Shown piece by piece: positions 1 to 64,000 of a DNA stretch of 64,000 nucleotides. The stretch comes from Actinokineospora baliensis. Its GTDB lineage: Bacteria > Actinomycetota > Actinomycetes > Mycobacteriales > Pseudonocardiaceae. The position numbers and the translations under genes were made by a program. The notes beneath the pieces were generated by a model, which did no database searches, was not told the origin of the DNA, and saw only the letters and a list, made by a program, of their open reading frames with translations. The stretch is from the NCBI RefSeq assembly GCF_016907695.1, contig NZ_JAFBCK010000001.1, positions 1,674,001-1,738,000 of the forward strand. The letters are read 5' to 3'. The first letter of the stretch is position 1. Each line of letters begins with the position of its first letter.

Positions 1-1
1 C

Positions 2-517
2 GCCTTCCACCTGCTCGCCGCCGAACCGGCCGATGTGACCCGGTTGCAGGAAGTGCTGCAGAAGGTCAAGGAGGGCGTGGTCTTCTGCGACATCTGCGGC
101 AACGTCTCGGAAGAGGCCACCTGCCGCATCTGCCGCGACGCCAGGCGCGACCCGACCGCGGTGTGCGTGGTCGAGGAGCCCAAGGACGTCCTGGCCATCG
201 AGCGCACCCGCGAGTTCAAGGGCCGCTACCACGTGCTCGGCGGCGCGCTCGACCCGCTCTCGGGCATCGGACCCGAGCAGTTGCGCATCCGCCAGCTGCT
301 GTCGCGGATCTCCGCCCAGGAGGTCAGCGAGGTCATCCTGGCGATGGACCCCAACACCGAGGGCGAGGCGACCGCGACCTACCTGGTCCGGATGCTGCGC
401 GACTTCCCCGGTCTCACCGTCACCCGGCTCGCCTCCGGCCTGCCGATGGGTGGCGACCTGGAGTTCGCCGACGAGCTGACCCTCGGTCGGGCGCTGTCCG
501 GCCGCCGCGCCGTCTGA
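2..517 (+). CDS. recR: Recombination protein RecR, 3' part
   Basis: The 5' end lies outside the window; 171 codons remain. RecR works with RecF/RecO in the RecFOR pathway, helping to load RecA at single-strand gaps. The visible part has the four-cysteine zinc finger (FCDICG ... CRICRD) followed by the Toprim domain ([29 protein letters not shown]), which is diagnostic for RecR. The preceding codons read [12 protein letters not shown], the helix-hairpin-helix end, so the GTG at base 35 is internal and not the start. RecR is normally about 200 residues, so only some 30 are missing. A function call from this fragment is safe. Confidence 0.95.
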
Positions 518-547
518 CCCTCCACATCGGACTCGGGTGTTCTGGTC

Positions 548-1135
548 ATGGGTAACACTGTGGATGACTGGGAACGGGGTAGGGGTCACCCGTTGGGGGT
601 GGAACAGGTCGCTGCCGCCGTTCGCGCGACCGGGCCGCGACTCGGCGGCGTCCGACTGGTCGTCGTCGATGGGCCGTCCGGCTCCGGCAAGAGCACCTAC
701 GCCGCGCGGTTGAGCGCATTGCTCCCCGACTCGCTGCTCATCTCCACCGACGACTTCGCCACCTGGGACGACCCGGTCGGTTGGTGGCCGCGGCTCGAGC
801 GCGGCGTATTCCACCCGCTCGGGTCAGGCCGACCCGGTAGGTACCGCCGAACACGCTGGGTGAACGGCGTTGCCGAGCCGGGGGACTGGGTCGAGGTGCC
901 CGTGCCGACGACGTTGCTGATCGAGGGCGTGTCCTCCGGTCGCCGGTCGATCACGCCAGCACTCTCCGCGTTGATCTGGTGCGAGCTGCCGGATCCGGTC
1001 GAGCGCCTGGAACGCGCCGTCGCCAGGGACGGCGCGGCCTCGCGCGCGGAACTGGTGCGCTGGCAGGCTTTCGAGTCCGGGTGGTACCCGGTCGACGGTG
1101 CCGCCACGCGGGCGTCGATCACGGTGACTGTGTGA
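548..1135 (+). CDS. P-loop nucleoside/uridine kinase-like protein
   Basis: A 195-residue soluble P-loop NTPase. Walker A is GPSGSGKST (residues 42-50), followed by a substrate-type loop ISTDDFATWDD (about 66-76) and a Walker B-like strand TTLLIEGV (about 118-125). This layout is typical of uridine kinase/PRK-type small-molecule kinases. The substrate cannot be told from sequence. The chosen ATG has no clear ribosome binding site, and a GTG at 560 in the same frame is an alternative. It is separated from recR by 30 bp and probably forms its own unit. Confidence 0.7.
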   Translation: MGNTVDDWERGRGHPLGVEQVAAAVRATGPRLGGVRLVVVDGPSGSGKSTYAARLSALLPDSLLISTDDFATWDDPVGWWPRLERGVFHPLGSGRPGRYRRTRWVNGVAEPGDWVEVPVPTTLLIEGVSSGRRSITPALSALIWCELPDPVERLERAVARDGAASRAELVRWQAFESGWYPVDGAATRASITVTV

Positions 1136-1345
1136 CCGGTCACTACCCCGGTCCGTCCGTTCAGCGGACATATACCGGCTGTTGATCACGGTGTGTGTCA
1201 TTTCAATCGCGTACCGGTGATTCTGTGTATGGCAGTTGGCCGGATCGTGACCTCCCGTAGCTAAGGGATGGTGACCCGAGCGGCTATGGTCGGCCACCAC
1301 ACGGTGAGATCCCGGAGTAAGTGAACCGGACACGAGGAGTGCGTG

Positions 1346-1447
1346 ATGGCTTACCAGCGATCCGCGCGACCCGGTCGACCGGACGGCACCTTCAGCCGCC
1401 CACGACTTGTCGCGCAGACGCCCGGACGGGGACGGACGGCGGCATGA
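1346..1447 (+). CDS. Possible 33-codon upstream ORF coupled to the permease gene
   Basis: A GAGGAG ribosome binding site (1334-1339) lies 6 nt before an ATG opening a 33-codon arginine-rich frame (starts MAYQRSARPG). Its TGA overlaps the ATG of the downstream permease as ATGA (1444-1447). The permease ATG itself has only a weak ribosome binding site, so the small frame could deliver ribosomes to it. The peptide resembles nothing I recognise and could be non-functional. Coding status is inference from the ribosome binding site and the overlap only. Confidence 0.35.
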   Translation: MAYQRSARPGRPDGTFSRPRLVAQTPGRGRTAA

Positions 1448-2448
1448 CGGCTCCTCCCGAGGTCACCGGATCGGCCGCGGACGCGGACCCGGAGGCCGCG
1501 CTGCAGGGCATGCCCAAGAAGGCGATCCAGGGCCGCTCGCTCGGTCAGATCGCCTGGATGCGGCTCAAGCGCGACAAGGTGGCCATCGCTGGCGCCGTGG
1601 TCATCGCGCTGCTGATCCTGATCGCGATCGCCGCCCTGCTGCTCGACCGCGTCTTTGACGTGGTGCACCCCAACGAGTTCCACCAAGACCTGATCGACAC
1701 CCAGAACGGCACGCTGGCGCCGTTGGGCACCTTCGGCGGCATGTCCGGCGACCACCCGCTGGGAATCGAGCCGGTCAACGGCCGCGACATCCTCGCCCGC
1801 ATCTTCGCCGGGTCCTGGATCTCGCTGCTGATCGCGACCCTGGCCACGGTGCTGTCGGTCATCATCGGCACCACGCTCGGCATCGTCGCCGGTTTCTTCG
1901 GCGGCTGGGTCGACACGCTGATCAGCCGCCTGATGGACGTCTTCCTCGCCTTCCCGCTGCTGGTCTTCGCGATGGCGCTGGTCGGCGTGCTGCCCGACAC
2001 CGCGTTCGGCCTCTCCCCGGAGATGGTCCGGATCGGCCTGCTGATCTTCATCATCGGCTTCTTCAACTGGCCCTACATCGGCCGCATCGTGCGCGGGCAG
2101 ACGCTGTCGCTGCGCGAGCGGGAGTTCGTCGACGCCGCGCGCAGCCTCGGCGCGCGCGGACCGTACATCCTCTTCCGCGAACTGCTGCCCAACCTCGTCG
2201 CGCCGATCCTGGTCTACGCGACGCTGCTGATCCCGACCAACATCCTGTTCGAGTCGGCGTTGTCCTTCCTCGGAGTGGGCATCAACGCGCCAACCGCGAC
2301 CTGGGGCGGCATGCTCTCGGACGCGTCGCGCTTCTACACGATGCCGCACTTCATGCTCTGGCCCGGTCTCGCCATCTTCGTGACCGTGCTCGCGTTCAAC
2401 CTGTTCGGCGATGGCCTGCGCGACGCGCTCGACCCCCGTGCCCGATAG
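1444..2448 (+). CDS. dppC: Peptide ABC transporter permease, DppC type
   Basis: A 334-residue inner-membrane permease of the oligopeptide/dipeptide (PepT) ABC family. After a polar N-terminus there is a first membrane helix (AGAVVIALLILIAIAALLL), a long external loop, and the BPD transport domain with about five further helices. The EAA loop contacting the ATPases is visible as DAARSLGARGPYILFRELLPN. A GTG at 1321 would add 41 arginine-rich residues that look non-coding, so the ATG at 1444 was preferred. It heads the dpp cluster and is followed 50 bp later by the binding protein. DppC-before-DppA order is unusual. Confidence 0.88.
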   Translation: MTAPPEVTGSAADADPEAALQGMPKKAIQGRSLGQIAWMRLKRDKVAIAGAVVIALLILIAIAALLLDRVFDVVHPNEFHQDLIDTQNGTLAPLGTFGGMSGDHPLGIEPVNGRDILARIFAGSWISLLIATLATVLSVIIGTTLGIVAGFFGGWVDTLISRLMDVFLAFPLLVFAMALVGVLPDTAFGLSPEMVRIGLLIFIIGFFNWPYIGRIVRGQTLSLREREFVDAARSLGARGPYILFRELLPNLVAPILVYATLLIPTNILFESALSFLGVGINAPTATWGGMLSDASRFYTMPHFMLWPGLAIFVTVLAFNLFGDGLRDALDPRAR

Positions 2449-2498
2449 GTGAGTTGTAGTCCCGGAATTGCTCCTGGAAGAAAGGGTGCAACAGCACA

Positions 2499-4271
2499 AT
2501 GAACAGCAAGCGCTTGGTAACCGCGGTCGCCGCGGGCGCGGCTGTCGTGATGGGGCTTTCCGCCTGTGGTGGCGGAACGAGCTCCAGCGGCGGCGGCACC
2601 ACCGGGGGCAGCGGGGGTACCAACACCCCTGCCTTCAACGCTGCTCTGACGAACACCTTCAACCCTTCTGACAAGAAGGGCGGGATCGTCAAGATCGCCA
2701 ACGCCGGTACGTGGGACTCGCTCGACCCGGGCGAGACCTACTACGGCTACTCCTGGAACTTCCTGCGGCTCTACGGCCGCTCGCTGGTGATGTTCAAGCC
2801 CGCGCCCGGTGGCGGCTCCAACGAGCTGGTCCCCGACCTCGCGGAGAAGCTGGGCGAGCCGAGCGACGGCGGCAAGACCTGGACCTACAAGCTCCGCGCC
2901 GGCATCAAGTACGAGGACGGCACCCCGGTCACCTCCAAGGACGTCAAGCACGCCGTCCTGCGGTCGACCGACAAGGAGACCTTCCCCAACGGCCCGGCGT
3001 ACTTCGAGGGCTACCTCGCCCTGCCGGAGGGCTACAAGGGCCCGTACAAGTCCAAGGACGTGAACACCGACTCGGCCATCGAGACCCCCGATGACCAGAC
3101 GATCGTGTTCCACCTGAAGGCGCCCTTCGGCGGCTTCGACTACTTCGCGCAGCTGCCGCAGACCGTCCCGGTCCCCGAGGCCAAGGACACCGGCGCCAAG
3201 TACCGCGAGCACGTCATCGCGACCGGCCCGTACAAGTTCGACAAGAACGAGATCGACAAGGGCTTCAACCTGGTCCGCAACGACCAGTGGGACCAGTCGA
3301 CCGACCCGAACCGCAAGGCGCTGCCCGACGGTTACCAGGTCTCGATGAACGTCAACGCCGATGACATCGACAACCGGCTCATCTCCGGTGACCTCGACAT
3401 CGACATCGCGGGCACCGGTGTGCAGCCCGCGTCGCTGAGCCGCGTGCTCGGTGACCCGGCGCTCAAGGCGAACGCGGACAACCCGACCATCGCCCGCCTC
3501 TGGTACACCTCGATCAACCCGACCGTCGCGCCGTTCGACAACAAGGCGTGCCGCGAGGCCGTGGAGTACGCCGCCGACCGCACCGGCTACCAGACCGCTT
3601 ACGGCGGCGCGTTCTCCGGTGGCGACATCGCCTCCACCCTGCTGCCCTCGCAGATCCCGGGCGCGCAGAAGTTCGACCTGTACCCGGCTGGCGCCGACAA
3701 CAAGGGCGACGTGGAGAAGGCCAAGGCGAAGCTGCAGGAGTGCGGCAAGCCGGACGGCTTCGAGACCAACATCTCCTACCGCGCCGAGCGCCCCAAGGAG
3801 AAGGCGACCGCCGAGTCGCTGCAGCAGTCGCTTGGCCGCGTGGGCATCAAGCTGACCCTGAAGGCGTTCCCGCAGGGCGACTACTTCTCCCAGTTCGCTG
3901 GCAACCCGCCGTACGTCAAGGCCAACGGCCTCGGCCTGAGCGTCAACGGCTGGGGTGCTGACTGGAACGACGGCTTCGGCTTCCTGTCGCAGATCGTCGA
4001 CAGCCGCGTGATCCGCGAGACCGGTGGTTCCTCGAACACCTCCGTGCGCATCCCCGACGTCGACAAGATGCTCGACGAGGCCATCGGCGAGACCGACAAG
4101 GCCAAGCGCGAGGGCATGTGGGGCGCGATCGACAAGCGCGTCATGGAGGAGGCGGTCATCCTCCCCGGCGTGCACGCCAAGAGCCTGCTGGTCCGCAGCA
4201 AGAAGCTGACCAACGTGTTCATCTCCGAGGCGTACGGCATGTACGACTACCTCTCGATCGGTGTCGCGTAA
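2499..4271 (+). CDS. dppA: Peptide ABC transporter substrate-binding lipoprotein, DppA/OppA type
   Basis: A 590-residue family 5 extracellular solute-binding protein. The N-terminus is a lipoprotein signal with lipobox LSAC (cysteine at residue 23), then a Gly/Ser/Thr linker. The mature part shows the SBP_bac_5 signatures, for example YGRSLVMFKP near the N-terminal third and WGADWNDGFGF in the C-terminal lobe. It should be tethered to the outer face of the membrane and hand peptides to the permeases encoded on either side. A ribosome binding site-like GAAAGG lies about 10 nt before the ATG. The exact ligand is unknown. Confidence 0.9.
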   Translation: MNSKRLVTAVAAGAAVVMGLSACGGGTSSSGGGTTGGSGGTNTPAFNAALTNTFNPSDKKGGIVKIANAGTWDSLDPGETYYGYSWNFLRLYGRSLVMFKPAPGGGSNELVPDLAEKLGEPSDGGKTWTYKLRAGIKYEDGTPVTSKDVKHAVLRSTDKETFPNGPAYFEGYLALPEGYKGPYKSKDVNTDSAIETPDDQTIVFHLKAPFGGFDYFAQLPQTVPVPEAKDTGAKYREHVIATGPYKFDKNEIDKGFNLVRNDQWDQSTDPNRKALPDGYQVSMNVNADDIDNRLISGDLDIDIAGTGVQPASLSRVLGDPALKANADNPTIARLWYTSINPTVAPFDNKACREAVEYAADRTGYQTAYGGAFSGGDIASTLLPSQIPGAQKFDLYPAGADNKGDVEKAKAKLQECGKPDGFETNISYRAERPKEKATAESLQQSLGRVGIKLTLKAFPQGDYFSQFAGNPPYVKANGLGLSVNGWGADWNDGFGFLSQIVDSRVIRETGGSSNTSVRIPDVDKMLDEAIGETDKAKREGMWGAIDKRVMEEAVILPGVHAKSLLVRSKKLTNVFISEAYGMYDYLSIGVA

Positions 4272-4317
4272 CTCCTCCTTGTTGACCTGCTCGAACGTTA
4301 GGTAGGTGAAGGCGACA

Positions 4318-4356
4318 GGGGAACAGGCCCGGGACGACCTCCCGGGCCTGTTCTCC
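4318..4356 (+). terminator. Strong hairpin between dppA and dppB
   Basis: Inverted repeat AACAGGCCCGGGA / TCCCGGGCCTGTT with a 5-nt loop, extendable to 17 bp with one G-T pair. No U-tract follows, as is common in actinobacteria. It could end the dppC-dppA transcript, reduce read-through into dppB, or protect the 3' end of the abundant binding-protein mRNA. Confidence 0.7.
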
Positions 4357-4370
4357 GCCTGCCGGCCACT

Positions 4371-5384
4371 GTGATCACATACATCATCAGGCGGCTCTTC
4401 GCGGCGATCGTGCTGTTGTTCGTCGTCAGCGCGGTGACGTTCTCGATCTTCTTCCTCATGCCCAAACTGCTGGGCGCCTCGCCGGAAACCCTGGCGACCC
4501 GCTACGTCGGCCGGGCCGCCACCGCCGACACCGTCCGCGAGACCGCCGAACGACTCGGTTTCTACGACCCGATCTACGTGCAGTACCTCGACTGGGCGAA
4601 GGGCATCTTCGTCGGCGCGGACTACAGCTACGGCAGCGGCGTCGAGCACTGCCCCGCGCCGTGCCTGGGGTATTCCTTCCGCAACAACCAGCCCGTGTTC
4701 CCCGACCTCATCGACCGGCTGCCGGTCACCCTGTCCTTGGCCGTCGGCGCCGCGATCCTGTGGCTGCTCGGCGGTGTCGCCGTGGGCACCCTGTCCGCGC
4801 TGCGCAAGGGCACCATCTTCGACCGCGCCGCGATGAGCATCTCGCTCGCGGGCGTGTCGCTGCCCATCTTCTTCACCGGTCTGCTGTCCCTGTCGATCTT
4901 CAGCTACAACCTCGGCTGGACCGCGGTCGGCGGCTCGTACGTCCCCTTCCTGGAGAACCCGGGTGAGTGGGCCTACAACCTGCTGCTGCCGTGGATCACC
5001 CTGGCGCTGCTGTTCTCCGCCCAGTACGCGCGGCTCACCCGCGCCGGGATGCTGGAGACGATGAACGAGGACTTCATCCGGACCGCGCGCGCGAAGGGCC
5101 TGCCGGAGCGGACGGTCGTCGTCCGGCACGGTCTGCGCGGCGCGCTGACCCCGATCCTGACGATCTTCGGCCTCGACGTCGGCCTGCTGCTCGGTGGCGC
5201 GATCCTCACCGAGAGCGCGTTCTCCCTGCAGGGCCTCGGCAAGTACGCCATCGACGGGATCACCAACTACGACCTGCCCAAGGTCATGGGTGTCACGATC
5301 CTGGCGGCCTTCTTCGTGGTCGTCGCCAACCTGGTCGTCGACCTCCTCTACGCCGTCGTCGACCCGAGGGTGCGTGCCAAGTGA
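4371..5384 (+). CDS. dppB: Peptide ABC transporter permease, DppB type
   Basis: A 337-residue permease with the typical DppB N-terminus: MITYIIRRL, a first helix ([20 protein letters not shown]), then a long periplasmic-side loop containing [15 protein letters not shown]. The BPD domain carries the EAA loop ([19 protein letters not shown]). The start is GTG. The gene lies after the hairpin downstream of dppA, and its TGA overlaps the GTG of the next ATPase gene, so dppB-dppD-dppF form a tightly coupled block. Pairs with DppC to form the channel. Confidence 0.9.
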
Positions 5385-6450
5385 CCCAGCAAGAAGACAG
5401 CCTCGGCGCCACCCCGCCCAAGCCCGCCGCGTCCGGTTCGCCGTTCCTGCAGGTCCGCGAGCTGCGCGTGCACTTCCCCACCGACGACGGCGTGGTCAAG
5501 TCGGTCGACGACCTCACCTTCAGCGTCGACCGGGGCAAGACCCTGGGCATCGTCGGCGAGTCCGGTTCCGGCAAGAGCGTGACCAGCCTGTCGATCATGG
5601 GCTTGCACAAGGCCGGAACCGCCCGGATCAGCGGCGAGATCCTGCTGGACGGGCAGAACCTGGTCGGCATGTCCCCGGACCGGGTCCGCCAGCTGCGCGG
5701 CAAGCGGATGGCGATGATCTTCCAGGACCCGCTCTCGGCGATGCACCCGTTCTACACGGTCGGCAGCCAGATCGTGGAGGCCTACCGGATCCACAACAAG
5801 GTCACCAAGGCCGTCGCCCGCAAGCACGCGGTCGACCTGCTCGACCGGGTCGGCATCCCGAACCCGAAGTCGCGGGTGGACGACTACCCGCACCAGTTCT
5901 CCGGCGGCATGCGCCAGCGGGCGATGATCGCGATGGCGCTCTCGTGCGACCCGGAGCTGCTCATCGCCGACGAGCCGACCACCGCGCTCGACGTGACCGT
6001 GCAGGCGCAGATCCTCGACCTGATCCGCGACCTGCAGGCCGAGTTCAACTCCGCGGTCATCATCATCACCCACGACCTCGGCGTCGTCGCCGAGCTGGCC
6101 GACGACATCATGGTCATGTACGCGGGCCGCGCCGTGGAGTACAGCACCGCGGCGGACATCTTCAACTCGCCGCAGCACCCCTACACCTGGGGCCTGCTCG
6201 GGTCGATGCCCAGGCTGGACCGGGAGCGCACCGAGCGGCTGCAGCCGATCAAGGGCACGCCGCCGAGCCTGATCAACGTGCCGGAGGGGTGCCCGTTCAA
6301 CCCCCGGTGCGCCCACGCGGGTACCAACGGCGACCTCAGCTTCACGCTGCGCCCGGAGTTCCGCGACGTCGGCGGCGGTCACCACATCGCCTGCCACCTC
6401 GGTGCGGAGGACCGACTCCGCATCTGGGAGACCGAGATCAGGCCGAAGCT

Positions 6451-6454
<4 letters not shown>
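5381..6454 (+). CDS. dppD: Peptide ABC transporter ATP-binding protein, DppD type
   Basis: 357 residues with Walker [10 protein letters not shown]-loop [12 protein letters not shown], signature [14 protein letters not shown], Walker [13 protein letters not shown] and H-loop [10 protein letters not shown]. The C-terminal oligopeptide-transporter extension has the cysteine pattern [10 protein letters not shown] ... ACH. The GTG start sits in a GTGA overlap with dppB; the open frame extends further upstream only because it reads through dppB in another frame. Forms the ATPase heterodimer with DppF. Confidence 0.93.
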
Positions 6455-7530
<1,076 letters not shown>

Positions 7531-7541
7531 TCCGCTGATGT

Positions 7542-7577
7542 CGAAGGGCCCGCGCCGGGAACGGCGCGGGCCCTTCG
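7542..7577. terminator. Bidirectional terminator between dppF and leuA
   Basis: Perfect 16-bp stem (CGAAGGGCCCGCGCCG / CGGCGCGGGCCCTTCG) with a GGAA loop, followed by CTTT. It lies between the convergent dppF and leuA genes and ends 9 nt from the leuA stop. Confidence 0.9.
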
Positions 7578-7586
7578 CTTTGCGGC

Positions 7587-9452
<1,866 letters not shown>

Positions 9453-9468
<16 letters not shown>

Positions 9469-9497
9469 CGGAGAAGCAGGAGGAGAGCGCGAGCCAC
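9453..9497 (-). CDS. leuL: Leucine leader peptide
   Basis: A 14-codon frame, MARALLLLLRRDGV, with five consecutive leucine codons (CTC CTC CTG CTT CTC), ending inside the attenuator and located upstream of leuA. Ribosome stalling on scarce leucyl-tRNA would uncover leuA transcription. The GTG start has no ribosome binding site but lies exactly 7 nt after a TAGGCT -10 box, so the leader mRNA is probably leaderless. Leucine attenuation of leuA is established in actinobacteria. This example was recognised from sequence only. Confidence 0.85.
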
Positions 9498-9503
9498 GCC
9501 GCC

Positions 9504-9534
9504 AGCCTAACCACAAGCCGGTGGCGATGTGGAA
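9504..9534 (-). promoter_or_regulatory. leuL-leuA promoter
   Basis: The -10 box TAGGCT (9509 to 9504 on the minus strand) leaves 6 nt to the leuL GTG. A poor -35 (TTCCAC, 19-nt spacer) is the best candidate upstream. Confidence 0.6.
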
Positions 9535-9616
9535 TCCACGGTCCACATCGTGGGCGCGCCGGTGTTGGGCCGTTCGGAGTAGTTACGGTTGTCCAGGTCA
9601 GGGGCACTTTCCAGGC

Positions 9617-9913
9617 ATGGCAACTCGTAGATGGCACGGCACCAGCACCCGCGGGTCCGCTGCCCGGATCATCACCGGTATCGGCGCTCTCTTCGCGATC
9701 ATCGAGATCGTCTACATCCTGTTGGTCGTGCTCGGGGCGAACACCGCGAACGCGTTCGTCCGCTTCATCGCCTCCATCGCCGAACCCCTGGCGCTGTTCT
9801 TCCCCGGACTGTTCCCCATCGACAACTACACCGCCGCGGTTGTCGTCAACTACGGCCTCGCCGCGGTGTTCTGGCTCGTGGTGACCGGGCTCATCGCCCG
9901 GCTGCTCCGCTGA
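9617..9913 (+). CDS. Small membrane protein, YggT-like, first of a tandem pair
   Basis: 98 residues with two hydrophobic segments (IITGIGALFAIIEIVYILLVV and AAVVVNYGLAAVFWLVVTGL). The segment FVRFIASIAEPLALFFPGLF resembles the loop of YggT-family proteins, but the match is weak. The ATG at 9617 was chosen because the 32 upstream codons are arginine/tryptophan-rich and unlike coding sequence. The next gene encodes a related protein with a matching C-terminus. Function unknown. Confidence 0.65.
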   Translation: MATRRWHGTSTRGSAARIITGIGALFAIIEIVYILLVVLGANTANAFVRFIASIAEPLALFFPGLFPIDNYTAAVVVNYGLAAVFWLVVTGLIARLLR

Positions 9914-9918
9914 CCGCG

Positions 9919-10260
9919 GTGACCGGCCAGGACACCCGGCGGCGTGGGCGAAACCGGCCCGCCGCCGTCGGGGTCCTGGCTGGCGTGGTGCGCTGGGTGG
10001 GGCTCGTCGCCGCGGCTGTCCTGGTCGCGCACGTGGTGCTGGTCATGGCGGACCTGAGTCGCGCCAACATGATCACCGCCGAGGTGCGCCTGCTGTCCGG
10101 GGTGCTGGCACTGCCCTTCAAGAACCTGTTCACCCTGGAGGACGTCAAGCTCGCCGTCCTCATCAACTACGGCATCGCGACCGCGTGCTGGCTGGCGGTG
10201 TCCTCTGTGGTCGCCAGGGTCATTCGTCGGTGGGGAACGGCTCGCCCCACTTCCCGGTGA
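9919..10260 (+). CDS. Small membrane protein, second of a tandem pair
   Basis: 113 residues. The C-terminal part VLINYGIATACWLAVSSVVA aligns with VVVNYGLAAVFWLVVTGLIA of the preceding gene, and both have a short charged N-terminus, one helix and a NLF/GLF loop, so the two are likely duplicates. GTG start 6 nt after the previous stop. The 3' end overlaps the convergent nitroreductase gene by about 40 bp. Function unknown. Confidence 0.6.
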   Translation: MTGQDTRRRGRNRPAAVGVLAGVVRWVGLVAAAVLVAHVVLVMADLSRANMITAEVRLLSGVLALPFKNLFTLEDVKLAVLINYGIATACWLAVSSVVARVIRRWGTARPTSR

Positions 10261-10801
10261 ACGCCGTCTCCGTGACCGGGATCCGTTGCCTGGGCGCGGT
10301 TTCGCGGGCCCGCTTCGCCTCAGGCAACAGGTGCGGTGACCCCAGCTTCCCGACCGCGATGGCGGTAAGAGGCCGAACCGAGTCCGGTAGCCCGAACTCC
10401 GCTGACACCCCTGCCGTGTCGAAACCGGACATCTGGTGCGCGACGAGCCCTTCGGCAACCGCCTGCAGAACCAGGTTCTGGGCCGCCAAACCCACCCCGT
10501 ACTCGGCGTAAGGCACCTCGCCCTTGTCGTTAGCCGTCACCGCGCAGGCCACTAGGAGCGCACCGGCGCTACTAGCCCAAGCCTGGTTACCCGGCACCAA
10601 AAGCGCGAGGATCCGGTCGAACGTATCCGTGCCGCGAGGTCCAACCAGGAATCGGGCTGGCTGGGTGTTGCCGTAAGAGGGAGCCCAACGAGCGGCCTCC
10701 ACGAGCCGCTGAAGTGCCTCTTGCGACACCACGCCATCCGGGTCGAGAGCGCGGGGGCTCCACCTGTCCCGGATCAGCGGGTGCAACTCGTCAAATCGCA
10801 T
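10220..10801 (-). CDS. Nitroreductase family flavoprotein
   Basis: 193 residues, FMN-dependent nitroreductase fold. Recognisable elements are RWSPRALDPDG near the N-terminus (FMN phosphate region), EAARWAPSYGNTQPARFLV (residues about 35-53) and GLAAQNLVLQAVAEGLVAHQ. Probably a dimeric NAD(P)H oxidoreductase with unknown electron acceptor. Its ATG lies inside the last codons of the upstream glycosyltransferase gene, so the two are translationally coupled. Confidence 0.85.
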   Translation of the reverse strand: MRFDELHPLIRDRWSPRALDPDGVVSQEALQRLVEAARWAPSYGNTQPARFLVGPRGTDTFDRILALLVPGNQAWASSAGALLVACAVTANDKGEVPYAEYGVGLAAQNLVLQAVAEGLVAHQMSGFDTAGVSAEFGLPDSVRPLTAIAVGKLGSPHLLPEAKRARETAPRQRIPVTETAFTGKWGEPFPTDE

Positions 10802-12011
10802 AGCCCCACGCTGTCACAGCGTAGGCACCGAACCACGAGCCGGTCACCACGAACGCCGCCACCGACAGCACCATCGTGGACGTTCGCCGCTTCGCCAGGG
10901 CCAGCGCGATCGGCACCAGCAGCGCGATCGCGGGCACCATCAGCCGGACCTTGGAGTTCATCAGGCCGTTGGAGCACAGGTCCATCACCAGCACGCCCGC
11001 GGTGTAGACCAGCAGCGGCCACTCGACCCGCCGCCGGACCGCGATCGCGAACAGCGCCAGCGCCGCCACGACCATCCCGACGGTGGCCACCTCCAGCACC
11101 GACCGGCCGTCGGCGAGCACGTCGAAGCTGAACTTCACCGTCGCGGCGCCCCCGTCGAAACCGGAGTCCCAGCCGCGCTCCTGCAGGGCGAACCAGCCGT
11201 TCCACTCCCCGGTCCTGGTCCCCACCCACGCCAGGTACAGCACCAGGCCGAACGGGGCGATCGCCGCACCCACCCACGGCCGCCACCCGTCGCGCCGCCC
11301 GATGATCGCCACCAGCGCGGCCAACCCGACGGCCAGCACCAGCGCCGCCGCCGTCGGCCGGACCAGACCCGCCACCGCGCACGCCAGCCCCGCGGCCAGC
11401 CACTGCCGCCGCAGCACGAACACCAGCGCCCACACCGCGAGCGCGCAGAACATCGACTCCGAGTAGGCCATCGACAGCACGATCGACATCGGCGACCCGG
11501 CGAACAGCGCCACCAGCACCAGGCCGACCGTGCGCGACCCGCCCCGGATGATCGTCCCCAGCGTGGTCAGCCCGTAGGCGCACAGCACGCCGAACGCGAT
11601 CGTCACCGCCAACGCCGAGGGCACCAGCCGGAACCCCAGGTCGTGCACCCAGCCGACCAGCGTCGGGTACCCGGGGAAGAAGGCCAGCGGGGTCTCCGCG
11701 CTGCGCCTGCCGAACGCGTCCACCAGGTTCGACGGCACCCCGGAGTACCCGTTGGCCGCGATCGAGAGGAACCACTGCCCGTCCCACGAGCGCAGTGCGT
11801 CGCTGGCCGACGAGCCGTTGCGCCCGGCCATCCAGCTCAGCGCGAGCAGGCCGACCTCGCGCACCCCGAGGAACACCAGGGCTGGGGCGAGCAGCCGCAG
11901 CAGGCGCGGCGGGCTCAGCCACGAGCGCGGTCCACGACCGCGAGCCTCGACGGCTTCTGGCTGCTCCTCGGCGGCATCGACGGCCGCGCTGGTCACGTCC
12001 GTGGCGGACAC
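10791..12011 (-). CDS. Polytopic membrane glycosyltransferase (PIG-V/mannosyltransferase-like)
   Basis: 406 residues with roughly ten membrane helices. After the first helix comes SWDGQWFLSIAANGY, the acidic WD motif in the first outer loop of GT-C enzymes such as PIG-V-type mannosyltransferases. FFPGYPTLVGWVH follows. Likely transfers a sugar from a polyprenyl-phosphate donor outside the membrane; the acceptor is unknown. The GTG at 12011 was chosen because GGGGAGGA lies 6 nt upstream. A GTG at 12032 is possible. Confidence 0.7.
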   Translation of the reverse strand: MSATDVTSAAVDAAEEQPEAVEARGRGPRSWLSPPRLLRLLAPALVFLGVREVGLLALSWMAGRNGSSASDALRSWDGQWFLSIAANGYSGVPSNLVDAFGRRSAETPLAFFPGYPTLVGWVHDLGFRLVPSALAVTIAFGVLCAYGLTTLGTIIRGGSRTVGLVLVALFAGSPMSIVLSMAYSESMFCALAVWALVFVLRRQWLAAGLACAVAGLVRPTAAALVLAVGLAALVAIIGRRDGWRPWVGAAIAPFGLVLYLAWVGTRTGEWNGWFALQERGWDSGFDGGAATVKFSFDVLADGRSVLEVATVGMVVAALALFAIAVRRRVEWPLLVYTAGVLVMDLCSNGLMNSKVRLMVPAIALLVPIALALAKRRTSTMVLSVAAFVVTGSWFGAYAVTAWGYAI

Positions 12012-12115
12012 CGGCGATCCTCCCCGACTCACTGGCTCGGCGTGCCAACCCTAGCCGCACCGGCCGCGCAGTGGCGGGGGCCACATGAGCCCCGGAAACC
12101 GCGTGATGGCGCAGG

Positions 12116-12174
12116 TAGGCTCACCCGACAGACGCAAGTGCGCGGCGCCTCGCCCCTCGAGGGACCCGCGCACT
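12116..12174 (+). promoter_or_regulatory. Putative lysC promoter and leader hairpin
   Basis: A TAGGCT -10 box (12116-12121) precedes an untranslated leader containing the stem AGTGCGCGG / CCGCGCACT (12137-12145 and 12166-12174). No lysine riboswitch pattern is visible. The ribosome binding site GAGGAGG follows at 12181-12187. The hairpin's role is unknown. Confidence 0.45.
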
Positions 12175-12197
12175 CGGCATGAGGAGGTTGCACGCAA

Positions 12198-13462
<1,265 letters not shown>

Positions 13463-13463
<1 letters not shown>

Positions 13464-14527
13464 TGGCCGGACCTGTTCTCGCCCTGGTCGGCGCCACCGG
13501 CGCCGTGGGCACCGTGATGATCGACATCCTCAACGGCAGGGACTCCTGGCCGTGGGGCGAGGTGCGGCTGATCGCCTCGCCGCGCTCGGCGGGCAAGAAG
13601 ATCACCGTGCGCGGCGAGGAGCTGACCGTGCTCGCGCTGGCGCCCGAGGTGTTCGACGGCGTCGACGTGGCCATGTTCGACGTGCCCGACGAGGTGTCCG
13701 CGCAGTGGGCGCCGATCGCCGCCGAGCGCGGCGCGGTCGCGGTCGACAACTCCGGCGCGTTCCGGATGGACGACGACGTGCCGCTGGTGGTGCCGGAGGT
13801 CAACAACGACAAGGTGGCCGCGCGGCCGAGGGGGATCATCGCCAACCCCAACTGCACGACCCTGTCGATGATGGCCTCGCTCGGCGCGCTGCACCGCGAG
13901 TTCGAGCTCAAGGAACTGGTCGTCGCCTCGTACCAGGCCGCGTCCGGCGCGGGCCAGGACGGCATCGACCGGCTCTACGCCGAGTACGCCGCCGTCGCGG
14001 GCAAGGAGGTCGGCAACCGCGTCGGCGACGTCCGCGAGGCGCTCGCCGCGGCGGGACTGTCGCAGGAGGACTCGCCGTTCCCGGCGCCGCTGGCGCTCAA
14101 CGTCGTGCCGTGGGCGGGCTCGCTCAAGGCCGACGGGTGGGCCAGCGAGGAGCTCAAGGTCCGCAACGAGGCCCGCAAGATCCTCGGCATCCCGGACCTG
14201 AAGGTGTCGGCGACCTGCGTGCGGGTCCCGGTGGTCACGACCCACTCGCTGGCCGTGCACGCCACCTTCGCCCGGCCGGTCACCGTGGCCCAGGCCCACG
14301 AGATCTTCGCCGCGCAGCCGTCCATCGTGCTGGTCGACGACCCGGCGGCCGGGCAGTTCCCGACGCCCGCCGACGTCGTGGGCGGTGACCCGACCTACGT
14401 CGGCCGGGTCCGCCAGGCGCTGGACTTCCCGAACGCGCTGGACTTCTTCGTGTGCGGGGACAACCTGCGCAAGGGTGCTGCGCTGAACACCTACGAGATC
14501 GCCGAGACCATCGCGGCCGGACTCTAA
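13463..14527 (+). CDS. asd: Aspartate-semialdehyde dehydrogenase
   Basis: 354 residues. Reduces aspartyl phosphate with NADPH to the semialdehyde, following LysC. N-terminal nucleotide loop GATGAVG, catalytic cysteine in NPNCTT (residue about 131), and [14 protein letters not shown]. The A of its ATG is shared with the lysC TGA, so it is translationally coupled. A strong terminator follows, making lysC-asd a two-gene operon as in mycobacteria and corynebacteria. Confidence 0.95.
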
Positions 14528-14536
14528 TCCGAAGAT

Positions 14537-14568
14537 TCAGGGGCGGTCCCTCGTGGGACCGCCCCTGA
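14537..14568. terminator. Terminator after asd
   Basis: Stem TCAGGGGCGGTCCC / GGGACCGCCCCTGA with a TCGT loop, between asd and the convergent MFS gene; likely used from both sides. Confidence 0.85.
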
Positions 14569-14575
14569 GCCGTCT

Positions 14576-15751
14576 CTAGGCCGGGACCGGTTCCTTGACC
14601 GACCGCCCGGCGCCGAGCAGCCAGGCCACACCCGCGATCGCCACGCCACCCATGCCCGCCACCGCGAAGCCCCACGCGGGGGAGGTGTGGTCGACGACGA
14701 ACCCGATGCTCGGCGCGCCGATCGAAGCCCCCAGGGTGAACGCCGAGCTCTGCAGCCCGGTCGCCGCGCCGCGCATCGACACCGGCGCCAGCTTCGCGAC
14801 CTCCTCACCCGTGGTCGCCACCGTCGGCGCGCAGAGGGCGCTGCTGGGCACCAGGGCGATCGCGAGCAGCCACCACTCGCCGACGAAGAACGCGGCCGGG
14901 ATGGTGAGCAGCCCGAGCAGCCCCATCAGCACGACCTGCGGCAGCGACCGCCGCACCGCGCCGTGCACCAGTCCGCCCGCCGCCGAGGCGGTGCAGATGA
15001 CGATGACCAGCAGGCCGGTCCAGTCCAGCTCCCCGTTCGCCCGCAGCGCCGCGACCATGGTCACGTCCACGCCCGCCAGGATGAACACCGCGCCGCCGCC
15101 GACGGCCAGCACACCGATGAACTTGGGCGTCAGCCACTCGCGGCGCGGTAGCCGGGCCTTGTCCTGCTTCTCGTGGTCGGCGCGCACCCTCGGGTTGAAC
15201 ACGGCGATGAGCACGCCGACGACCACGACCGCGCAGCCGAGGCCGGTGGTGGCCGCCTGCGGGGAGAGCTGGGTGGCCAGCAGCACCGCGAGCGCGGGGC
15301 CGACCATGTAGCTCAGCTCCACCGAGATCGAGTCCATCGAGAACGCCGTGCGGCGCAGCTCCTCCGGCACCATCGCGGCGATGGCCTGCCTGGCGATCGA
15401 CATGGTCGGCAGTGCGAGCAGGCCGAAGAAGAACGCTGTCCCCAGCAGCACCGGGTAGGACATGAACCGGGCGGTCAGCCAGAACGCGCCCTCGCACGCG
15501 GTGGCCAGCAGGATCATCGGCCGCAGCCCGATCCGGTCCACGACGTGGCCCATCAGCGGCGCGCCCACCGCGACCCCGATCGTGCCGACGCCGCCGACCA
15601 GGCCCGCCGCGCCGTAGCTGCCGCTGAGCCCGACCGCGACGAGCAGGGTGAGCACCATCGAGGTGGCGGCGAGCGGGATCCGGGCGAAGAACATCAACAC
15701 CATCAGCGCGCGAACGCCGGGCAGGCCGAGCATCCGGCGGAACTGCTGCAT
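14576..15751 (-). CDS. MFS transporter
   Basis: 391 residues with twelve predicted helices and the MFS loop-2 motif GHVVDRIGLRP (residues about 69-79). Probably a proton-driven efflux pump with unknown substrate. Upstream on the minus strand TTGACC lies 17 nt from TGGCAT, which is 6 nt before the ATG, a candidate promoter with a good -35 and a poor -10. No regulator is adjacent. Confidence 0.85.
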   Translation of the reverse strand: MQQFRRMLGLPGVRALMVLMFFARIPLAATSMVLTLLVAVGLSGSYGAAGLVGGVGTIGVAVGAPLMGHVVDRIGLRPMILLATACEGAFWLTARFMSYPVLLGTAFFFGLLALPTMSIARQAIAAMVPEELRRTAFSMDSISVELSYMVGPALAVLLATQLSPQAATTGLGCAVVVVGVLIAVFNPRVRADHEKQDKARLPRREWLTPKFIGVLAVGGGAVFILAGVDVTMVAALRANGELDWTGLLVIVICTASAAGGLVHGAVRRSLPQVVLMGLLGLLTIPAAFFVGEWWLLAIALVPSSALCAPTVATTGEEVAKLAPVSMRGAATGLQSSAFTLGASIGAPSIGFVVDHTSPAWGFAVAGMGGVAIAGVAWLLGAGRSVKEPVPA

Positions 15752-15864
15752 GCCCCGATGCCACCGCAGTCCACCCGGCGGGTCAACCGATTAACCACTA
15801 CCGTGGCTTTTCTGGACTGACTCCAGATTCGGCGGTGCCACCACCACAGCACGCGGAGGCGACC

Positions 15865-17313
15865 ATGAGCTCGACCCGGCCCACCACCAACAACGCGGGT
15901 ATCCCCGTCGGCAGCGACAACGACTCGCTGACCCTCGGCGCCAACGGTCCGATCCTGCTGCAGGACAACTACTTGATCGAGAAGAACGCGCAGTTCAACC
16001 GCGAGCGCGTCCCCGAACGGGTGGTGCACGCCAAGGGCGGCGGCGCTTTCGGCTTCCTCGAGGTGACCGAGGACGTCAGCCAGTTCACCAAGGCCGCGGT
16101 GTTCCAGCCGGGCACCCGCACCGAGAGCGTGATCCGCTTCTCCTCGGTCGCGGGCGAGCACGGCTCACCGGACACATGGCGCGACCCGCGCGGGTTCGCC
16201 GTGAAGCTCTACACCAGCGAGGGCAACTACGACCTGGTCGGCAACAACACCCCGGTGTTCTTCATCCGCGACCCGATCAAGTTCCCCGACTTCATCCGCT
16301 CCCAGAAGCGCCGCGCCGACAACAACCTGCGCGACCACGACATGCAATGGGACTTCTGGACGCTGCGCCCCGAGTCCGCGCACCAGGTGACCTGGCTGAT
16401 GGGCGACCGCGGCATCCCGTCGAACTGGCGGGAGATGAACGGCTACGGCTCGCACACCTACCTGTGGGAGAACGCGGGCGGTCAGCGGTTCTGGGTCAAG
16501 TACCACTTCAAGACCGACCAGGGCATCGGCTACCTCGCCCAAGCCGACGCCGACCGGATCGCGGGGGAGGACGCCGACCACTACATCCGCGACCTCTTCG
16601 GCGCGATCAAGGCGGGCAACCACCCGAGCTGGACCCTCTACGTCCAGGTCATGCCCTACACCGACGCCGCGGACTACCGGTTCAACCCGTTCGACCTGAC
16701 CAAGGTGTGGTCGCACGGCGACTACCCGCTGATCAAGGTCGGCCGGTACGTGCTCGACCGCAACCCGGAGAACTACTTCGCCCAGGTCGAGCAGGCCGCC
16801 TTCGAGCCGTCGAACCTCGTGCCGGGCATCGGGCCGTCGCCGGACAAGATGCTGCAAGGTCGGCTCTTCGCGTACCCGGACGCGCACCGCTACCGCATCG
16901 GCACGAACTACAGCCAGCTCCCGGTCAACGCCGCCAAGGCGCCGGTGAACAGCTACGCCAAGGACGGCGCCATGCGCTACGCCAACCCGAGCGACCCCGT
17001 GTACGCGCCGAACTCTTACGGCGGCCCCCACGCGGACGCCTCTTACGCGGGGGAGACCGTGGCGAACTACGGCATCGAGGACGAGGTCATCCGCTCGGCC
17101 TACCGGCTGCACAGCGAAGACGACGACTGGGGGCAGCCGGGCACCCTCGTCCGCTCTGTCATGGACGACGCGCAGCGCGATCGGCTCGCCGCGAACATCA
17201 TCGGGCACGCGTCCGAGGACGTGAGCGCCCCTGTGCTGCGGCGCGTGGTCGAGTACTGGCGAAACGTCGACAAGACCATCGGCGACAAGGTGGCTGACGG
17301 GTTGGCGGAGTAA
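15865..17313 (+). CDS. katA: Monofunctional haem catalase
   Basis: 482 residues. Converts hydrogen peroxide to water and oxygen. Distal histidine in ERVVHAKGGGAFG, asparagine in VGNNTPVFFIRDP, and proximal haem tyrosine in RLFAYPDAHRYRIG. The length fits small-subunit (clade 3) catalases. The ATG at 15865 has GGAGG 5 nt upstream; an in-frame ATG at 15835 lacks a ribosome binding site. No adjacent peroxide regulator is visible. Confidence 0.95.
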   Translation: MSSTRPTTNNAGIPVGSDNDSLTLGANGPILLQDNYLIEKNAQFNRERVPERVVHAKGGGAFGFLEVTEDVSQFTKAAVFQPGTRTESVIRFSSVAGEHGSPDTWRDPRGFAVKLYTSEGNYDLVGNNTPVFFIRDPIKFPDFIRSQKRRADNNLRDHDMQWDFWTLRPESAHQVTWLMGDRGIPSNWREMNGYGSHTYLWENAGGQRFWVKYHFKTDQGIGYLAQADADRIAGEDADHYIRDLFGAIKAGNHPSWTLYVQVMPYTDAADYRFNPFDLTKVWSHGDYPLIKVGRYVLDRNPENYFAQVEQAAFEPSNLVPGIGPSPDKMLQGRLFAYPDAHRYRIGTNYSQLPVNAAKAPVNSYAKDGAMRYANPSDPVYAPNSYGGPHADASYAGETVANYGIEDEVIRSAYRLHSEDDDWGQPGTLVRSVMDDAQRDRLAANIIGHASEDVSAPVLRRVVEYWRNVDKTIGDKVADGLAE

Positions 17314-17325
17314 GCACCTCGTGGA

Positions 17326-17367
17326 ACCGCGACCCCGCCCCGTCACCCGACCGGTCGGGGTCGCGGT
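17326..17367 (+). terminator. Terminator after katA
   Basis: Arms ACCGCGACCCC and GGGGTCGCGGT separated by 20 nt that include the palindrome GACCGGTC; starts 12 nt after the katA stop. Confidence 0.7.
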
Positions 17368-17613
17368 CAATCGCCCCCGAATGTGCGACGGCCGCTCCGC
17401 TGTCGGGGCACGCGGTGGGCGGTCCCGAGAGAAGTAATGATCATTTTCACGTTCGGTGACGATCGCTCACCCTTCGGTCACTGCCGTCGAATGCAAACCG
17501 CTAACGCTCCGATTGATCGGCGATTGCCCGTTCGGGCAGAAATGGTTTTCTCCGCCATTCCCCGGTACTGAGTTGGTTGTCCACACCATGGACAACCGAC
17601 AAGGAGAAACTCG
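17368..17613 (+). promoter_or_regulatory. AT-richer leader/promoter region of the secreted Gly-Leu protein
   Basis: This stretch is visibly lower in GC than its surroundings. It contains a hairpin GGTTGTCCA / TGGACAACC (17575-17583 and 17589-17597) just before the ribosome binding site AAGGAG, and a smaller TGCCCG/CGGGCA palindrome (17525-17538). No gene is apparent. The hairpins may be operator or 5'-UTR elements. Confidence 0.4.
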
Positions 17614-18291
17614 ATGAACAAGATCGCTCGTTTCGTCGCCGTGGTTGCCACGGGAAGTGTTCTCGCCCTCGGTAGTGCCGGAATGGCACAGGCTGACACA
17701 GCCACCATCTCCTCGGCGTCCGTCGAGCGGATCATGACGGCTGACAACGCGCTGCAGACGGCCGTCGCCAACGAGGACCTCGCAGGTGTCCAGACAGCCT
17801 TCGCCGACCTGCGCTCTTCCCTGGCCCAATCCGGGGACGAGACAGCGCTCAAGTTGGATGCGGCCTTGGGCGAGTTGCAGCGCATCCTTCCCGGCCTGCC
17901 GGTCCCCGGCTTGCCGATTCCCGACCTCGGCGGCCTCACCGGCGGTCTGCCGGTGGGCAACCTGCCCGGCCTCAGCGGCCTGCAGGGCCTGATCAACACC
18001 GTCACCAACCTGCTGACCTCCCTGCTGGGCGGCCTGCCGACCGGTGGTCTGCCGGTTGGTCTGCCCTCCACCGGTGGCCTGACCGGCGGTCTGCCGGGCC
18101 TCGGCGCGCTGACCGGTCTGCTCGGCGGTCTCCCGCTCGTGGGTGGCCTGACCGGCGGTCTGACCGGCGGCCTGCCGGGCACCTCCGCGGCGACCGGCCT
18201 GCTCGGTGGCCTCACCAGCTCGATCCCGGGCGCCAGCCTGCTGACCGGCCTGCTCGGTGGCCTGCCGCTCGTGGGTGGCCTGCTCGGGTAA
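17614..18291 (+). CDS. Secreted Gly/Leu/Pro repeat protein, unknown function
   Basis: 225 residues. A Sec signal peptide with likely cleavage at AQA-DT (about residue 29) is followed by a 65-residue helical part (SSASVERIMTADNALQTAVA). From about residue 88 to the end the protein consists of imperfect repeats built from GLTGGLPVG, GLLGGLPLVGG and TGLLGGL; the last unit (LLTGLLGGLPLVGGLLG) closely repeats an earlier one (about residues 167-182). Clear ribosome binding site AAGGAG 8 nt upstream. No cysteines in the mature part and no cell-wall anchor motif. I do not recognise the family. Confidence 0.75.
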   Translation: MNKIARFVAVVATGSVLALGSAGMAQADTATISSASVERIMTADNALQTAVANEDLAGVQTAFADLRSSLAQSGDETALKLDAALGELQRILPGLPVPGLPIPDLGGLTGGLPVGNLPGLSGLQGLINTVTNLLTSLLGGLPTGGLPVGLPSTGGLTGGLPGLGALTGLLGGLPLVGGLTGGLTGGLPGTSAATGLLGGLTSSIPGASLLTGLLGGLPLVGGLLG

Positions 18292-18346
18292 CCGAGCGCC
18301 AGTGGTAACCGCAGTACCTGGTGTGTGCCGATAGTGGCGCACGAGA

Positions 18347-18390
18347 GCCGGTAATCCGATCCGCCTCCGGGTCGGATTACCGGCCTCTTT
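18347..18390 (+). terminator. Intrinsic terminator after the Gly-Leu protein
   Basis: Perfect 13-bp stem GCCGGTAATCCGA / TCGGATTACCGGC followed by CTCTTTATTT, a classical U-rich tail that is rare in this window. Confidence 0.88.
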
Positions 18391-18456
18391 ATTTCACGCC
18401 GCAAGAAATGCCCCGCCCGCTGGCAACGGCGGTGAATTCGTGCATTCAGGGGTGCA

Positions 18457-19131
18457 TCAAGAGGCGGTGGAATGCCAGTGCGCGGTGTACGCGGCGGCCT
18501 CCGCGGCCAACCACGCGTCGAGGTTGTCCAGATTCGTGCCGCGCGAAAGCCGGTACTCCCTCGCCCGGCGCACGTCGACCACCAGCGGCTCGGCGCCCGG
18601 CAGCAGGTCGGCCGCGCACACCGCCAGCAGCCGCAGCGCGGCGTTCGCGCCGTCGCGCGTCAGCGGCGCCTCCTTCAGGTGGAACAGCACGACCTGAAGC
18701 CCCCCGGAGCGGCCGCGCACGGCCAGGTGCGGCGCGACCGTCAACTCCAGCCCGTCCACCCGCAGGATCGTCGCCCCGCAGTCGACCGCGGTCAGCTTCG
18801 CCTTGCGCCACCACGCGAGGAACCCCGCCGCGACCTCCTCGTACGCCCTCGGCTGCCCGCTCACCCCGGCCGTTTCAGCCTCGGCCACCACATCGGCGAG
18901 CACCGCCGCCGGGTCCTCGGCCCGCGCCGCCACGTCGATGGCGGCGAGGATCGCCTGGTAGAAGATCCGCCCGTAGTGGTCGGGCACGCCCTCCCGCTCG
19001 TGCGCCGACACCACGATCTCGGTGCGCCTGGCCCGCCCGCCAGCCGCGTACTCGGCGAACGCCGTCGCGCTCGTCACCACCGCGCCTGCCCGCCGCGCCA
19101 CGTCTGCCCCTGCTCCCGCCGTCGTGCCCAT
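18457..19131 (-). CDS. Conserved hypothetical protein
   Basis: 224 residues, soluble, no signal peptide. Notable segments are FAEYAAGGRARRTEIVV near the N-terminus and LTVAPHLAVR plus LQVVLFHLKEAPLTRDGAN in the second half; the E-x-K and beta-strand order is faintly like a PD-(D/E)XK nuclease core, but I cannot support that firmly. The ATG at 19131 was chosen because GAGGGAGGGG lies just upstream; the longer frame to 19185 has no ribosome binding site. Confidence 0.6.
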   Translation of the reverse strand: MGTTAGAGADVARRAGAVVTSATAFAEYAAGGRARRTEIVVSAHEREGVPDHYGRIFYQAILAAIDVAARAEDPAAVLADVVAEAETAGVSGQPRAYEEVAAGFLAWWRKAKLTAVDCGATILRVDGLELTVAPHLAVRGRSGGLQVVLFHLKEAPLTRDGANAALRLLAVCAADLLPGAEPLVVDVRRAREYRLSRGTNLDNLDAWLAAEAAAYTAHWHSTAS

Positions 19132-19222
19132 AGGCCCCTCCCTCGGGTCGGTGTCGATCTCCAGTCTACCGCCGGGGTATGACACAAACGTTCGAATCGG
19201 GGGGTCTGACCAGCGTGGATCC

Positions 19223-19870
19223 TCAGATCTCGCGGAAGGTCGCCGCCACCTTCTCCAGCGCTGGCCCCGCGCTGGCCCGGCGCGACTCCAGCGTCCAGGT
19301 GATCACCTGGTGGAACCGGCGCCCGCCGTTGACCAGGGTGAACCAGAACACGCACGGCTCGCCCTCGAACACCCCGGTCACCTCGTAGCGCACCGCCTCG
19401 AACGCGCCGATCCGCACCGGCGTCGCGGCGCCGACCTTGGGGGTCTCGAAGGGCATCTCCGCCATCGTCAGGATCGCGGTGTCCTCGTAGTCGGCGAAGT
19501 CGCTGAAGTCGGCCTTCTCGTCGGTGAGCACCATGAGGTAGCGCTCCTGGAAGATCTGCCCGTAGGTGAGCACGGCCTGCTCGGCGCGGTACTCCTCTGG
19601 CAGTTCCCGCCAGTCGACGGGCAGGTCCAGCGCGCTGTACCCGTCCACGGTCTTGACCTCGACGACCCGGGTCTCCTCGGCGCGCTGCGCGGGTGGCTCG
19701 CCGGACGAGGTGTCGATCGCCAGCCACGCCGTGGTGCCCGCCAGCACGACCAGGACAACGCCGAGGGCCACCCAGATCCAGGTCGCGCGCCGCTTGGGCG
19801 GCGTCGGCGGGACCGGCGGGAAGATGGAGGGCAGCGGAGGTTGCTGCGCGGCCCAGGGCTGCTCGGACAT
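19223..19870 (-). CDS. Membrane-anchored protein with proline-rich N-terminus, unknown function
   Basis: 215 residues. A short Pro-rich cytoplasmic head (PLPSIFPPVPPTPPKRR) is followed by one helix (WIWVALGVVLVVLAGTTAWL, about 30-49), and the rest is probably extracytoplasmic, with no cysteine lipobox. The outer domain (EVKTVDGYSALDLPVDWREL onward) resembles the small stress/lipoprotein-like domains common in actinobacteria. The start was placed at the ATG before SEQPWAAQQP; the open frame upstream runs antisense to the next gene. Diverges from the S9 peptidase gene. Confidence 0.65.
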   Translation of the reverse strand: MSEQPWAAQQPPLPSIFPPVPPTPPKRRATWIWVALGVVLVVLAGTTAWLAIDTSSGEPPAQRAEETRVVEVKTVDGYSALDLPVDWRELPEEYRAEQAVLTYGQIFQERYLMVLTDEKADFSDFADYEDTAILTMAEMPFETPKVGAATPVRIGAFEAVRYEVTGVFEGEPCVFWFTLVNGGRRFHQVITWTLESRRASAGPALEKVAATFREI

Positions 19871-19938
19871 CGTGACACCGCCCCCAGGCGAGGTGTGTTC
19901 CCGCTCGATCAGCGGGCGACGACAGTCTAGCGGCCTGG

Positions 19939-19944
19939 CAGGAT
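19939..19944 (+). promoter_or_regulatory. -10 box for leaderless S9 peptidase mRNA
   Basis: CAGGAT lies exactly 7 nt before the GTG start, with no ribosome binding site between. Confidence 0.5.
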
Positions 19945-19951
19945 CGGTCGG

Positions 19952-21793
19952 GTGAGCACTCATCCAGTCGCCGAGGTACCGGACCGCCTGTTCGCCGACG
20001 ACCAGGCCGAGGCCCGCTGGCGGGCGCGCTTCCACGCCGCCAGGGTCAGCCTGCCGGACTGGGCGCTGCAGGCCCCGGACCGGACCGTGTACGTCTCCAA
20101 CGCCAGCGGGGTGTGGGAGGTCTACGCGTGGGACCGGGCCACCGACACGCACCGCCAGGTCACCGACCGGCCCAACGGCACCCTGCACGGCACGGTCTCG
20201 CCGGACGGCGAGCAGATCTGGTGGTTCGCCGACACCGACGGCGACGAGTTCGGCACCTGGGTGGCCGAGCCGTTCGCGGGCCGCCCCGCGGGCGCGGAGG
20301 CCCAGCCGGGCGTGGCGGGCGCGAAGGCCGGGTACCCGGCGGGCCTGGAGATCGGCGACGAGGTGAGCGTCGTAGGCGTTGCCGACGACGACGGCACGAC
20401 CATCTACCTGTCGCGTAGTGGGGCCGACGCGGAGGTGATCTACCAGAACGAGCACGACGGTGGCGTCGCCGCACTCTCCTACGACGAGACCCTCCTAGCG
20501 ATCGCGCACTCCGAACACGGCGACAACCGCCACCCGGCGCTGCGTGTCGTGTCTGTCGCGGACGGCACTACGGTCGCGGAGAAGTGGGACGGCAAGGGTC
20601 TGGGTCTTAGCGGCATCGCGTTCAGCCCGGTGATCGGCGACTCGCGCCTCTTGGTGCTGCACGAGCGCCGCGGACGCGAAGAGCTGCTGATCTGGGACGT
20701 CGCTGCGGACTCCGAGCAAGAGATCGTGCTCGACCTGCCGGGCGAGGTCGCCGCCGACTGGTACACGGATGGCACCGCGCTGTTGGTCGCGCACACGCAC
20801 CAGGCGCGGAACACGCTGCACCGGTACGACATCGCTACCGGCACTTTGTCTACATTGGATACTCCACCCGGGACGATCGGATCGGCGCACACCCGGCCGG
20901 ACGGCACCGTCGAGTACTCCTGGTCCAACGCCGCTGAGCCGTCCGCGGTCCGCGCGCTGTTCAGTGACGGCACCGATCGCGTCCTCCTTACGCCGCCCGG
21001 CGACCGCGCGCCCACCAGCGCTCCTCTTACGGATGCCTTCGTAGAGACCGAGAACGGCACTGTGCACGCGCTGGTTGCCCGCCCGGTGGACGCGCCAGAG
21101 GGACCTCTGCCGACCGTGTTCACGCTGCACGGGGGTCCGCACGCTGCGGACGAGGACCGGTTCTCCGCCTACCGTGCCATGTGGGTCGATGCGGGGTTCG
21201 CCGTAGTTCACGTGAACTACCGGGGCTCCACCGGCTACGGCTCCGCTTGGCGTGACGCGATCGAGGGCAAGCCCGGGCTCACGGAGCTCGCTGACGTCGC
21301 TGCCGTGCACGAGTGGGCAGTGTCATCTGGCCTCGCGGACCCAGCCCGCTGCGTAGTGAACGGCGCGTCGTGGGGCGGTTACCTGGCGCTGTTGGCGCTA
21401 GGTACGCAGCCCGACCTATGGGCCGCTGGCGTCGCCGGCGTTCCTGTCGCGGACTACCTCGCCGCGTACGAGGACGAGATGGAGCCACTACGCGCGTTCG
21501 ACAGAGCCCTCTTCGGAGGTTCCCCTGCCGAACTGAAGTCCCTCTATGAAGAGTGCTCCCCGATCACCTACGTCGACAACGTGCGCGTACCGGTGCTCGT
21601 GCTCGCGGGCGAGAACGACCCGAGGTGCCCGATCCGCCAGATCGACAACTACCTCGACCGGCTCGCCGCGCGCGAACAGCCCTACGAGGTCTACCGGTAC
21701 GACGCGGGCCACGGGTCCCTGGTGGTAGCCGAGACGATCAAGCAGTCGCTGATCGAGGTGCACTTCGCGCTGCGGGCCCTCAAGCTCCGCTGA
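19952..21793 (+). CDS. S9 family prolyl oligopeptidase/acylaminoacyl peptidase
   Basis: 613 residues, cytoplasmic. The N-terminal two-thirds is a WD40/beta-propeller-like region (SNASGVWEVYAWDRATDTHR, GTVSPDGEQIWWF). The C-terminal alpha/beta hydrolase domain has TLHGGPHAADEDRF, nucleophile GASWGGYLAL, catalytic Asp in AGENDPRCP and His in DAGHGS. Probably cleaves short peptides. Its middle part has noticeably more CTT, GTA and TCT codons than its ends. Convergent with an FMN reductase gene across a strong terminator. Confidence 0.88.
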   Translation: MSTHPVAEVPDRLFADDQAEARWRARFHAARVSLPDWALQAPDRTVYVSNASGVWEVYAWDRATDTHRQVTDRPNGTLHGTVSPDGEQIWWFADTDGDEFGTWVAEPFAGRPAGAEAQPGVAGAKAGYPAGLEIGDEVSVVGVADDDGTTIYLSRSGADAEVIYQNEHDGGVAALSYDETLLAIAHSEHGDNRHPALRVVSVADGTTVAEKWDGKGLGLSGIAFSPVIGDSRLLVLHERRGREELLIWDVAADSEQEIVLDLPGEVAADWYTDGTALLVAHTHQARNTLHRYDIATGTLSTLDTPPGTIGSAHTRPDGTVEYSWSNAAEPSAVRALFSDGTDRVLLTPPGDRAPTSAPLTDAFVETENGTVHALVARPVDAPEGPLPTVFTLHGGPHAADEDRFSAYRAMWVDAGFAVVHVNYRGSTGYGSAWRDAIEGKPGLTELADVAAVHEWAVSSGLADPARCVVNGASWGGYLALLALGTQPDLWAAGVAGVPVADYLAAYEDEMEPLRAFDRALFGGSPAELKSLYEECSPITYVDNVRVPVLVLAGENDPRCPIRQIDNYLDRLAAREQPYEVYRYDAGHGSLVVAETIKQSLIEVHFALRALKLR

Positions 21794-21801
21794 GCCGGGA
21801 C

Positions 21802-21829
21802 GCGGCCGACCCCTCGCCGGGTCGGCCGC
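21802..21829. terminator. Bidirectional terminator
   Basis: Stem GCGGCCGACCC / GGGTCGGCCGC with a 6-nt loop between convergent genes. Confidence 0.8.
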
Positions 21830-22387
21830 TCAGGCCCTGGCCAACGCGAACTCGGCCACCTGCAGCCCGATGGTCCGCAAGGTCGACGGCACGCCGGGGT
21901 CGGAGCAGCCGCCCGCCTCGTCGAACTTGGTGTGGATCGAGTTGATGGCCGCGCCGAGCGGGGTCGGCCAGCCGCGAAGGGCGTGGGTCACCGCACGCAG
22001 CGCGGTCAGCGTGTTCACCGCCGCCTGCCACCCCGCCGCGGTCGCCACGCAGCCCACAGCGCGGCCGTCGAGGTACACCCGCTCGTCCTCGCGCAGGTCC
22101 TCCACGTAGTCCAGGGCGTTCTTGACCAGGCCGGACACGGTCCCGTGGTAGCCGGGGGAGACCAGGATGACCCCGTCGGCCTCCCGCAGCTCGTCCACCA
22201 GCCTGCGCGCGGCGTCGGTGCGCTCGGGCACCGCCGGGTCGTAGAAGGGGAGGACCAGGTCAGCGCCCGACAGGGCGGTCGTCTTGGCGCCCGCCTCCGC
22301 GGCGCCGGCGAGCACGAGGCGCAGCGCGCGCTCGGACTGCGAGTCCGGGCGCAGCGACCCGCCGATTCCCACCACTGAGACCGTCAC
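21830..22387 (-). CDS. NADPH-dependent FMN reductase
   Basis: 185 residues, flavodoxin-like fold. FMN phosphate loop GGSLRPDSQSERAL at the N-terminus and the family motif SPGYHGTVSGLVKNALDY (about 77-94). The SsuE/chromate-reductase-like group reduces free or bound flavin; the partner here is unknown. The stop codon is immediately beside the right arm of the terminator. Confidence 0.88.
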   Translation of the reverse strand: MTVSVVGIGGSLRPDSQSERALRLVLAGAAEAGAKTTALSGADLVLPFYDPAVPERTDAARRLVDELREADGVILVSPGYHGTVSGLVKNALDYVEDLREDERVYLDGRAVGCVATAAGWQAAVNTLTALRAVTHALRGWPTPLGAAINSIHTKFDEAGGCSDPGVPSTLRTIGLQVAEFALARA

Positions 22388-22450
22388 TCGACCATCCTTC
22401 CACCGCTGGGGGTGGCCCGACGACCTCCAAGCGGCGGTGTTCCGATGGCG

Positions 22451-22479
22451 TTGCCCACTTGCCTACTGGGCAGTAACGT
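22451..22479 (+). promoter_or_regulatory. Promoter of the HSL-type hydrolase
   Basis: TTGCCC (22451-22456), 17-nt spacer, TAACGT (22474-22479), then 7 nt to a GTG; the same spacing and the same -35 as the promoter at 23540. Confidence 0.6.
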
Positions 22480-22486
22480 CTCCTCG

Positions 22487-23530
22487 GTGCTGCTCGACGC
22501 GATCCCGACCCGGGTGCTGGCCGCCGCCGTGCGGGCCATCTTCGCCCTGCCCCGTCCGATCCGCCGCCTCATCGCAGGCAGGCCCATCAGGGTCGACGGC
22601 CAGGAGTTGGCCCTCGACGCCCAGTTCCTCTTGGCGCTGAACCGCTTCGTCACCGGAGACGGCCTAACCGCCCGCGAGCCCGCGAAGTCCCGCGCCGACA
22701 TGGTGTCCTCCACCCGCCTTATCGGCGGCGAGCCGATCGAGCCGGTAGCCGTAAGAGCCCTAGACCTGGACGGCATCCCCGCCCGCCTCTATACGCCCCA
22801 GTCGGTCTCCGACAACGCCCCACTACTCCTCTTCTTCCACGGCGGCGGCTGGGTCATCGGCAACCTGGACACCCACGACAACCCCTGCCGCTTCATCGCC
22901 AAGCACGCGGAAGTAAAGGTCCTCTCCGTCGACTACCGCCTAGCCCCCGAACACCCCTTCCCAGCAGCCGTCGACGACGCCCTCGCCGCGTTCAACTGGT
23001 CGGTCAAACACGCCGACTCCCTAGGCGTCGACCCCACCCGAATCGCCGTAGGCGGCGACTCCGCAGGCGGCAACCTGGCTGCCGTAACCGCCCTCCAGGC
23101 GTCCCTCACCCCCGGCCCCCGCCCAGCCTTCCAACTCCTCTTCTACCCCGGCGTAGACGCCACCGTCCGCCGCCGCTCCCGCGACCTATTCGCCACCGGC
23201 TACCTCCTAACCGACAACGACATCGACTGGTTCCTCAACCACTACGGTCCCGACCGCTCCACCCGCCCCGACCCCCGCTTCTCCCCCCTAAAAGCCCCCG
23301 ACCTCTCCACCGTCGCACCCGCCTACATAGCCACCGCAGGCTTCGACCCCCTCCGCGACGAGGGCGAGGCCTACGCCAACGCCCTACGAGCCGCCCAAAT
23401 CCCCGTGATCCACACCCGCCACCCCGACCTAATCCACGGCTACATCAACTTCCTCGCCGCAGGCCCCCGCTTCACCCAAGCCCTCCAAGAAGCCACCACC
23501 ACCCTCCGTGCTGCCCTGACTCTGGCCTAG
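22487..23530 (+). CDS. Alpha/beta hydrolase, hormone-sensitive lipase family
   Basis: 347 residues. HGGGW oxyanion motif, nucleophile GDSAGGNL, Asp in GFDPLRDEG and His in IHGYINF define an HSL-type carboxylesterase. The frame opens at 22412, but a promoter overlaps that region and the GTG at 22487 lies 7 nt after its -10 box, so translation probably starts there on a leaderless mRNA. Codon use in the body is unusual, with many CTA and GTA codons. Confidence 0.85.
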   Translation: MLLDAIPTRVLAAAVRAIFALPRPIRRLIAGRPIRVDGQELALDAQFLLALNRFVTGDGLTAREPAKSRADMVSSTRLIGGEPIEPVAVRALDLDGIPARLYTPQSVSDNAPLLLFFHGGGWVIGNLDTHDNPCRFIAKHAEVKVLSVDYRLAPEHPFPAAVDDALAAFNWSVKHADSLGVDPTRIAVGGDSAGGNLAAVTALQASLTPGPRPAFQLLFYPGVDATVRRRSRDLFATGYLLTDNDIDWFLNHYGPDRSTRPDPRFSPLKAPDLSTVAPAYIATAGFDPLRDEGEAYANALRAAQIPVIHTRHPDLIHGYINFLAAGPRFTQALQEATTTLRAALTLA

Positions 23531-23539
23531 TAGAGCGGG

Positions 23540-23568
23540 TTGCCCGTATCTTGGTGTAAAAGTACACT
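23540..23568 (+). promoter_or_regulatory. Promoter of the regulator cassette
   Basis: TTGCCC (23540-23545), 17-nt spacer, TACACT (23563-23568), then 7 nt to the ATG. The leaderless layout is nearly identical to the promoter at 22451. AAGG lies only 3 nt before the ATG, too close for a ribosome binding site. Confidence 0.65.
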
Positions 23569-23575
23569 AAGGAAC

Positions 23576-24253
23576 ATGGCAGGGTCGCTACTTGATCAGG
23601 GCGCGCTTCTCCTTACCGACGAGGAGCGTGTGGAGTTGGAGTCCAAGGGGCAGGTCCTGCGTCGCGACGGGGGGCACACCTTCATCAGCGAGGGTGAGAC
23701 GACCGACTTCGTCCTCCTGATCCGCAAGGGGCACGTCAAGGTCGTAGTCGGCAGACCGGCCAGGATCGTCGCCGTACGTGGACCAGGCGACATTGTTGGC
23801 GAGATGGCCCCCATTCGGCGTAAGCCGCGTTCGGCCAGTGTCATCGCGTTGGGTGAAGTGGAAGTCTTGCATGTCCCCGGCCCGGTTTGGGTGGAGTTCC
23901 TCTATGCCAACCCCCGCGCCATGCACGCACAGCTCGCCGCAGCTGACGAGCGAGTTGACCAGGCCACTCGCAAGGTCGCGGAGTCTGAACTGGCGGCCGA
24001 GCAGCGCCTGGCCAAGGCATTGCTTGAGTTGATGGATCTGGGTCTGGCGAATGAGTCGACCGATGGCCCCACGTTCGTGTTCAGCCAGTCCGATCTCGCC
24101 AGCCTGACCGGCGCCTCGCTGGACTCGGTGAAGAAGATCGTCCGGGCCTTCCGCGAACAGAAGATCATCGACACCGGTAGGCGCATGCTGCTCGTGCGGG
24201 ACCTTCCGTACCTGCGTGCGATCGCCTCCGGCGATCGCACCGCCTCATTGTGA
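23576..24253 (+). CDS. Crp/Fnr-family cNMP-binding regulator
   Basis: 225 residues. The N-terminal cyclic nucleotide-binding domain has a phosphate-cassette-like VGEMAPIRRKPRSASV (about 82-97, with conserved Glu and Arg), then a long dimer helix and a C-terminal winged HTH (FSQSDLASLTGASLDSVKKI, about 173-192). Ligand binding is plausible but untested. First gene of a three-gene block; its TGA overlaps the GTG of the next gene. Distinct from the housekeeping crp at 40278-40952. Confidence 0.8.
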   Translation: MAGSLLDQGALLLTDEERVELESKGQVLRRDGGHTFISEGETTDFVLLIRKGHVKVVVGRPARIVAVRGPGDIVGEMAPIRRKPRSASVIALGEVEVLHVPGPVWVEFLYANPRAMHAQLAAADERVDQATRKVAESELAAEQRLAKALLELMDLGLANESTDGPTFVFSQSDLASLTGASLDSVKKIVRAFREQKIIDTGRRMLLVRDLPYLRAIASGDRTASL

Positions 24254-24516
24254 GGCGGCAGGTGTCCTGGGAGATCGTCGTGTCGGGATTGGTGATCGCC
24301 GCGGGCGGCACGGTGAAGGCATGGTTCGCGCTCCAGCGTTACCGGATAGGTCAGGTCTCGGAGACCCACCGGTTCTCAAAGGCACTTGAAGGCGTCGAAC
24401 CCCAGGATCGTGCAGAGATCATCCGGGCGTACAACGACAAGGCGGTTGAAGACCCTGCTGCTCCAAGCGGATCCGACCCGCGGCGGTTGTTCCAGCATCC
24501 CCGGCGCAAGGGGTGA
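24250..24516 (+). CDS. Small single-helix membrane protein, unknown
   Basis: 88 residues. One hydrophobic segment near the N-terminus (IVVSGLVIAAGGTVKAWFAL) and a charged cytoplasmic-looking tail (FSKALEGVEPQDRAEIIRAY). GTGA overlaps at both ends bind it between the cNMP-binding regulator and the nucleotidyltransferase, suggesting equal expression and a joint role. I do not recognise the family. Confidence 0.6.
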   Translation: MRRQVSWEIVVSGLVIAAGGTVKAWFALQRYRIGQVSETHRFSKALEGVEPQDRAEIIRAYNDKAVEDPAAPSGSDPRRLFQHPRRKG

Positions 24517-24935
24517 CTGTGACGACGACCTTGTTGGAGCACTGCCTGATCCGGAGCCTGCGGGAGCTCCACCTGCCCCCGGATGACTACGTGGTGTTCG
24601 GCAGTGCTCCGCTACTTGCGCACGGATTGTGTGGCGAAGTGCGTGACTTGGACATCGTGGTCCGCGACAGCCTGTGGTGTCAGATATCTTCGTACGGCAA
24701 GGCCGCCCGCGGCGAGATCACCGGCGACCCGGTACGAACGGTCTGCGACGGTCGCATCCAGTTCTCGCAGCGGTGGGTTTCTGCGGACTGGGACACCGAT
24801 GACTTGATCGAGCGGGCTGACCTCATCGCGGGCATCCGATTCGCTTCGCTGTCTGATGTCCTCGCCTACAAGCGGTCTCTCAACCGGCCGAAGGATCGTC
24901 AGGACATCGCAACCCTGATCATGCATGGCTCTTGA
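24513..24935 (+). CDS. Nucleotidyltransferase-fold protein
   Basis: 140 residues. The motif FGSAPLLAHGLCGEVRDLDI fits the Pol-beta/MNT signature (GS, 13 residues, D-x-D), and the tail SLSDVLAYKRSLNRPKDRQD is the pattern seen in AbiEii/AadA-like proteins. It may transfer a nucleotide to a protein, RNA or small molecule. GTGA overlap with the membrane gene. A GTG two codons later is an alternative start. No cognate antitoxin of HEPN type is adjacent. Confidence 0.65.
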   Translation: MTVTTTLLEHCLIRSLRELHLPPDDYVVFGSAPLLAHGLCGEVRDLDIVVRDSLWCQISSYGKAARGEITGDPVRTVCDGRIQFSQRWVSADWDTDDLIERADLIAGIRFASLSDVLAYKRSLNRPKDRQDIATLIMHGS

Positions 24936-25002
24936 CCCATGCTCATGCGCTCCTCGAGCGGGCGGTGGCCGCGCAGACGCGTGTAGTCGCCCAGAGCAGA
25001 AA

Positions 25003-25033
25003 TCAGGCCCTGTCCACGCCTCGGTGGACAGGG

Positions 25034-25038
<5 letters not shown>
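25003..25038 (-). terminator. Terminator downstream of the tRNA-Pro relic
   Basis: Perfect 15-bp stem TCAGGCCCTGTCCAC / GTGGACAGGGCCTGA, 6-nt loop. Its position relative to the relic is the same as that of the terminator after the intact tRNA-Pro. Confidence 0.8.
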
Positions 25039-25118
<80 letters not shown>

Positions 25119-25131
25119 GGTAGACCAGTCG

Positions 25132-25602
25132 TCAGCCGGTGAGCTTGGCCTTCACCACGGCTGCGACGCGGCCGCCGTCGGCGCGGCCTGCGATTTTGGT
25201 GTTGGCGGCCTTCATGATCTGGCCCATCTGCCTCGGCCCCGGGGCTTCACCCAGCTGGGTGGTGACCTCGGCGACGGCCTCGTCGACGAGGGCGGCGATC
25301 TCGGTGTCGTCGAGTTGCTTGGGCAGGTAGGCGGTGAGGACCTCCGCCTCGTCCAGCTCCAACTGGGCCTGCTCGGCCCGGCCCGCGCCCGAGAACGCCT
25401 CGGCGGCCTCCTTGCGCTTGCGGACCTCGCGGGCCAGCACCTTGAGCACCTCGTCGTCGGTCAGTTCGCGGGCTTCGGTGCCCGCGACCTCCTCGGTCGT
25501 GACCGCGGCCAACGCCATGCGCAGGGTCGCGAGCCGGGTCTTCTCCCGGTTCTTCATCGCGGCGGTGAGGTCTGCCTGGAGTCGGTTCTTCAGCTCGGCC
25601 AT
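25132..25602 (-). CDS. GatB/YqeY domain protein
   Basis: 156 residues. N-terminal MAELKNRLQADLTAAMKNRE and central EAEVLTAYLPKQLDDTEIAAL are typical of YqeY, a helical protein related to the tail domain of GatB that may bind tRNA; its role is not established. No ribosome binding site, but TACTGT lies 6 nt before the ATG, fitting a leaderless mRNA. Divergent from the metallophosphoesterase. Confidence 0.88.
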   Translation of the reverse strand: MAELKNRLQADLTAAMKNREKTRLATLRMALAAVTTEEVAGTEARELTDDEVLKVLAREVRKRKEAAEAFSGAGRAEQAQLELDEAEVLTAYLPKQLDDTEIAALVDEAVAEVTTQLGEAPGPRQMGQIMKAANTKIAGRADGGRVAAVVKAKLTG

Positions 25603-25608
25603 GGGGGA

Positions 25609-25614
25609 ACAGTA
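25609..25614 (-). promoter_or_regulatory. -10 box for the yqeY-like gene
   Basis: TACTGT on the minus strand, 6 nt before the ATG. Confidence 0.5.
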
Positions 25615-25645
25615 CTGATCGTTCAGCCCCGGCGCGGCGAACCCG

Positions 25646-25651
25646 TACCCT
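25646..25651 (+). promoter_or_regulatory. -10 box for the metallophosphoesterase gene
   Basis: TACCCT, exactly 7 nt before the GTG at 25659. Confidence 0.5.
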
Positions 25652-25658
25652 CGTGGGT

Positions 25659-26624
25659 GTGAGTGACGCAGTGAAGACCCTCGGTCGCATCGCCATCGGC
25701 ACCGCCGCGCTGGGCGCGGCGACCATCGCCTACGCCGCGGGGTACGAGCGGACCCGGTGGACCCTTCGCCAGGCGACCCTGCCGGTGCTCGCCGAGGGTG
25801 CCCGGCCGCTGCGGATCCTGCACATCTCCGACCTGCACATGCTCCCGGGCCAGAAGTCGAAGCAGCGGTGGGTGGCCGCCCTCGACGAACTCAACCCCGA
25901 CCTGGTCGTCAACACCGGTGACAACCTCGCGCACAAGCAGGCCGTGCCCGCCGTCGTGCGCGCGCTGGGTCCCCTGCTGAACCGGCCGGGCGTGTTCGTC
26001 TTCGGCAGCAACGACTACTACGCGCCCAAGCCCAAGAACCCCGCGCGCTACCTGTTCCCCTCGAACAAGCGCATCCACGGCATCCCCCTGCCCTGGAAGG
26101 ACCTGCGCGCCGCCATGCTGGAGCGCGGCTGGATCGACCTCACCCACAACCGCACCCTCTTCACCGTCGACGGCCGCACCATCGCCGCCGCGGGCGTGGA
26201 CGACCCCCACCTCCGCCGCGACCGCTACGACGACATCGCGGGCAAACCCGACCGCCAAGCCACCCTCCGCCTCGGGGTCACCCACTCCCCGGAACCCCGC
26301 GTCCTGGACCGCTTCGCCGAAGACGGCTACGACCTCGTGCTGGCGGGCCACACCCACGGCGGGCAGCTGCGGATCCCCGGGTACGGCGCCCTGGTCACCA
26401 ACTGCGAACTCGACCGGGGCCGAGCGCGGGGCAGTTCCCGCTGGGGCTCCCACACCTGGCTGCACGTGTCCGCCGGTCTGGGGACCTCGCCCTACGCCCC
26501 GGTCCGCTTCGCCTGCCCGCCCGAGGCCAGCCTTCTGACCCTCGTACCCCGCCTGACCAGCTCGGATCCAGCGCTGGAAGGCTCTAAGGGAGCCCGGTTC
26601 GGAGCCAGCGCACGGGTCCGTTAG
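25659..26624 (+). CDS. Membrane-anchored metallophosphoesterase
   Basis: 321 residues. One N-terminal hydrophobic stretch (IAIGTAALGAATIAYAAGY), then a calcineurin-like domain with all metal motifs: ISDLHM, NTGDNL, FGSNDYY, GVTHSPEP and AGHTHGGQ. This YkuE-like group includes UDP-2,3-diacylglucosamine hydrolase-like and phosphodiesterase enzymes; the substrate is unknown. The GTG at 25659 was preferred over 25653 because of its spacing from the -10 box. Confidence 0.85.
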   Translation: MSDAVKTLGRIAIGTAALGAATIAYAAGYERTRWTLRQATLPVLAEGARPLRILHISDLHMLPGQKSKQRWVAALDELNPDLVVNTGDNLAHKQAVPAVVRALGPLLNRPGVFVFGSNDYYAPKPKNPARYLFPSNKRIHGIPLPWKDLRAAMLERGWIDLTHNRTLFTVDGRTIAAAGVDDPHLRRDRYDDIAGKPDRQATLRLGVTHSPEPRVLDRFAEDGYDLVLAGHTHGGQLRIPGYGALVTNCELDRGRARGSSRWGSHTWLHVSAGLGTSPYAPVRFACPPEASLLTLVPRLTSSDPALEGSKGARFGASARVR

Positions 26625-26644
26625 ACTTCTGACCGTTCCACTAT

Positions 26645-26719
<75 letters not shown>

Positions 26720-26724
26720 ACAGG

Positions 26725-26756
26725 TCAGGGCCACCGAAGATTCTCGGTGGCCCTGA
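26725..26756 (+). terminator. Terminator after tRNA-Pro
   Basis: Stem TCAGGGCCACCGA / TCGGTGGCCCTGA with a 6-nt loop, 6 nt after the tRNA. Confidence 0.85.
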
Positions 26757-26785
26757 TCTCGTTTGGTTCCTTGACTCCCCAGCAG

Positions 26786-26811
26786 AAGAGGGGCCCCGCA
26801 GGGCCCCTCTT
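26786..26811. terminator. Terminator for the minus-strand unknown operon
   Basis: Stem AAGAGGGGCCC / GGGCCCCTCTT with a CGCA loop, 11 nt from the stop of the gene ending at 26823. Confidence 0.85.
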
Positions 26812-26822
26812 GGCGAGCTGGA

Positions 26823-27740
26823 TCAGTTGTGGCTGTCCGGGTTCTGCAGTGGGACGCCGTTGACCATGGTGGAGCTGTTGGCCTCGTGCCAGTCGAACGG
26901 GGCGCCTTCGGTGGGGCCTAGTTCGCCCTGCCAGTCGGTGGCGGGGGTGTCCGGGGTTTGCTCGCGGCGGGCGAGTTCTTCCTGGAGTTGGCGCAGGAGG
27001 CCGAGTTCCTGGTCGTTGAGTGAGTCGTCCGTTGGTTCGTCCTTGGCGGACCAGACTTCTGCGACCTTCGAAACCGCCTTGACCGCTGGGGCAGGCGGGG
27101 TGCGGGGGACCACGACCTCGGTCGCGTACCGCATCGCCGTGTGGTGGTAGTCGGTTGGTTCGGTGCCGTCGCGGAGGACCTCTACGGAGGCGGTCAGGCC
27201 GGTTCGGCGCATCGCGTGTTCGACCCGGAAGGCCGTCGCGGCGGCGGAGCCCGTGGGGCCGACGCCGATCAGGACGACGCGGTGCGGGACGGCGCCGGTG
27301 GCCGAGCCGGACGGGGTGAGCCGCCAGACGGCCCAGACGGCGCGGATGTCGGGCAGGGCGTCGAGGACCTTGCTGATCGCCTCGGCGACGCCCTGTTCGG
27401 CGCCGATGCCGTCGACCTTGCCCGCGCCGAAGCGGTGCCTGGTCATCACCTCCGGGTCGACCAGCCGCAGCCGCTCGACCACCGACGGGTCGGCGTTGGC
27501 CGCGGCGAACAGCGCCAGCAGCTCGTCGCGCTCGCCCTTGCTGACCCCGACCGGGCCAGCCACCAGGCAGCCCGCGATCAGCTCCAGCGCCCGGTCGACC
27601 TCGGCGGAAGCCAGCAGCTCCCTGGCGTCGGCGAGCGCGTCGTCGTCCAACCTGCCCGCGAGGACCAGCAGGATGTCGTGCACGCGGACCGGCAGCGCCA
27701 CCCCCGCCCACGAACCCTTGCCTGGCGAGACCTGCGTCAC
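26823..27740 (-). CDS. Unknown protein, paralogue of its upstream neighbour
   Basis: 305 residues, soluble. An N-terminal helical domain (HDILLVLAGRLDDDALADAR) is followed by a domain with alternating strands and helices (HRVVLIGVGPTGSAAATAFR; VEVLRDGTEPTDYHHTAM) and a polar C-terminal tail. The upstream gene encodes a shorter version with both parts recognisable: HELLLRLAGRLNDRQLWRFR and RVVLVTTTGD ... VEVLPVGTELPRYHQAAL. I do not recognise the family. Last gene of a probable DUF4177-RidA-paralogue-paralogue operon. Confidence 0.7.
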   Translation of the reverse strand: MTQVSPGKGSWAGVALPVRVHDILLVLAGRLDDDALADARELLASAEVDRALELIAGCLVAGPVGVSKGERDELLALFAAANADPSVVERLRLVDPEVMTRHRFGAGKVDGIGAEQGVAEAISKVLDALPDIRAVWAVWRLTPSGSATGAVPHRVVLIGVGPTGSAAATAFRVEHAMRRTGLTASVEVLRDGTEPTDYHHTAMRYATEVVVPRTPPAPAVKAVSKVAEVWSAKDEPTDDSLNDQELGLLRQLQEELARREQTPDTPATDWQGELGPTEGAPFDWHEANSSTMVNGVPLQNPDSHN

Positions 27741-27765
27741 GTTCTGTCCCCTCTCGTGCGAGCGC

Positions 27766-28356
27766 CTAGCTGGGAACCAGGTGGCCCTCGGCGACCAGTG
27801 GTTCCGAGGCCGCCAGCGCGGCCTGGTGGTACCTCGGCAACTCGGTGCCGACCGGCAGCACCTCGACGGCGGGCTCGTAAGTGCCCAGAGCGCGCAGCAC
27901 CCGCTGCAGCTCGCCGGTCAACCTCGGCGCGTCACCGGTCGTGGTGACCAGCACGACCCGGGCGACCGACCCGGCTGACCGACCCCGGCGCCAGCTCGAC
28001 CGCGCCTCGACCACCTCGGGTCGACCGCGCAGCATCGCGCTGAGCACGACGGCGACCGAATCACCCATGCTCACCCATTCGGGCGACTCCGCGGAGAAGG
28101 TGTAGTCGAGTTCGCCGATTTCGTCCACCCACCCGAGCGCGTTGAGCTTCTCCGCGTCGGCGCCGTGGCTCATCAGCGAGCTGACCGCGAGCCGGTACTC
28201 CTCGGGGGTGATCGCGACCCGCTCGCGCAGCAGGGTCAGCGGCAGCGCCCTGGCCACCGCGTCGGCGGCGTCGGCGGCCAGCCAGTCGCGGAAGCGCCAC
28301 AGCTGGCGGTCGTTGAGCCTGCCCGCCAGGCGCAGCAGCAGTTCGTGGGCGCTCAC
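27766..28356 (-). CDS. Unknown protein, shorter paralogue
   Basis: 196 residues with the same two-domain plan as the following gene but without its C-terminal tail. Its GTG lies in a GTGA overlap with the ridA stop, so it is translated with RidA. The intergenic gap to its paralogue is 25 bp. Function unknown. Confidence 0.7.
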   Translation of the reverse strand: MSAHELLLRLAGRLNDRQLWRFRDWLAADAADAVARALPLTLLRERVAITPEEYRLAVSSLMSHGADAEKLNALGWVDEIGELDYTFSAESPEWVSMGDSVAVVLSAMLRGRPEVVEARSSWRRGRSAGSVARVVLVTTTGDAPRLTGELQRVLRALGTYEPAVEVLPVGTELPRYHQAALAASEPLVAEGHLVPS

Positions 28357-28808
28357 GCGACCTCCACCGTCAGCTCGACCTCGACCGGCACGCCGCGCGG
28401 CAGTTCGCTGACCCCGACCGCGGACCTGGCGTGCACCCCGGCTTCGCCGAACACCTCGCCGAGGAAGTCCGACGCGCCGTTGAGCACCGCGGGCTGGCCG
28501 GTGAACCCCTCGGCGGAGGCGACGAACCCGACGACCTTGACCACGCGGACCACGGCGTCGAGGCCGACCAGGTTGTCGATCGCGGCGAGGGCGTTGAGCG
28601 CGGCCACCTTGGCCAGCTGCTGCGCCTCTTCGGGGCTCACCTCGGCGCCGACCTTGCCGGTGGCCAGCGGCTCACCGCCGACCACGGGCAGCTGACCCGC
28701 GGTGAACACCAGCGACCCTGAGCGGGAGGCCGGGACGTAGGACCCGATCGGGGCGGCCACCGGGGGGAGTTCGACACCCAGGTCGGCCAGTCGCGCGCGC
28801 CAGCTCAC
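28353..28808 (-). CDS. RidA family protein
   Basis: 151 residues, YjgF/YER057c/UK114 fold. RidA proteins hydrolyse reactive enamine/imine intermediates; this is the longer actinobacterial subtype (Rv3678c-like by synteny). Characteristic segments are SLVFTAGQLPVV and ELPRGVPVEVELTVEV; the canonical arginine of the substrate site is not evident at the usual place, so activity is uncertain. It follows the DUF4177 gene by one base. Confidence 0.85.
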   Translation of the reverse strand: MSWRARLADLGVELPPVAAPIGSYVPASRSGSLVFTAGQLPVVGGEPLATGKVGAEVSPEEAQQLAKVAALNALAAIDNLVGLDAVVRVVKVVGFVASAEGFTGQPAVLNGASDFLGEVFGEAGVHARSAVGVSELPRGVPVEVELTVEVA

Positions 28809-28809
28809 C

Positions 28810-28977
28810 TCAGGCCCCCTTGGGGCGCTTGAGGTAGGCGACCAGCTGCTCGCCGGTCGGCCCCGGCAGCACCGAGACCAGCTCCCAGCCGTCCTCGCCC
28901 CACTGGTCGAGGATCTGCTTGGTCGCGTGGATCAGCAGCGGCACGGTGGCGTACTCCCACTTGGTCAACTCAGCCAA
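28810..28977 (-). CDS. DUF4177 small protein
   Basis: 55 residues starting at a TTG with GAGGTGAGGG upstream. The pattern KWEYATVPLL ... WGEDGWELVSVLPGP is the DUF4177 signature. The same DUF4177-RidA pair sits next to the paired ATPase genes in mycobacteria (Rv3678A, Rv3678c). The frame continues upstream, but those codons are implausible. Function unknown. Confidence 0.75.
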   Translation of the reverse strand: MAELTKWEYATVPLLIHATKQILDQWGEDGWELVSVLPGPTGEQLVAYLKRPKGA

Positions 28978-29095
28978 GGCCGGTCCCTCACCTCGTCGCA
29001 GGTCGACCCGGTCGACCGACCAGGTCGGGGCCCACCCTAGCCGTTGACTGCCCGTGAAGACCCGCACGTCGCCGCGTGATGCGCCGGGCGATCGG

Positions 29096-29101
29096 TACGG
29101 T
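29096..29101 (+). promoter_or_regulatory. -10 box for a small membrane protein gene
   Basis: TACGGT, 6 nt before the ATG at 29108. Confidence 0.45.
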
Positions 29102-29107
29102 TCCGGC

Positions 29108-29356
29108 ATGGAGTCCTGGCGGGTGATCGCCACCGCGTTGCTCGGGGTCGCGGGGCTGGTGCTGGTGCTGCTGACGATGGCCAAGGTGCGCGACCGGACC
29201 GGGCGCTCGGGCACCGTGGCCATCTCCGGCGCGGTGTCGTTCACCGGCCTGGCCCTGCTGTGTGTGTTGACCGTCACCGTGCTGCCCGCCGGGGTGGTCT
29301 GGGGCGCGGTGATCGTGGTCGGTGTCGTCACGTCCGCGCTGCTCCTGGTGGGGTGA
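29108..29356 (+). CDS. Small three-helix membrane protein, unknown
   Basis: 82 residues, almost entirely hydrophobic (VIATALLGVAGLVLVLLTMA; GAVSFTGLALLCVLTVTVL; VWGAVIVVGVVTSALLLVG) with one short basic loop KVRDRTGRSG. The start was set at the ATG because the -10 box lies 6 nt upstream; the longer frame to 29054 overlaps that promoter. Divergent from DUF4177. Function unknown. Confidence 0.6.
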   Translation: MESWRVIATALLGVAGLVLVLLTMAKVRDRTGRSGTVAISGAVSFTGLALLCVLTVTVLPAGVVWGAVIVVGVVTSALLLVG

Positions 29357-29407
29357 AGCGGCGCTGATCACCCGGTACTCGGGGGGCGGGTCGGGTAACC
29401 GGGCATT

Positions 29408-29413
29408 TACGCT
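29408..29413 (+). promoter_or_regulatory. -10 box for the Get3-like operon
   Basis: TACGCT, 6 nt before the GTG at 29420; identical to the -10 box of the ponA2-like gene at 32268. Confidence 0.5.
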
Positions 29414-29419
29414 GAAATG

Positions 29420-30424
29420 GTGACCACCCCTGTCGTCGGCTGGACCGAGCAGATCGCCAGAGCCCGGCTGCACGTGGTGACCGGCAAGGGTGGGACGGGC
29501 AAGTCCACTGTGGCTGGGGCGTTGGCGTTGGCGCTGGCCACGGGCGGTAAGCGGGTCCTGCTGGTGGAGGTCGAGGGCAGGCAGGGCATCGCGGCGCTGT
29601 TCGACACGCAGCCGTTGCCCTACTCCGAGGAGAAGGTGGCCACCGCGCCAGGCGGTGGCGAGGTGCGCGCGCTGCACGTGGACGTCGAGGCGGCGCTGCT
29701 GGAGTACCTGTCCATGTTCTACAACCTGGGTTTCGCGGGCCGCACGCTGCGCAAGATGGGCGCGATCGAGTTCGCCACCACCCTGGCGCCTGGGCTGCGC
29801 GACGTCCTGCTCACCGGGAAGATCAAGGAGTGCGTGACCCGCACCGACGACACCGGCAGGCACGTCTACGACGCGGTGGTGGTCGACGCCCCGCCGACCG
29901 GCCGGGTGGTGAAGTTCCTCGACGTCACCAAGGCCATGGCCGACCTGGCGAAGGTGGGGCCGATCAAGGGGCAGAGCGACGGGGTCGTGCGGCTGCTGCA
30001 CTCCGGTGACACCGCGGTGCACCTGGTGACCCTGCTCGAAGAGATGCCGGTGCGCGAGACCATCGAGGCGGTCGAGGAGCTCGACGGTGCTGATCTGCGG
30101 CCGGGGGCGATCCTGCTCAACCGCGTCCGCCCACCCCGGTTGCCCGCGCGCTCGATCACCGCCGCGGCTGACGGCAGGGTCGACGCCTCTAGGGTCCGCG
30201 CCGGTCTAGAGGCCGCCGGATTGGCTCTATCTGAGGCCGACATGGATGGGCTGGTCGAAGAGACTGTGGAGCACGCGATCCGTGTGCAGGCCGAGCAGCG
30301 TGCGCGAGAGCAGCTAGCCGAGATCGACCTACCGGCGGTCGAGCTACCTGAGCAGGTCGACGGCATCGACGTAGGCACGCTCTATGAGCTAGCCGAGGTT
30401 CTCGTGGACCAGGGGGTCAGGTGA
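29420..30424 (+). CDS. ArsA/Get3-like ATPase, first subunit
   Basis: 334 residues. Deviant P-loop GKGGTGKST and switch [10 protein letters not shown] are typical of the SIMIBI ArsA/Get3 group; no arsenite-binding cysteine triad is visible. In M. tuberculosis the equivalent Rv3679-Rv3680 pair forms a hetero-complex linked to redox and metabolic stress; the function here is inferred from that. The GTG at 29420 was preferred over the ATG at 29417 by promoter spacing. GTGA overlap with the second subunit. Confidence 0.88.
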
Positions 30425-31542
30425 GCGCCTTGGAGATAGACACGCTCATCGACGACCCCGAGACCCGGGTGATCGTGTGCTGCGGCTCCGGCGGGGTCGG
30501 TAAGACAACCACGGCAGCCTCTATAGCGGTCCGGGCTGCTGAGCGCGGCCGCGCCACTGTGGTGCTGACCATCGACCCGGCCCGTCGTCTCGCCCAAGCC
30601 CTAGGGCTGGCCGAACTCGGCAACGTGCCGCGCGCGGTCTCCGTCGCGGGGTTCGAGCCCAAGGGTTCGCTCAGCGCGATGATGCTCGACATGCGTCGCA
30701 CATTCGACGACATGGTGATGGCGCACGCGGGGGAGAAGCGCGCGGAGGAGGTGCTGGCCAACCCGTTCTACCGGACCATCTCCTCGTCCTTCTCCGGCAC
30801 CCAGGAGTACATGGCGATGGAGAAGCTCGGCCAGCTCGCCGCCGACGGCACCTGGGACCTGATCGTCGTCGACACCCCGCCGTCGCGCTCGGCGCTGGAC
30901 TTCCTCGACGCGCCGCAGCGGCTGTCCACCGCGCTCGACGGCCGCATGATCAAGCTGCTGACCGCCCCTGCCCGCGCGGGCGGTTGGGGCATCCGCAAGG
31001 TGGTCAGCGCCGGGTTCGGCCTGTTCGCGAAGGCCGTGTCGACCATCGTCGGCGGCCAACTGCTCGCCGACGCGTCCGCGTTCGTGCAGGCATTCGACGG
31101 CATGTTCGGCGGCTTCCGCGAGCGCGCCCGCAAGACCTACGAACTGCTGCGCTCCAACGGAACAGCGTTCGTCGTCGTGGCCGCACCGGAACCGGACGCG
31201 TTGCGCGAGGCCAGCTACTTCGTGGAGCGGCTGGCGGACGAGGCCATGCCCCTGGCCGGGTTGGTCGTCAACCGGACCCACCCGGTACTGGCCCAACTCC
31301 CGGCGGCCAAAGCCCTCGGCGCCGCCGAAAACCTGGAGTCCAGCGGCGGCGCCCCACTGGCGGCCGCGGTCCTGCGCCTGCACGCCGACCGGGTCGCCCT
31401 CGCCCAGCGCGAGCGCCGCTTGATCGCCCGCTTCACCAAGGCACACCCAGCCGTCGCACTCGGACACGTCCCCGCGCTCGCCGCCGACGTGCACGACCTG
31501 GCCGGACTCCGCGAAATCGGCGACCGCCTCGCAGGCGGCTGA
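30421..31542 (+). CDS. ArsA/Get3-like ATPase, second subunit
   Basis: 373 residues, paralogous to the preceding ATPase. P-loop [11 protein letters not shown] and switch [15 protein letters not shown] are intact. The hydrophobic stretch after residue 190 ([20 protein letters not shown]) may contact a membrane or client helix, as in Get3. It starts within the stop of the first subunit, so equimolar expression is likely. The first 65 codons are rich in codons such as TCT, ATA and CTA that are rare elsewhere in the gene. Confidence 0.88.
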
Positions 31543-31636
31543 CCGGGCTGGATCGGGTACCCGCGGCAGACCCCCCGCCGCGATGCCTCGGTCCCGCTCG
31601 GTGTTGATCGCAATGGCGAACGCCGGTGGGATGATC

Positions 31637-31668
31637 CCCTGTCGAGTCGACCCTCTCCGTCGACAGGG
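31637..31668. terminator. Terminator between the ATPase operon and whiB
   Basis: Stem CCCTGTCGA / TCGACAGGG with a 14-nt loop. A second imperfect hairpin follows at about 31679-31706. Both lie between convergent genes. Confidence 0.7.
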
Positions 31669-31716
31669 CGGCCGGATCCCCGCGACGGCGTTGTGGCCGC
31701 CGCGGGAGTCGACCGG

Positions 31717-32028
31717 TCAGCCCACCTGGGCGTCGATGTCGTCGTAGAGGTGCCTGCGGCGGGCGTCGTCGAGCAGTTCGCGCCACGAGAGCACGTCTGG
31801 CCTGCGGCGCAGCAGCGCTCGGCGCTCCCGCTCGGTCATCCCGCCCCACACACCGAACTCGATGCGGTTGTCCAGTGCCTCCGCGAGGCACTCGGTGCGG
31901 ACCGGGCACGCGATGCAGACCATCTTGGCCTTGCGCTGCTCGGCGCCCCGGACGAAGAGCCCGTCGGGGTCCTCGTCCCGGCACGTCGCCCGGACCCGCC
32001 AATCGGCCTGCTGAGTTTCGAGCTGCAT
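31717..32028 (-). CDS. whiB4: WhiB family iron-sulfur regulator (WhiB4-like)
   Basis: 103 residues. Four cysteines of the iron-sulfur site (RATCRDEDPD; MVCIACPVRTEC) and the downstream GVWGGMTERERRALLRRR beta-turn and basic motif define a Wbl protein. The position between the Get3-like pair and a ponA2-like PBP gene is that of mycobacterial whiB4 (Rv3681c), an oxidation-sensing regulator. The start is the ATG with GGGTGGGGG upstream; the longer frame is not credible. Confidence 0.9.
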   Translation of the reverse strand: MQLETQQADWRVRATCRDEDPDGLFVRGAEQRKAKMVCIACPVRTECLAEALDNRIEFGVWGGMTERERRALLRRRPDVLSWRELLDDARRRHLYDDIDAQVG

Positions 32029-32267
32029 ATCCCCCACCCCTGTCGTCGTCGCGACCCTGGAACCCGGTACCCCCCGGTACCGGTGCCGTCCAGCTCCACC
32101 TGCGGACCCGTTCGGCGCTGTCGTGAGACGTTGACGAACATTACTGGGTCCCGGTTCCATCGAACACGCCGACGGACGCAGGTGTTACAGAAAGTCAATA
32201 CGCCAGGTGGTGTCGTCCGAACGGCACGTCGCGTGACGGTCTGCCGGTGGTCCGACCGGGTCACGCG

Positions 32268-32273
32268 TACGCT
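32268..32273 (+). promoter_or_regulatory. -10 box for the ponA2-like gene
   Basis: TACGCT, exactly 7 nt before the GTG. Confidence 0.5.
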
Positions 32274-32280
32274 GGGTCCC

Positions 32281-34785
32281 GTGCGTGTGGGAGACAGCCT
32301 GCTGAAACTGCTCGGTCTCTGCCTGCTCGCGGGGGTGCTCGTCGCCGGGATGATGTTCCCGATCGTGGGTGCCCTCGGCGTGGCCTCGAACCGGGCGAGC
32401 GACACCATCGACAGCGTTTCGGCCGACCTGGTGTCCACGCCGCAGCCGCTGATCACCACGATCACCGACAGCGCCGGTGCCCCGATCGCCTCGCTCTATG
32501 ACCAGTACCGGATCCCGGTCACCGCCGAGCAGATCTCGCCGACGATGAAGGCCGCGCTGATCTCGGTGGAGGACCGCCGGTTCTACGAGCACCACGGCGT
32601 CGACTGGAAGGGCACCATCCGCGCCGCGATCTCCAACCAGTCCGGCGGTGACGTGCAGGGCGCCTCGACGCTGACCCAGCAGTACGTCAAGAACTACCTG
32701 ATCAACGTGGTCAACCGGGACAACAAGACCGAGCAGTCCAAGGCCCAGGAGCAGACCGTCGCGCGCAAGCTGCGCGAGGCGCGGATCGCCATCCAGCTCG
32801 AGCAGAAGATGAGCAAGGAAGAGATCCTCACCGGCTACCTCAACGTGGTCGAGTTCGCCTACGAGGTCTACGGCATCGGTGCCGCCGCCAGCGCGTACTT
32901 CGGCACCACCCCGGACAAGCTCACCGTCGCCCAGGCGGCGCTGCTGGCGGGCGCGGTGAACAACCCCGTGCTCTACAACCCGTGGCGCAAGCCAGCCGAG
33001 TCGTTGCAGCGGCGCAACTTCGTGATCGACAAGATGGTCGAGAACCAGAAGTTGTCCGCCGACGCGGCCGCCGCGGCGAGGAAGGAGCCGCTCGGCATCC
33101 TGCCCACGCCCAAGAAGCCCGCCGCGAACTGCGTCGGAGCGGGCCCGCTGTACGGGTTCTACTGCTCTTACGTCGTCGACTACCTCGGCAAGCTCGGGTT
33201 CACCGACGACCAGCTCAAGTCCGGCGGCTACACCATCAAGACGAGCTTCGACGCGAAGGCCACTCAGCTGGCCAAGGAAGCCGTCGAGGCCGAGGTGCCC
33301 AAGACCCAGCCCGGTATCGCGAACACCATGGCCGTCGTGGCCCCCGGCAAGGAACGCCACCAGGTCCTCGCGCTGGTCGCCAACCGCGACTACGGCCTCG
33401 ACCCCGGCGCGGGCCAGACCACCTACGGCCTGCCGAGCCGGATCGCCAACAAGTTCGGCGCGGGCTCCATCTTCAAGATCTTCACCGCCGCGGCCTACCT
33501 GGAGAAGGGCGGCGGCATCAACAACATGGTGGACGTGCCGGACACCTTCACCTCCAACGTCTTCACCGGCGGCGGCAAGACCTGCCCGCGCACCCCGGCG
33601 CCCAACGACGGCGACACCCGGTTGTACTGCCTGAAGAACGCGGGCAACTACGGCGACAAGATGCTGCTCACCGACGCGCTCGCCACCTCGCCGAACACCG
33701 CGTTCGTGCAGCTGGAGGAGCGGATCGGGATGGGCCCGGTCGTCGACATGGCCAGCAGGCTCGGCCTGCGCGAGACCATGGCGTCGAGCATGGGCGGCGT
33801 CGACCCGGACCCCGGCCGCACCGAGGCGGAGTACCGGCTCAGCCAGAGCGACTTCTTCAAGCCCAGCGGCAACAGCGCGGGCAAGGCGTCGTTCACCCTC
33901 GGCCCCGGCCCGGTGAGCACCCTCGAACTGGCCAACGTCGCGGCGACCCTGGTCAGCGGCGGCGTGTGGTGCCCGCCGTCGCCGCTGGTCGAGGTGCTCG
34001 ACCGCAACGGCAAGAAGGTCGACGTCAACGAGCAGCCGTGCGAGCAGGCCGTCGCCGAACCACTGGCCAACACGCTGGTCACCGGGCTGTCCAAGGACGA
34101 CACCCACCCCGCCGGTACCTCGCGCGGCGCCGCGCAGGCGGTGGGCTGGGACCGGCCGATGATGGGCAAGACCGGCACCACCCAGGAGCACAAGTCCGCC
34201 GGGTTCGTCGGCGCCACCCCGCAGTACGCCGCGGCGGTGCTGACCTTCAACGACAGCCCCAAGCCGCAGGGCATCTGCGACTACGACCCGCCGCGGTTGT
34301 GCGGCACCGGCGGCAACATCTACGGCGGCAAGGTGCCCGCGCGCACCTGGTTCGCGATGATGAAGCGCTACATGGAGGGCGTCCCGCGCGCGGAACTGCC
34401 CCAGATCGACCCGCGCTACGTCGACGGCGGCCCGGAGATCAAGGTCCCCGAGGTGCTCAACCTCAGCGTGGAGGAGGGCAGCCGGATCCTGACCGACGCG
34501 GGGTACAAGGTCGTGGTCAAGGACCGCAACGACGCCCGCAAGAAGGGCACCATCGTCGGCCAGTCGCCGCGCGGCGCCGCGTTGATCGGGGAGACGATCA
34601 CGCTGCAGGTCAGCACCGGGTACGTGCCGCCGCCGCGCACCACCGACCCGTCGATCCCGCCGCCCCCGGGCACGACGGACATCCCAGGGCCGGGCAACGG
34701 CGGCGGGGGCGGCAACCCAGGCAGACCGGGTAACGGTGGTAGGCCCGGTGATCCGACCTTCACGATCATCCCGCCGATCCCCTAG
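32281..34785 (+). CDS. ponA2: Bifunctional penicillin-binding protein (PonA2-like)
   Basis: 834 residues. Short cytoplasmic tail, one helix (LLGLCLLAGVLVAGMMFPIV), GT51 glycosyltransferase (ALISVEDRRFYEHHGVD with catalytic Glu; ASTLTQQYVKNYL), transpeptidase with SxxK in GAGSIFKIF, SPN in LATSPNTAF and KTG in MMGKTGTT, then one PASTA domain (VPEVLNLSVEEGSRILTDAG) and a Pro/Gly-rich tail. Polymerises and cross-links peptidoglycan outside the membrane. The GTG start fits a leaderless mRNA. Synteny with Rv3682 supports the name. Confidence 0.93.
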   Translation: MRVGDSLLKLLGLCLLAGVLVAGMMFPIVGALGVASNRASDTIDSVSADLVSTPQPLITTITDSAGAPIASLYDQYRIPVTAEQISPTMKAALISVEDRRFYEHHGVDWKGTIRAAISNQSGGDVQGASTLTQQYVKNYLINVVNRDNKTEQSKAQEQTVARKLREARIAIQLEQKMSKEEILTGYLNVVEFAYEVYGIGAAASAYFGTTPDKLTVAQAALLAGAVNNPVLYNPWRKPAESLQRRNFVIDKMVENQKLSADAAAAARKEPLGILPTPKKPAANCVGAGPLYGFYCSYVVDYLGKLGFTDDQLKSGGYTIKTSFDAKATQLAKEAVEAEVPKTQPGIANTMAVVAPGKERHQVLALVANRDYGLDPGAGQTTYGLPSRIANKFGAGSIFKIFTAAAYLEKGGGINNMVDVPDTFTSNVFTGGGKTCPRTPAPNDGDTRLYCLKNAGNYGDKMLLTDALATSPNTAFVQLEERIGMGPVVDMASRLGLRETMASSMGGVDPDPGRTEAEYRLSQSDFFKPSGNSAGKASFTLGPGPVSTLELANVAATLVSGGVWCPPSPLVEVLDRNGKKVDVNEQPCEQAVAEPLANTLVTGLSKDDTHPAGTSRGAAQAVGWDRPMMGKTGTTQEHKSAGFVGATPQYAAAVLTFNDSPKPQGICDYDPPRLCGTGGNIYGGKVPARTWFAMMKRYMEGVPRAELPQIDPRYVDGGPEIKVPEVLNLSVEEGSRILTDAGYKVVVKDRNDARKKGTIVGQSPRGAALIGETITLQVSTGYVPPPRTTDPSIPPPPGTTDIPGPGNGGGGGNPGRPGNGGRPGDPTFTIIPPIP

Positions 34786-34788
34786 CTG

Positions 34789-34826
34789 AAGAGACCGCCG
34801 GGCCCGTAGTGGCCCGGCGGTCTCTT
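34789..34826. terminator. Bidirectional terminator
   Basis: Perfect 16-bp stem AAGAGACCGCCGGGCC / GGCCCGGCGGTCTCTT with a 6-nt loop between convergent genes. Confidence 0.9.
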
Positions 34827-34828
34827 GT

Positions 34829-35620
34829 TCAGGGCTGGCGGCGTAGGTATTCCAACTGCGCGCGGACCGACCACTCGGCAGGCGCCCATAGAGCCTGGTC
34901 GACGTCGGCGTAGACGACCTCGACGATCTGGCGTGGTGTCGCTGAGGGGCCTAGCTGTGCCAGGGCGCGCCGGATCTGGTCCAACCGCTGCTCTCTATGC
35001 GCGAGGTACTCCTGGGCGACAGCGGCCAGATCGGGCAGATCTGGGCCGTGCCCTGGAAGTACCGCCGCGCCTGGCTTGTGCGTTGCGAGGGTCTTAAGGG
35101 CATCGAGGTAAGAGCCCAGTTCACCGTCGGGCGGTGCGATGACGGTGGTGCCTCTGCCGAGGATGGTGTCTCCGGTGAGCACCGCGGAGCTGCCCGCGTG
35201 GTCTATGGCGATGCAGATCGAGTCGGCTGAGTGGCCGGGGGTGTGGAGGATTTCCAGGTCCAGCCCGGCGAGTTGGAGGATGTCGCCGTCGCGCAAGGGC
35301 CCCTCGCCGCGGCACAGGGCCGGGTCGAACGCGCGCACGGGCGCGCCCGCTTTCTCCGCCAGCCAGGTCGCGCCGCCGACGTGGTCGGCGTGGTGGTGGG
35401 TGATCAGGATGGATTCGATCTCCCCGGCCTCGGCCAGCACGCGCTCCAGGTGGGGGAGGTCCTCCTCGCCAGGGTCGACGACGACCGAGCCGGTCGAGCC
35501 CGGCGCCCGCAACACCCACGTGTTGGTGCCGTCCAGCGTCATCGGACCCGGGTTGTCCTCGAGCACGACGCTCGCGAACGGCGTCACCTGGCGCGGAACA
35601 CCGTAGGCGGGGTGGGACAT
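34829..35620 (-). CDS. Metallo-beta-lactamase fold hydrolase
   Basis: 263 residues. Metal motif THHHADHVGG (H-x-H-x-D-H), then LHTPGHSADS and LTGDTILGRG. The C-terminal helical winged part (LDQIRRALAQLGPSATPRQI) matches the LACTB2-like/Rv3677c group, which includes RNA or thioester hydrolases; the substrate is unknown. The ATG before SHPAYGVP was chosen. In mycobacteria the orthologue lies beside crp; here about 5 kb of other genes separate them. Confidence 0.88.
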   Translation of the reverse strand: MSHPAYGVPRQVTPFASVVLEDNPGPMTLDGTNTWVLRAPGSTGSVVVDPGEEDLPHLERVLAEAGEIESILITHHHADHVGGATWLAEKAGAPVRAFDPALCRGEGPLRDGDILQLAGLDLEILHTPGHSADSICIAIDHAGSSAVLTGDTILGRGTTVIAPPDGELGSYLDALKTLATHKPGAAVLPGHGPDLPDLAAVAQEYLAHREQRLDQIRRALAQLGPSATPRQIVEVVYADVDQALWAPAEWSVRAQLEYLRRQP

Positions 35621-35673
35621 CGACACTCCGTTCGGGTGGAGGGCTGTTCGGCCAACGCGACAGTAACCCCGGT

Positions 35674-35679
35674 TAAGGT
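35674..35679 (+). promoter_or_regulatory. -10 box for the NUDIX gene
   Basis: TAAGGT, 6 nt before the GTG. Confidence 0.45.
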
Positions 35680-35685
35680 CGCACC

Positions 35686-36495
35686 GTGCCCGAGTTGCCT
35701 GACGAGATGGTCCTGCCGGAGGGGTTCGCCCCGCCGGAGGTACCCGATCCGCCCGCTGTCGCACGAGACGCCGCCACCGTGATGCTCGTCCGCGACGGCG
35801 CGACCGGCCTCGAGGTCTTCCTCCTGCGCCGCGTCATGGGCATGGCCTTCGCGGGCGGCATGACCGTCTTCCCCGGCGGCGGCGTGGACAAGCGCGACGC
35901 CGACGCGACCATCCGCTGGCACGGCGAGCCCCCGTCCTGGTGGGCCGCCCGCTTCCGCTGCGACGAGTCCCTCGCCAGGGCGCTCGTCTGCGCGGCGGTC
36001 CGCGAGACCTTCGAGGAGTCCGGCGTCCTGCTCGCTGGCCCCGACGGCAGCAGCGTCGTCTCAGACACCCGCCCGTTCCACGCCGCCCGCCAGGCCCTGG
36101 TCGACCGGGAGTACTCGTTCGGCGAGTTCCTGGCGGACAACGACCTCGTGCTGCGCGCGGACCTGCTGCGCCCGTGGTCCAACTGGGTCACCCCGGTGCC
36201 GGAACCCCGGCGGTACGACACCCGGTTCTTCCTCGCCGCGGTGCCGACCGGTCAGCAGGCCGACGGCGCCACCTCCGAGGCCGACGACGCGATCTGGCAG
36301 ACCCCGGCCACCGCCATGGCCGACTGGAAAGCGGGGAACCGGGCGCTGCTGCCCCCCACCTGGATGACCTTGGCCGAACTCGACGAAGCGGGTTCCGTGG
36401 CCGCCGCCATGGCCGAGTCCCGCGTGATCGTCAAGACCACGCCGGAGATCATCCGCGACGGCGGCAAGCTCCGGGTGGTCCTCACCACCGCCTGA
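35686..36495 (+). CDS. NUDIX hydrolase, NUDT19-like
   Basis: 269 residues. The NUDIX box is interrupted by a long insertion: TVFPGGGVDKRD ... ALVCAAVRETFEESGVLL, the arrangement found in NUDT19-type proteins. REtFEEsG is intact, so hydrolysis of a nucleoside diphosphate derivative (possibly acyl-CoA) is plausible. Divergent from the beta-lactamase-fold gene; leaderless-type start. Confidence 0.82.
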   Translation: MPELPDEMVLPEGFAPPEVPDPPAVARDAATVMLVRDGATGLEVFLLRRVMGMAFAGGMTVFPGGGVDKRDADATIRWHGEPPSWWAARFRCDESLARALVCAAVRETFEESGVLLAGPDGSSVVSDTRPFHAARQALVDREYSFGEFLADNDLVLRADLLRPWSNWVTPVPEPRRYDTRFFLAAVPTGQQADGATSEADDAIWQTPATAMADWKAGNRALLPPTWMTLAELDEAGSVAAAMAESRVIVKTTPEIIRDGGKLRVVLTTA

Positions 36496-36541
36496 GGGGC
36501 CGGGGCTGTGCCGCCCGGGTGCAGTGGCCCAGGATGGGCGC

Positions 36542-37426
36542 ATGAGCGGTGTGCTGCGGGTCGGGTTGGTCGGAGCGGGACCGTGGGCGAAGGCGGTCCA
36601 CGGCCCGGGGTTGGCGGCGCACCCCGGGGTTGAGCTGACGGCGGTGTGGGCCCGGCGGCCGGAGGCGGCCGCGGAGCTGGGCGCGCCGGTGGTCGCGGAC
36701 TTCACGGAGCTGCTCGAGCGGGTGGACGCGGTGGCGTTCGCGGTGCCGCCCGGCGTGCAGGAGGAGTTGGCGGTCCAGGCCGCCGAGGCTGGCAAGCACG
36801 TGATCCTGGAGAAGCCGATCGCCAGCGACCTCGCCGGTGCCGAACGCGTGGCGGCGGCGATCGGGCAGGCTGGGGTGGCCTCGATCGTGGTGTTCATCCG
36901 CCGGTTCGCGCCGGAGGTCGAGCAGTGGCTGGCCGAGATCCACGCCCGCGACGGCTGGGCCGGTGCCAGCGCCCGCTGGCTCTCCGGCGCCCTCCTCGGC
37001 GGTGCCTACTCCGGCTCGGCCTGGCGCCACACGGGCGGCGCCCTCGCCGACATCGGCCCCCACGTGGTCGACCTGCTCGACGCCGCCCTGGGCCCCGTCA
37101 CCGACGTCCTCACCGCCCACAAGGGCGACCCGGACATCTGGCACCTGCTCCTGCGGCACGCAGGCGGCCAAACCAGCACAGCCACCCTGTCGATGGCCCT
37201 CCCCACCCGCCCCACAGTCACCGACCTCGCCACCTACGGCGTCAACGACCTCGGCTACCTGGAACTCTCCGGCCGAGCGACCCCAGCCCAAGACGCCTAC
37301 ACCCGCCTCCTGGACGAGTTCATCCCCCTCACCGCCACCCCCAACCCCACCCACCGAGTAGACGCCACCCGAGGCGTCCACATCCAACGCATCCTCGACA
37401 AAGCCCTCCGCCTAACCACCGACTGA
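36542..37426 (+). CDS. Gfo/Idh/MocA family oxidoreductase
   Basis: 294 residues. N-terminal Rossmann fold (GLVGAGPWAKAVHGPGLAAH) and the family motif EKPIASDLAGAERV (about 91-104), then a C-terminal sheet domain. NAD(P)-dependent sugar or polyol dehydrogenase of unknown substrate. The ATG at 36542 was preferred; CAGGAT lies 6 nt upstream. The in-frame GTG at 36524 would add six residues. Confidence 0.85.
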   Translation: MSGVLRVGLVGAGPWAKAVHGPGLAAHPGVELTAVWARRPEAAAELGAPVVADFTELLERVDAVAFAVPPGVQEELAVQAAEAGKHVILEKPIASDLAGAERVAAAIGQAGVASIVVFIRRFAPEVEQWLAEIHARDGWAGASARWLSGALLGGAYSGSAWRHTGGALADIGPHVVDLLDAALGPVTDVLTAHKGDPDIWHLLLRHAGGQTSTATLSMALPTRPTVTDLATYGVNDLGYLELSGRATPAQDAYTRLLDEFIPLTATPNPTHRVDATRGVHIQRILDKALRLTTD

Positions 37427-37462
37427 GCCCACAACAAGCTGGCCTGCCCGGAGCGCCGCTCG

Positions 37463-38560
37463 CTATGCCTTGGGCGGGAGCATGGGCATGAGGATGTAGC
37501 GCAGCTCCACCTCCTCCGCCTCCACCGCTGTCACCACGGTGGCGCGCATGCCCGGCTGGATCGCCAGCTCCACCTGTCGACCGGCGAACGGGCGGAGGGC
37601 GTCCACCAGGTAGCGCGATTGGTACGACGGGCTGGTGCGGCCGCCGGTGGGGGTTGCTTTGACTGACTCCTCCGCTTCGCCCGCGTTCTGGTCGGTGGCC
37701 CTGAGGCGGACTTCGGCGTCGCCCACCTCAAGCCTCACCACGCCTCGGGCGTCGCTGTAGAGGGCGACTCGGCGGGTGGCGGCGGCCAGGGCGTCGGCGT
37801 CGACGGTCACCTTGGTGTCCACATCGGACAGGGCGAGTTTGGTTTCGCTGAGGTAGGAACCGTCCAGGACGGCGGTGGTCACCAGGGTTTGGCCCCAGGT
37901 GGCGGCGAACTGGTTGGGGGCGACCAGCAGTCGCACCCGGTCCACACCGGACACCTGTTTGGCCACCTCGACCAGCAGTGTCGCCGGGACCATCACGTCG
38001 ATGTCGCCGTCGGCCGCCCACGGCAGGCTGGCGATCGCCATGCGGTAGCGGTCGGTGGCGCGCAGGACCAACCGGTCGGCCTCGGACCGCAACCGGACCC
38101 CGGTGAACACCGGCAGGGCCTCGTCGCGGGCGGCTGTGCTGGCGACCGTGGACAGGGCGGTCGCCAGGGCCGCGCCGGACACCACGCCGCCGGGGCCGGT
38201 GACCTGGGTGACGCCGGGGTGCAGTGCGTGGTCGAGCAGGGGCAGCGCGAAGCGGGCACCTTCGGCGCGGATCGCCAGCCGGTTGCCCTCCACCACCAGC
38301 CGGACCTCCGGGGCCGTCAGCGCCCGCAGCGTCTCAGCCAGCGGTTTCGCGGGCACCAGGACCTGGCCGTCGGTGTGCACGAGCGCCGAGCAGGCCACCC
38401 GTGCAGTGCGCTCCCGGTCGCTCGCGGCCAGTTCGACCCCGGCCGCCGTCGCCGTCAGCAGGACGCCGCTGAGGACGGGGTCGATGAGCTTGCCGGGGAC
38501 GAGGCGCACGAGGTCCGCGGCTGCCGCGGCGAGCGCTCCGGTGGGGGCGGTGAGGTCCAT
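37463..38560 (-). CDS. DNA polymerase III beta (sliding clamp) paralogue
   Basis: 365 residues with the three-domain clamp layout. Recognisable clamp elements are LPVFTGVRLRSEADRLVLRA and TDRYRMAIASLPW (second domain), and the C-terminal YILMPMLPPKA, where the usual clamp end is close to MPMRL. No replication genes surround it, so this is an extra clamp away from the dnaA-dnaN origin region. It could serve repair or mutagenesis, or be a divergent duplicate. The real start is the ATG before DLTAPTGALA. Confidence 0.8.
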   Translation of the reverse strand: MDLTAPTGALAAAAADLVRLVPGKLIDPVLSGVLLTATAAGVELAASDRERTARVACSALVHTDGQVLVPAKPLAETLRALTAPEVRLVVEGNRLAIRAEGARFALPLLDHALHPGVTQVTGPGGVVSGAALATALSTVASTAARDEALPVFTGVRLRSEADRLVLRATDRYRMAIASLPWAADGDIDVMVPATLLVEVAKQVSGVDRVRLLVAPNQFAATWGQTLVTTAVLDGSYLSETKLALSDVDTKVTVDADALAAATRRVALYSDARGVVRLEVGDAEVRLRATDQNAGEAEESVKATPTGGRTSPSYQSRYLVDALRPFAGRQVELAIQPGMRATVVTAVEAEEVELRYILMPMLPPKA

Positions 38561-38637
38561 GCGGTGAAGGTAGCGGCGCGGACCGACAGGCGGCGGAAGT
38601 TGTCCACAGGCCCGGGCAGGCCCCGAGCAGGCCCAGG

Positions 38638-39876
38638 TCAGGCCATGGCGGGGACGGCGTGCGGGTTCGGCGCGGCCGCCGCGGTGACCGTGGCCCGGCG
38701 GGCGTAGACCACGGCGGCGAACGCCAGCCCGACCCCCGTCGCCACCAGGTACGACGCCCAGATGCCCACGTGCTCGACCAGTTGCCCGCTGACCAGTTGC
38801 CCCAGCGCCAGGCCGAGGGTGACCGCGGTGATGATCCAGCCGAACGCCTCGGTGGCCGCGCTCGGCGGCGCGACCAGGTCGATCGCCGCCGAGTGGGTGG
38901 TGGCCTGCGGGGTGACCATGGTGCCGACCAGCAGCAACGCCACCGCCAGCCACACCAGGGTGGTCGGGATCGCCAGCACGGCCACCAGCACGGCGAACGC
39001 GGCGAGCAGCGCCGACAGCCGCAGGTTCAGCGCCCGCGGCCACGGCCGGATGCCGTAGACCACGCCGAAGAGCACCGAGCTGATCGACAGCAGCCCCAGC
39101 AGCAGCCCGCCCGCCGGGGTGTTCCCCGCCGCGGTCGCCGCCGCGGGGACCGCGACCTCCACGAACCCGATCACCGCGCCGAAGCCCATGGCGGCGATCG
39201 CGAGGGTGCGCATGCCGGGGTAGGCCAGTGGTCCGAGCAGGCCGGAGGAGTGCTCGACGGGTTCCGGGCGGTGCGTGCGGATGGTGTGCGTCATCGCGAA
39301 CCAAACGCTGCCCAGGATCATGCACAGCGCGGCGGCCGCGAGTCCCGTTCCCGGCCACGGCAGTGCGATGAGCAGGCCGGAGATGGCGGGTCCGAGGATG
39401 AAGAAGACCTCCATGCTGATCGCCTCGTAGGCCAGCGCGGCGTCGCGGACCGGTCCTACTGGGGTGACCCGCGTCCACATCGTGCGCGAAGCGGAGGCCA
39501 CCACCGGTTCCGTAGTGCCGACGAAGACGCCTAGCGCGACCAGCAGTGCGGTAGGCGCGCCTGACTCGGTCGCCACGATCGTCAGCCCGACGAACACGCC
39601 AAAGAGGGCCGTGGTGATCAGCAGCGGGATGGCGGCGCCGACCCGGTCCATGATCCGGCCCTGGCCGACCGACCCGATGGCCAGCCCGACCAGGGTGCCC
39701 GCCGACACGAGGCTCGCGGTGGCGTAGGAGCCGGTGGTCTCGCGGATGTAGAGCAGCATCGAGAAACCCACCATGGCCACCGGGAGCCTGCCCAGCACCG
39801 AGGCGAGCGCGGGCCCCCGGGCGCCCGGGGTGGTGAGGGCAGCGCGGTAGTCGGCGAGACCGGCGGAGTGGGACAT
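38638..39876 (-). CDS. MFS transporter
   Basis: 412 residues, about twelve helices, MFS loop motif GQGRIMDRVGAAIPL. Likely an exporter of unknown substrate. The ATG before SHSAGLADYR was chosen; CATACT lies 7 nt upstream. Repeated CGTACCAGTA sequences just upstream suggest repressor control, but no regulator gene is adjacent. Confidence 0.82.
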   Translation of the reverse strand: MSHSAGLADYRAALTTPGARGPALASVLGRLPVAMVGFSMLLYIRETTGSYATASLVSAGTLVGLAIGSVGQGRIMDRVGAAIPLLITTALFGVFVGLTIVATESGAPTALLVALGVFVGTTEPVVASASRTMWTRVTPVGPVRDAALAYEAISMEVFFILGPAISGLLIALPWPGTGLAAAALCMILGSVWFAMTHTIRTHRPEPVEHSSGLLGPLAYPGMRTLAIAAMGFGAVIGFVEVAVPAAATAAGNTPAGGLLLGLLSISSVLFGVVYGIRPWPRALNLRLSALLAAFAVLVAVLAIPTTLVWLAVALLLVGTMVTPQATTHSAAIDLVAPPSAATEAFGWIITAVTLGLALGQLVSGQLVEHVGIWASYLVATGVGLAFAAVVYARRATVTAAAAPNPHAVPAMA

Positions 39877-39877
39877 G

Positions 39878-39915
39878 CGTACCAGTATGCATTTTCCGGT
39901 ACGCCCGTACCAGTA
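39878..39915. promoter_or_regulatory. Candidate operator upstream of the MFS gene
   Basis: CGTACCAGTA occurs at 39878-39887 and again at 39906-39915, 28 bp apart. Between them CGGTACG (39898-39904) forms an inverted repeat with the second copy. The first copy overlaps the probable -10 and start region. Confidence 0.5.
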
Positions 39916-40229
39916 ATTTCCCCGGTGGTTTCCGCCACCCCGGATCGGGGTACATCTCGGTTGCGTAACAGTGACGCGGATTCTCCGTGAACCGAGGCAA
40001 CGCGACCGGGACGAGGTGAGTCCTTGAGGGTGAAACCACTTGAGGTTGGGGTGGGCAACCGTGCGATGGTTTCCCGAGTGGGTACCCCCACCACGAGTTC
40101 CCTCCGGTAACGGGTCGGGGCCTGGGCCGGAGGGGCGGGGAGCGTGAGCCGTCGGGGGATGGTTCACGCGAACAGCGGGAGGTCGGTGCGCCGCGTCGGG
40201 GGCGGCGCCCGGCCTCTCGCCGAGGAACG
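39916..40229. other. Intergenic region with no recognised gene
   Basis: About 310 bases between the MFS operator and the crp terminator. It has open frames on both strands only as shadows, with no ribosome binding site-start pair or convincing RNA structure. Confidence 0.5.
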
Positions 40230-40266
40230 CGAGAAGGCCCGGTCCGCGGGGGACCGGGCCTTCTCG
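40230..40266. terminator. Terminator of crp
   Basis: Perfect 16-bp stem CGAGAAGGCCCGGTCC / GGACCGGGCCTTCTCG, 11 nt from the crp stop on the minus strand. Confidence 0.88.
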
Positions 40267-40277
40267 TATCTCACGCT

Positions 40278-40952
40278 CTACCGCGCGCGGCGCGCCAGGC
40301 GCTCGGGGTCGAGGATCAGCACGCTCTTGCCCTCCAGCCGCAGCCAGCCGCGGTGGGCGAAGTCGGCGAGCGCCTTGTTGACGGTCTCCCGGGAGGCGCC
40401 GACGTACTGCGCGATCTCCTCCTGGGTGAGGTCGTGGGTGACCCGCAGCAGCCCGGCCTCCTGGCTGCCGAACCGCTGGGCCAGCTGCAGCAGCGCCTTG
40501 GCGACCCGGCCCGGCACGTCGGTGAAGATCAGGTCGGCCAGCATGCCGTTGGTGCGCCGCAACCGGCGGGCGATCACCCGCAGCAGCTGCTCGGCGATCT
40601 CCGGGCGGGTCGCGATCCACTGCCGCAGCGCGGGCCGGTCCATGGTGACCGCGCGGACCTCGGTGACCGTGGTCGCGGTGGACGTGCGCGGGCCCGGGTC
40701 GAAGATCGACAGCTCGCCGAACATGTCGGACGGGCCGAAGATGCCGAGCAGGTTCTCCCTGCCGTCCGGGCTCTTGCGGCCGAGCTTCACCTTGCCGGAC
40801 TGGATGATGTAGAGCCGGTCGCCCGGTTCGCCCTCGGCGAAGATCACGTGCCCCCGCGGGAACTCCACGGCTTCCAGCGTTTGAGCGAGCGCTTCGGCCG
40901 CGGCCGGCTCGACCCCTTGGAAGATGCCCGCGCGGGCCAGGGTCTCATCCAC
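40278..40952 (-). CDS. crp: Global regulator Crp (cAMP receptor protein)
   Basis: 224 residues, the same length as M. tuberculosis Rv3676, and very similar throughout: [15 protein letters not shown] at the start, cAMP pocket [41 protein letters not shown], end [15 protein letters not shown]. Binds cAMP and regulates carbon, respiration and resuscitation-type genes in relatives. The GTG at 40952 has AGGAGG 6 nt upstream, so the upstream frame is not translated. Confidence 0.95.
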
Positions 40953-41117
40953 CTCGGTCCTCCTGTTTCCACCCGACGTCAGCGCATTCCCGCGACGTCG
41001 ATCACGACACACAGTGTAGGGCGTGCCCCGGGGATCTCCCGTCGGCTCGCCGCCTCGGCGGCGCTAAGACCACCCGCGACGTGCCTGCTCACGCACCCAG
41101 CCGCATGACCTTAGCGC

Positions 41118-41366
41118 TTAGGCCCCGCCCCGGCGACCGCGCTTGGCGGCCCGGCCACCGAGCCTGCGCAGCCGGAACAGCTCCAGCGCCCGGCCGATGC
41201 CGTGCCCGTAGAGCGCCCGCACCTCGTCCGGCCGCGCCGACTCGAGGAACTCCTCGACGTCGGTCTCCTGGACCGCGACGTGCCGCAGCCGGGCTTCCAC
41301 GCGCTCCATGAACAGCGCGAAGAACATGATCACTAAAGGTACCGCGAACACGAACCAGACAGCCAT
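41118..41366 (-). CDS. Small membrane protein (Rv3675-like by position)
   Basis: 82 residues. One N-terminal helix (WFVFAVPLVIMFFALFM), then a conserved-looking amphipathic region (VEARLRHVAVQETDVEEFLE) and a basic tail. It lies between crp and nth as does the small membrane protein of mycobacteria. Function unknown. Confidence 0.7.
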   Translation of the reverse strand: MAVWFVFAVPLVIMFFALFMERVEARLRHVAVQETDVEEFLESARPDEVRALYGHGIGRALELFRLRRLGGRAAKRGRRGGA

Positions 41367-41488
41367 GTCTCGTCGATCCTCGCTCCGTAGCCGCTACCGC
41401 CTCGCCGACCCCGGGTCCCGCCTCCGGTCCCGGTGCCGTGTCACCCTGGTTGACGTCCGGGGCGCACTTGGGGTTGTCCGACGGCCCG

Positions 41489-41494
41489 TAGGCT
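41489..41494 (+). promoter_or_regulatory. -10 box for the nth operon
   Basis: TAGGCT, 6 nt before the GTG; identical hexamer to the leuL promoter. Confidence 0.5.
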
Positions 41495-41500
41495 AGCGAG

Positions 41501-42301
41501 GTGCCGCCGACGACCCGACGCCCGCCCCAGCCAGCAGCCGAGGAGACCGGGCGCGACCTGGGCCTGACCAGGCGGGTGCGCAGGATGACCCGCGCGCTCG
41601 CGGAGGGCTACCCGGACGCGCACTGCGAGTTGGACTTCACCACCCCGCTGGAACTGGCCGTGGCCACGATCCTGTCCGCGCAGTGCACGGACGTCCGGGT
41701 CAACCTGACCACGCCCGCCCTCTTCGCGAAGTACCGGACGGCCGCCGACTACGCCTCCGCCGACCGCCTAGAGCTGGAGGAGTTCATCCGGCCGACGGGC
41801 TTCTACCGCAACAAGACGAGCTCTCTTATCGGTCTTGGCGCCGCGCTGGTCGAGAACCACGGCGGTGAGGTGCCCGGGAAGCTCGAGGAGCTCGTGAAGC
41901 TCCCAGGCATCGGCCGCAAGACCGCGAATGTGATCCTGGGCAACGCGTTCGGCGTGCCGGGGATCACTGTGGACACCCACTTCGGCAGGCTTGTGCGGCG
42001 CTGGGGGTGGACGGAGGAGGAAGACCCGGTCAAGGTCGAGCACGCGATCGGCGCTCTGGTCCCGCGCAAGGACTGGACGATGCTCTCGCACTGGGTGATC
42101 TTCCACGGCCGCCGCGTCTGCCACGCCCGCAAGCCCGCCTGCGGTGCCTGCCTGCTCTACCGCGACTGCCCCTCCTTCGGCGATGGACCCACTGAGCCGG
42201 AGCAGGCCGCGAAGCTGGTCAAGGGCGTCGAGGCACCGCACCTGATCACGCTTGCGGAGAAGACCCGCGACGGCTACAAGCCCGGGAAATCGACCGGGTG
42301 A
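41501..42301 (+). CDS. nth: Endonuclease III
   Basis: 266 residues. Base-excision glycosylase/AP lyase for oxidised pyrimidines. Helix-hairpin-helix [20 protein letters not shown] with catalytic Lys, catalytic Asp in [11 protein letters not shown], and the 4Fe-4S site [17 protein letters not shown] (C-x6-C-x2-C-x5-C). Starts the operon nth-tlpA-nudix-marP, each junction an ATGA or GTGA overlap, as in mycobacteria (Rv3674c-Rv3671c). Confidence 0.95.
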
Positions 42302-42900
42302 CCACGACCGCGAGGTGGGTGCTGGTAGCGGTGATCCTCGTGGTCGCCGGGGCGGTGGCGTTGTGGCCGCGCGGGTCGGACCCGGCCCCGGCCCAGCCGG
42401 GGCCGGACCTCACCGCCGAACGCACGGCCGCCGCCCTGCAGCCCTGCCCGACCGGCTCCGGTGTCCCCGGCCTGGCCGACGCAGGCGCCGAGTGCCTCGC
42501 CGACGGAACCCGGGTCAGCGCGGGCAACGTCCTCGGGGGTCGACCCGTCCTGGTCAACGTGTGGGCGACCTGGTGCATGCCGTGCCGCGACGAGCTCCCG
42601 CTGCTCGCTGAGTACGCGGCGAGCCCCGGCGCGGTCGAGGTCGTCGGGGTCGCGGTGCAGAGCCCGGACAAGGACGCGCTGCAGCTGCTGACCGCACTCG
42701 GCGTGCGGTTCCCGAACCTGCTAGACCGTGATGGTCAAGTTCAACGGGGGCTGCGGGTGCCGGACGCCCTCCCAGCCTCGTACCTGGTCGCCGCGGACGG
42801 CACCGCCACGCTGATCACGCAGCCACGGCTGTTCCGGTCGGTCGAGGAGGTCCGCTCGGCCGTGGAGAGCCACGTCAGCCAGGTCGGAGGGGGCCGATGA
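42298..42900 (+). CDS. TlpA-like membrane-anchored thioredoxin
   Basis: 200 residues. N-terminal signal anchor ([17 protein letters not shown]), then a thioredoxin fold with active site [17 protein letters not shown]. Works outside the membrane as a thiol-disulfide oxidoreductase, possibly for cytochrome c maturation or envelope proteins. Two extra cysteines ([14 protein letters not shown]) lie before the fold. GTGA overlap with nth. Confidence 0.88.
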
Positions 42901-43583
42901 GCACGCATGGACCGCTGGTGGACCCGGCGGGGCTGCCGGACTGGCTCGGCCCCGTCGTCGCCGCGACCGAGAACCTGGACCTGGGGCTGTGGCGCCGGTT
43001 CGCCGCGCCGGGGCCTGGCTCGCGCGACGCCGCGGTGCTGATGCTGCTCGGCGAGACCGAGGACGGCCCCGACCTGCTCTTCCAGCTGCGCGCCGACACC
43101 GGCGGCAACCACTCCGGCCAGGTGGCCTTCCCCGGTGGTGGTGCCGAGCCAGGTGACGCCGGACCGGTGGACACCGCGGTGCGGGAGGCGGTCGAGGAGA
43201 CCGGCTTGGACCCGACCGGTGTCCGACCGGTGGCGTTGCTGCCGAGGCTGCACGTCCCCGTGTCCGGGTTCGACGTGGCGCCGGTGCTGGCGCACTGGGA
43301 GCGGCCGAGTCCGGTGCGCGCGGTCGACGCGGCCGAGACGCAGGCCGTGGCCCGGATCCCGGTCGCGCACCTGGCCGATCCGGCGAACCGGTTCCGGGTG
43401 TCGCACCCGAGCGGCTACACCGGCCCTGCCTTCGCCGCCCCCGGCATGCTGATCTGGGGTTTCACCGCCGGGTTGTTGACCATGCTGCTGGCCGTGGGCG
43501 GCTGGGAGCGGCCTTGGGACACCGGTGACGTGCGCGACCTGGCCCAGGCGTGGCGCGGGGTCGGTTCGGGGGTCCGGTCGTGA
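42897..43583 (+). CDS. NUDIX hydrolase (CoA pyrophosphatase-like)
   Basis: 228 residues. NUDIX box with GGNHSGQVAFPGGGAEPGD and AVREAVEETGLDPTG, the Nudix plus UPF0035-like N-terminal layout of CoA pyrophosphatases. Positional equivalent of Rv3672c. ATGA overlap with tlpA and GTGA overlap with marP. Substrate inferred, not shown. Confidence 0.85.
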   Translation: MSTHGPLVDPAGLPDWLGPVVAATENLDLGLWRRFAAPGPGSRDAAVLMLLGETEDGPDLLFQLRADTGGNHSGQVAFPGGGAEPGDAGPVDTAVREAVEETGLDPTGVRPVALLPRLHVPVSGFDVAPVLAHWERPSPVRAVDAAETQAVARIPVAHLADPANRFRVSHPSGYTGPAFAAPGMLIWGFTAGLLTMLLAVGGWERPWDTGDVRDLAQAWRGVGSGVRS

Positions 43584-44764
43584 ACTGGGTGGATGTGCTG
43601 GTGATCGCGCTCGCCGTGCTGGCCGCGGTGTCCGGGGCGCGCCAGGGCGTGGTGACCGCGCTGCCCGCGTTCATCGGGGTGCTGATCGGCGCGATCGCCG
43701 GGATCAAGCTGGCGCCGCTGGTGGTCGAGCAGATCGACTCGACGCCGACCAGGGTGGCCTTCGCGGTGGCGGTGTTCGTGCTGCTGGTGGCCCTCGGCGA
43801 GACCTTCGGCGTGTGGATCGGCCGGACGATCCGGCAGAAGATCTCCTCGCCCAAGCTGGCCGGGGTGGACAGCGCGCTCGGCGCCGTCGTGCAGGGCGTG
43901 GTCGTGTTCGTCGTGGCGTGGTTGATCGCGCTGCCGCTGACCACCGTCGGCGGGTTGCCCGGCCTGGCGTCGGCGATCAACAACTCCGCGGTGCTCGGCG
44001 GCGTCAACGACGTGATGCCGCAGGCCGCGCGCGGGTTGCCCAACGAGCTGCGGCAGCTGCTGGACGTCTCCGGGTTCCCGGCCGCGGTCGACCCCTTCGA
44101 CCGGACGCCGAACAAGGAGGTCGACCCGCCCGACCCGGCCTTGCAGGCCAGCGCGGTGGTGCAGCGGGTGCGGCCGAGCGTGCTGAAGATCAACGCGAAG
44201 GCCCCGTCCTGCGAGCGGGCGCTGGAGGGCAGCGGGTTCGTGGTCGCCCCGCAGCGGGTGATGACGAACGCGCACGTGGTCGCGGGCACGGACGAGGTGA
44301 GCGTGGAGGCGGGCGATCGGACACTGCGGGCCACCGTGGTGCACTACGACCCCGCCACCGACTTGGCCATCTTGAGCGTGCCCGCGCTTAAGGCCGATGT
44401 CTTGCCGTTCGCACCGGATGACGCCTCTAGTGGCCAAGACGGCATCGTGCTCGGCTACCCGCTCGACGGGCCTTACACCGCCGCGGCTGCGCGCATCCGG
44501 GATCGTCTCCCACTGCGCGGTCCGGACATCTACGACGCCAACACGGTCACACGGGACGTGTTCACGCTGCGCGCCAAGGTGCTGAGCGGCAACTCCGGTG
44601 GCCCTGTGGTCAACCCGAACGGCGAGGTCATCGGCGTCGTGTTCGGTGCGGCGGTGGACAACTCGGAAACCGGGTACGCCTTGACCGCGGCTGAGGTGCG
44701 CGCCGAGGTCGATCAGGCGCCGTCGCTGCGGGAGCCCGTGGGCACCGGTCGCTGCTCCAACTAG
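43580..44764 (+). CDS. marP: MarP-like membrane serine protease
   Basis: 394 residues. Four N-terminal helices (CvpA-like region, residues 1-about 120), then an extracytoplasmic trypsin-fold protease with His in TNAHVVAG, Asp in DPATDLAIL and Ser in LSGNSGGPVV. In M. tuberculosis (Rv3671c) this protease is required for acid and oxidative stress resistance by acting on peptidoglycan enzymes. Start GTG in a GTGA overlap. The stop shares CTAG with the convergent hydrolase gene. Confidence 0.93.
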   Translation: MNWVDVLVIALAVLAAVSGARQGVVTALPAFIGVLIGAIAGIKLAPLVVEQIDSTPTRVAFAVAVFVLLVALGETFGVWIGRTIRQKISSPKLAGVDSALGAVVQGVVVFVVAWLIALPLTTVGGLPGLASAINNSAVLGGVNDVMPQAARGLPNELRQLLDVSGFPAAVDPFDRTPNKEVDPPDPALQASAVVQRVRPSVLKINAKAPSCERALEGSGFVVAPQRVMTNAHVVAGTDEVSVEAGDRTLRATVVHYDPATDLAILSVPALKADVLPFAPDDASSGQDGIVLGYPLDGPYTAAAARIRDRLPLRGPDIYDANTVTRDVFTLRAKVLSGNSGGPVVNPNGEVIGVVFGAAVDNSETGYALTAAEVRAEVDQAPSLREPVGTGRCSN

Positions 44765-45690
44765 CCCTTCACGAAGGCGGTTAGGAGCGCGTTGGTCGCC
44801 TCCGGGGCCTCTTCGTGGGGGAAGTGCCCAACCATGGGGAGCTCGTGCGCCTCGGTAGCGCCACCGATCCAGGGCGCGGAGGTACCACGGGTGCGTGGCA
44901 GCACGCAGGGGTCGTCGGCGCCATAGAGCTGCAGGACGGGGGCCTCGATCTTGCGGCCTAGCGCCTCTGTGAACCGGCGTCCCTCGCCGCGCACCTGCGA
45001 GCGCACAGCCCAACGGAGGTACTCGAGCGAGCTGTGCGCGGTACCAGGAACCAGCATCGCGGTCCGGTAGCGCTGCGCGGCTTCGGGTAGCTCGGCCCAG
45101 TACTTGCCCGACCAGGAGCGCAGCCGGTCTTCGATCAGGGCAGCGCCGTCGTTGGTGAGGCGCCGCTCGGGCAGCATGGGGAGCTGGGCAGTGAACAGGT
45201 GTCTTAGCGCGCGGGCTTGATTTCGTGGGCTCCTGCGCAGAGCAGTCCGGCGGATCTGTCCTCTTAGGGCAAGAGGGTGCGGGGCAGAGAACGTCGCCAA
45301 CGACTGCACAACGCGCGGGTGCAGTGCAGCGACTGTCCAGGCCAGGAGACCACCCCAGTCATGCCCGACCAGGTGCGCCTTCGGCTCGCCAAGGGACTTC
45401 ACCAACCCGGCGACGTCACCGGCCAACGTCCAGGCGTCGTAGCCGCGCGGCGGCTTGTCCGAGTCGCCATAGCCGCGCAGATCGACGGCGACGGCTCGGA
45501 ATCCGGCATCGCCCAGCGCGGTCAGCTGGTGGCGCCAAGACCACCAGAAGCCGCCGAACCCGTGCAGCAGCAGCACGAGCGGACCCTCACCGGTCTCGGC
45601 CACGTGCAGCCGGATGCCGTTCGCGTAGACGTCGCGGTGCGCCCACGGGCCATCGATGCGGACGCTCGACGGGTCCGGGCGGGCGGGCAC
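44761..45690 (-). CDS. Alpha/beta hydrolase, epoxide hydrolase-like
   Basis: 309 residues. Oxyanion HGFGGFWWSWRH, nucleophile elbow GHDWGGLLAW (Asp nucleophile as in epoxide hydrolases), cap domain, and catalytic His in VGHFPHEEAP. Positional equivalent of EphE (Rv3670). Substrate unknown. Its stop codon overlaps that of marP in a shared palindromic CTAG. Confidence 0.88.
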   Translation of the reverse strand: MPARPDPSSVRIDGPWAHRDVYANGIRLHVAETGEGPLVLLLHGFGGFWWSWRHQLTALGDAGFRAVAVDLRGYGDSDKPPRGYDAWTLAGDVAGLVKSLGEPKAHLVGHDWGGLLAWTVAALHPRVVQSLATFSAPHPLALRGQIRRTALRRSPRNQARALRHLFTAQLPMLPERRLTNDGAALIEDRLRSWSGKYWAELPEAAQRYRTAMLVPGTAHSSLEYLRWAVRSQVRGEGRRFTEALGRKIEAPVLQLYGADDPCVLPRTRGTSAPWIGGATEAHELPMVGHFPHEEAPEATNALLTAFVKG

Positions 45691-45697
45691 GGGTCGC

Positions 45698-46183
45698 TCA
45701 GGACTTGGTGTCGCCGCGGTGGGTCAACGCGGCCGCGGTGTCCTTGACGGTGGAGATCGTGCGCTCCGGCGCCCGCAGCGACTTGAGCTTGCGCATGCCC
45801 AGCAGCGTGAACAGGAATGACACGGCCAGCATCAGCAGGAACACGCCGCCGAAGGCGATCGAGCGCAGCACGCCGAAGTCGGCGACCATCTCGGCCAGCG
45901 CGAAGAACAGGAAGAAGGAGCTGTAGAGCAGCACGGTCAGCGCGATGATGAAGAAGACGCTGCCCTTGATCCCCTTCTTCACCTCCTTGGTGACCTCGGA
46001 CTTGGCCAGCTCCACCTCGGCCCGCACCAGGGTCGACAGGTGGGCGGTGGCGTCCTTGACCAAGTGGCCGATGGACTGCTCGCCACCCGCCGCGATGGCG
46101 CGGTCGTCAGCGAGGGGGATCGAGGGGACTTGCGGCAGCCCCGAACCGTCTGCTTTTCCGTGCGCGCTGGTCACCTGCGTCAT
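45698..46183 (-). CDS. Phage-holin-family/Rv3669-like membrane protein
   Basis: 161 residues. An amphipathic N-terminal half (SIGHLVKDATAHLSTLVRAE) precedes two close helices (GSVFFIIALTVLLYSSFFLF; FGGVFLLMLAVSFLFTLLGM), the Actino Holin-X layout. The same gene neighbours ephE in mycobacteria. Despite the family name, a lysis role is not implied. 7 bp from the downstream hydrolase gene. Confidence 0.78.
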   Translation of the reverse strand: MTQVTSAHGKADGSGLPQVPSIPLADDRAIAAGGEQSIGHLVKDATAHLSTLVRAEVELAKSEVTKEVKKGIKGSVFFIIALTVLLYSSFFLFFALAEMVADFGVLRSIAFGGVFLLMLAVSFLFTLLGMRKLKSLRAPERTISTVKDTAAALTHRGDTKS

Positions 46184-46197
46184 CGTGCCATGCCCGG

Positions 46198-47427
46198 TCA
46201 CGGGGGGCCGGGCGGGCGGTCCCCCGCCGCGTTTCGCCGGTGCGCCCGGCCACGTCCGATGAGCAGCGCCGCTGCCACCAGCGAGGCCACCATGGACGCG
46301 ATCAGCACCCCCGCCTTGGCCAGTTCGGCGTCCGCGCCGCTGAGGGACAACTCGGCGATGAGCAGGCTGACCGTGAACCCGACGCCCCCCAGCATCGCCA
46401 CCGCCGCCAGATCGCGTTTGCCGAGGTCGGCGGGCAGGGCCGCCACTTTGAGGCGTACCGCGAGCAGGGCGGCCCCGGTGATGCCGACGAACTTGCCCAC
46501 CACGAGGCCCGCGAGGACCGCCAAGACCAGGCGGTCGCTGGTGAGCTTGCCGAGCGCATCGGCCCCAACGGGGACCCCGGCCGCGAACAGCGCGAACACG
46601 GGCACGGCGACGGCCGCGGACCACGGCTGGAGGCGGTGTTCCAAGCGGAGCGCGGGGGCTTCCTTCTCATAGGGGTCTTTCCGGACCCGGGTCAGCAACG
46701 CCAGCGCGACCCCCGCGACGGTCGCGTGCACCCCAGAGGAATGCACCGCGACCCACACGGCGACCGCGAGCGGCACATAGAGCCAAGCCGAGGTGACCCG
46801 GCGGCGTTGGAGGTACCAGTACCCGGCGAGGAGGACCGCCGCCACGCCCGCCGCGACCAGGTTGAACGAGCTGGTGAACAGGATCGCGATGAGCAAGATC
46901 GCACCCAGGTCGTCCACCACGGCAAGACTGAGGAGGAACACCCGCGCACTGCTGGGCATCCCGGAGCCTGTCAGCGCCAGCACGCCCAGCGCGAAGGCGA
47001 TGTCCGTCGCCACAGGTACCGCCCACACCGCCTCTGCGCGCGGATCGCCCCACGCGACCGACAAGGCGACCAAGGCGGGCACGACCATGCCGCCGACCGC
47101 CGCGATCACCGGCAGCAGGGCCGACTTGAAGTCGGACAACTCGCCAAGCACCAGTTCGCGCTTGAGCTCCAAGCCCGCGACGAAGAAGAAGATCGCCAGC
47201 AGCCCGTCCTTGGCCCACTCGCCAACGGTCAGGTCCAGGTGCAGGAGGTGTGGACCGATCACGGTGTCCCGAACACCGGTGTAGAAATCGGACAGCGGCG
47301 AGTTCGCCAGCACCAAGGCGAGCGCGGCAGCGCCTAGTAGGACCATCCCGCCGACGGTCTCGGTCCGCAGGTAGCGGGCGAACTCGGTGAGCACCTTGGG
47401 GGCGGATGGGCGGCGGCGGTGCGACAA
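46198..47427 (-). CDS. nhaA: Na+/H+ antiporter NhaA
   Basis: 409 residues with about twelve helices. The NhaA active-site region VATDIAFALGVLALTG (with the Asp pair nearby) and FFFVAGLELKRELVLGEL are clear. Exports sodium in exchange for protons. Probable TTG start with TAGGAG 6 nt upstream. 14 bp from the holin-like gene and possibly co-transcribed with it. Confidence 0.92.
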   Translation of the reverse strand: MSHRRRPSAPKVLTEFARYLRTETVGGMVLLGAAALALVLANSPLSDFYTGVRDTVIGPHLLHLDLTVGEWAKDGLLAIFFFVAGLELKRELVLGELSDFKSALLPVIAAVGGMVVPALVALSVAWGDPRAEAVWAVPVATDIAFALGVLALTGSGMPSSARVFLLSLAVVDDLGAILLIAILFTSSFNLVAAGVAAVLLAGYWYLQRRRVTSAWLYVPLAVAVWVAVHSSGVHATVAGVALALLTRVRKDPYEKEAPALRLEHRLQPWSAAVAVPVFALFAAGVPVGADALGKLTSDRLVLAVLAGLVVGKFVGITGAALLAVRLKVAALPADLGKRDLAAVAMLGGVGFTVSLLIAELSLSGADAELAKAGVLIASMVASLVAAALLIGRGRAHRRNAAGDRPPGPP

Positions 47428-47507
47428 GGGCTGCTCCTAGGCATGGCTGATCGTCTTGCCGACCAGACTTCCCGGCGCACCTAACGCCAAGCCTAACCTG
47501 CCTGGTC

Positions 47508-48230
47508 CTATCCCACCGTCACGCCGAAGAGCACTCCGACGTAGTAGGTCACCACCATCGCCAACACGCCTACGACGACATTGCGTGTCACGGCCCGGCG
47601 GGCCTGGGCTCCTCCAAGCCGCGCACTTATGTAGCCGGTCAGCACCAGGCCGACGATCACCGCCGCCATGCAAGTGCCGACGCGAGCACCTACGGGTGGC
47701 AGCGCGATCGCGACGAGGGGGATAAGAGCACCCACTGCGAACGACAGGAACGATGCCCACGCGGCCTGCCACGGGTTGGTGAGGTTGTCCGGGTCTATCT
47801 GCAACTCGGCCTCTGCGTGCGCGTGCAGCGGGTCCTTCTCGGTCAGCTCGTGCGCGACCTGCGCTGCCAACTCGGGGGAGAGGCCCTTCTGCTGGTAGAT
47901 GTCGGCTAGCTCGCGCTCCTCGGCCTCTGGCATCTCGAGCAGTTCGCGCTCCTCCTTGCGCAGCGCTGCCAGTTCCGTGTCGCGCTGTGTGCTCACAGAC
48001 ACGTACTCGCCGCCCGCCATCGATAACGCGCCCGCCGCCAGACCCGCCACCCCGGCGGCCAGGATCGCGGTGCGCTCCGCGGTGGCCCCGGCGACGCCCA
48101 CCACGAGCCCCGCGGTCGAGATGATGCCGTCGTTGGCGCCGAGCACCCCGGCACGCAGCCAGTTCAGCCGCCCGGCCAGTCCGTTGTGGTGCGGCTCACC
48201 CTCGTGCGGGACGCGTTCGTCGGTATCCAC
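47508..48230 (-). CDS. VIT1/CCC1-family transporter
   Basis: 240 residues. N-terminal GRLNWLRAGVLGANDGIIST and GALSMAGGEYVSVSTQRDTE are the VIT1 signatures, followed by an acidic cytoplasmic loop (EERELLEMPEAEERELADIY) that binds metals in eukaryotic VIT1, and three C-terminal helices. Probably exports iron or manganese. GTG start. Divergent from plsC. Confidence 0.88.
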   Translation of the reverse strand: MDTDERVPHEGEPHHNGLAGRLNWLRAGVLGANDGIISTAGLVVGVAGATAERTAILAAGVAGLAAGALSMAGGEYVSVSTQRDTELAALRKEERELLEMPEAEERELADIYQQKGLSPELAAQVAHELTEKDPLHAHAEAELQIDPDNLTNPWQAAWASFLSFAVGALIPLVAIALPPVGARVGTCMAAVIVGLVLTGYISARLGGAQARRAVTRNVVVGVLAMVVTYYVGVLFGVTVG

Positions 48231-48271
48231 TAGGGCATTCTCCTCTCGATGTGGTGAGAGGGAGTGTTGCG

Positions 48272-49009
48272 ATGCCTGACTCGGGCAAGCCCATGCCGAC
48301 CTGGCGTGCTGTCGCGTTGATGTTCCGGGTACCCCGCCGCGGCCGGGGGTTCTGGTTCAGCCTGGCGATCGATCTGATCTGGCCGTTGCTCGCGGTGTTC
48401 ACCCGGCTGCGGTTCCGCGGCGCGGAGAAGCTGCCGAAGTCCGGTGGCGTCGTGCTGGCGTCCAACCACCTGTCCTTCGCCGACCCGGTGACGGTGACCG
48501 CGTTCTCCTTGGCCGCGGGCCGCATCCCGCGCTACCTGGCGAAGGCCAGCCTGTGGAAGATCCCGGTCGTCGGCAAGGTCCTCGCGGGCGGCGGGCACAT
48601 CCCGGTCGAGCGCAACACCGCCCAGGCGCGGCACGCCTACCTCGGTGCGGTCAAAGCGATCGAGGGCGGTGAGTGCGTGATGTTCTTCCCCGAAGCGGGG
48701 TTTTCCGACGACCAGGACCACTGGCCGTCCAAGCGCGTGAAGAACGGCGTCGCGCGGGTAGCGCTGGAGACCGGCGCCCCGGTGATCCCGGTGGTGAACT
48801 GGGGCACGCACAAGCTCTTGCCCGCCACGGCCAAGTTCCCCAAGCTCTTGCCACGCAAGACGATCGACATCGTCGCGGGTGACCCGGTGGACTTGTCCGA
48901 TCTGAACGGTACCGACCGCGAGTCCATTGAGGAGGCCATGAAGCGCATCATGAACGCCATTGCCGAGCTTCTGGCCACACTGCGCGACGAGGCGCCCCCT
49001 ACCCGGTGA
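48272..49009 (+). CDS. 1-acyl-glycerol-3-phosphate acyltransferase-like protein (PlsC)
   Basis: 245 residues. Acyltransferase block I is NHLSFADP (HX4D), followed by IPRYLAKASLWKIP and GGHIPVERN. The usual FPEGTRS block reads FFPEAGFSDD, so the Gly-Thr is replaced, although the Glu remains. Likely makes phosphatidic acid at the membrane or acylates another glycerol lipid. The ATG at 48272 has AGGGAG upstream. Confidence 0.85.
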   Translation: MPDSGKPMPTWRAVALMFRVPRRGRGFWFSLAIDLIWPLLAVFTRLRFRGAEKLPKSGGVVLASNHLSFADPVTVTAFSLAAGRIPRYLAKASLWKIPVVGKVLAGGGHIPVERNTAQARHAYLGAVKAIEGGECVMFFPEAGFSDDQDHWPSKRVKNGVARVALETGAPVIPVVNWGTHKLLPATAKFPKLLPRKTIDIVAGDPVDLSDLNGTDRESIEEAMKRIMNAIAELLATLRDEAPPTR

Positions 49010-49030
49010 CCGGGTAAGAGGGCGCCTCGT
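48987..49030. terminator. Bidirectional terminator
   Basis: Outer stem ACGAGGCGCCC / GGGCGCCTCGT enclosing inner stem TACCCGG / CCGGGTA. The left part is inside the last codons of plsC. Convergent acs ends 6 nt beyond. Confidence 0.8.
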
Positions 49031-49035
49031 ATGCG

Positions 49036-51012
49036 TTAGTCCTCAGAGGTGTTGGTCTTCAACCCGCTGCTGATCAGGTCCATCACCGTCGAGTCCGCGA
49101 GCGTGGTGGTGTCACCGATCGCCCGGTTCTCCGCCACGTCGCGCAGCAGTCGGCGCATGATCTTGCCGCTGCGGGTCTTGGGCAGCTCGTTGACGATCAG
49201 GACCTGCCTCGGCTTGGCGATCGGGCCGATCTCGCTGGCCACGTGGTCGCGCAGCGTCTTCACCGTGTCGTCGGCCGCCTTCGCCGAGCCGCGCAGGATC
49301 ACGAACGCCACGATGCCCTGGCCGGTGGTCGCGTCGCTCGCGCCGACCACCGCCGCCTCGGCCACCGTCGGGTGCGACACCAGCGCCGACTCGACCTCGG
49401 TGGTGGAGATCCGGTGCCCGGAGACGTTCATCACGTCGTCCACCCGGCCGAGCAGCCAGATGTCGCCGTCCGCGTCGTACTTCGCGCCGTCACCGGCGAA
49501 GTAGAAGCCCAGGTCGGCGAAGCGCGACCAGTAGGTGTCGCGGTAGCGCTCGTCGTCGCCCCAGATGCCGCGCAGCATCGACGGCCACGGCTGGTCGAGC
49601 ACCAGGTAGCCGCCACCGCCGTGCGCCACCTCCCGGCCCTGGTCGTCGACGACCTTCGCCGAGATGCCCGGCAGCGGCCGCTGCGCCGACCCCGGCTTGG
49701 TGTGCGTCACGCCGGGCAGCGGGCTGATCATGATGGCGCCGGTCTCGGTCTGCCACCAGGTGTCCACGATCGGGGTGCGATTGGCGCCGATGTTCTCCCG
49801 GTACCAGATCCACGCCTCGGGGTTGATCGGCTCGCCGACGCTGCCGAGCACCCGCAGGCTCGACAGGTCGTAGCGGGCCGGGATGTCGGCGCCCCACTTC
49901 ATGAACGTCCGGATGAGCGTGGGCGCCGTGTAGTAGATCGACACCCGGTGCTCCTGGATGATCTCCCAGTGTCGACCTTCGTGCGGGGTGTTGGGCGTGC
50001 CCTCGTAGACCACCTGGGTCACCGCGTTGGACAGCGGCCCGTAGACGATGTACGAGTGCCCGGTGATCCAGCCGATGTCGGCGGTGCACCAGTAGACGTC
50101 GGTCTCCGGCTTGAGGTCGAAGACGGCGTGGTGGGTGTAGGAGGCCTGGGTGAGGTAGCCGCCCGAGGTGTGCAGGATCCCCTTGGGATTACCGGTCGTC
50201 CCGCTGGTGTAGAGGATGAACAGCGGGTGCTCGGCGTCGAAGGCCTCGGCCGCGTGCGTCTCCGGCTGGCGATCGACCAGCTTGTGCCACCACACGTCGC
50301 GGCCCTCGGTCCAGCCGACCTCGCCGCCGGTGCGCCTGACCACGAGCACGTGCTCGATGGAGGGCGTGTGCGCGGTGGCCTCGTCGGTGTTGTCCTTCAT
50401 CGGGGCCGGTGCGCCGCGCCGGTACTGCCCGTCTGAGGTGATCAGCAGCCGCGCCTGGGCGTCGTCGATGCGGGTGCGCAGCGCGGTCGAGGAGAACCCG
50501 CCGAACACCACGCTGTGCACCAGGCCGAGCCGGGCGCAGGCCAGCATCGAGTAGATCGCCTCGGGGATCATCGGCATCTGGATGGCCACCCGGTCGCCCG
50601 CGCGCAGGCCGAGCTCGCTCAGCGCGTTGGCGGTCTTGCTGACCTCGCGCAGCAGGTCGGCGTAGGTGATCGTCCGGCTGTCGCCGGGCTCGCCGACCCA
50701 GTGGATCGCGACCCGGTCACCGAGGCCCGCCTCGACGTGACGATCGACACAGTTGGCCGCGACGTTGAGCTTGCCGCCGACGAACCACTTGGCGAACGGC
50801 GCGTCGTCCCAGTCCAGCACCCGCTCCCAGCGGGTGTCCCAGGTCAGCCGCTCGGCCTGCTCGGCCCAGAACGCCTCGCGGTCGGCACTACCCCGCTCGT
50901 AGGCGGCCGCTCCGACGTTGGCCGCCGCGCTGAACTCCTCCGCCGGGGCGAACACCCTGCTCTCGGTCGACAGGTTGTCCAGCGTCGGTTGCTGACCGGA
51001 CTGCTCGGTCAT
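49036..51012 (-). CDS. acs: Acetyl-CoA synthetase
   Basis: 658 residues, AMP-forming. P-loop-like ILYTSGTTGNPKGILH, adenylate motif YWCTADIGWITGHSY, and the lysine-acetylation site PKTRSGKIMRRLLRD near the C-terminus, implying control by Pat-type acetylation. GAGGAGG lies 9 nt before the ATG. Convergent with plsC. Confidence 0.96.
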   Translation of the reverse strand: MTEQSGQQPTLDNLSTESRVFAPAEEFSAAANVGAAAYERGSADREAFWAEQAERLTWDTRWERVLDWDDAPFAKWFVGGKLNVAANCVDRHVEAGLGDRVAIHWVGEPGDSRTITYADLLREVSKTANALSELGLRAGDRVAIQMPMIPEAIYSMLACARLGLVHSVVFGGFSSTALRTRIDDAQARLLITSDGQYRRGAPAPMKDNTDEATAHTPSIEHVLVVRRTGGEVGWTEGRDVWWHKLVDRQPETHAAEAFDAEHPLFILYTSGTTGNPKGILHTSGGYLTQASYTHHAVFDLKPETDVYWCTADIGWITGHSYIVYGPLSNAVTQVVYEGTPNTPHEGRHWEIIQEHRVSIYYTAPTLIRTFMKWGADIPARYDLSSLRVLGSVGEPINPEAWIWYRENIGANRTPIVDTWWQTETGAIMISPLPGVTHTKPGSAQRPLPGISAKVVDDQGREVAHGGGGYLVLDQPWPSMLRGIWGDDERYRDTYWSRFADLGFYFAGDGAKYDADGDIWLLGRVDDVMNVSGHRISTTEVESALVSHPTVAEAAVVGASDATTGQGIVAFVILRGSAKAADDTVKTLRDHVASEIGPIAKPRQVLIVNELPKTRSGKIMRRLLRDVAENRAIGDTTTLADSTVMDLISSGLKTNTSED

Positions 51013-51271
51013 GGACCTGACCTCCTCGGTGATCTCCTGGCGGCTGGCGCGGCCGGTTGTCGAGAGGAATCTAGTGCTCCTGGCGCCCGCCCGACAGTCC
51101 GACACCGCATAGGTATAGACCAGTAGGGCCCTGCTCGGAGTTCGTCCGATCGGTGGGTATCTGCTCCGTTCGGCTGTCCTCTTCCGATTCTGCGGAAAGT
51201 AGCCTGGTGGGGACGTACCGTGGTCGGCGGTGATCCGGACAGGAGATGGCCGAGCAGGCGCGAGGAAGTCG

Positions 51272-52477
51272 ATGTCGGGTGGGGGGACGATGGGTGGGCG
51301 CTCACCGCTGGCGGGACCGGAGTTCCGCGCCCTGTGGGTCGCCGAGGCGCAGTCGGTCGCCGGTGATCAGCTCGCCAGGGTCGCCATCTCGGTCCTGGTC
51401 TACCAGCGCACCTCGTCCGCGGCGCTCACCGCGCTCACCTACGCGCTGACGTTCCTGCCCGACATCGTCGCCGGGCCGCTGCTGTCCGGGCTCGCCGACC
51501 GCTTCCCGCGCCGCGAAGTCATGGCCGCCGCCGCGCTCAGCCAGGCGCTGCTGGTCGCCGTCATGGCCATCCCGGGCGCCCCGATCTGGCTCGTCGCCGT
51601 GTGCGTCGCGTTGGAGGCCGCCGCGCAGGCGCCCTTCAAGGCAGCGCAAACCGCACACGCCCGCGTACTCCTCGGCAACGAGCACCTGGCCGCCGGGCAG
51701 GCGCGGTTGACCACGCTGCGCGAAGTCGGTCAACTCGCCGGACTCGCGGGCGCCGCCGCCGTAGTGGGTCTGCTCGGCACCACGCCCGCGCTCATCATCG
51801 ATGCGGCGACGTTCGTGGCGTCGGCCGCGCTGCTGCGGTTCGGGCTGCGGCCCCGGCCCGCCGCCAGGACCGCCGCCGTCGCCGGGGACGGTGTACTGCT
51901 CCCGGATCGCCGTAGGCGCGCGGTGGTGGCTCTCTCGCTCTTAGCCGCGCTGACGGTGCTGCCGCACGGGTTGATCGTGCCTCTGGTGCACGAACTCGGC
52001 GCCCCCATCTGGACGGTGGGGTTGCTGCTCGCCGCTGACCCGCTCGGCCTCGTCGTCGGTGCTTACGTCTTCTGCCGGTCCGGCAGACCGCGGGACTCGC
52101 AGCACGCGCTGATCGCCCCGCTGGCACTGGTCTGCCTGGGTGCGCTGGTGTTCTTCGCGGCTCGCCCGCACCCGGTGCTCGCCGCGCTGCTGCTGGGGAT
52201 CTCCGGACTCGGCGCCGCTTACCAGATCCTCGCCAAGTCGGCCTACGTCGAAATGCTCCCGGACGCGATCACCGGGCGCGCCACCGGCATGGTCCGAACC
52301 GGCCTGCGTGCAGGGCAGGGCCTGTCGGTGCTGGTCGGTGGCCTGCTCGCCGAAGCTCTCGGTTCCGCTTCGCTGACCATCGCGCTGGCCGGTGTGGTCG
52401 GGACCATAGGCTGCGCGATAGCGGGCTTCGTCTGGCACCAGGGGAGGGCCGCGGTACCGAGGGAGGCGGTGGCATGA
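51272..52477 (+). CDS. MFS transporter
   Basis: 401 residues, about twelve helices, with LSGLADRFPRREVMAAAALS as the loop motif; resembles the MFS_3/enterobactin exporter group. Start ATG with GAGGAAG upstream; a GTG at 51230 is less likely. One in-frame TTA codon (51941). It converges on two tiny minus-strand frames encoding MRNREY, so it could export or import a small product, but no other link is visible. Confidence 0.82.
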   Translation: MSGGGTMGGRSPLAGPEFRALWVAEAQSVAGDQLARVAISVLVYQRTSSAALTALTYALTFLPDIVAGPLLSGLADRFPRREVMAAAALSQALLVAVMAIPGAPIWLVAVCVALEAAAQAPFKAAQTAHARVLLGNEHLAAGQARLTTLREVGQLAGLAGAAAVVGLLGTTPALIIDAATFVASAALLRFGLRPRPAARTAAVAGDGVLLPDRRRRAVVALSLLAALTVLPHGLIVPLVHELGAPIWTVGLLLAADPLGLVVGAYVFCRSGRPRDSQHALIAPLALVCLGALVFFAARPHPVLAALLLGISGLGAAYQILAKSAYVEMLPDAITGRATGMVRTGLRAGQGLSVLVGGLLAEALGSASLTIALAGVVGTIGCAIAGFVWHQGRAAVPREAVA

Positions 52478-52484
52478 ACCAGGA

Positions 52485-52505
52485 TCAGTACTCGCGGTTG
52501 CGCAT
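52485..52505 (-). CDS. Putative hexapeptide micro-ORF, copy 2 (MRNREY)
   Basis: ATG followed by five codons (CGC AAC CGC GAG TAC) and TGA, with GAGGAGG 8 nt before the ATG. The same six residues are encoded by copy 1, 78 bp upstream. The in-frame extension to an ATG at 52562 would give a 26-residue product with the same end. Expression is not shown. Confidence 0.4.
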   Translation of the reverse strand: MRNREY

Positions 52506-52582
52506 CGCGGCTTCCTCCTCGACGGTTGGGACTGCTGGATCGACTCGGACCGAGGTGGGGGCCATCGCCCGCACCGCCGGGC

Positions 52583-52603
52583 TCAGTACTCGCGGTTCCG
52601 CAC
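52583..52603 (-). CDS. Putative hexapeptide micro-ORF, copy 1 (MRNREY)
   Basis: GTG followed by CGG AAC CGC GAG TAC and TGA, with GGGAGG 7 nt before the GTG. An ATG two codons upstream is too close to the ribosome binding site. It differs from copy 2 only in the start codon and one synonymous Arg codon. It lies divergent to the GGDEF gene. Confidence 0.4.
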   Translation of the reverse strand: MRNREY

Positions 52604-52694
52604 GGTCATACCTCCCTCTCGGGTCCTGGGGGACCACCCGTACCCCGCCCGCCGCGGGGCACGTCCAGTGTCCCGTCTGTCGCAAAGGGGGACA

Positions 52695-54086
52695 ATGCCC
52701 AGTCTGACAAGTCCCCGGGGCTCCCGCTTGTCCGGCATCCCCCTACCGAACCGGATAAGGGGCCTCGACCTCCTCGCCCACACGACGACCTCCGGTTTCG
52801 CGTGGATCGTGGCCACCGAGGTGACGATCTTCGCATGGGCGGTGGTCGGTGCGGTGTCGGCCGGATGGCCGGATTCCCTTTCCCTGCGGCTGTTCGCGCT
52901 GCTCACCGCGTTCGCGATACTGCACATGGAGGCAACCCGACCGGCGGAAGAACGACGCAGGGCCGCGCATCTGGCGGGTGAGCACATCGACCACACGGGG
53001 GTATGGACGGCGGCGGGCGCGCTGGTGCTGCCGATCCCGCTCGTCGTGGTGCTCGTGCTGATCATCCGGGTGCGCCGGTACTTCATCGCCAGGAAACCCC
53101 CCGGACGCTACGTGTTCACGACCTTCGCCATCACGTCGTCCGCTTTGGCCGCCCAGGCGCTGGCCACCGCGACCCCGCTGCACAACTGGGTGCGCGGTGC
53201 GGCGGTCGAGCCGAACCAGGTGCTGCTGGCCACGATCACCGTCGCGGGCGCGTTCGGGGTGTACTACCTGGCGCAGACGGTCGTGATCGGGATCGCGCGG
53301 GGACTGCGCGGCGACTGGTCGTGGGTGTCGATCCTGGGCAACCGCAAGGAGAACGCCGACCTGGCGATCACGCTGTGCCTCGGCCTGATCGCGGCATGGG
53401 GCGCCGGTGTCGCCTATGGCCTGCTGCTGGCGGCGTTATCGGTCGTCGTGGTCGGCTACACCCGGCACACGCAGCGCATCGAGCAGTTGGAAGTGGAGCG
53501 CGACCGGCTGGAGGTCGACGCGCTGCACGACCCGTTGACGGGCTTGGCCAACCAGCGCGGGTTCAACCCGGCTGCTGCGCTGGCGCTGGTGGCGGACCAG
53601 GCCAGGCGCCGTCCCACCGCGGTGATGATGTTCGACTTGGACCGGTTCAAACAGGTCAACTCCCGGTTGGGCCATTTAGGCGCCAACGAGGTTCTTAAGG
53701 CGCTCGCGGGGGTCTTACGCTCCAGCGTCCGCCGCGACGACCTTGTGTGCCGTTGGGGCGGCGAAGAGTTCTCCGTGCTCTTACCGAGCACCTCTAGGGC
53801 CGACGCGTGGGCGATCGCGGAGCGTATAAGAGGTGCGGTGGAGGCGATGACCGTGGAGCTGACCAAGGCTGCCGGTGGGCGCACAGAGTTGGTCGGTGAG
53901 TTCACCATCTCCGGCGGTATCGCGTTATCCCCTGAGCACGGGACGGATCTGGCCACACTGCAGGAGTACGCCGACCAGGCCCTGGCGAAGGCGAAGGACG
54001 GCGGCCGCAACCAGATCCGGGTCTCGCCGTCGGTGCCGCTGCCCGGCCCGCGCACGAACCGGGAACGGACGCTGGACCCGAGCTAG
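52695..54086 (+). CDS. Membrane-bound GGDEF diguanylate cyclase
   Basis: 463 residues. An N-terminal MASE-like region with about six helices (first WIVATEVTIFAWAVVGAVSA) is followed from about residue 275 by a GGDEF domain with active site RWGGEEFSVLLP and, five residues upstream, RRDD, fitting the RxxD product-inhibition site. Predicted to make c-di-GMP. The ATG has AAAGGGGG upstream. Five in-frame TTA codons (248, 328, 341, 363, 411) are exceptional for this genome type. Confidence 0.9.
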   Translation: MPSLTSPRGSRLSGIPLPNRIRGLDLLAHTTTSGFAWIVATEVTIFAWAVVGAVSAGWPDSLSLRLFALLTAFAILHMEATRPAEERRRAAHLAGEHIDHTGVWTAAGALVLPIPLVVVLVLIIRVRRYFIARKPPGRYVFTTFAITSSALAAQALATATPLHNWVRGAAVEPNQVLLATITVAGAFGVYYLAQTVVIGIARGLRGDWSWVSILGNRKENADLAITLCLGLIAAWGAGVAYGLLLAALSVVVVGYTRHTQRIEQLEVERDRLEVDALHDPLTGLANQRGFNPAAALALVADQARRRPTAVMMFDLDRFKQVNSRLGHLGANEVLKALAGVLRSSVRRDDLVCRWGGEEFSVLLPSTSRADAWAIAERIRGAVEAMTVELTKAAGGRTELVGEFTISGGIALSPEHGTDLATLQEYADQALAKAKDGGRNQIRVSPSVPLPGPRTNRERTLDPS

Positions 54087-54105
54087 CGGCCGGTGAACCC
54101 GCCGG

Positions 54106-54111
54106 TAGTGT
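54106..54111 (+). promoter_or_regulatory. -10 box for the Fic-like gene
   Basis: TAGTGT, 7 nt before the GTG. Confidence 0.5.
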
Positions 54112-54118
54112 CGGTGGG

Positions 54119-54847
54119 GTGACCGATCCGTTGGCCCCGCTGCTGGACCTGCCCGGTGTCTCCGACGCTGTTGAGCGGGCCAGGAACGCGGTCGCCGAGG
54201 TGCACCGGCACCCCGCGAACCGGCGCGGCTGGCCCACTACGGCTGCTGAGGCCTCTGTTCGCGCCGCCCGGGCTTCGGCCGTACTGGACGGTGGTCCTGC
54301 CGACATCCCCGAGGACGGTGGGGTGACCGACCCGGTGTTGGCGGGCGCACTACGAGTCGCTGAAGCGCTAGGGCCGTTGCTGCCGACCTGGGAGCGGGCC
54401 CCGATGCAGGCGTTGGCCAAGTTGCACGTTCTCGCTGCCGCGGATCTGGTCCACAGTGACCACTTGGGTAGGCCTCGCCCCGGTCTTGGGGTGACGAGCA
54501 GGCTGGACCTGCTCGCCGGACTCGTTGCCGGTGGCTCTAAGGCGCCTGGTCCTGTTCTGGCCGCGATCGTCCACGGTGAACTACTCGCTCTTAAGCCATT
54601 CGGCGCCGCAGATGGTGTGATCGCCCGCGCGGCAGCCCGCCTTACGCTCATCAGCACCGGGCTGGACCAAAAGGGACTCGCTGTCCCAGAGGTCGCTTTC
54701 CTCCGCCGGGCAGAGGTCTACCGCGCTAAGGCGGCCGCGTTCGCCTCTGGTGGCCCTGATGGTGTCACCGAGTGGATTGTCTATAGCTGCGAGGCCATCG
54801 AGGCCGGGGCGCGCGAGGCGACCGGGATCGCCGACGCCGCGGGCTGA
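54119..54847 (+). CDS. Fic-fold-like protein with degenerate active site
   Basis: 242 residues, helical. Its order of helices and the segment LLALKPFGAADGVIARAAAR match the Fic motif HPFxxGNGR in position, but the catalytic His is Lys and GNGR is lost (ADGV). AMP transfer is therefore unlikely; a binding or regulatory role is possible. The upstream WPTTAAEASVRAARASAVLD resembles the inhibitory-helix region of Fic proteins. GTG start with leaderless-type spacing. Convergent with murQ. Confidence 0.55.
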   Translation: MTDPLAPLLDLPGVSDAVERARNAVAEVHRHPANRRGWPTTAAEASVRAARASAVLDGGPADIPEDGGVTDPVLAGALRVAEALGPLLPTWERAPMQALAKLHVLAAADLVHSDHLGRPRPGLGVTSRLDLLAGLVAGGSKAPGPVLAAIVHGELLALKPFGAADGVIARAAARLTLISTGLDQKGLAVPEVAFLRRAEVYRAKAAAFASGGPDGVTEWIVYSCEAIEAGAREATGIADAAG

Positions 54848-55774
54848 TCAGTAAACGTGTGCGCCGAGGAGCCCCAGCGCCCGGCGGACGTGCCCGCTGG
54901 ACTCCGTGAGCGCCCACGCCGCTTCCCTGATGTCCACACCGGACAGCAGGTGCACCATGGCCACCTTGAGGTCGCCGTGCGCGGCCAGCAGCGCCGCCGT
55001 GCACTCCTGCTGCCCGGACCCCGTCGCCTCGCGCAGGATCCGCAGGCTCCGGCCGCGCAGCTTGGCGTTGGTGGCGCGCATGCTGACCATCAAGTTGGAG
55101 TAGGTGCGGCCCATCTTGACCATGACCGCGGTGGAGAACGTGGTCAGCAGGATCTTCTGGGCGGTGCCCGCCTTCATCCTGGTCGAGCCGGAGATGGCTT
55201 CCGGGCCGGTGTCCACGGAGATCACCAGGTCGATGCCGGGTGCGCGAGCGGCATCGGGGTTGTTGGACACCAGCGCGGTCGCAGCGCCGATCCCGTGCGC
55301 CTCCGCGAGCGCGCCCAGCACATAAGGCGTGCGCCCGGAGGCAGTTAGGCCGAGGACGAAGTCACCGGGGCGGGAGTCGCGGCGCATCTCGGCCGCACCC
55401 GCGAGCTCGTCGTCCTCCGCGCCTTCAACCGCTTCCCGCAGCGCGGTGGGGCCGCCCGCGTGGTGGACCACGAACCAGCCGTCGGGCACGTTGTAGGTGG
55501 GGGTCAGCTCGGCGGCGTCAAGGGTGGCCAACCGGCCAGACGTGCCCGCGCCGACGTAGTGCACGCGGTGACCGCCTTGTAGCGCTTCGGTGGCCATGTC
55601 GACCGCCCTGCTCAACTGCGGCAGTGCGGCGGCGACCGCCGTGGGGACCAGTTGGTCCTCGGAGTTGATGGTGCGCAGGATCTCGAGCGTGCACATCTGG
55701 TCGATGTCCTTGGTGCGCGGGTTGCGCCGCTCGGTCGGGGAGTCCACGTGGACCGACTGTCGTGGCACGGTCAT
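54848..55774 (-). CDS. murQ: N-acetylmuramic acid 6-phosphate etherase
   Basis: 308 residues. Cleaves the lactyl ether of MurNAc-6-phosphate to GlcNAc-6-phosphate, a peptidoglycan recycling step. SIS domain with YVGAGTSGRLATLDAAELTP, catalytic Glu region EGAEDDELAG, and ISGSTRMKAGTAQK. GGAGGGGG lies upstream of the ATG. Next to its likely regulator gene. Confidence 0.95.
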   Translation of the reverse strand: MTVPRQSVHVDSPTERRNPRTKDIDQMCTLEILRTINSEDQLVPTAVAAALPQLSRAVDMATEALQGGHRVHYVGAGTSGRLATLDAAELTPTYNVPDGWFVVHHAGGPTALREAVEGAEDDELAGAAEMRRDSRPGDFVLGLTASGRTPYVLGALAEAHGIGAATALVSNNPDAARAPGIDLVISVDTGPEAISGSTRMKAGTAQKILLTTFSTAVMVKMGRTYSNLMVSMRATNAKLRGRSLRILREATGSGQQECTAALLAAHGDLKVAMVHLLSGVDIREAAWALTESSGHVRRALGLLGAHVY

Positions 55775-55817
55775 CTCAGTTCCCCCTCCCCGGAGCGGTT
55801 CACCCGCGCACCCGGTC

Positions 55818-56750
55818 TCATTTCCCGGTCTCCCGCGGCTTGCGCCGCCCGTCGTGCCTGGTCTCCAGCCGGTGCGTGCCGACCGCGTCGCGGGTGGAGT
55901 CCAGCGCCCGGATCGACTGGTCGAGGTGGCGCTGGGCGACCCCGATGAACAGGCAGTCCACGACCGTCAGCTGCGCGATGCGGCTGGCCGTCGCCCCGGA
56001 GCGGAAGGTGGTCTCCCTGGCCGCGGTGGTGAGCACGAAGTCGGCCACCTCGGCGATCGGGGACGTGGGGTAGTTGGTCAGCGCGACCGTGGTCGCGCCG
56101 TGCTCGCGCGCGGTGCGCAGCGCCTCGACGGTGTCGGCGGTGGCGCCGGTGTGCGAGATGGCGACCGCCACGTCGCCGGGGCCGAGCACCGCGGCCGAGG
56201 TCAGCATGATGTGCGTGTCGTTCCAGGCGAAGCTCACCCGGCCGATCCGGTGCAGCTTCTGCTGCAGGTCGGCGGCGACGAACGCGCTCGCGCCCACCCC
56301 GTAGACGTCGGTGCGGCCCGCGGTGGCCACCGCCTCGACGACCTTGGCGAGCACGTCGATGTCGAGTTGCTCGGCGGTTTCCTCGACGGCCCTGGCGTCG
56401 GCGAAGGTGACCTTGCCGACCACGGTCTTCAGGTCGTCGTCGGGGGCGATCTCACCGCCGAGGTCCCGGTCGGCGCGCGCGGCGGTGCGAGCCGTGTCGG
56501 CGGCAAGGGCGATCCGCAGCTCGGGGTAGCCCCCGACGCCGATCGCCTTGCAGAACCGGGTCACGGTTGTCTCGCTGGTACCCGCCGCCTCGGCGACCTC
56601 GGTGATGCTGCGCCGCGCCACGGTGGACGGGCTGTCGAGCACGACCTTGGCCACCCGCTGCTCCGCACGGGCTAGGCCGGGCAGGAGCGAGCGAATGCGG
56701 ACCAGTGGGCTTGACTCGCTGTGTTCTGGCGTCATTTGACTCGCACTCAC
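55818..56750 (-). CDS. murR: MurR/RpiR family regulator
   Basis: 310 residues. N-terminal HTH_6 domain (ITEVAEAAGTSETTVTRFCK, about 47-66) and C-terminal SIS sugar-phosphate sensing domain (VYGVGASAFVAADLQQKLHR; AISHTGATADTVEAL). Expected to sense MurNAc-6-P or GlcNAc-6-P and to control murQ and probably the neighbouring hydrolases. Its own promoter gives a leaderless start and overlaps a candidate operator. Confidence 0.9.
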   Translation of the reverse strand: MSASQMTPEHSESSPLVRIRSLLPGLARAEQRVAKVVLDSPSTVARRSITEVAEAAGTSETTVTRFCKAIGVGGYPELRIALAADTARTAARADRDLGGEIAPDDDLKTVVGKVTFADARAVEETAEQLDIDVLAKVVEAVATAGRTDVYGVGASAFVAADLQQKLHRIGRVSFAWNDTHIMLTSAAVLGPGDVAVAISHTGATADTVEALRTAREHGATTVALTNYPTSPIAEVADFVLTTAARETTFRSGATASRIAQLTVVDCLFIGVAQRHLDQSIRALDSTRDAVGTHRLETRHDGRRKPRETGK

Positions 56751-56785
56751 GTGGGAAACTTACTAACAGTTATGAGGTAGTACAA
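56751..56785 (-). promoter_or_regulatory. murR promoter with overlapping operator-like repeat
   Basis: On the minus strand TTGTAC (56785-56780), 17-nt spacer, TAAGTT (56762-56757), 6 nt, GTG. The inverted repeat AACT/AGTT (56757-56771) covers the -10 box and could be an autoregulatory site. Confidence 0.55.
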
Positions 56786-56902
56786 GGCGGTGCATGACAT
56801 CCGGCGGCAACGCTACCCGGATGTGTCCGTACCGGTCGTCGCCCCTGGTGGGGGCTTGCTCACCGCATCGCTGGACGAACGCGGATTGTTAGCACCCAAA
56901 GG

Positions 56903-58561
56903 TCAACGAGTTTTGGCCTCCCACCCGAGCGGGCGTATCAAGTGGGGTTGTTTCTCACCGTTGAGCAGGATTCGACCACCGTGAGTGACGAGAATTCGAT
57001 CAATCGTGACCCCCCGTCCGGTGTAGCGACTGTCTGTGACATACCGCCACCGAAACGTCACATGCGGCCCGACCGGCACAATCGCGTTGACTGTCCACCA
57101 ACTGCGGTGCCCAGAACCGGACAAAGCGGCTACTTCTCCCCCCGGTGCGCCCGGCCCGACCGCCCGCAGGGGCACCGTTCGCCAGGTTTCGCCCACCCCC
57201 GCCTCGAGCACGAGACCGTCCTGTGGATCAGTGTCGACGAACACGTCGAACCGCACCGCCGTGGCCGCCAACGGGGGAGTGAGCAGCGTCGCGCCACCCG
57301 TCGCGGTGTACCAGGCCGTTGGACCCTGGCGCGGGCGGACCGCTAGTGCTCTGGCCAGCGAAGTCGCCAACGCCTCCCGGGCGGAGTTGATCGAACCGTT
57401 GGTGCGCACGGGGTGCACCCGGTTGGTCAGCAGGACCGCGATGGACCGGGACGCCGGGTCGAGCACGAGCGAGGTGCCGGTGAAGCCGGTGTGCCCGGCG
57501 GTGCGGGGACCGGAGAGGCCGCCCATGTACCAGCGCTGGTCGAGCTCGAACCCGAGCCCGTGGGCGTTACCCGGGTAGGCCGCGTTGTGGTTGGTCAACA
57601 TCTCCCGGACGCTGGCCTCCCGCAGGACCCGCTTGCCCCGGTAGCTGCCGCCGTTGAGGATCGCCTGGCCAAGCACGGCCAGGTCCGTCGCGGTGGAGAA
57701 GACGCCCGCGTGTCCGGCGACCCCGCCGAGCGACCAGGCGTTCTCGTCGTGGACCTCACCCCGAACCATCCCGCGCGCGGGCGACGTCTGGTACTCCGTC
57801 GCCGCGATCCTGCTCCTCTTGGCGGCCGGGGGGGTGTAGCCGGTGTCTTGCAGCCCTAGCGGCCCGGTGATCCTCTTAGCGACTACTGCGTCTAGGGGTT
57901 CGCCGCTCAGTTGCTCGACCAGCACGCCCAGGGTGATGAGGTTCAGGTCGGAGTAGGTGTAGGTGCTGCCTGGCGGAGCCGACGGCGCGTGGTCCATGAC
58001 GGCCTTGATCCGCGAGGGCTTGTCCGGCCAGTCGCGCCAGAGGGGGATGAACGGCTCTAGGCCCGAGGTGTGGGTCAGCAGCTGCTCGACGGTGATCGCC
58101 TCTTTGCCGTTGACGCCGAACTCCGGCAAGTAGGTCGCCACCCGTTCACCGATGGCGAGCTTGCCGTCCTCGGCTAGCTGCAAGACGGCTATAGAGGTGA
58201 ACAGCTTGCTCACCGACGCCACGTCGAAGATGGTGTCCGTGCGCATAGAGACCTGCTGATCGCCGGGCAGTTCCGTGGTGGCATCTATGTACCGCACGGC
58301 CTTGCCGGTCGCGGTCAGGTCGACGACTACGCCATCGTGGGCGAGTAGCGACACCGCGCCTGGGAAGAGCGGGCTGCTGGCGATCGCTGCCTTAGCCGTC
58401 TCTATAGGCGCGGGATCCAGACCGGCGGACTCGGGGCTACCGGCGCGCAAGACGGTTGTCGGCGGGGAGAACCCCTCCTGCGGACGGTCGAACCGGCCGG
58501 ACGGGCCACCTCCCGCTGTGATCGCCAAGACCGCCACCGCCGCTCCCAGCTGCGCGAGCAC
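56903..58561 (-). CDS. Secreted serine beta-lactamase-family hydrolase with C-terminal extra domain
   Basis: 552 residues. Short N-terminal hydrophobic segment, then a class C/DD-peptidase fold: SxxK in VASVSKLFTSI, YSD in TYTYSDLNLI, and HTGFTGTS in place of KTG. The last about 150 residues (from RQGPTAWYTATGG) form a beta-rich addition with no motif I recognise. Likely acts on cell-wall peptides; 6 bp from the GH3 gene, so probably in one operon with it. Confidence 0.82.
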   Translation of the reverse strand: MLAQLGAAVAVLAITAGGGPSGRFDRPQEGFSPPTTVLRAGSPESAGLDPAPIETAKAAIASSPLFPGAVSLLAHDGVVVDLTATGKAVRYIDATTELPGDQQVSMRTDTIFDVASVSKLFTSIAVLQLAEDGKLAIGERVATYLPEFGVNGKEAITVEQLLTHTSGLEPFIPLWRDWPDKPSRIKAVMDHAPSAPPGSTYTYSDLNLITLGVLVEQLSGEPLDAVVAKRITGPLGLQDTGYTPPAAKRSRIAATEYQTSPARGMVRGEVHDENAWSLGGVAGHAGVFSTATDLAVLGQAILNGGSYRGKRVLREASVREMLTNHNAAYPGNAHGLGFELDQRWYMGGLSGPRTAGHTGFTGTSLVLDPASRSIAVLLTNRVHPVRTNGSINSAREALATSLARALAVRPRQGPTAWYTATGGATLLTPPLAATAVRFDVFVDTDPQDGLVLEAGVGETWRTVPLRAVGPGAPGGEVAALSGSGHRSWWTVNAIVPVGPHVTFRWRYVTDSRYTGRGVTIDRILVTHGGRILLNGEKQPHLIRPLGWEAKTR

Positions 58562-58567
58562 CGCCTG

Positions 58568-60433
58568 CTACCAGGTCAAGCCGTGGTCATAGGGGTACAG
58601 CGGCAGCGCGGGGTCGTTTTGCAGGAACACGTCCACCGGCAACTTCCCGCGCGGCGCGACCTCCCCGAACAGGACCCTGGCCAGGGACTCTAGAGACACA
58701 GCGCGCCACGAGTAGGTCGCCACCCAGTTCGGTGCCGCGGCGAACCCAGGGTCGTAGGGCGTCTGCGTCGCCACTGCCACTACCGGAATCCCGGTCTTCA
58801 CCAACGCCGCGACCAGGGCCTGCTGCTCGGTGTTGCTCGCCAGGTTGTTGGTCAGCACGACCACGAGGTCGGTGCCATTGGCGGCGGCAACGGCCTGGTC
58901 GACCAGCGCCTTCGCGGGCCGCGGGCCCGTCGGGATCGAGTTCGCAGTCGAACCGCGCGTGCCTATAGCGGCCGCCAGGGTGTTGGGGGAGTTGTCCGGG
59001 TTCGACGGGTCGCCCACGCCGGTCACCAGGACTCGACCAGGTGCGGTGCGCAGTGGCAGGGTCCCGTCGTTGGCGAGGACCGTCACCGTCCGGTCGGTCA
59101 GCCGTTGGATCGCCGCTTTGTGCTGCGGTGCGCCGACAAGACGGCCGACCGTGCGTTCGTCCACCAGCGGCTGGGACACGATCCCGCGCCGCCACTTCAA
59201 CGCCAGGATCCGCCGCACGCTCTCCTCAATCCTGGCCGGGGTCAGCCTGCCCGCGTTGACCGCGGCGAGCACCGATTGCTCGGCCAGTGCCAGGTCGGGC
59301 GGCATCAGGAGCTGGTCGACACCGGCCTCCAGCGCCAGCACCGGGATCTCGGCGTCGCCGAACATCTCGCGCACACCCTGCATCCCCAGGGAGTCGGTGA
59401 CCACGACGCCGTCGAACCCGAGCTCGCCGCGCAGCAGCCCGGTGATGATCGGCCGCGACACCGTGGCGGGCACGCCGGACGGGTCGAGGCTGGGGAACTG
59501 GATGTGCGCCGTCATGATCGAGTCGACACCCGCCTCGACCGCGGCCCGGAACGGCGGCAGGTCCACCGACCGCCACTGCTGCGCGGTCCGGGTGATCGCG
59601 GGCAGACCGGTGTGGCTGTCGGTCGCGGCGTCGCCGTGGCCCGGGAAGTGCTTGGCCGACGCGGACACCGTGTCGGCGGGCTTGCCGCTGGACTGGTAGC
59701 CCCGCACCTGGGCGGTCACCATGTCGGAAGCCAGGTCCGGGTGTGCGGAGAACGACCGCGCGCCGATCACCGGGTTGCGCGGGTTGGAGTTGACGTCCGC
59801 GACCGGGGCGAAGTTCTGGTTGATCCCCATGGCCCGCAACTCGTTGGCATTAACGCTCGCCAGCGTCCGCGCATCAGCCGCACTACGACCGGCGCCTATA
59901 GCCATCGCGCTGGGGAACTCCGTAGCTGGCGCGGGTACCCGAGTGACGTTCCCGCCCTCTTGGTCGATCGACACGATAAGAGGCAGGTTGGGGGCAGAGT
60001 TGAGTGCCGCCCGCTGGAGACCATTGGAGAACGCGGCCAGCTGGAGCGGGTTGTCGACGTTGTCCGTACCGGAGTTGTTGAAGTAGATGACGCCGCCGAC
60101 CTGGTAGCGCTGTACGACCTCGGCAGGGGTGTCCACGCCATAGTGCTGCCGGTTGCTCGGGTGTACCTCGGTCGCGGACTTGCCCCAGACGGTGGCCACG
60201 AACAGCTGCCCGACCTTCTGCTCCAGTGTCATCCGCCGCACGCGCGCGTCCACCCAGGCGTCCATCAGCGCATCCTGGCCCAGTTGCGGCGCGGGTTGGG
60301 TGCTGGCGCCGTCCTCGGGCGCGGCTGTGGACGCAGGCGCGACGACCAGCGGGACGACGAGGACCGCGGAGGCGGCGCAGGTGCAGGCAGCGGCGACCGC
60401 GGTGAGCGACCAGCGGAGGGCGCGAGTGGGCAC
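58568..60433 (-). CDS. Secreted GH3 beta-N-acetylglucosaminidase (NagZ-like)
   Basis: 621 residues. Signal peptide (AVAAACTCAASAVLVVPLVV), GH3 domain with the NagZ loop KHFPGHGDAATDSHTGLP carrying the catalytic His/Asp, nucleophile Asp in VVVTDSLGMQG, then the C-terminal GH3_C domain as in the exported Gram-positive type. Releases GlcNAc from muropeptides or glycan ends, feeding the MurQ pathway. GTG start with GGGAG upstream. An inverted repeat lies about 24-54 nt upstream. Confidence 0.92.
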   Translation of the reverse strand: MPTRALRWSLTAVAAACTCAASAVLVVPLVVAPASTAAPEDGASTQPAPQLGQDALMDAWVDARVRRMTLEQKVGQLFVATVWGKSATEVHPSNRQHYGVDTPAEVVQRYQVGGVIYFNNSGTDNVDNPLQLAAFSNGLQRAALNSAPNLPLIVSIDQEGGNVTRVPAPATEFPSAMAIGAGRSAADARTLASVNANELRAMGINQNFAPVADVNSNPRNPVIGARSFSAHPDLASDMVTAQVRGYQSSGKPADTVSASAKHFPGHGDAATDSHTGLPAITRTAQQWRSVDLPPFRAAVEAGVDSIMTAHIQFPSLDPSGVPATVSRPIITGLLRGELGFDGVVVTDSLGMQGVREMFGDAEIPVLALEAGVDQLLMPPDLALAEQSVLAAVNAGRLTPARIEESVRRILALKWRRGIVSQPLVDERTVGRLVGAPQHKAAIQRLTDRTVTVLANDGTLPLRTAPGRVLVTGVGDPSNPDNSPNTLAAAIGTRGSTANSIPTGPRPAKALVDQAVAAANGTDLVVVLTNNLASNTEQQALVAALVKTGIPVVAVATQTPYDPGFAAAPNWVATYSWRAVSLESLARVLFGEVAPRGKLPVDVFLQNDPALPLYPYDHGLTW

Positions 60434-60456
60434 TGCCGTCTCCCGGGTTGTGAGTT

Positions 60457-60487
60457 CTTCACCACAAGCAGGATTACCGTGGTGAAG
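60457..60487. promoter_or_regulatory. Inverted repeat upstream of the GH3 gene
   Basis: CTTCACCAC and GTGGTGAAG, perfect 9-bp arms 13 nt apart, in promoter position for the minus-strand gene. GTGGTGAAGTTACC shares 10 of 14 bases with GTGGGAAACTTACT in front of murR. A MurR site is a reasonable guess. Confidence 0.45.
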
Positions 60488-60526
60488 TTACCCATTGCCG
60501 GGAGCGGTGGTCAACGCGGGAAACGA

Positions 60527-60565
60527 TTTGGGCGGTCCCGCTCACCAGGAGCAGGACCGCCCAAA
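60527..60565. terminator. Orphan terminator-like hairpin
   Basis: Perfect 12-bp stem TTTGGGCGGTCC / GGACCGCCCAAA with a 15-nt loop, not adjacent to any gene end I can see. Confidence 0.65.
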
Positions 60566-60932
60566 GTCGCGGCGCGAATCACTCGGTTTACCAAGCGTGC
60601 AACTGAAGTCGTACCTACCTGGCCTCGGCGTCCGGCGTCCCGGTACGCAGTCCCTTGACGACATGCCTCCCGCGGCGTGCTGCGCGTGGGTGCTCCGGTG
60701 TTCGCGCACGGAGCCCGCTCGGGGTGGATCGGAGCTTCTCTTCGCTCCGCCCCTGGCCGACCCGGGGTCCGCACCACCCTTTCTACCCAGTGAGGAAGGT
60801 CACTTCAAGGGCACTTTCGTGTGCACCGGTCAAGGTCTCGGCAAGCGTCGACCGCGACTCCCGGTGAGCGTAGGCTGCGCGGCCTCCCCCGACCGTTGCG
60901 GGTGACATCCCTTGCGCGACCTGGGAAAGCCG
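60566..60932. other. Gene-free region between the orphan hairpin and the HAD gene
   Basis: About 370 bases. Frames exist on both strands but none has a ribosome binding site and coherent composition. Local palindromes such as GGAGCttctcttcGCTCC suggest structured RNA, but no known RNA family was recognised (RNase P, tmRNA and SRP RNA landmarks are absent). Confidence 0.4.
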
Positions 60933-61757
60933 TTATCTGCGCCGCCGCCGGTGCAGTCCGTACCAGGCGGCGCCCGCGGTGGCCACCGCTCCGAGGCCGA
61001 TCGCGGTGACCGCGACCGCCGTCCCGGACGGGGCGTGGAAGCGCGAGCGCAGCGACACCGGCTTGGTGAAGGTGAGCACCGGCCACTCCCGCTCGGTGGC
61101 CAGCTTGCGCAGGCCGCGGTCGGGGTTGACCACCGACGGCTTGCCGACCGCCTCCAGCATCGGCAGGTCGGTGCTGGAATCGGAGTAGGCGTGGCTGACC
61201 GCGAGGTCGTAGCCGTTGCTCGCCGCCAGCTCGCGGATCGCGGTCGCCTTGTTCGGGCCGTAGCAGTAGAAGTCGATCTCGCCGGTGTAGCGGCCGTCCA
61301 CGGCGACCATCCTGGTGCCGACGCTGTGCGTCGCCCCGATCATCAGCGCGATCGGGGTGACGATCTCCTCACCGGAGGCCGACACCACCACCACGTCGTG
61401 CCCGTCGGCCTTGTGCGCGGCGACCAGTTCGGCGGCCTCGGCGTAGACGAGCGGGTCGACGATGTCGTGCAGCGTCTCCTCCACGATGGACCGGACCTGC
61501 TCGACGTCCCAGCCCTCGCACAGCGCGGTCAGGTGCGCGCGCATCCGCTCGACCTGGTCGGCGTCGGCACCGGAGGACGCGAACACGAACTGCGCGTAGG
61601 CGCTCTTGAGCACGCCGCGCCGGTTGATCAGGCCGCCCTGGAAGAACGGCCTGCTGAAGGCCAGCGCGCTCGACTTGGCGATCACCGTCTTGTCGAGGTC
61701 GAAGAAGGCCGCCACCCGGCCGGGCTGGGGCGCCGCCTGCGCGCCGGAGTCGCTCAC
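60933..61757 (-). CDS. HAD-IB family phosphatase, membrane-anchored (Rv3661-like)
   Basis: 274 residues. SerB-like HAD motifs: AFFDLDKTVIAKSS (nucleophile Asp), VVVSASGEEIV, and YSDSSTDLPMLEAVG; a C-terminal helix (TAVAVTAIGLGAVATAGAAW) anchors it. Substrate unknown. The GTG at 61757 was chosen because TATGCT lies 6 nt upstream; the longer frame reads through the promoter. Divergent from the 6C RNA and ssd, as in M. tuberculosis. Confidence 0.88.
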   Translation of the reverse strand: MSDSGAQAAPQPGRVAAFFDLDKTVIAKSSALAFSRPFFQGGLINRRGVLKSAYAQFVFASSGADADQVERMRAHLTALCEGWDVEQVRSIVEETLHDIVDPLVYAEAAELVAAHKADGHDVVVVSASGEEIVTPIALMIGATHSVGTRMVAVDGRYTGEIDFYCYGPNKATAIRELAASNGYDLAVSHAYSDSSTDLPMLEAVGKPSVVNPDRGLRKLATEREWPVLTFTKPVSLRSRFHAPSGTAVAVTAIGLGAVATAGAAWYGLHRRRRR

Positions 61758-61763
61758 CCGGCC

Positions 61764-61769
61764 AGCATA
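61764..61769 (-). promoter_or_regulatory. -10 box for the HAD gene
   Basis: TATGCT on the minus strand, 6 nt before the GTG. Confidence 0.5.
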
Positions 61770-61955
61770 AGGAGTCGGGTCGGGTGGGCGGGTCGCAGCG
61801 GGTTCGGTTGCCGGTTGCCGGGATGTCGCCCGATGCCGTGGGAAGCGCACGTGGACACTCGGGTGGCGGTCGCGGATACCGGTCACGGACGCGCCGGGCC
61901 GGAACTCGGCAGGGTGTCTTCTGCCGTATGTGGCCATCGGGTGGCGCGGAGGGGA

Positions 61956-61961
61956 TACAGT
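61956..61961 (+). promoter_or_regulatory. -10 box for the 6C RNA
   Basis: TACAGT about 7 nt before the expected 5' end of the RNA. Confidence 0.55.
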
Positions 61962-61967
61962 ATGGCT

Positions 61968-62060
61968 ACCCGGCCTTGGAGCCGGGCCGGTTCAGTCCGA
62001 CCCCCCGGGGCTGAACCCGTTGACGACCCCCGCCCCTCCCCCCTGGCGGGGGTCGTCCCA
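61968..62060 (+). ncRNA. 6C (B11-like) small RNA
   Basis: Two successive hairpins with runs of six C in their loops: GGTTCAG / CTGAACC around CCGACCCCCC, and ACGACCCCCGCC / GGCGGGGGTCGT around CCTCCCCCCT, the second also acting as terminator. This two-hairpin C6 design and the location between the HAD gene and ssd match the actinobacterial 6C RNA, called B11 in M. tuberculosis (between Rv3660c and Rv3661). There it acts as an antisense regulator through its C-rich loops. The 5' end is estimated from the -10 box. Confidence 0.85.
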
Positions 62061-62243
62061 TTTCCGGGGTGCGGCTGCCCCCTCCAGCTTGCCCTAGGCC
62101 ACCGACAGTCTGCCGCCACGACCCGCCAGACAACTCCCAGTTATCCACAACGCGGCCAGCCATCCACAGTCTGACCAGCCCTCTTCCGGTCGTTCCCAGT
62201 TTCACCAGATTCTGGTCACAGCCCGGACGAACGAGGAGGAGCT

Positions 62244-63305
62244 GTGAACCGACCGACCGCGTGGCTGCGCGCGGAACCTGTGCTCGAACACGTGCTGCGG
62301 CTGTGCGCCGCCGCGGGCACCGAGGCCGACCAGGCGCACCGGGTCGCCGAGGTGCGGGCGGCCTGGGCCGGTGCGCCGCTGGTGCTGCTGGACGACCGCG
62401 CGGTGATCGCGTGCGCCGAAGCCGGTTTGCCCAGGCGCGGCGGGATCGTGCTGGTCGTGGCGGGCACCCCGCCACCGGACTGTTGGGAGCACGTGGTCCG
62501 CCTCGGCGTCGAGCAGGTCGTGTCGCTGCCGGAGGACGAACCCTGGCTGGCCGCGGCGTTGGCCGACAGCACCGACGCCCCAGCGGGGACCAGGGGGCGG
62601 GTGCTCGCCGTCCTCGGTGGCCGGGGTGGTGCGGGCGCATCGGTGTTCGCGACCGCCGTCGCCCTCGCCGCCGTCGGCGCGGGCGCGAACGCGCTGCTGG
62701 TCGACTGCGACCCGATGGGCGGCGGCCTGGATCTGTTGCTGGGCGCGGAAGAAGAGCCCGGTCTGCGGTGGCCGGATGTCCGGTTGCGGTCGGGTCGGGT
62801 GCCGGTGTCCAGCCTGCACGCGTCCCTGCCCGGCCGGACCAAGGGGAAATCCCGGCTGACGCTGCTCTCCGGTGCGCGAGAGGGCGACGGGCCCTCGTCG
62901 GACGCGGTGGTCTCGGTGGTGGAAGCCGGGAAACGGGCGGGGGAGACGGTGGTGTGCGACTTGCCGCGAGCACCGGATCCCGCGACCAGGGCGGTGCTGG
63001 ACCGGGCGGACCTGACCGTCATCGTCATCCCCGCCGAGCTCCGCGCCGCCGCGGCGACCAAGAGGCTGAGCAAGTACCTTGCCGCTCAAGGAGTCCAGCC
63101 CGCACTGGTTGTTCGCAACGCGCCGCACCTGCGTCCATCGGACATCGCCAAGGCCGTGGACCTACCGCTGCTGGCGACCTACCGCCGCGACCCTGGCCTG
63201 CCCGCTCGCCTCGACGGTGGCACGTTCCCCTTGCGCGGCTCGCTGTCCCGGGCCAGCAACACCGTGTTGCGCGCGTTGAAGACGGGGGCGGGCCGTGTCC
63301 GCTGA
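62244..63305 (+). CDS. ssd: Septum site-determining protein Ssd (CpaE/MinD-like)
   Basis: 353 residues. An N-terminal receiver-like region, then a SIMIBI ATPase domain with degenerate Walker A GGRGGAGASVF (the signature lysine is missing) and VDCDPMGGGLDLLLG. Ssd in mycobacteria (Rv3660c) affects septum formation, and in other actinobacteria this gene heads a tad pilus locus. GAGGAGG is 6 nt before the GTG. Its end overlaps the TadA gene by 11 nt. Confidence 0.9.
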   Translation: MNRPTAWLRAEPVLEHVLRLCAAAGTEADQAHRVAEVRAAWAGAPLVLLDDRAVIACAEAGLPRRGGIVLVVAGTPPPDCWEHVVRLGVEQVVSLPEDEPWLAAALADSTDAPAGTRGRVLAVLGGRGGAGASVFATAVALAAVGAGANALLVDCDPMGGGLDLLLGAEEEPGLRWPDVRLRSGRVPVSSLHASLPGRTKGKSRLTLLSGAREGDGPSSDAVVSVVEAGKRAGETVVCDLPRAPDPATRAVLDRADLTVIVIPAELRAAAATKRLSKYLAAQGVQPALVVRNAPHLRPSDIAKAVDLPLLATYRRDPGLPARLDGGTFPLRGSLSRASNTVLRALKTGAGRVR

Positions 63306-64000
63306 TCTGGTCGACAGGGTGCGGCGCCGGTTGATCGGTGGTGGAGCCGACGCCTCGCCCGCGGCGGTCGCCCACGCGGTCCGGGCCGAGGTCGGGGTGG
63401 TGGGCGACGCGGACGTCATGTCAGCGCTCGCCTTGCTGCGGCAGGAGTTCGTCGGTGCCGGACCACTCGACCCGCTGCTGCGCGACAGCGGCACCACCGA
63501 CGTCCTGGTCACCGGCCCCGATCAGGTCTGGGTCGACGGTGCCACCGGTCTGCGCCGAACCGCCGTCCGGTTCCCCGACGAGGACGCTGTCCGCCGGTTG
63601 GCCCAGCGGCTGGCCATGGCGGCCGGGCGGCGGCTCGACGACGCACAGCCCCATGTGGACGGTTGGTTGCCCGGCGGCCAGGTGCGGCTGCACGCCGTCC
63701 TCCCACCGATCGCCGAGCACACGTGCGTTTCGCTGCGGGTGCTGCGGCAGGCGAACCACCGGCTCGCGGATCTCCAGGCGCTCGGCACCTTCAGCGCGGA
63801 GGTCCACCAGTTGCTCGCCGCGATCATCAGCGCCCGGTTGGCCTTCCTCGTCACCGGTGGCACGGGGGCGGGCAAGTCGACCCTCCTGGCCGCCCTGCTC
63901 GCCGTTGTCCCCCTGGGCGAGCGCATCGTCTGCGTTGAAGACGCGGGCGAGCTCCACCCCGACCACCCGCAGTTCATCCGATTGGTGAGCCGCCCGCCCA
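63295..64000 (+). CDS. tadA: TadA/CpaF family secretion ATPase, 5' part
   Basis: The first 235 codons are visible; the gene runs off the window. The N-terminal helical domain (LALLRQEFVGAGPLDPLLRD; TDVLVTGPDQVWVDG) is followed by Walker A VTGGTGAGKSTLL and ERIVCVEDAGEL. Powers assembly of Tad/Flp-type pili or a type II/IV-like secretion system. Starts at a GTG inside the 3' end of ssd. Confidence 0.92.
   Translation, partial: MSADLVDRVRRRLIGGGADASPAAVAHAVRAEVGVVGDADVMSALALLRQEFVGAGPLDPLLRDSGTTDVLVTGPDQVWVDGATGLRRTAVRFPDEDAVRRLAQRLAMAAGRRLDDAQPHVDGWLPGGQVRLHAVLPPIAEHTCVSLRVLRQANHRLADLQALGTFSAEVHQLLAAIISARLAFLVTGGTGAGKSTLLAALLAVVPLGERIVCVEDAGELHPDHPQFIRLVSRPP

Follow-up and report, generated by a model that had tools for sequence, protein, structure and literature searches.

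Tandem micro-genes for a conserved hexapeptide between an MFS transporter gene and a membrane GGDEF gene in Actinokineospora baliensis suggest a very small peptide signalling system

We analysed a 64,000-nucleotide stretch of the Actinokineospora baliensis genome (hereafter, the window; contig NZ_JAFBCK010000001.1, positions 1,674,001 to 1,738,000). On its minus strand lie two tandem frames of 21 bases, each with its own ribosome-binding site, confirming what was originally predicted from the sequence. Micro-ORF 1 (52603-52583; GTG-CGG-AAC-CGC-GAG-TAC-TGA) follows a GGGAGG Shine-Dalgarno site (52616-52611), a purine-rich site kept in all 11 aligned genomes. Micro-ORF 2 (52505-52485; ATG-CGC-AAC-CGC-GAG-TAC-TGA) follows GAGGAGG (52520-52514), also kept in relatives. 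Both encode MRNREY and stop at TGA, and the copies differ only in the GTG or ATG start and one synonymous codon (CGG/CGC), as had been stated. The pair sits, again as described, between an MFS transporter gene ending at 52477 and a GGDEF gene starting at 52695, both on the plus strand; the array is thus convergent with the former (7 nt from micro-ORF stop to MFS stop) and divergent from the latter. The intergenic region between micro-ORF 1 and the GGDEF gene (52604-52694, no strand assigned) likely holds control sequences.

With up to three mismatches allowed, the micro-ORF pattern matched these two sites only within the window, while the shuffled window gave a mean of 0.08 matches and none of 100 shuffles had two. 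Exact matches in the 7.68 Mb genome are confined to the two window copies. The claim that the pair lies outside any larger credible gene was borne out in part: the frame of copy 1 is itself mechanically open for 167 codons (52583-53086), but this longer frame runs antisense to the GGDEF gene, and relatives conserve the Shine-Dalgarno site and start codon. No Rfam match was found up to E 1 in 52300-53000, and the predicted RNA fold of 52400-52680 was not more stable than shuffles (z 0.64). A search for sigma-70-like promoters found none at the window, and upstream of 54 arrays they were no commoner than in shuffles.

The MFS gene (51290-52477, plus strand; the ORF is open from 51230, and the start at 51290 was chosen) is tail-to-tail with the array. 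Its product matches the Pfam MFS_1 model (64.5 bits, cut-off 33.4) and resembles the TIGR00900, EntS and Mef exporters, scoring below their cut-offs (TIGR00900, 113 against 319.6; EntS, 45.8 against 324; MefA, 35.3 against 675). The GGDEF gene (52695-54086, plus strand, start taken at the ATG at 52695) encodes six long helices in its protein model (52788-53411), read as membrane helices and proposed as the sensor, and a GGDEF catalytic domain with a GGEEF motif (53520-54014; PF00990, E 2e-41 in Pfam). Across 51 sequences the GG[DE]EF motif is intact, GGEE being invariant and F nearly so; by motif the protein fits the diguanylate cyclase class and is predicted to synthesize c-di-GMP. None of the Pfam sensor models matched the membrane region well: MASE9 (PF20972) had no match in the window protein up to E 1 and matched weakly in 4 of 29 GGDEF members (best E 0.009). 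A Foldseek search with the whole model gave diguanylate cyclase and other GGDEF-type entries in the best 50 matches listed; no MASE or peptide-pheromone receptor entry was among the structural matches listed, which is not evidence of absence. The modelled fold of the membrane region may resemble that of the ligand-binding, six-helix S components (ECF).

One further feature was noticed at the start of the GGDEF gene. Across 11 genomes of the genus, no base varies in its first codons and ribosome site (52690-52710; TTGTCAGACTGGGCATTGTCC on the minus strand), not even at third positions, and a DNA or RNA element may therefore overlap the GGDEF start.

An exact-pattern scan of GTDB genomes returned 19 loci, ten of them in named Actinokineospora. 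The nine loci outside this genus were taken as chance matches because none has GGAGG in the preceding 20 nt and their frames are open for 0 to 315 codons upstream. When synonymous codons were allowed, exactly two copies were found in 11 of the 16 genomes of the genus. An 11-region alignment shows hardly any variation in the ORFs and both Shine-Dalgarno sites retained; the start codon of copy 1 alternates between ATG and GTG, and the spacer diverges with many gaps. Three copies depart from the usual form, with AGA for CGC (G007), AAT and CGT (G013), and CGC for CGG in copy 1 (G003), all synonymous; the peptide is kept where the spacer is not. The original prediction had also allowed for a repeated DNA operator, and a chance repeat may be considered with it. 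Third positions are indeed well kept within the genus, as an operator would have it, but several findings speak against both: the synonymous changes (including AGA for CGC), the retention of the ribosome sites, and the recurrence of this layout with different DNA sequences in other genera. We give both next to no weight. The operator is rejected because of the synonymous variation in frame and the in-frame polyprotein form described below.

The MFS gene is less constant within the genus. It has no orthologue in G008, G009, G011 and G014 (best match 43-45%, elsewhere); MFS fragments persist in G009, G011 and G014, and G008 has no significant remnant. Both micro-ORFs and the GGDEF gene are retained in all four. 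In these MFS-less species the next gene on the array strand, where whole in the sequence examined, is acetyl-CoA synthetase-like (named by its likeness to the window gene at 49036-51105) and lies several hundred bases on. In G002 and G006 the closest GGDEF relative adjoins another gene and the array is absent there; an array-type micro-ORF is found at a second GGDEF gene in both.

Micro-gene arrays occur in several actinomycete families, and the window pair belongs to a widespread family of tiny, repeated genes for peptides that appears to be undescribed. In genus g19, five copies (VRDREY, VRDREY, VFRDREY, MRDREY and VRDREY) lie upstream of a GGDEF relative in G033, and VSDREY and MRDREY upstream of one in G070; a single MRDREL occupies this position in G023. 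At the G070 locus (L067) there is also a third short ORF of different sequence, VYIAHHY or longer, with a TGGAGG site about 90 nt from MRDREY, start to start. Scans for [x]REY with GGAGG detected 7 of 397 genomes in the order (G190, with the other six from the window's genus) and 2 of 325 in the class, both of the window's genus; matches are few because other lineages carry other peptides, which surfaced only via the MFS gene.

The MFS-based survey covered 109 loci, many from related species and hence not independent (30 loci plus 80 from among the matches listed, some skipped; L233, at a contig end, was left out). Antisense ORFs of 5-7 codons with a Shine-Dalgarno site within 350 nt of the MFS 3' end were present at 81 of these 109, with one to four per array-bearing locus and at least two at 47 loci. 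The sense-strand control past the MFS stop gave 2/109 and dinucleotide shuffles 2.8%; windows 700 nt further on gave 3/108 antisense and 0/108 sense. Among 157 micro-ORFs, 139 are six codons long and 156 end with TGA, and the median start-to-start spacing is 76 nt. Their peptides are lineage-specific and include MRDKIW, MREKIW, MRNREW, MRNRDM, MRGQNW, MSDRAW, MSDRDF, VTGRDF, MSSRDF and VRDREA, among others; SSRDF is repeated ten times at one G024 locus. In Pseudonocardiaceae the final residue of core-type ORFs is Y, F, W, L, M or A; elsewhere the end is W plus one or two residues.

In a class-wide sample (128 genomes), arrays outside the family were found at 8 of 29 MFS loci, a set in which L314 and L317 have no sequence after the stop, L315 has only 71 nt and L316 only 435 nt, and from whose array count the lone, unrelated antisense ORF of L319 was left out. 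A GGDEF gene adjoins all eight. MRDNTWT is repeated five to eight times per locus in four genomes of family f34, and other arrays encode MRDNKWSR (three copies), MRANSWD (two), VRGWKWS (two) and MRGADWC/A. L298 encodes an MFS protein that matches one of Jiangella mangrovi with 100% identity. Sense-strand ORFs were detected at L303 and L310, and L292 (on the other strand), L303 and L311 have a GGDEF match yet no array. Directly after the MFS stop of L303, a sense-strand micro-ORF, MSKDWK, follows a strong ribosome site and lies beside a weak match to the GGDEF profile; it may be a rearranged form of the arrays.

To ask what is conserved in these peptides, copies within arrays were compared. In 47 Pseudonocardiaceae arrays (99 copy pairs), the last four codons showed 80 synonymous differences and 1 nonsynonymous, a count made on the 149 of 157 micro-ORFs that fit the core motif; random single changes in these codons would be 13-32% synonymous. 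Without the motif filter, the first and last copies of the 47 arrays differed by 37 synonymous and 9 nonsynonymous changes, the latter coming from the chance ORFs of L222 and L234 and from L206. One pair per array across all families gave 38 synonymous and 2 nonsynonymous differences. The codon preceding the last four behaves differently (19 synonymous against 46 nonsynonymous), and since these four vary almost only synonymously and this one mostly nonsynonymously, we take the functional unit to be the tetrapeptide at the C-terminus, which approximates to [DNGS]-[RKQ]-x-[aromatic or hydrophobic].

In genus g43, a single ORF of in-frame repeats (e.g., VADSNWHRDSNWHLADSNWHRDSNWH...) replaces the array at all five loci examined. 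It is on the same strand as the arrays, between the MFS and GGDEF genes, and the residues are kept. A protein search with one such polyprotein returned seven proteins, the sole named organism being Actinomycetospora chlora ('hypothetical protein'), and Pfam and NCBIfam searches with three polyproteins gave no credible match. With copies varying almost only synonymously and their ribosome sites kept, selection on the peptide itself, as originally predicted, is well supported by the sequence comparisons. Arrays reading into the MFS 3' end and lying divergent to GGDEF could also be translated antisense RNAs, in which ribosome traffic controls MFS or GGDEF expression and the peptide is a by-product. 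Against this, it is the amino acids and not the bases that are kept (80 synonymous to 1 nonsynonymous), arrays persist without an MFS gene and the polyprotein form retains the residues, so we regard antisense control as quite improbable.

Several micro-ORFs depart from the standard layout. G082 has MRDREY tail-to-tail with an MFS relative and no GGDEF gene within 16 kb. G190 has four scattered copies (MRNREY, MKNREY and two of MNNREY), as well as regular MRGQNW and SSRDF arrays at its MFS genes. Two of the scattered copies precede a duplicated secreted-protein gene by 54 nt, and another precedes a SnoaL-like gene by 50 nt (both names are readings of the sequence). In the family scan of 390 genomes a backwards control pattern matched five times, so a single match there can be chance; G082 was retained because of its MFS neighbour and ribosome site, and G190 because of its four copies. 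The original prediction also raised regulatory micro-ORFs. Action as an ordinary leader or attenuator with a regulated gene downstream on the same strand is unlikely where the MFS gene is present, since the array there heads into that gene from its 3' side, as it does at the window and the other MFS loci; the exceptions are the scattered G190 copies, G023 and the species without MFS. The two MNNREY copies of G190 (L149, 9097-9077, minus strand; L150, 7861-7881, plus strand) belong to a duplicated 717 bp unit, 98% identical, in which the micro-ORF sits as a 5' leader 54 nt before the gene for a 146-residue secreted-looking protein.

The neighbouring genes had been treated as incidental, a view that does not fit their recurrence. 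As judged with a GGDEF profile, a GGDEF gene is next on the MFS strand at 81 of 81 array loci versus 10 of 28 without a scored array (Fisher p 8e-14, kinship among loci ignored). Among those ten, L125 and L230 have an array just outside the criteria, L202 and L226 have the polyprotein form, L171 and L112 are doubtful, and L113, L118, L215 and L221 have no array (the GGDEF match of L118 is weak and 1.3 kb away). When 33 loci were selected by GGDEF instead (25 from the window's genus), a core-type array was found on the divergent strand at 21 and on the sense strand at none. Seven of these 21 (G008, G009, G002, G023, G226, G024 and G272) have no MFS gene detected within 1.5 kb, the MFS matches at G011 and G014 being leftover fragments. 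Because GGDEF, and usually MFS, accompany the arrays in many genera, we consider these neighbours the key to the array.

Gene-family recurrence in 14 long loci gave the same two partners: MFS and GGDEF alone recur in 14/14, and the next families reach 6/14, so by this count no adenylating, P450 or radical SAM gene is a regular neighbour; the earlier statement was that none is seen nearby. The arrays could still encode RiPP-like precursors of a modified natural product, exported by the MFS protein, with the GGDEF protein as regulator and the modifying enzyme encoded elsewhere. This would suit the aromatic C-terminal residue, the tandem copies, the repeat polyprotein and the exporter, and very short precursors are known (biarylitide, 18 bp gene, PMC13417212; microcin C, 21 bp gene and MFS export, PMC11241378). 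That no modifying enzyme recurs in the 14 loci makes it rather unlikely. Beyond the GGDEF gene, L235, L237, L238, L247, L248 and L249 (6/14) share a family of 541-634 aa and an XRE-like regulator family of 186-209 aa; both are outside the minimal unit.

Across 51 trios, with the peptide assigned by hand at L278 and the five polyprotein loci, the closest correspondence of peptide type was with the membrane region of the GGDEF protein. Given the GGDEF domain, the MFS protein and the peptide had a partial r of 0.11 (p 0.007), and of 0.006 by ranks (p 0.44). Column-wise covariation failed to pinpoint an interaction, but R110, R112 and R118, which make up a positively charged loop, are among its top columns. 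Loops of this kind often face the cytoplasm, which would favour an intracellular peptide that is not exported and serves the membrane GGDEF protein or the MFS protein as ligand or assembly factor. So would the persistence of array and GGDEF gene where the MFS gene is lost or undetected, and the six residues, which leave no room for an export signal. Yet an array lies tail-to-tail with 81 of the 109 homologues sampled from one exporter family, and an S-component-like fold would bind its ligand from outside; we deem an intracellular role unlikely.

An array between a membrane c-di-GMP enzyme and, usually, an exporter suggests a very small peptide signalling system. The best explanation, to which we assign a probability of about 0.5, is an exported peptide signal sensed by the membrane diguanylate cyclase. 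The window micro-ORFs would be tandem genes for a leaderless hexapeptide, transcribed from the region divergent to GGDEF. Translation at each Shine-Dalgarno site, as their conservation indicates, would yield identical peptides (fMet-x-[DN]-R-[DE]-aromatic), and multiple copies may raise the dose. The MFS protein, where present, would export the peptide, which outside the cell may bind the neighbouring GGDEF protein at its six-helix membrane domain and alter c-di-GMP synthesis; the constant linkage, the peptide tracking the membrane region and the possibly S-component-like fold point to this binding. In genomes with two core-type arrays in our set, the tetrapeptides differ in 13/13, as expected of private channels.

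It is conceivable, at slightly under even odds, that these arrays represent a new class of cell-to-cell signalling in actinomycetes: minimal peptide pheromones, from arrays of genes of ~21 bases or a polyprotein, exported by MFS proteins and read by cognate six-helix membrane diguanylate cyclases, with the peptide directly setting c-di-GMP and more than one private channel in some genomes. On the open-access literature searched, we rate the system as new in its anatomy, and its function is offered as a hypothesis. Genes so short escape annotation, yet they occur in tandem in many genomes, next to the same one or two genes and with their amino acids under strict selection. The second messenger c-di-GMP controls development in actinomycetes, and to our knowledge the inputs and ligands of membrane (MASE-type) diguanylate cyclases are mostly unknown; if the proposal is true, it provides a candidate ligand for such enzymes and a peptide route into c-di-GMP.

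We found no family models for the micro-ORF peptides, no description of them in one open-access full-text library, and no paper there with MRNREY or MRDREY (one with MNNREY alone could be missed). We know of no GGDEF partner for microcin C or the biarylitides, and the biarylitide sequence motif differs from the micro-ORF peptides. The microcin C precursor gene mccA is 21 bp long and encodes MRTGNAN; MccB joins the C-terminal Asn to AMP, export is by the MFS protein MccC, and the function is antibiotic (PMC11241378). The likeness lies in a very short, leaderless ribosomal peptide with an MFS pump, export being presumed here. Unlike microcin C, the micro-ORF arrays have tandem copies, an aromatic or hydrophobic end in place of Asn, and a GGDEF partner, and no MccB-type adenylating enzyme recurs with them, MFS and GGDEF alone recurring in 14/14 loci by gene family. 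Biarylitides have a five-residue precursor from an 18 bp gene (PMC13417212). They use dedicated P450 enzymes, whereas no P450 recurs in the 14 micro-ORF loci and the window peptide is a hexapeptide. Gram-positive systems such as Phr/Rap, PapR/PlcR and AgrD/AgrC also combine a short peptide, an exporter and a receptor, with specificity in few residues. Those pheromones arise by cleavage of longer secreted precursors and are detected by histidine kinases or cytoplasmic regulators, whereas each micro-ORF peptide has a gene to itself (or forms part of a polyprotein), with a membrane diguanylate cyclase as its proposed receptor. Like MASE-type diguanylate cyclases, this protein has a multi-helix membrane N-terminus fused to GGDEF; unlike them, it has a candidate ligand encoded next door.
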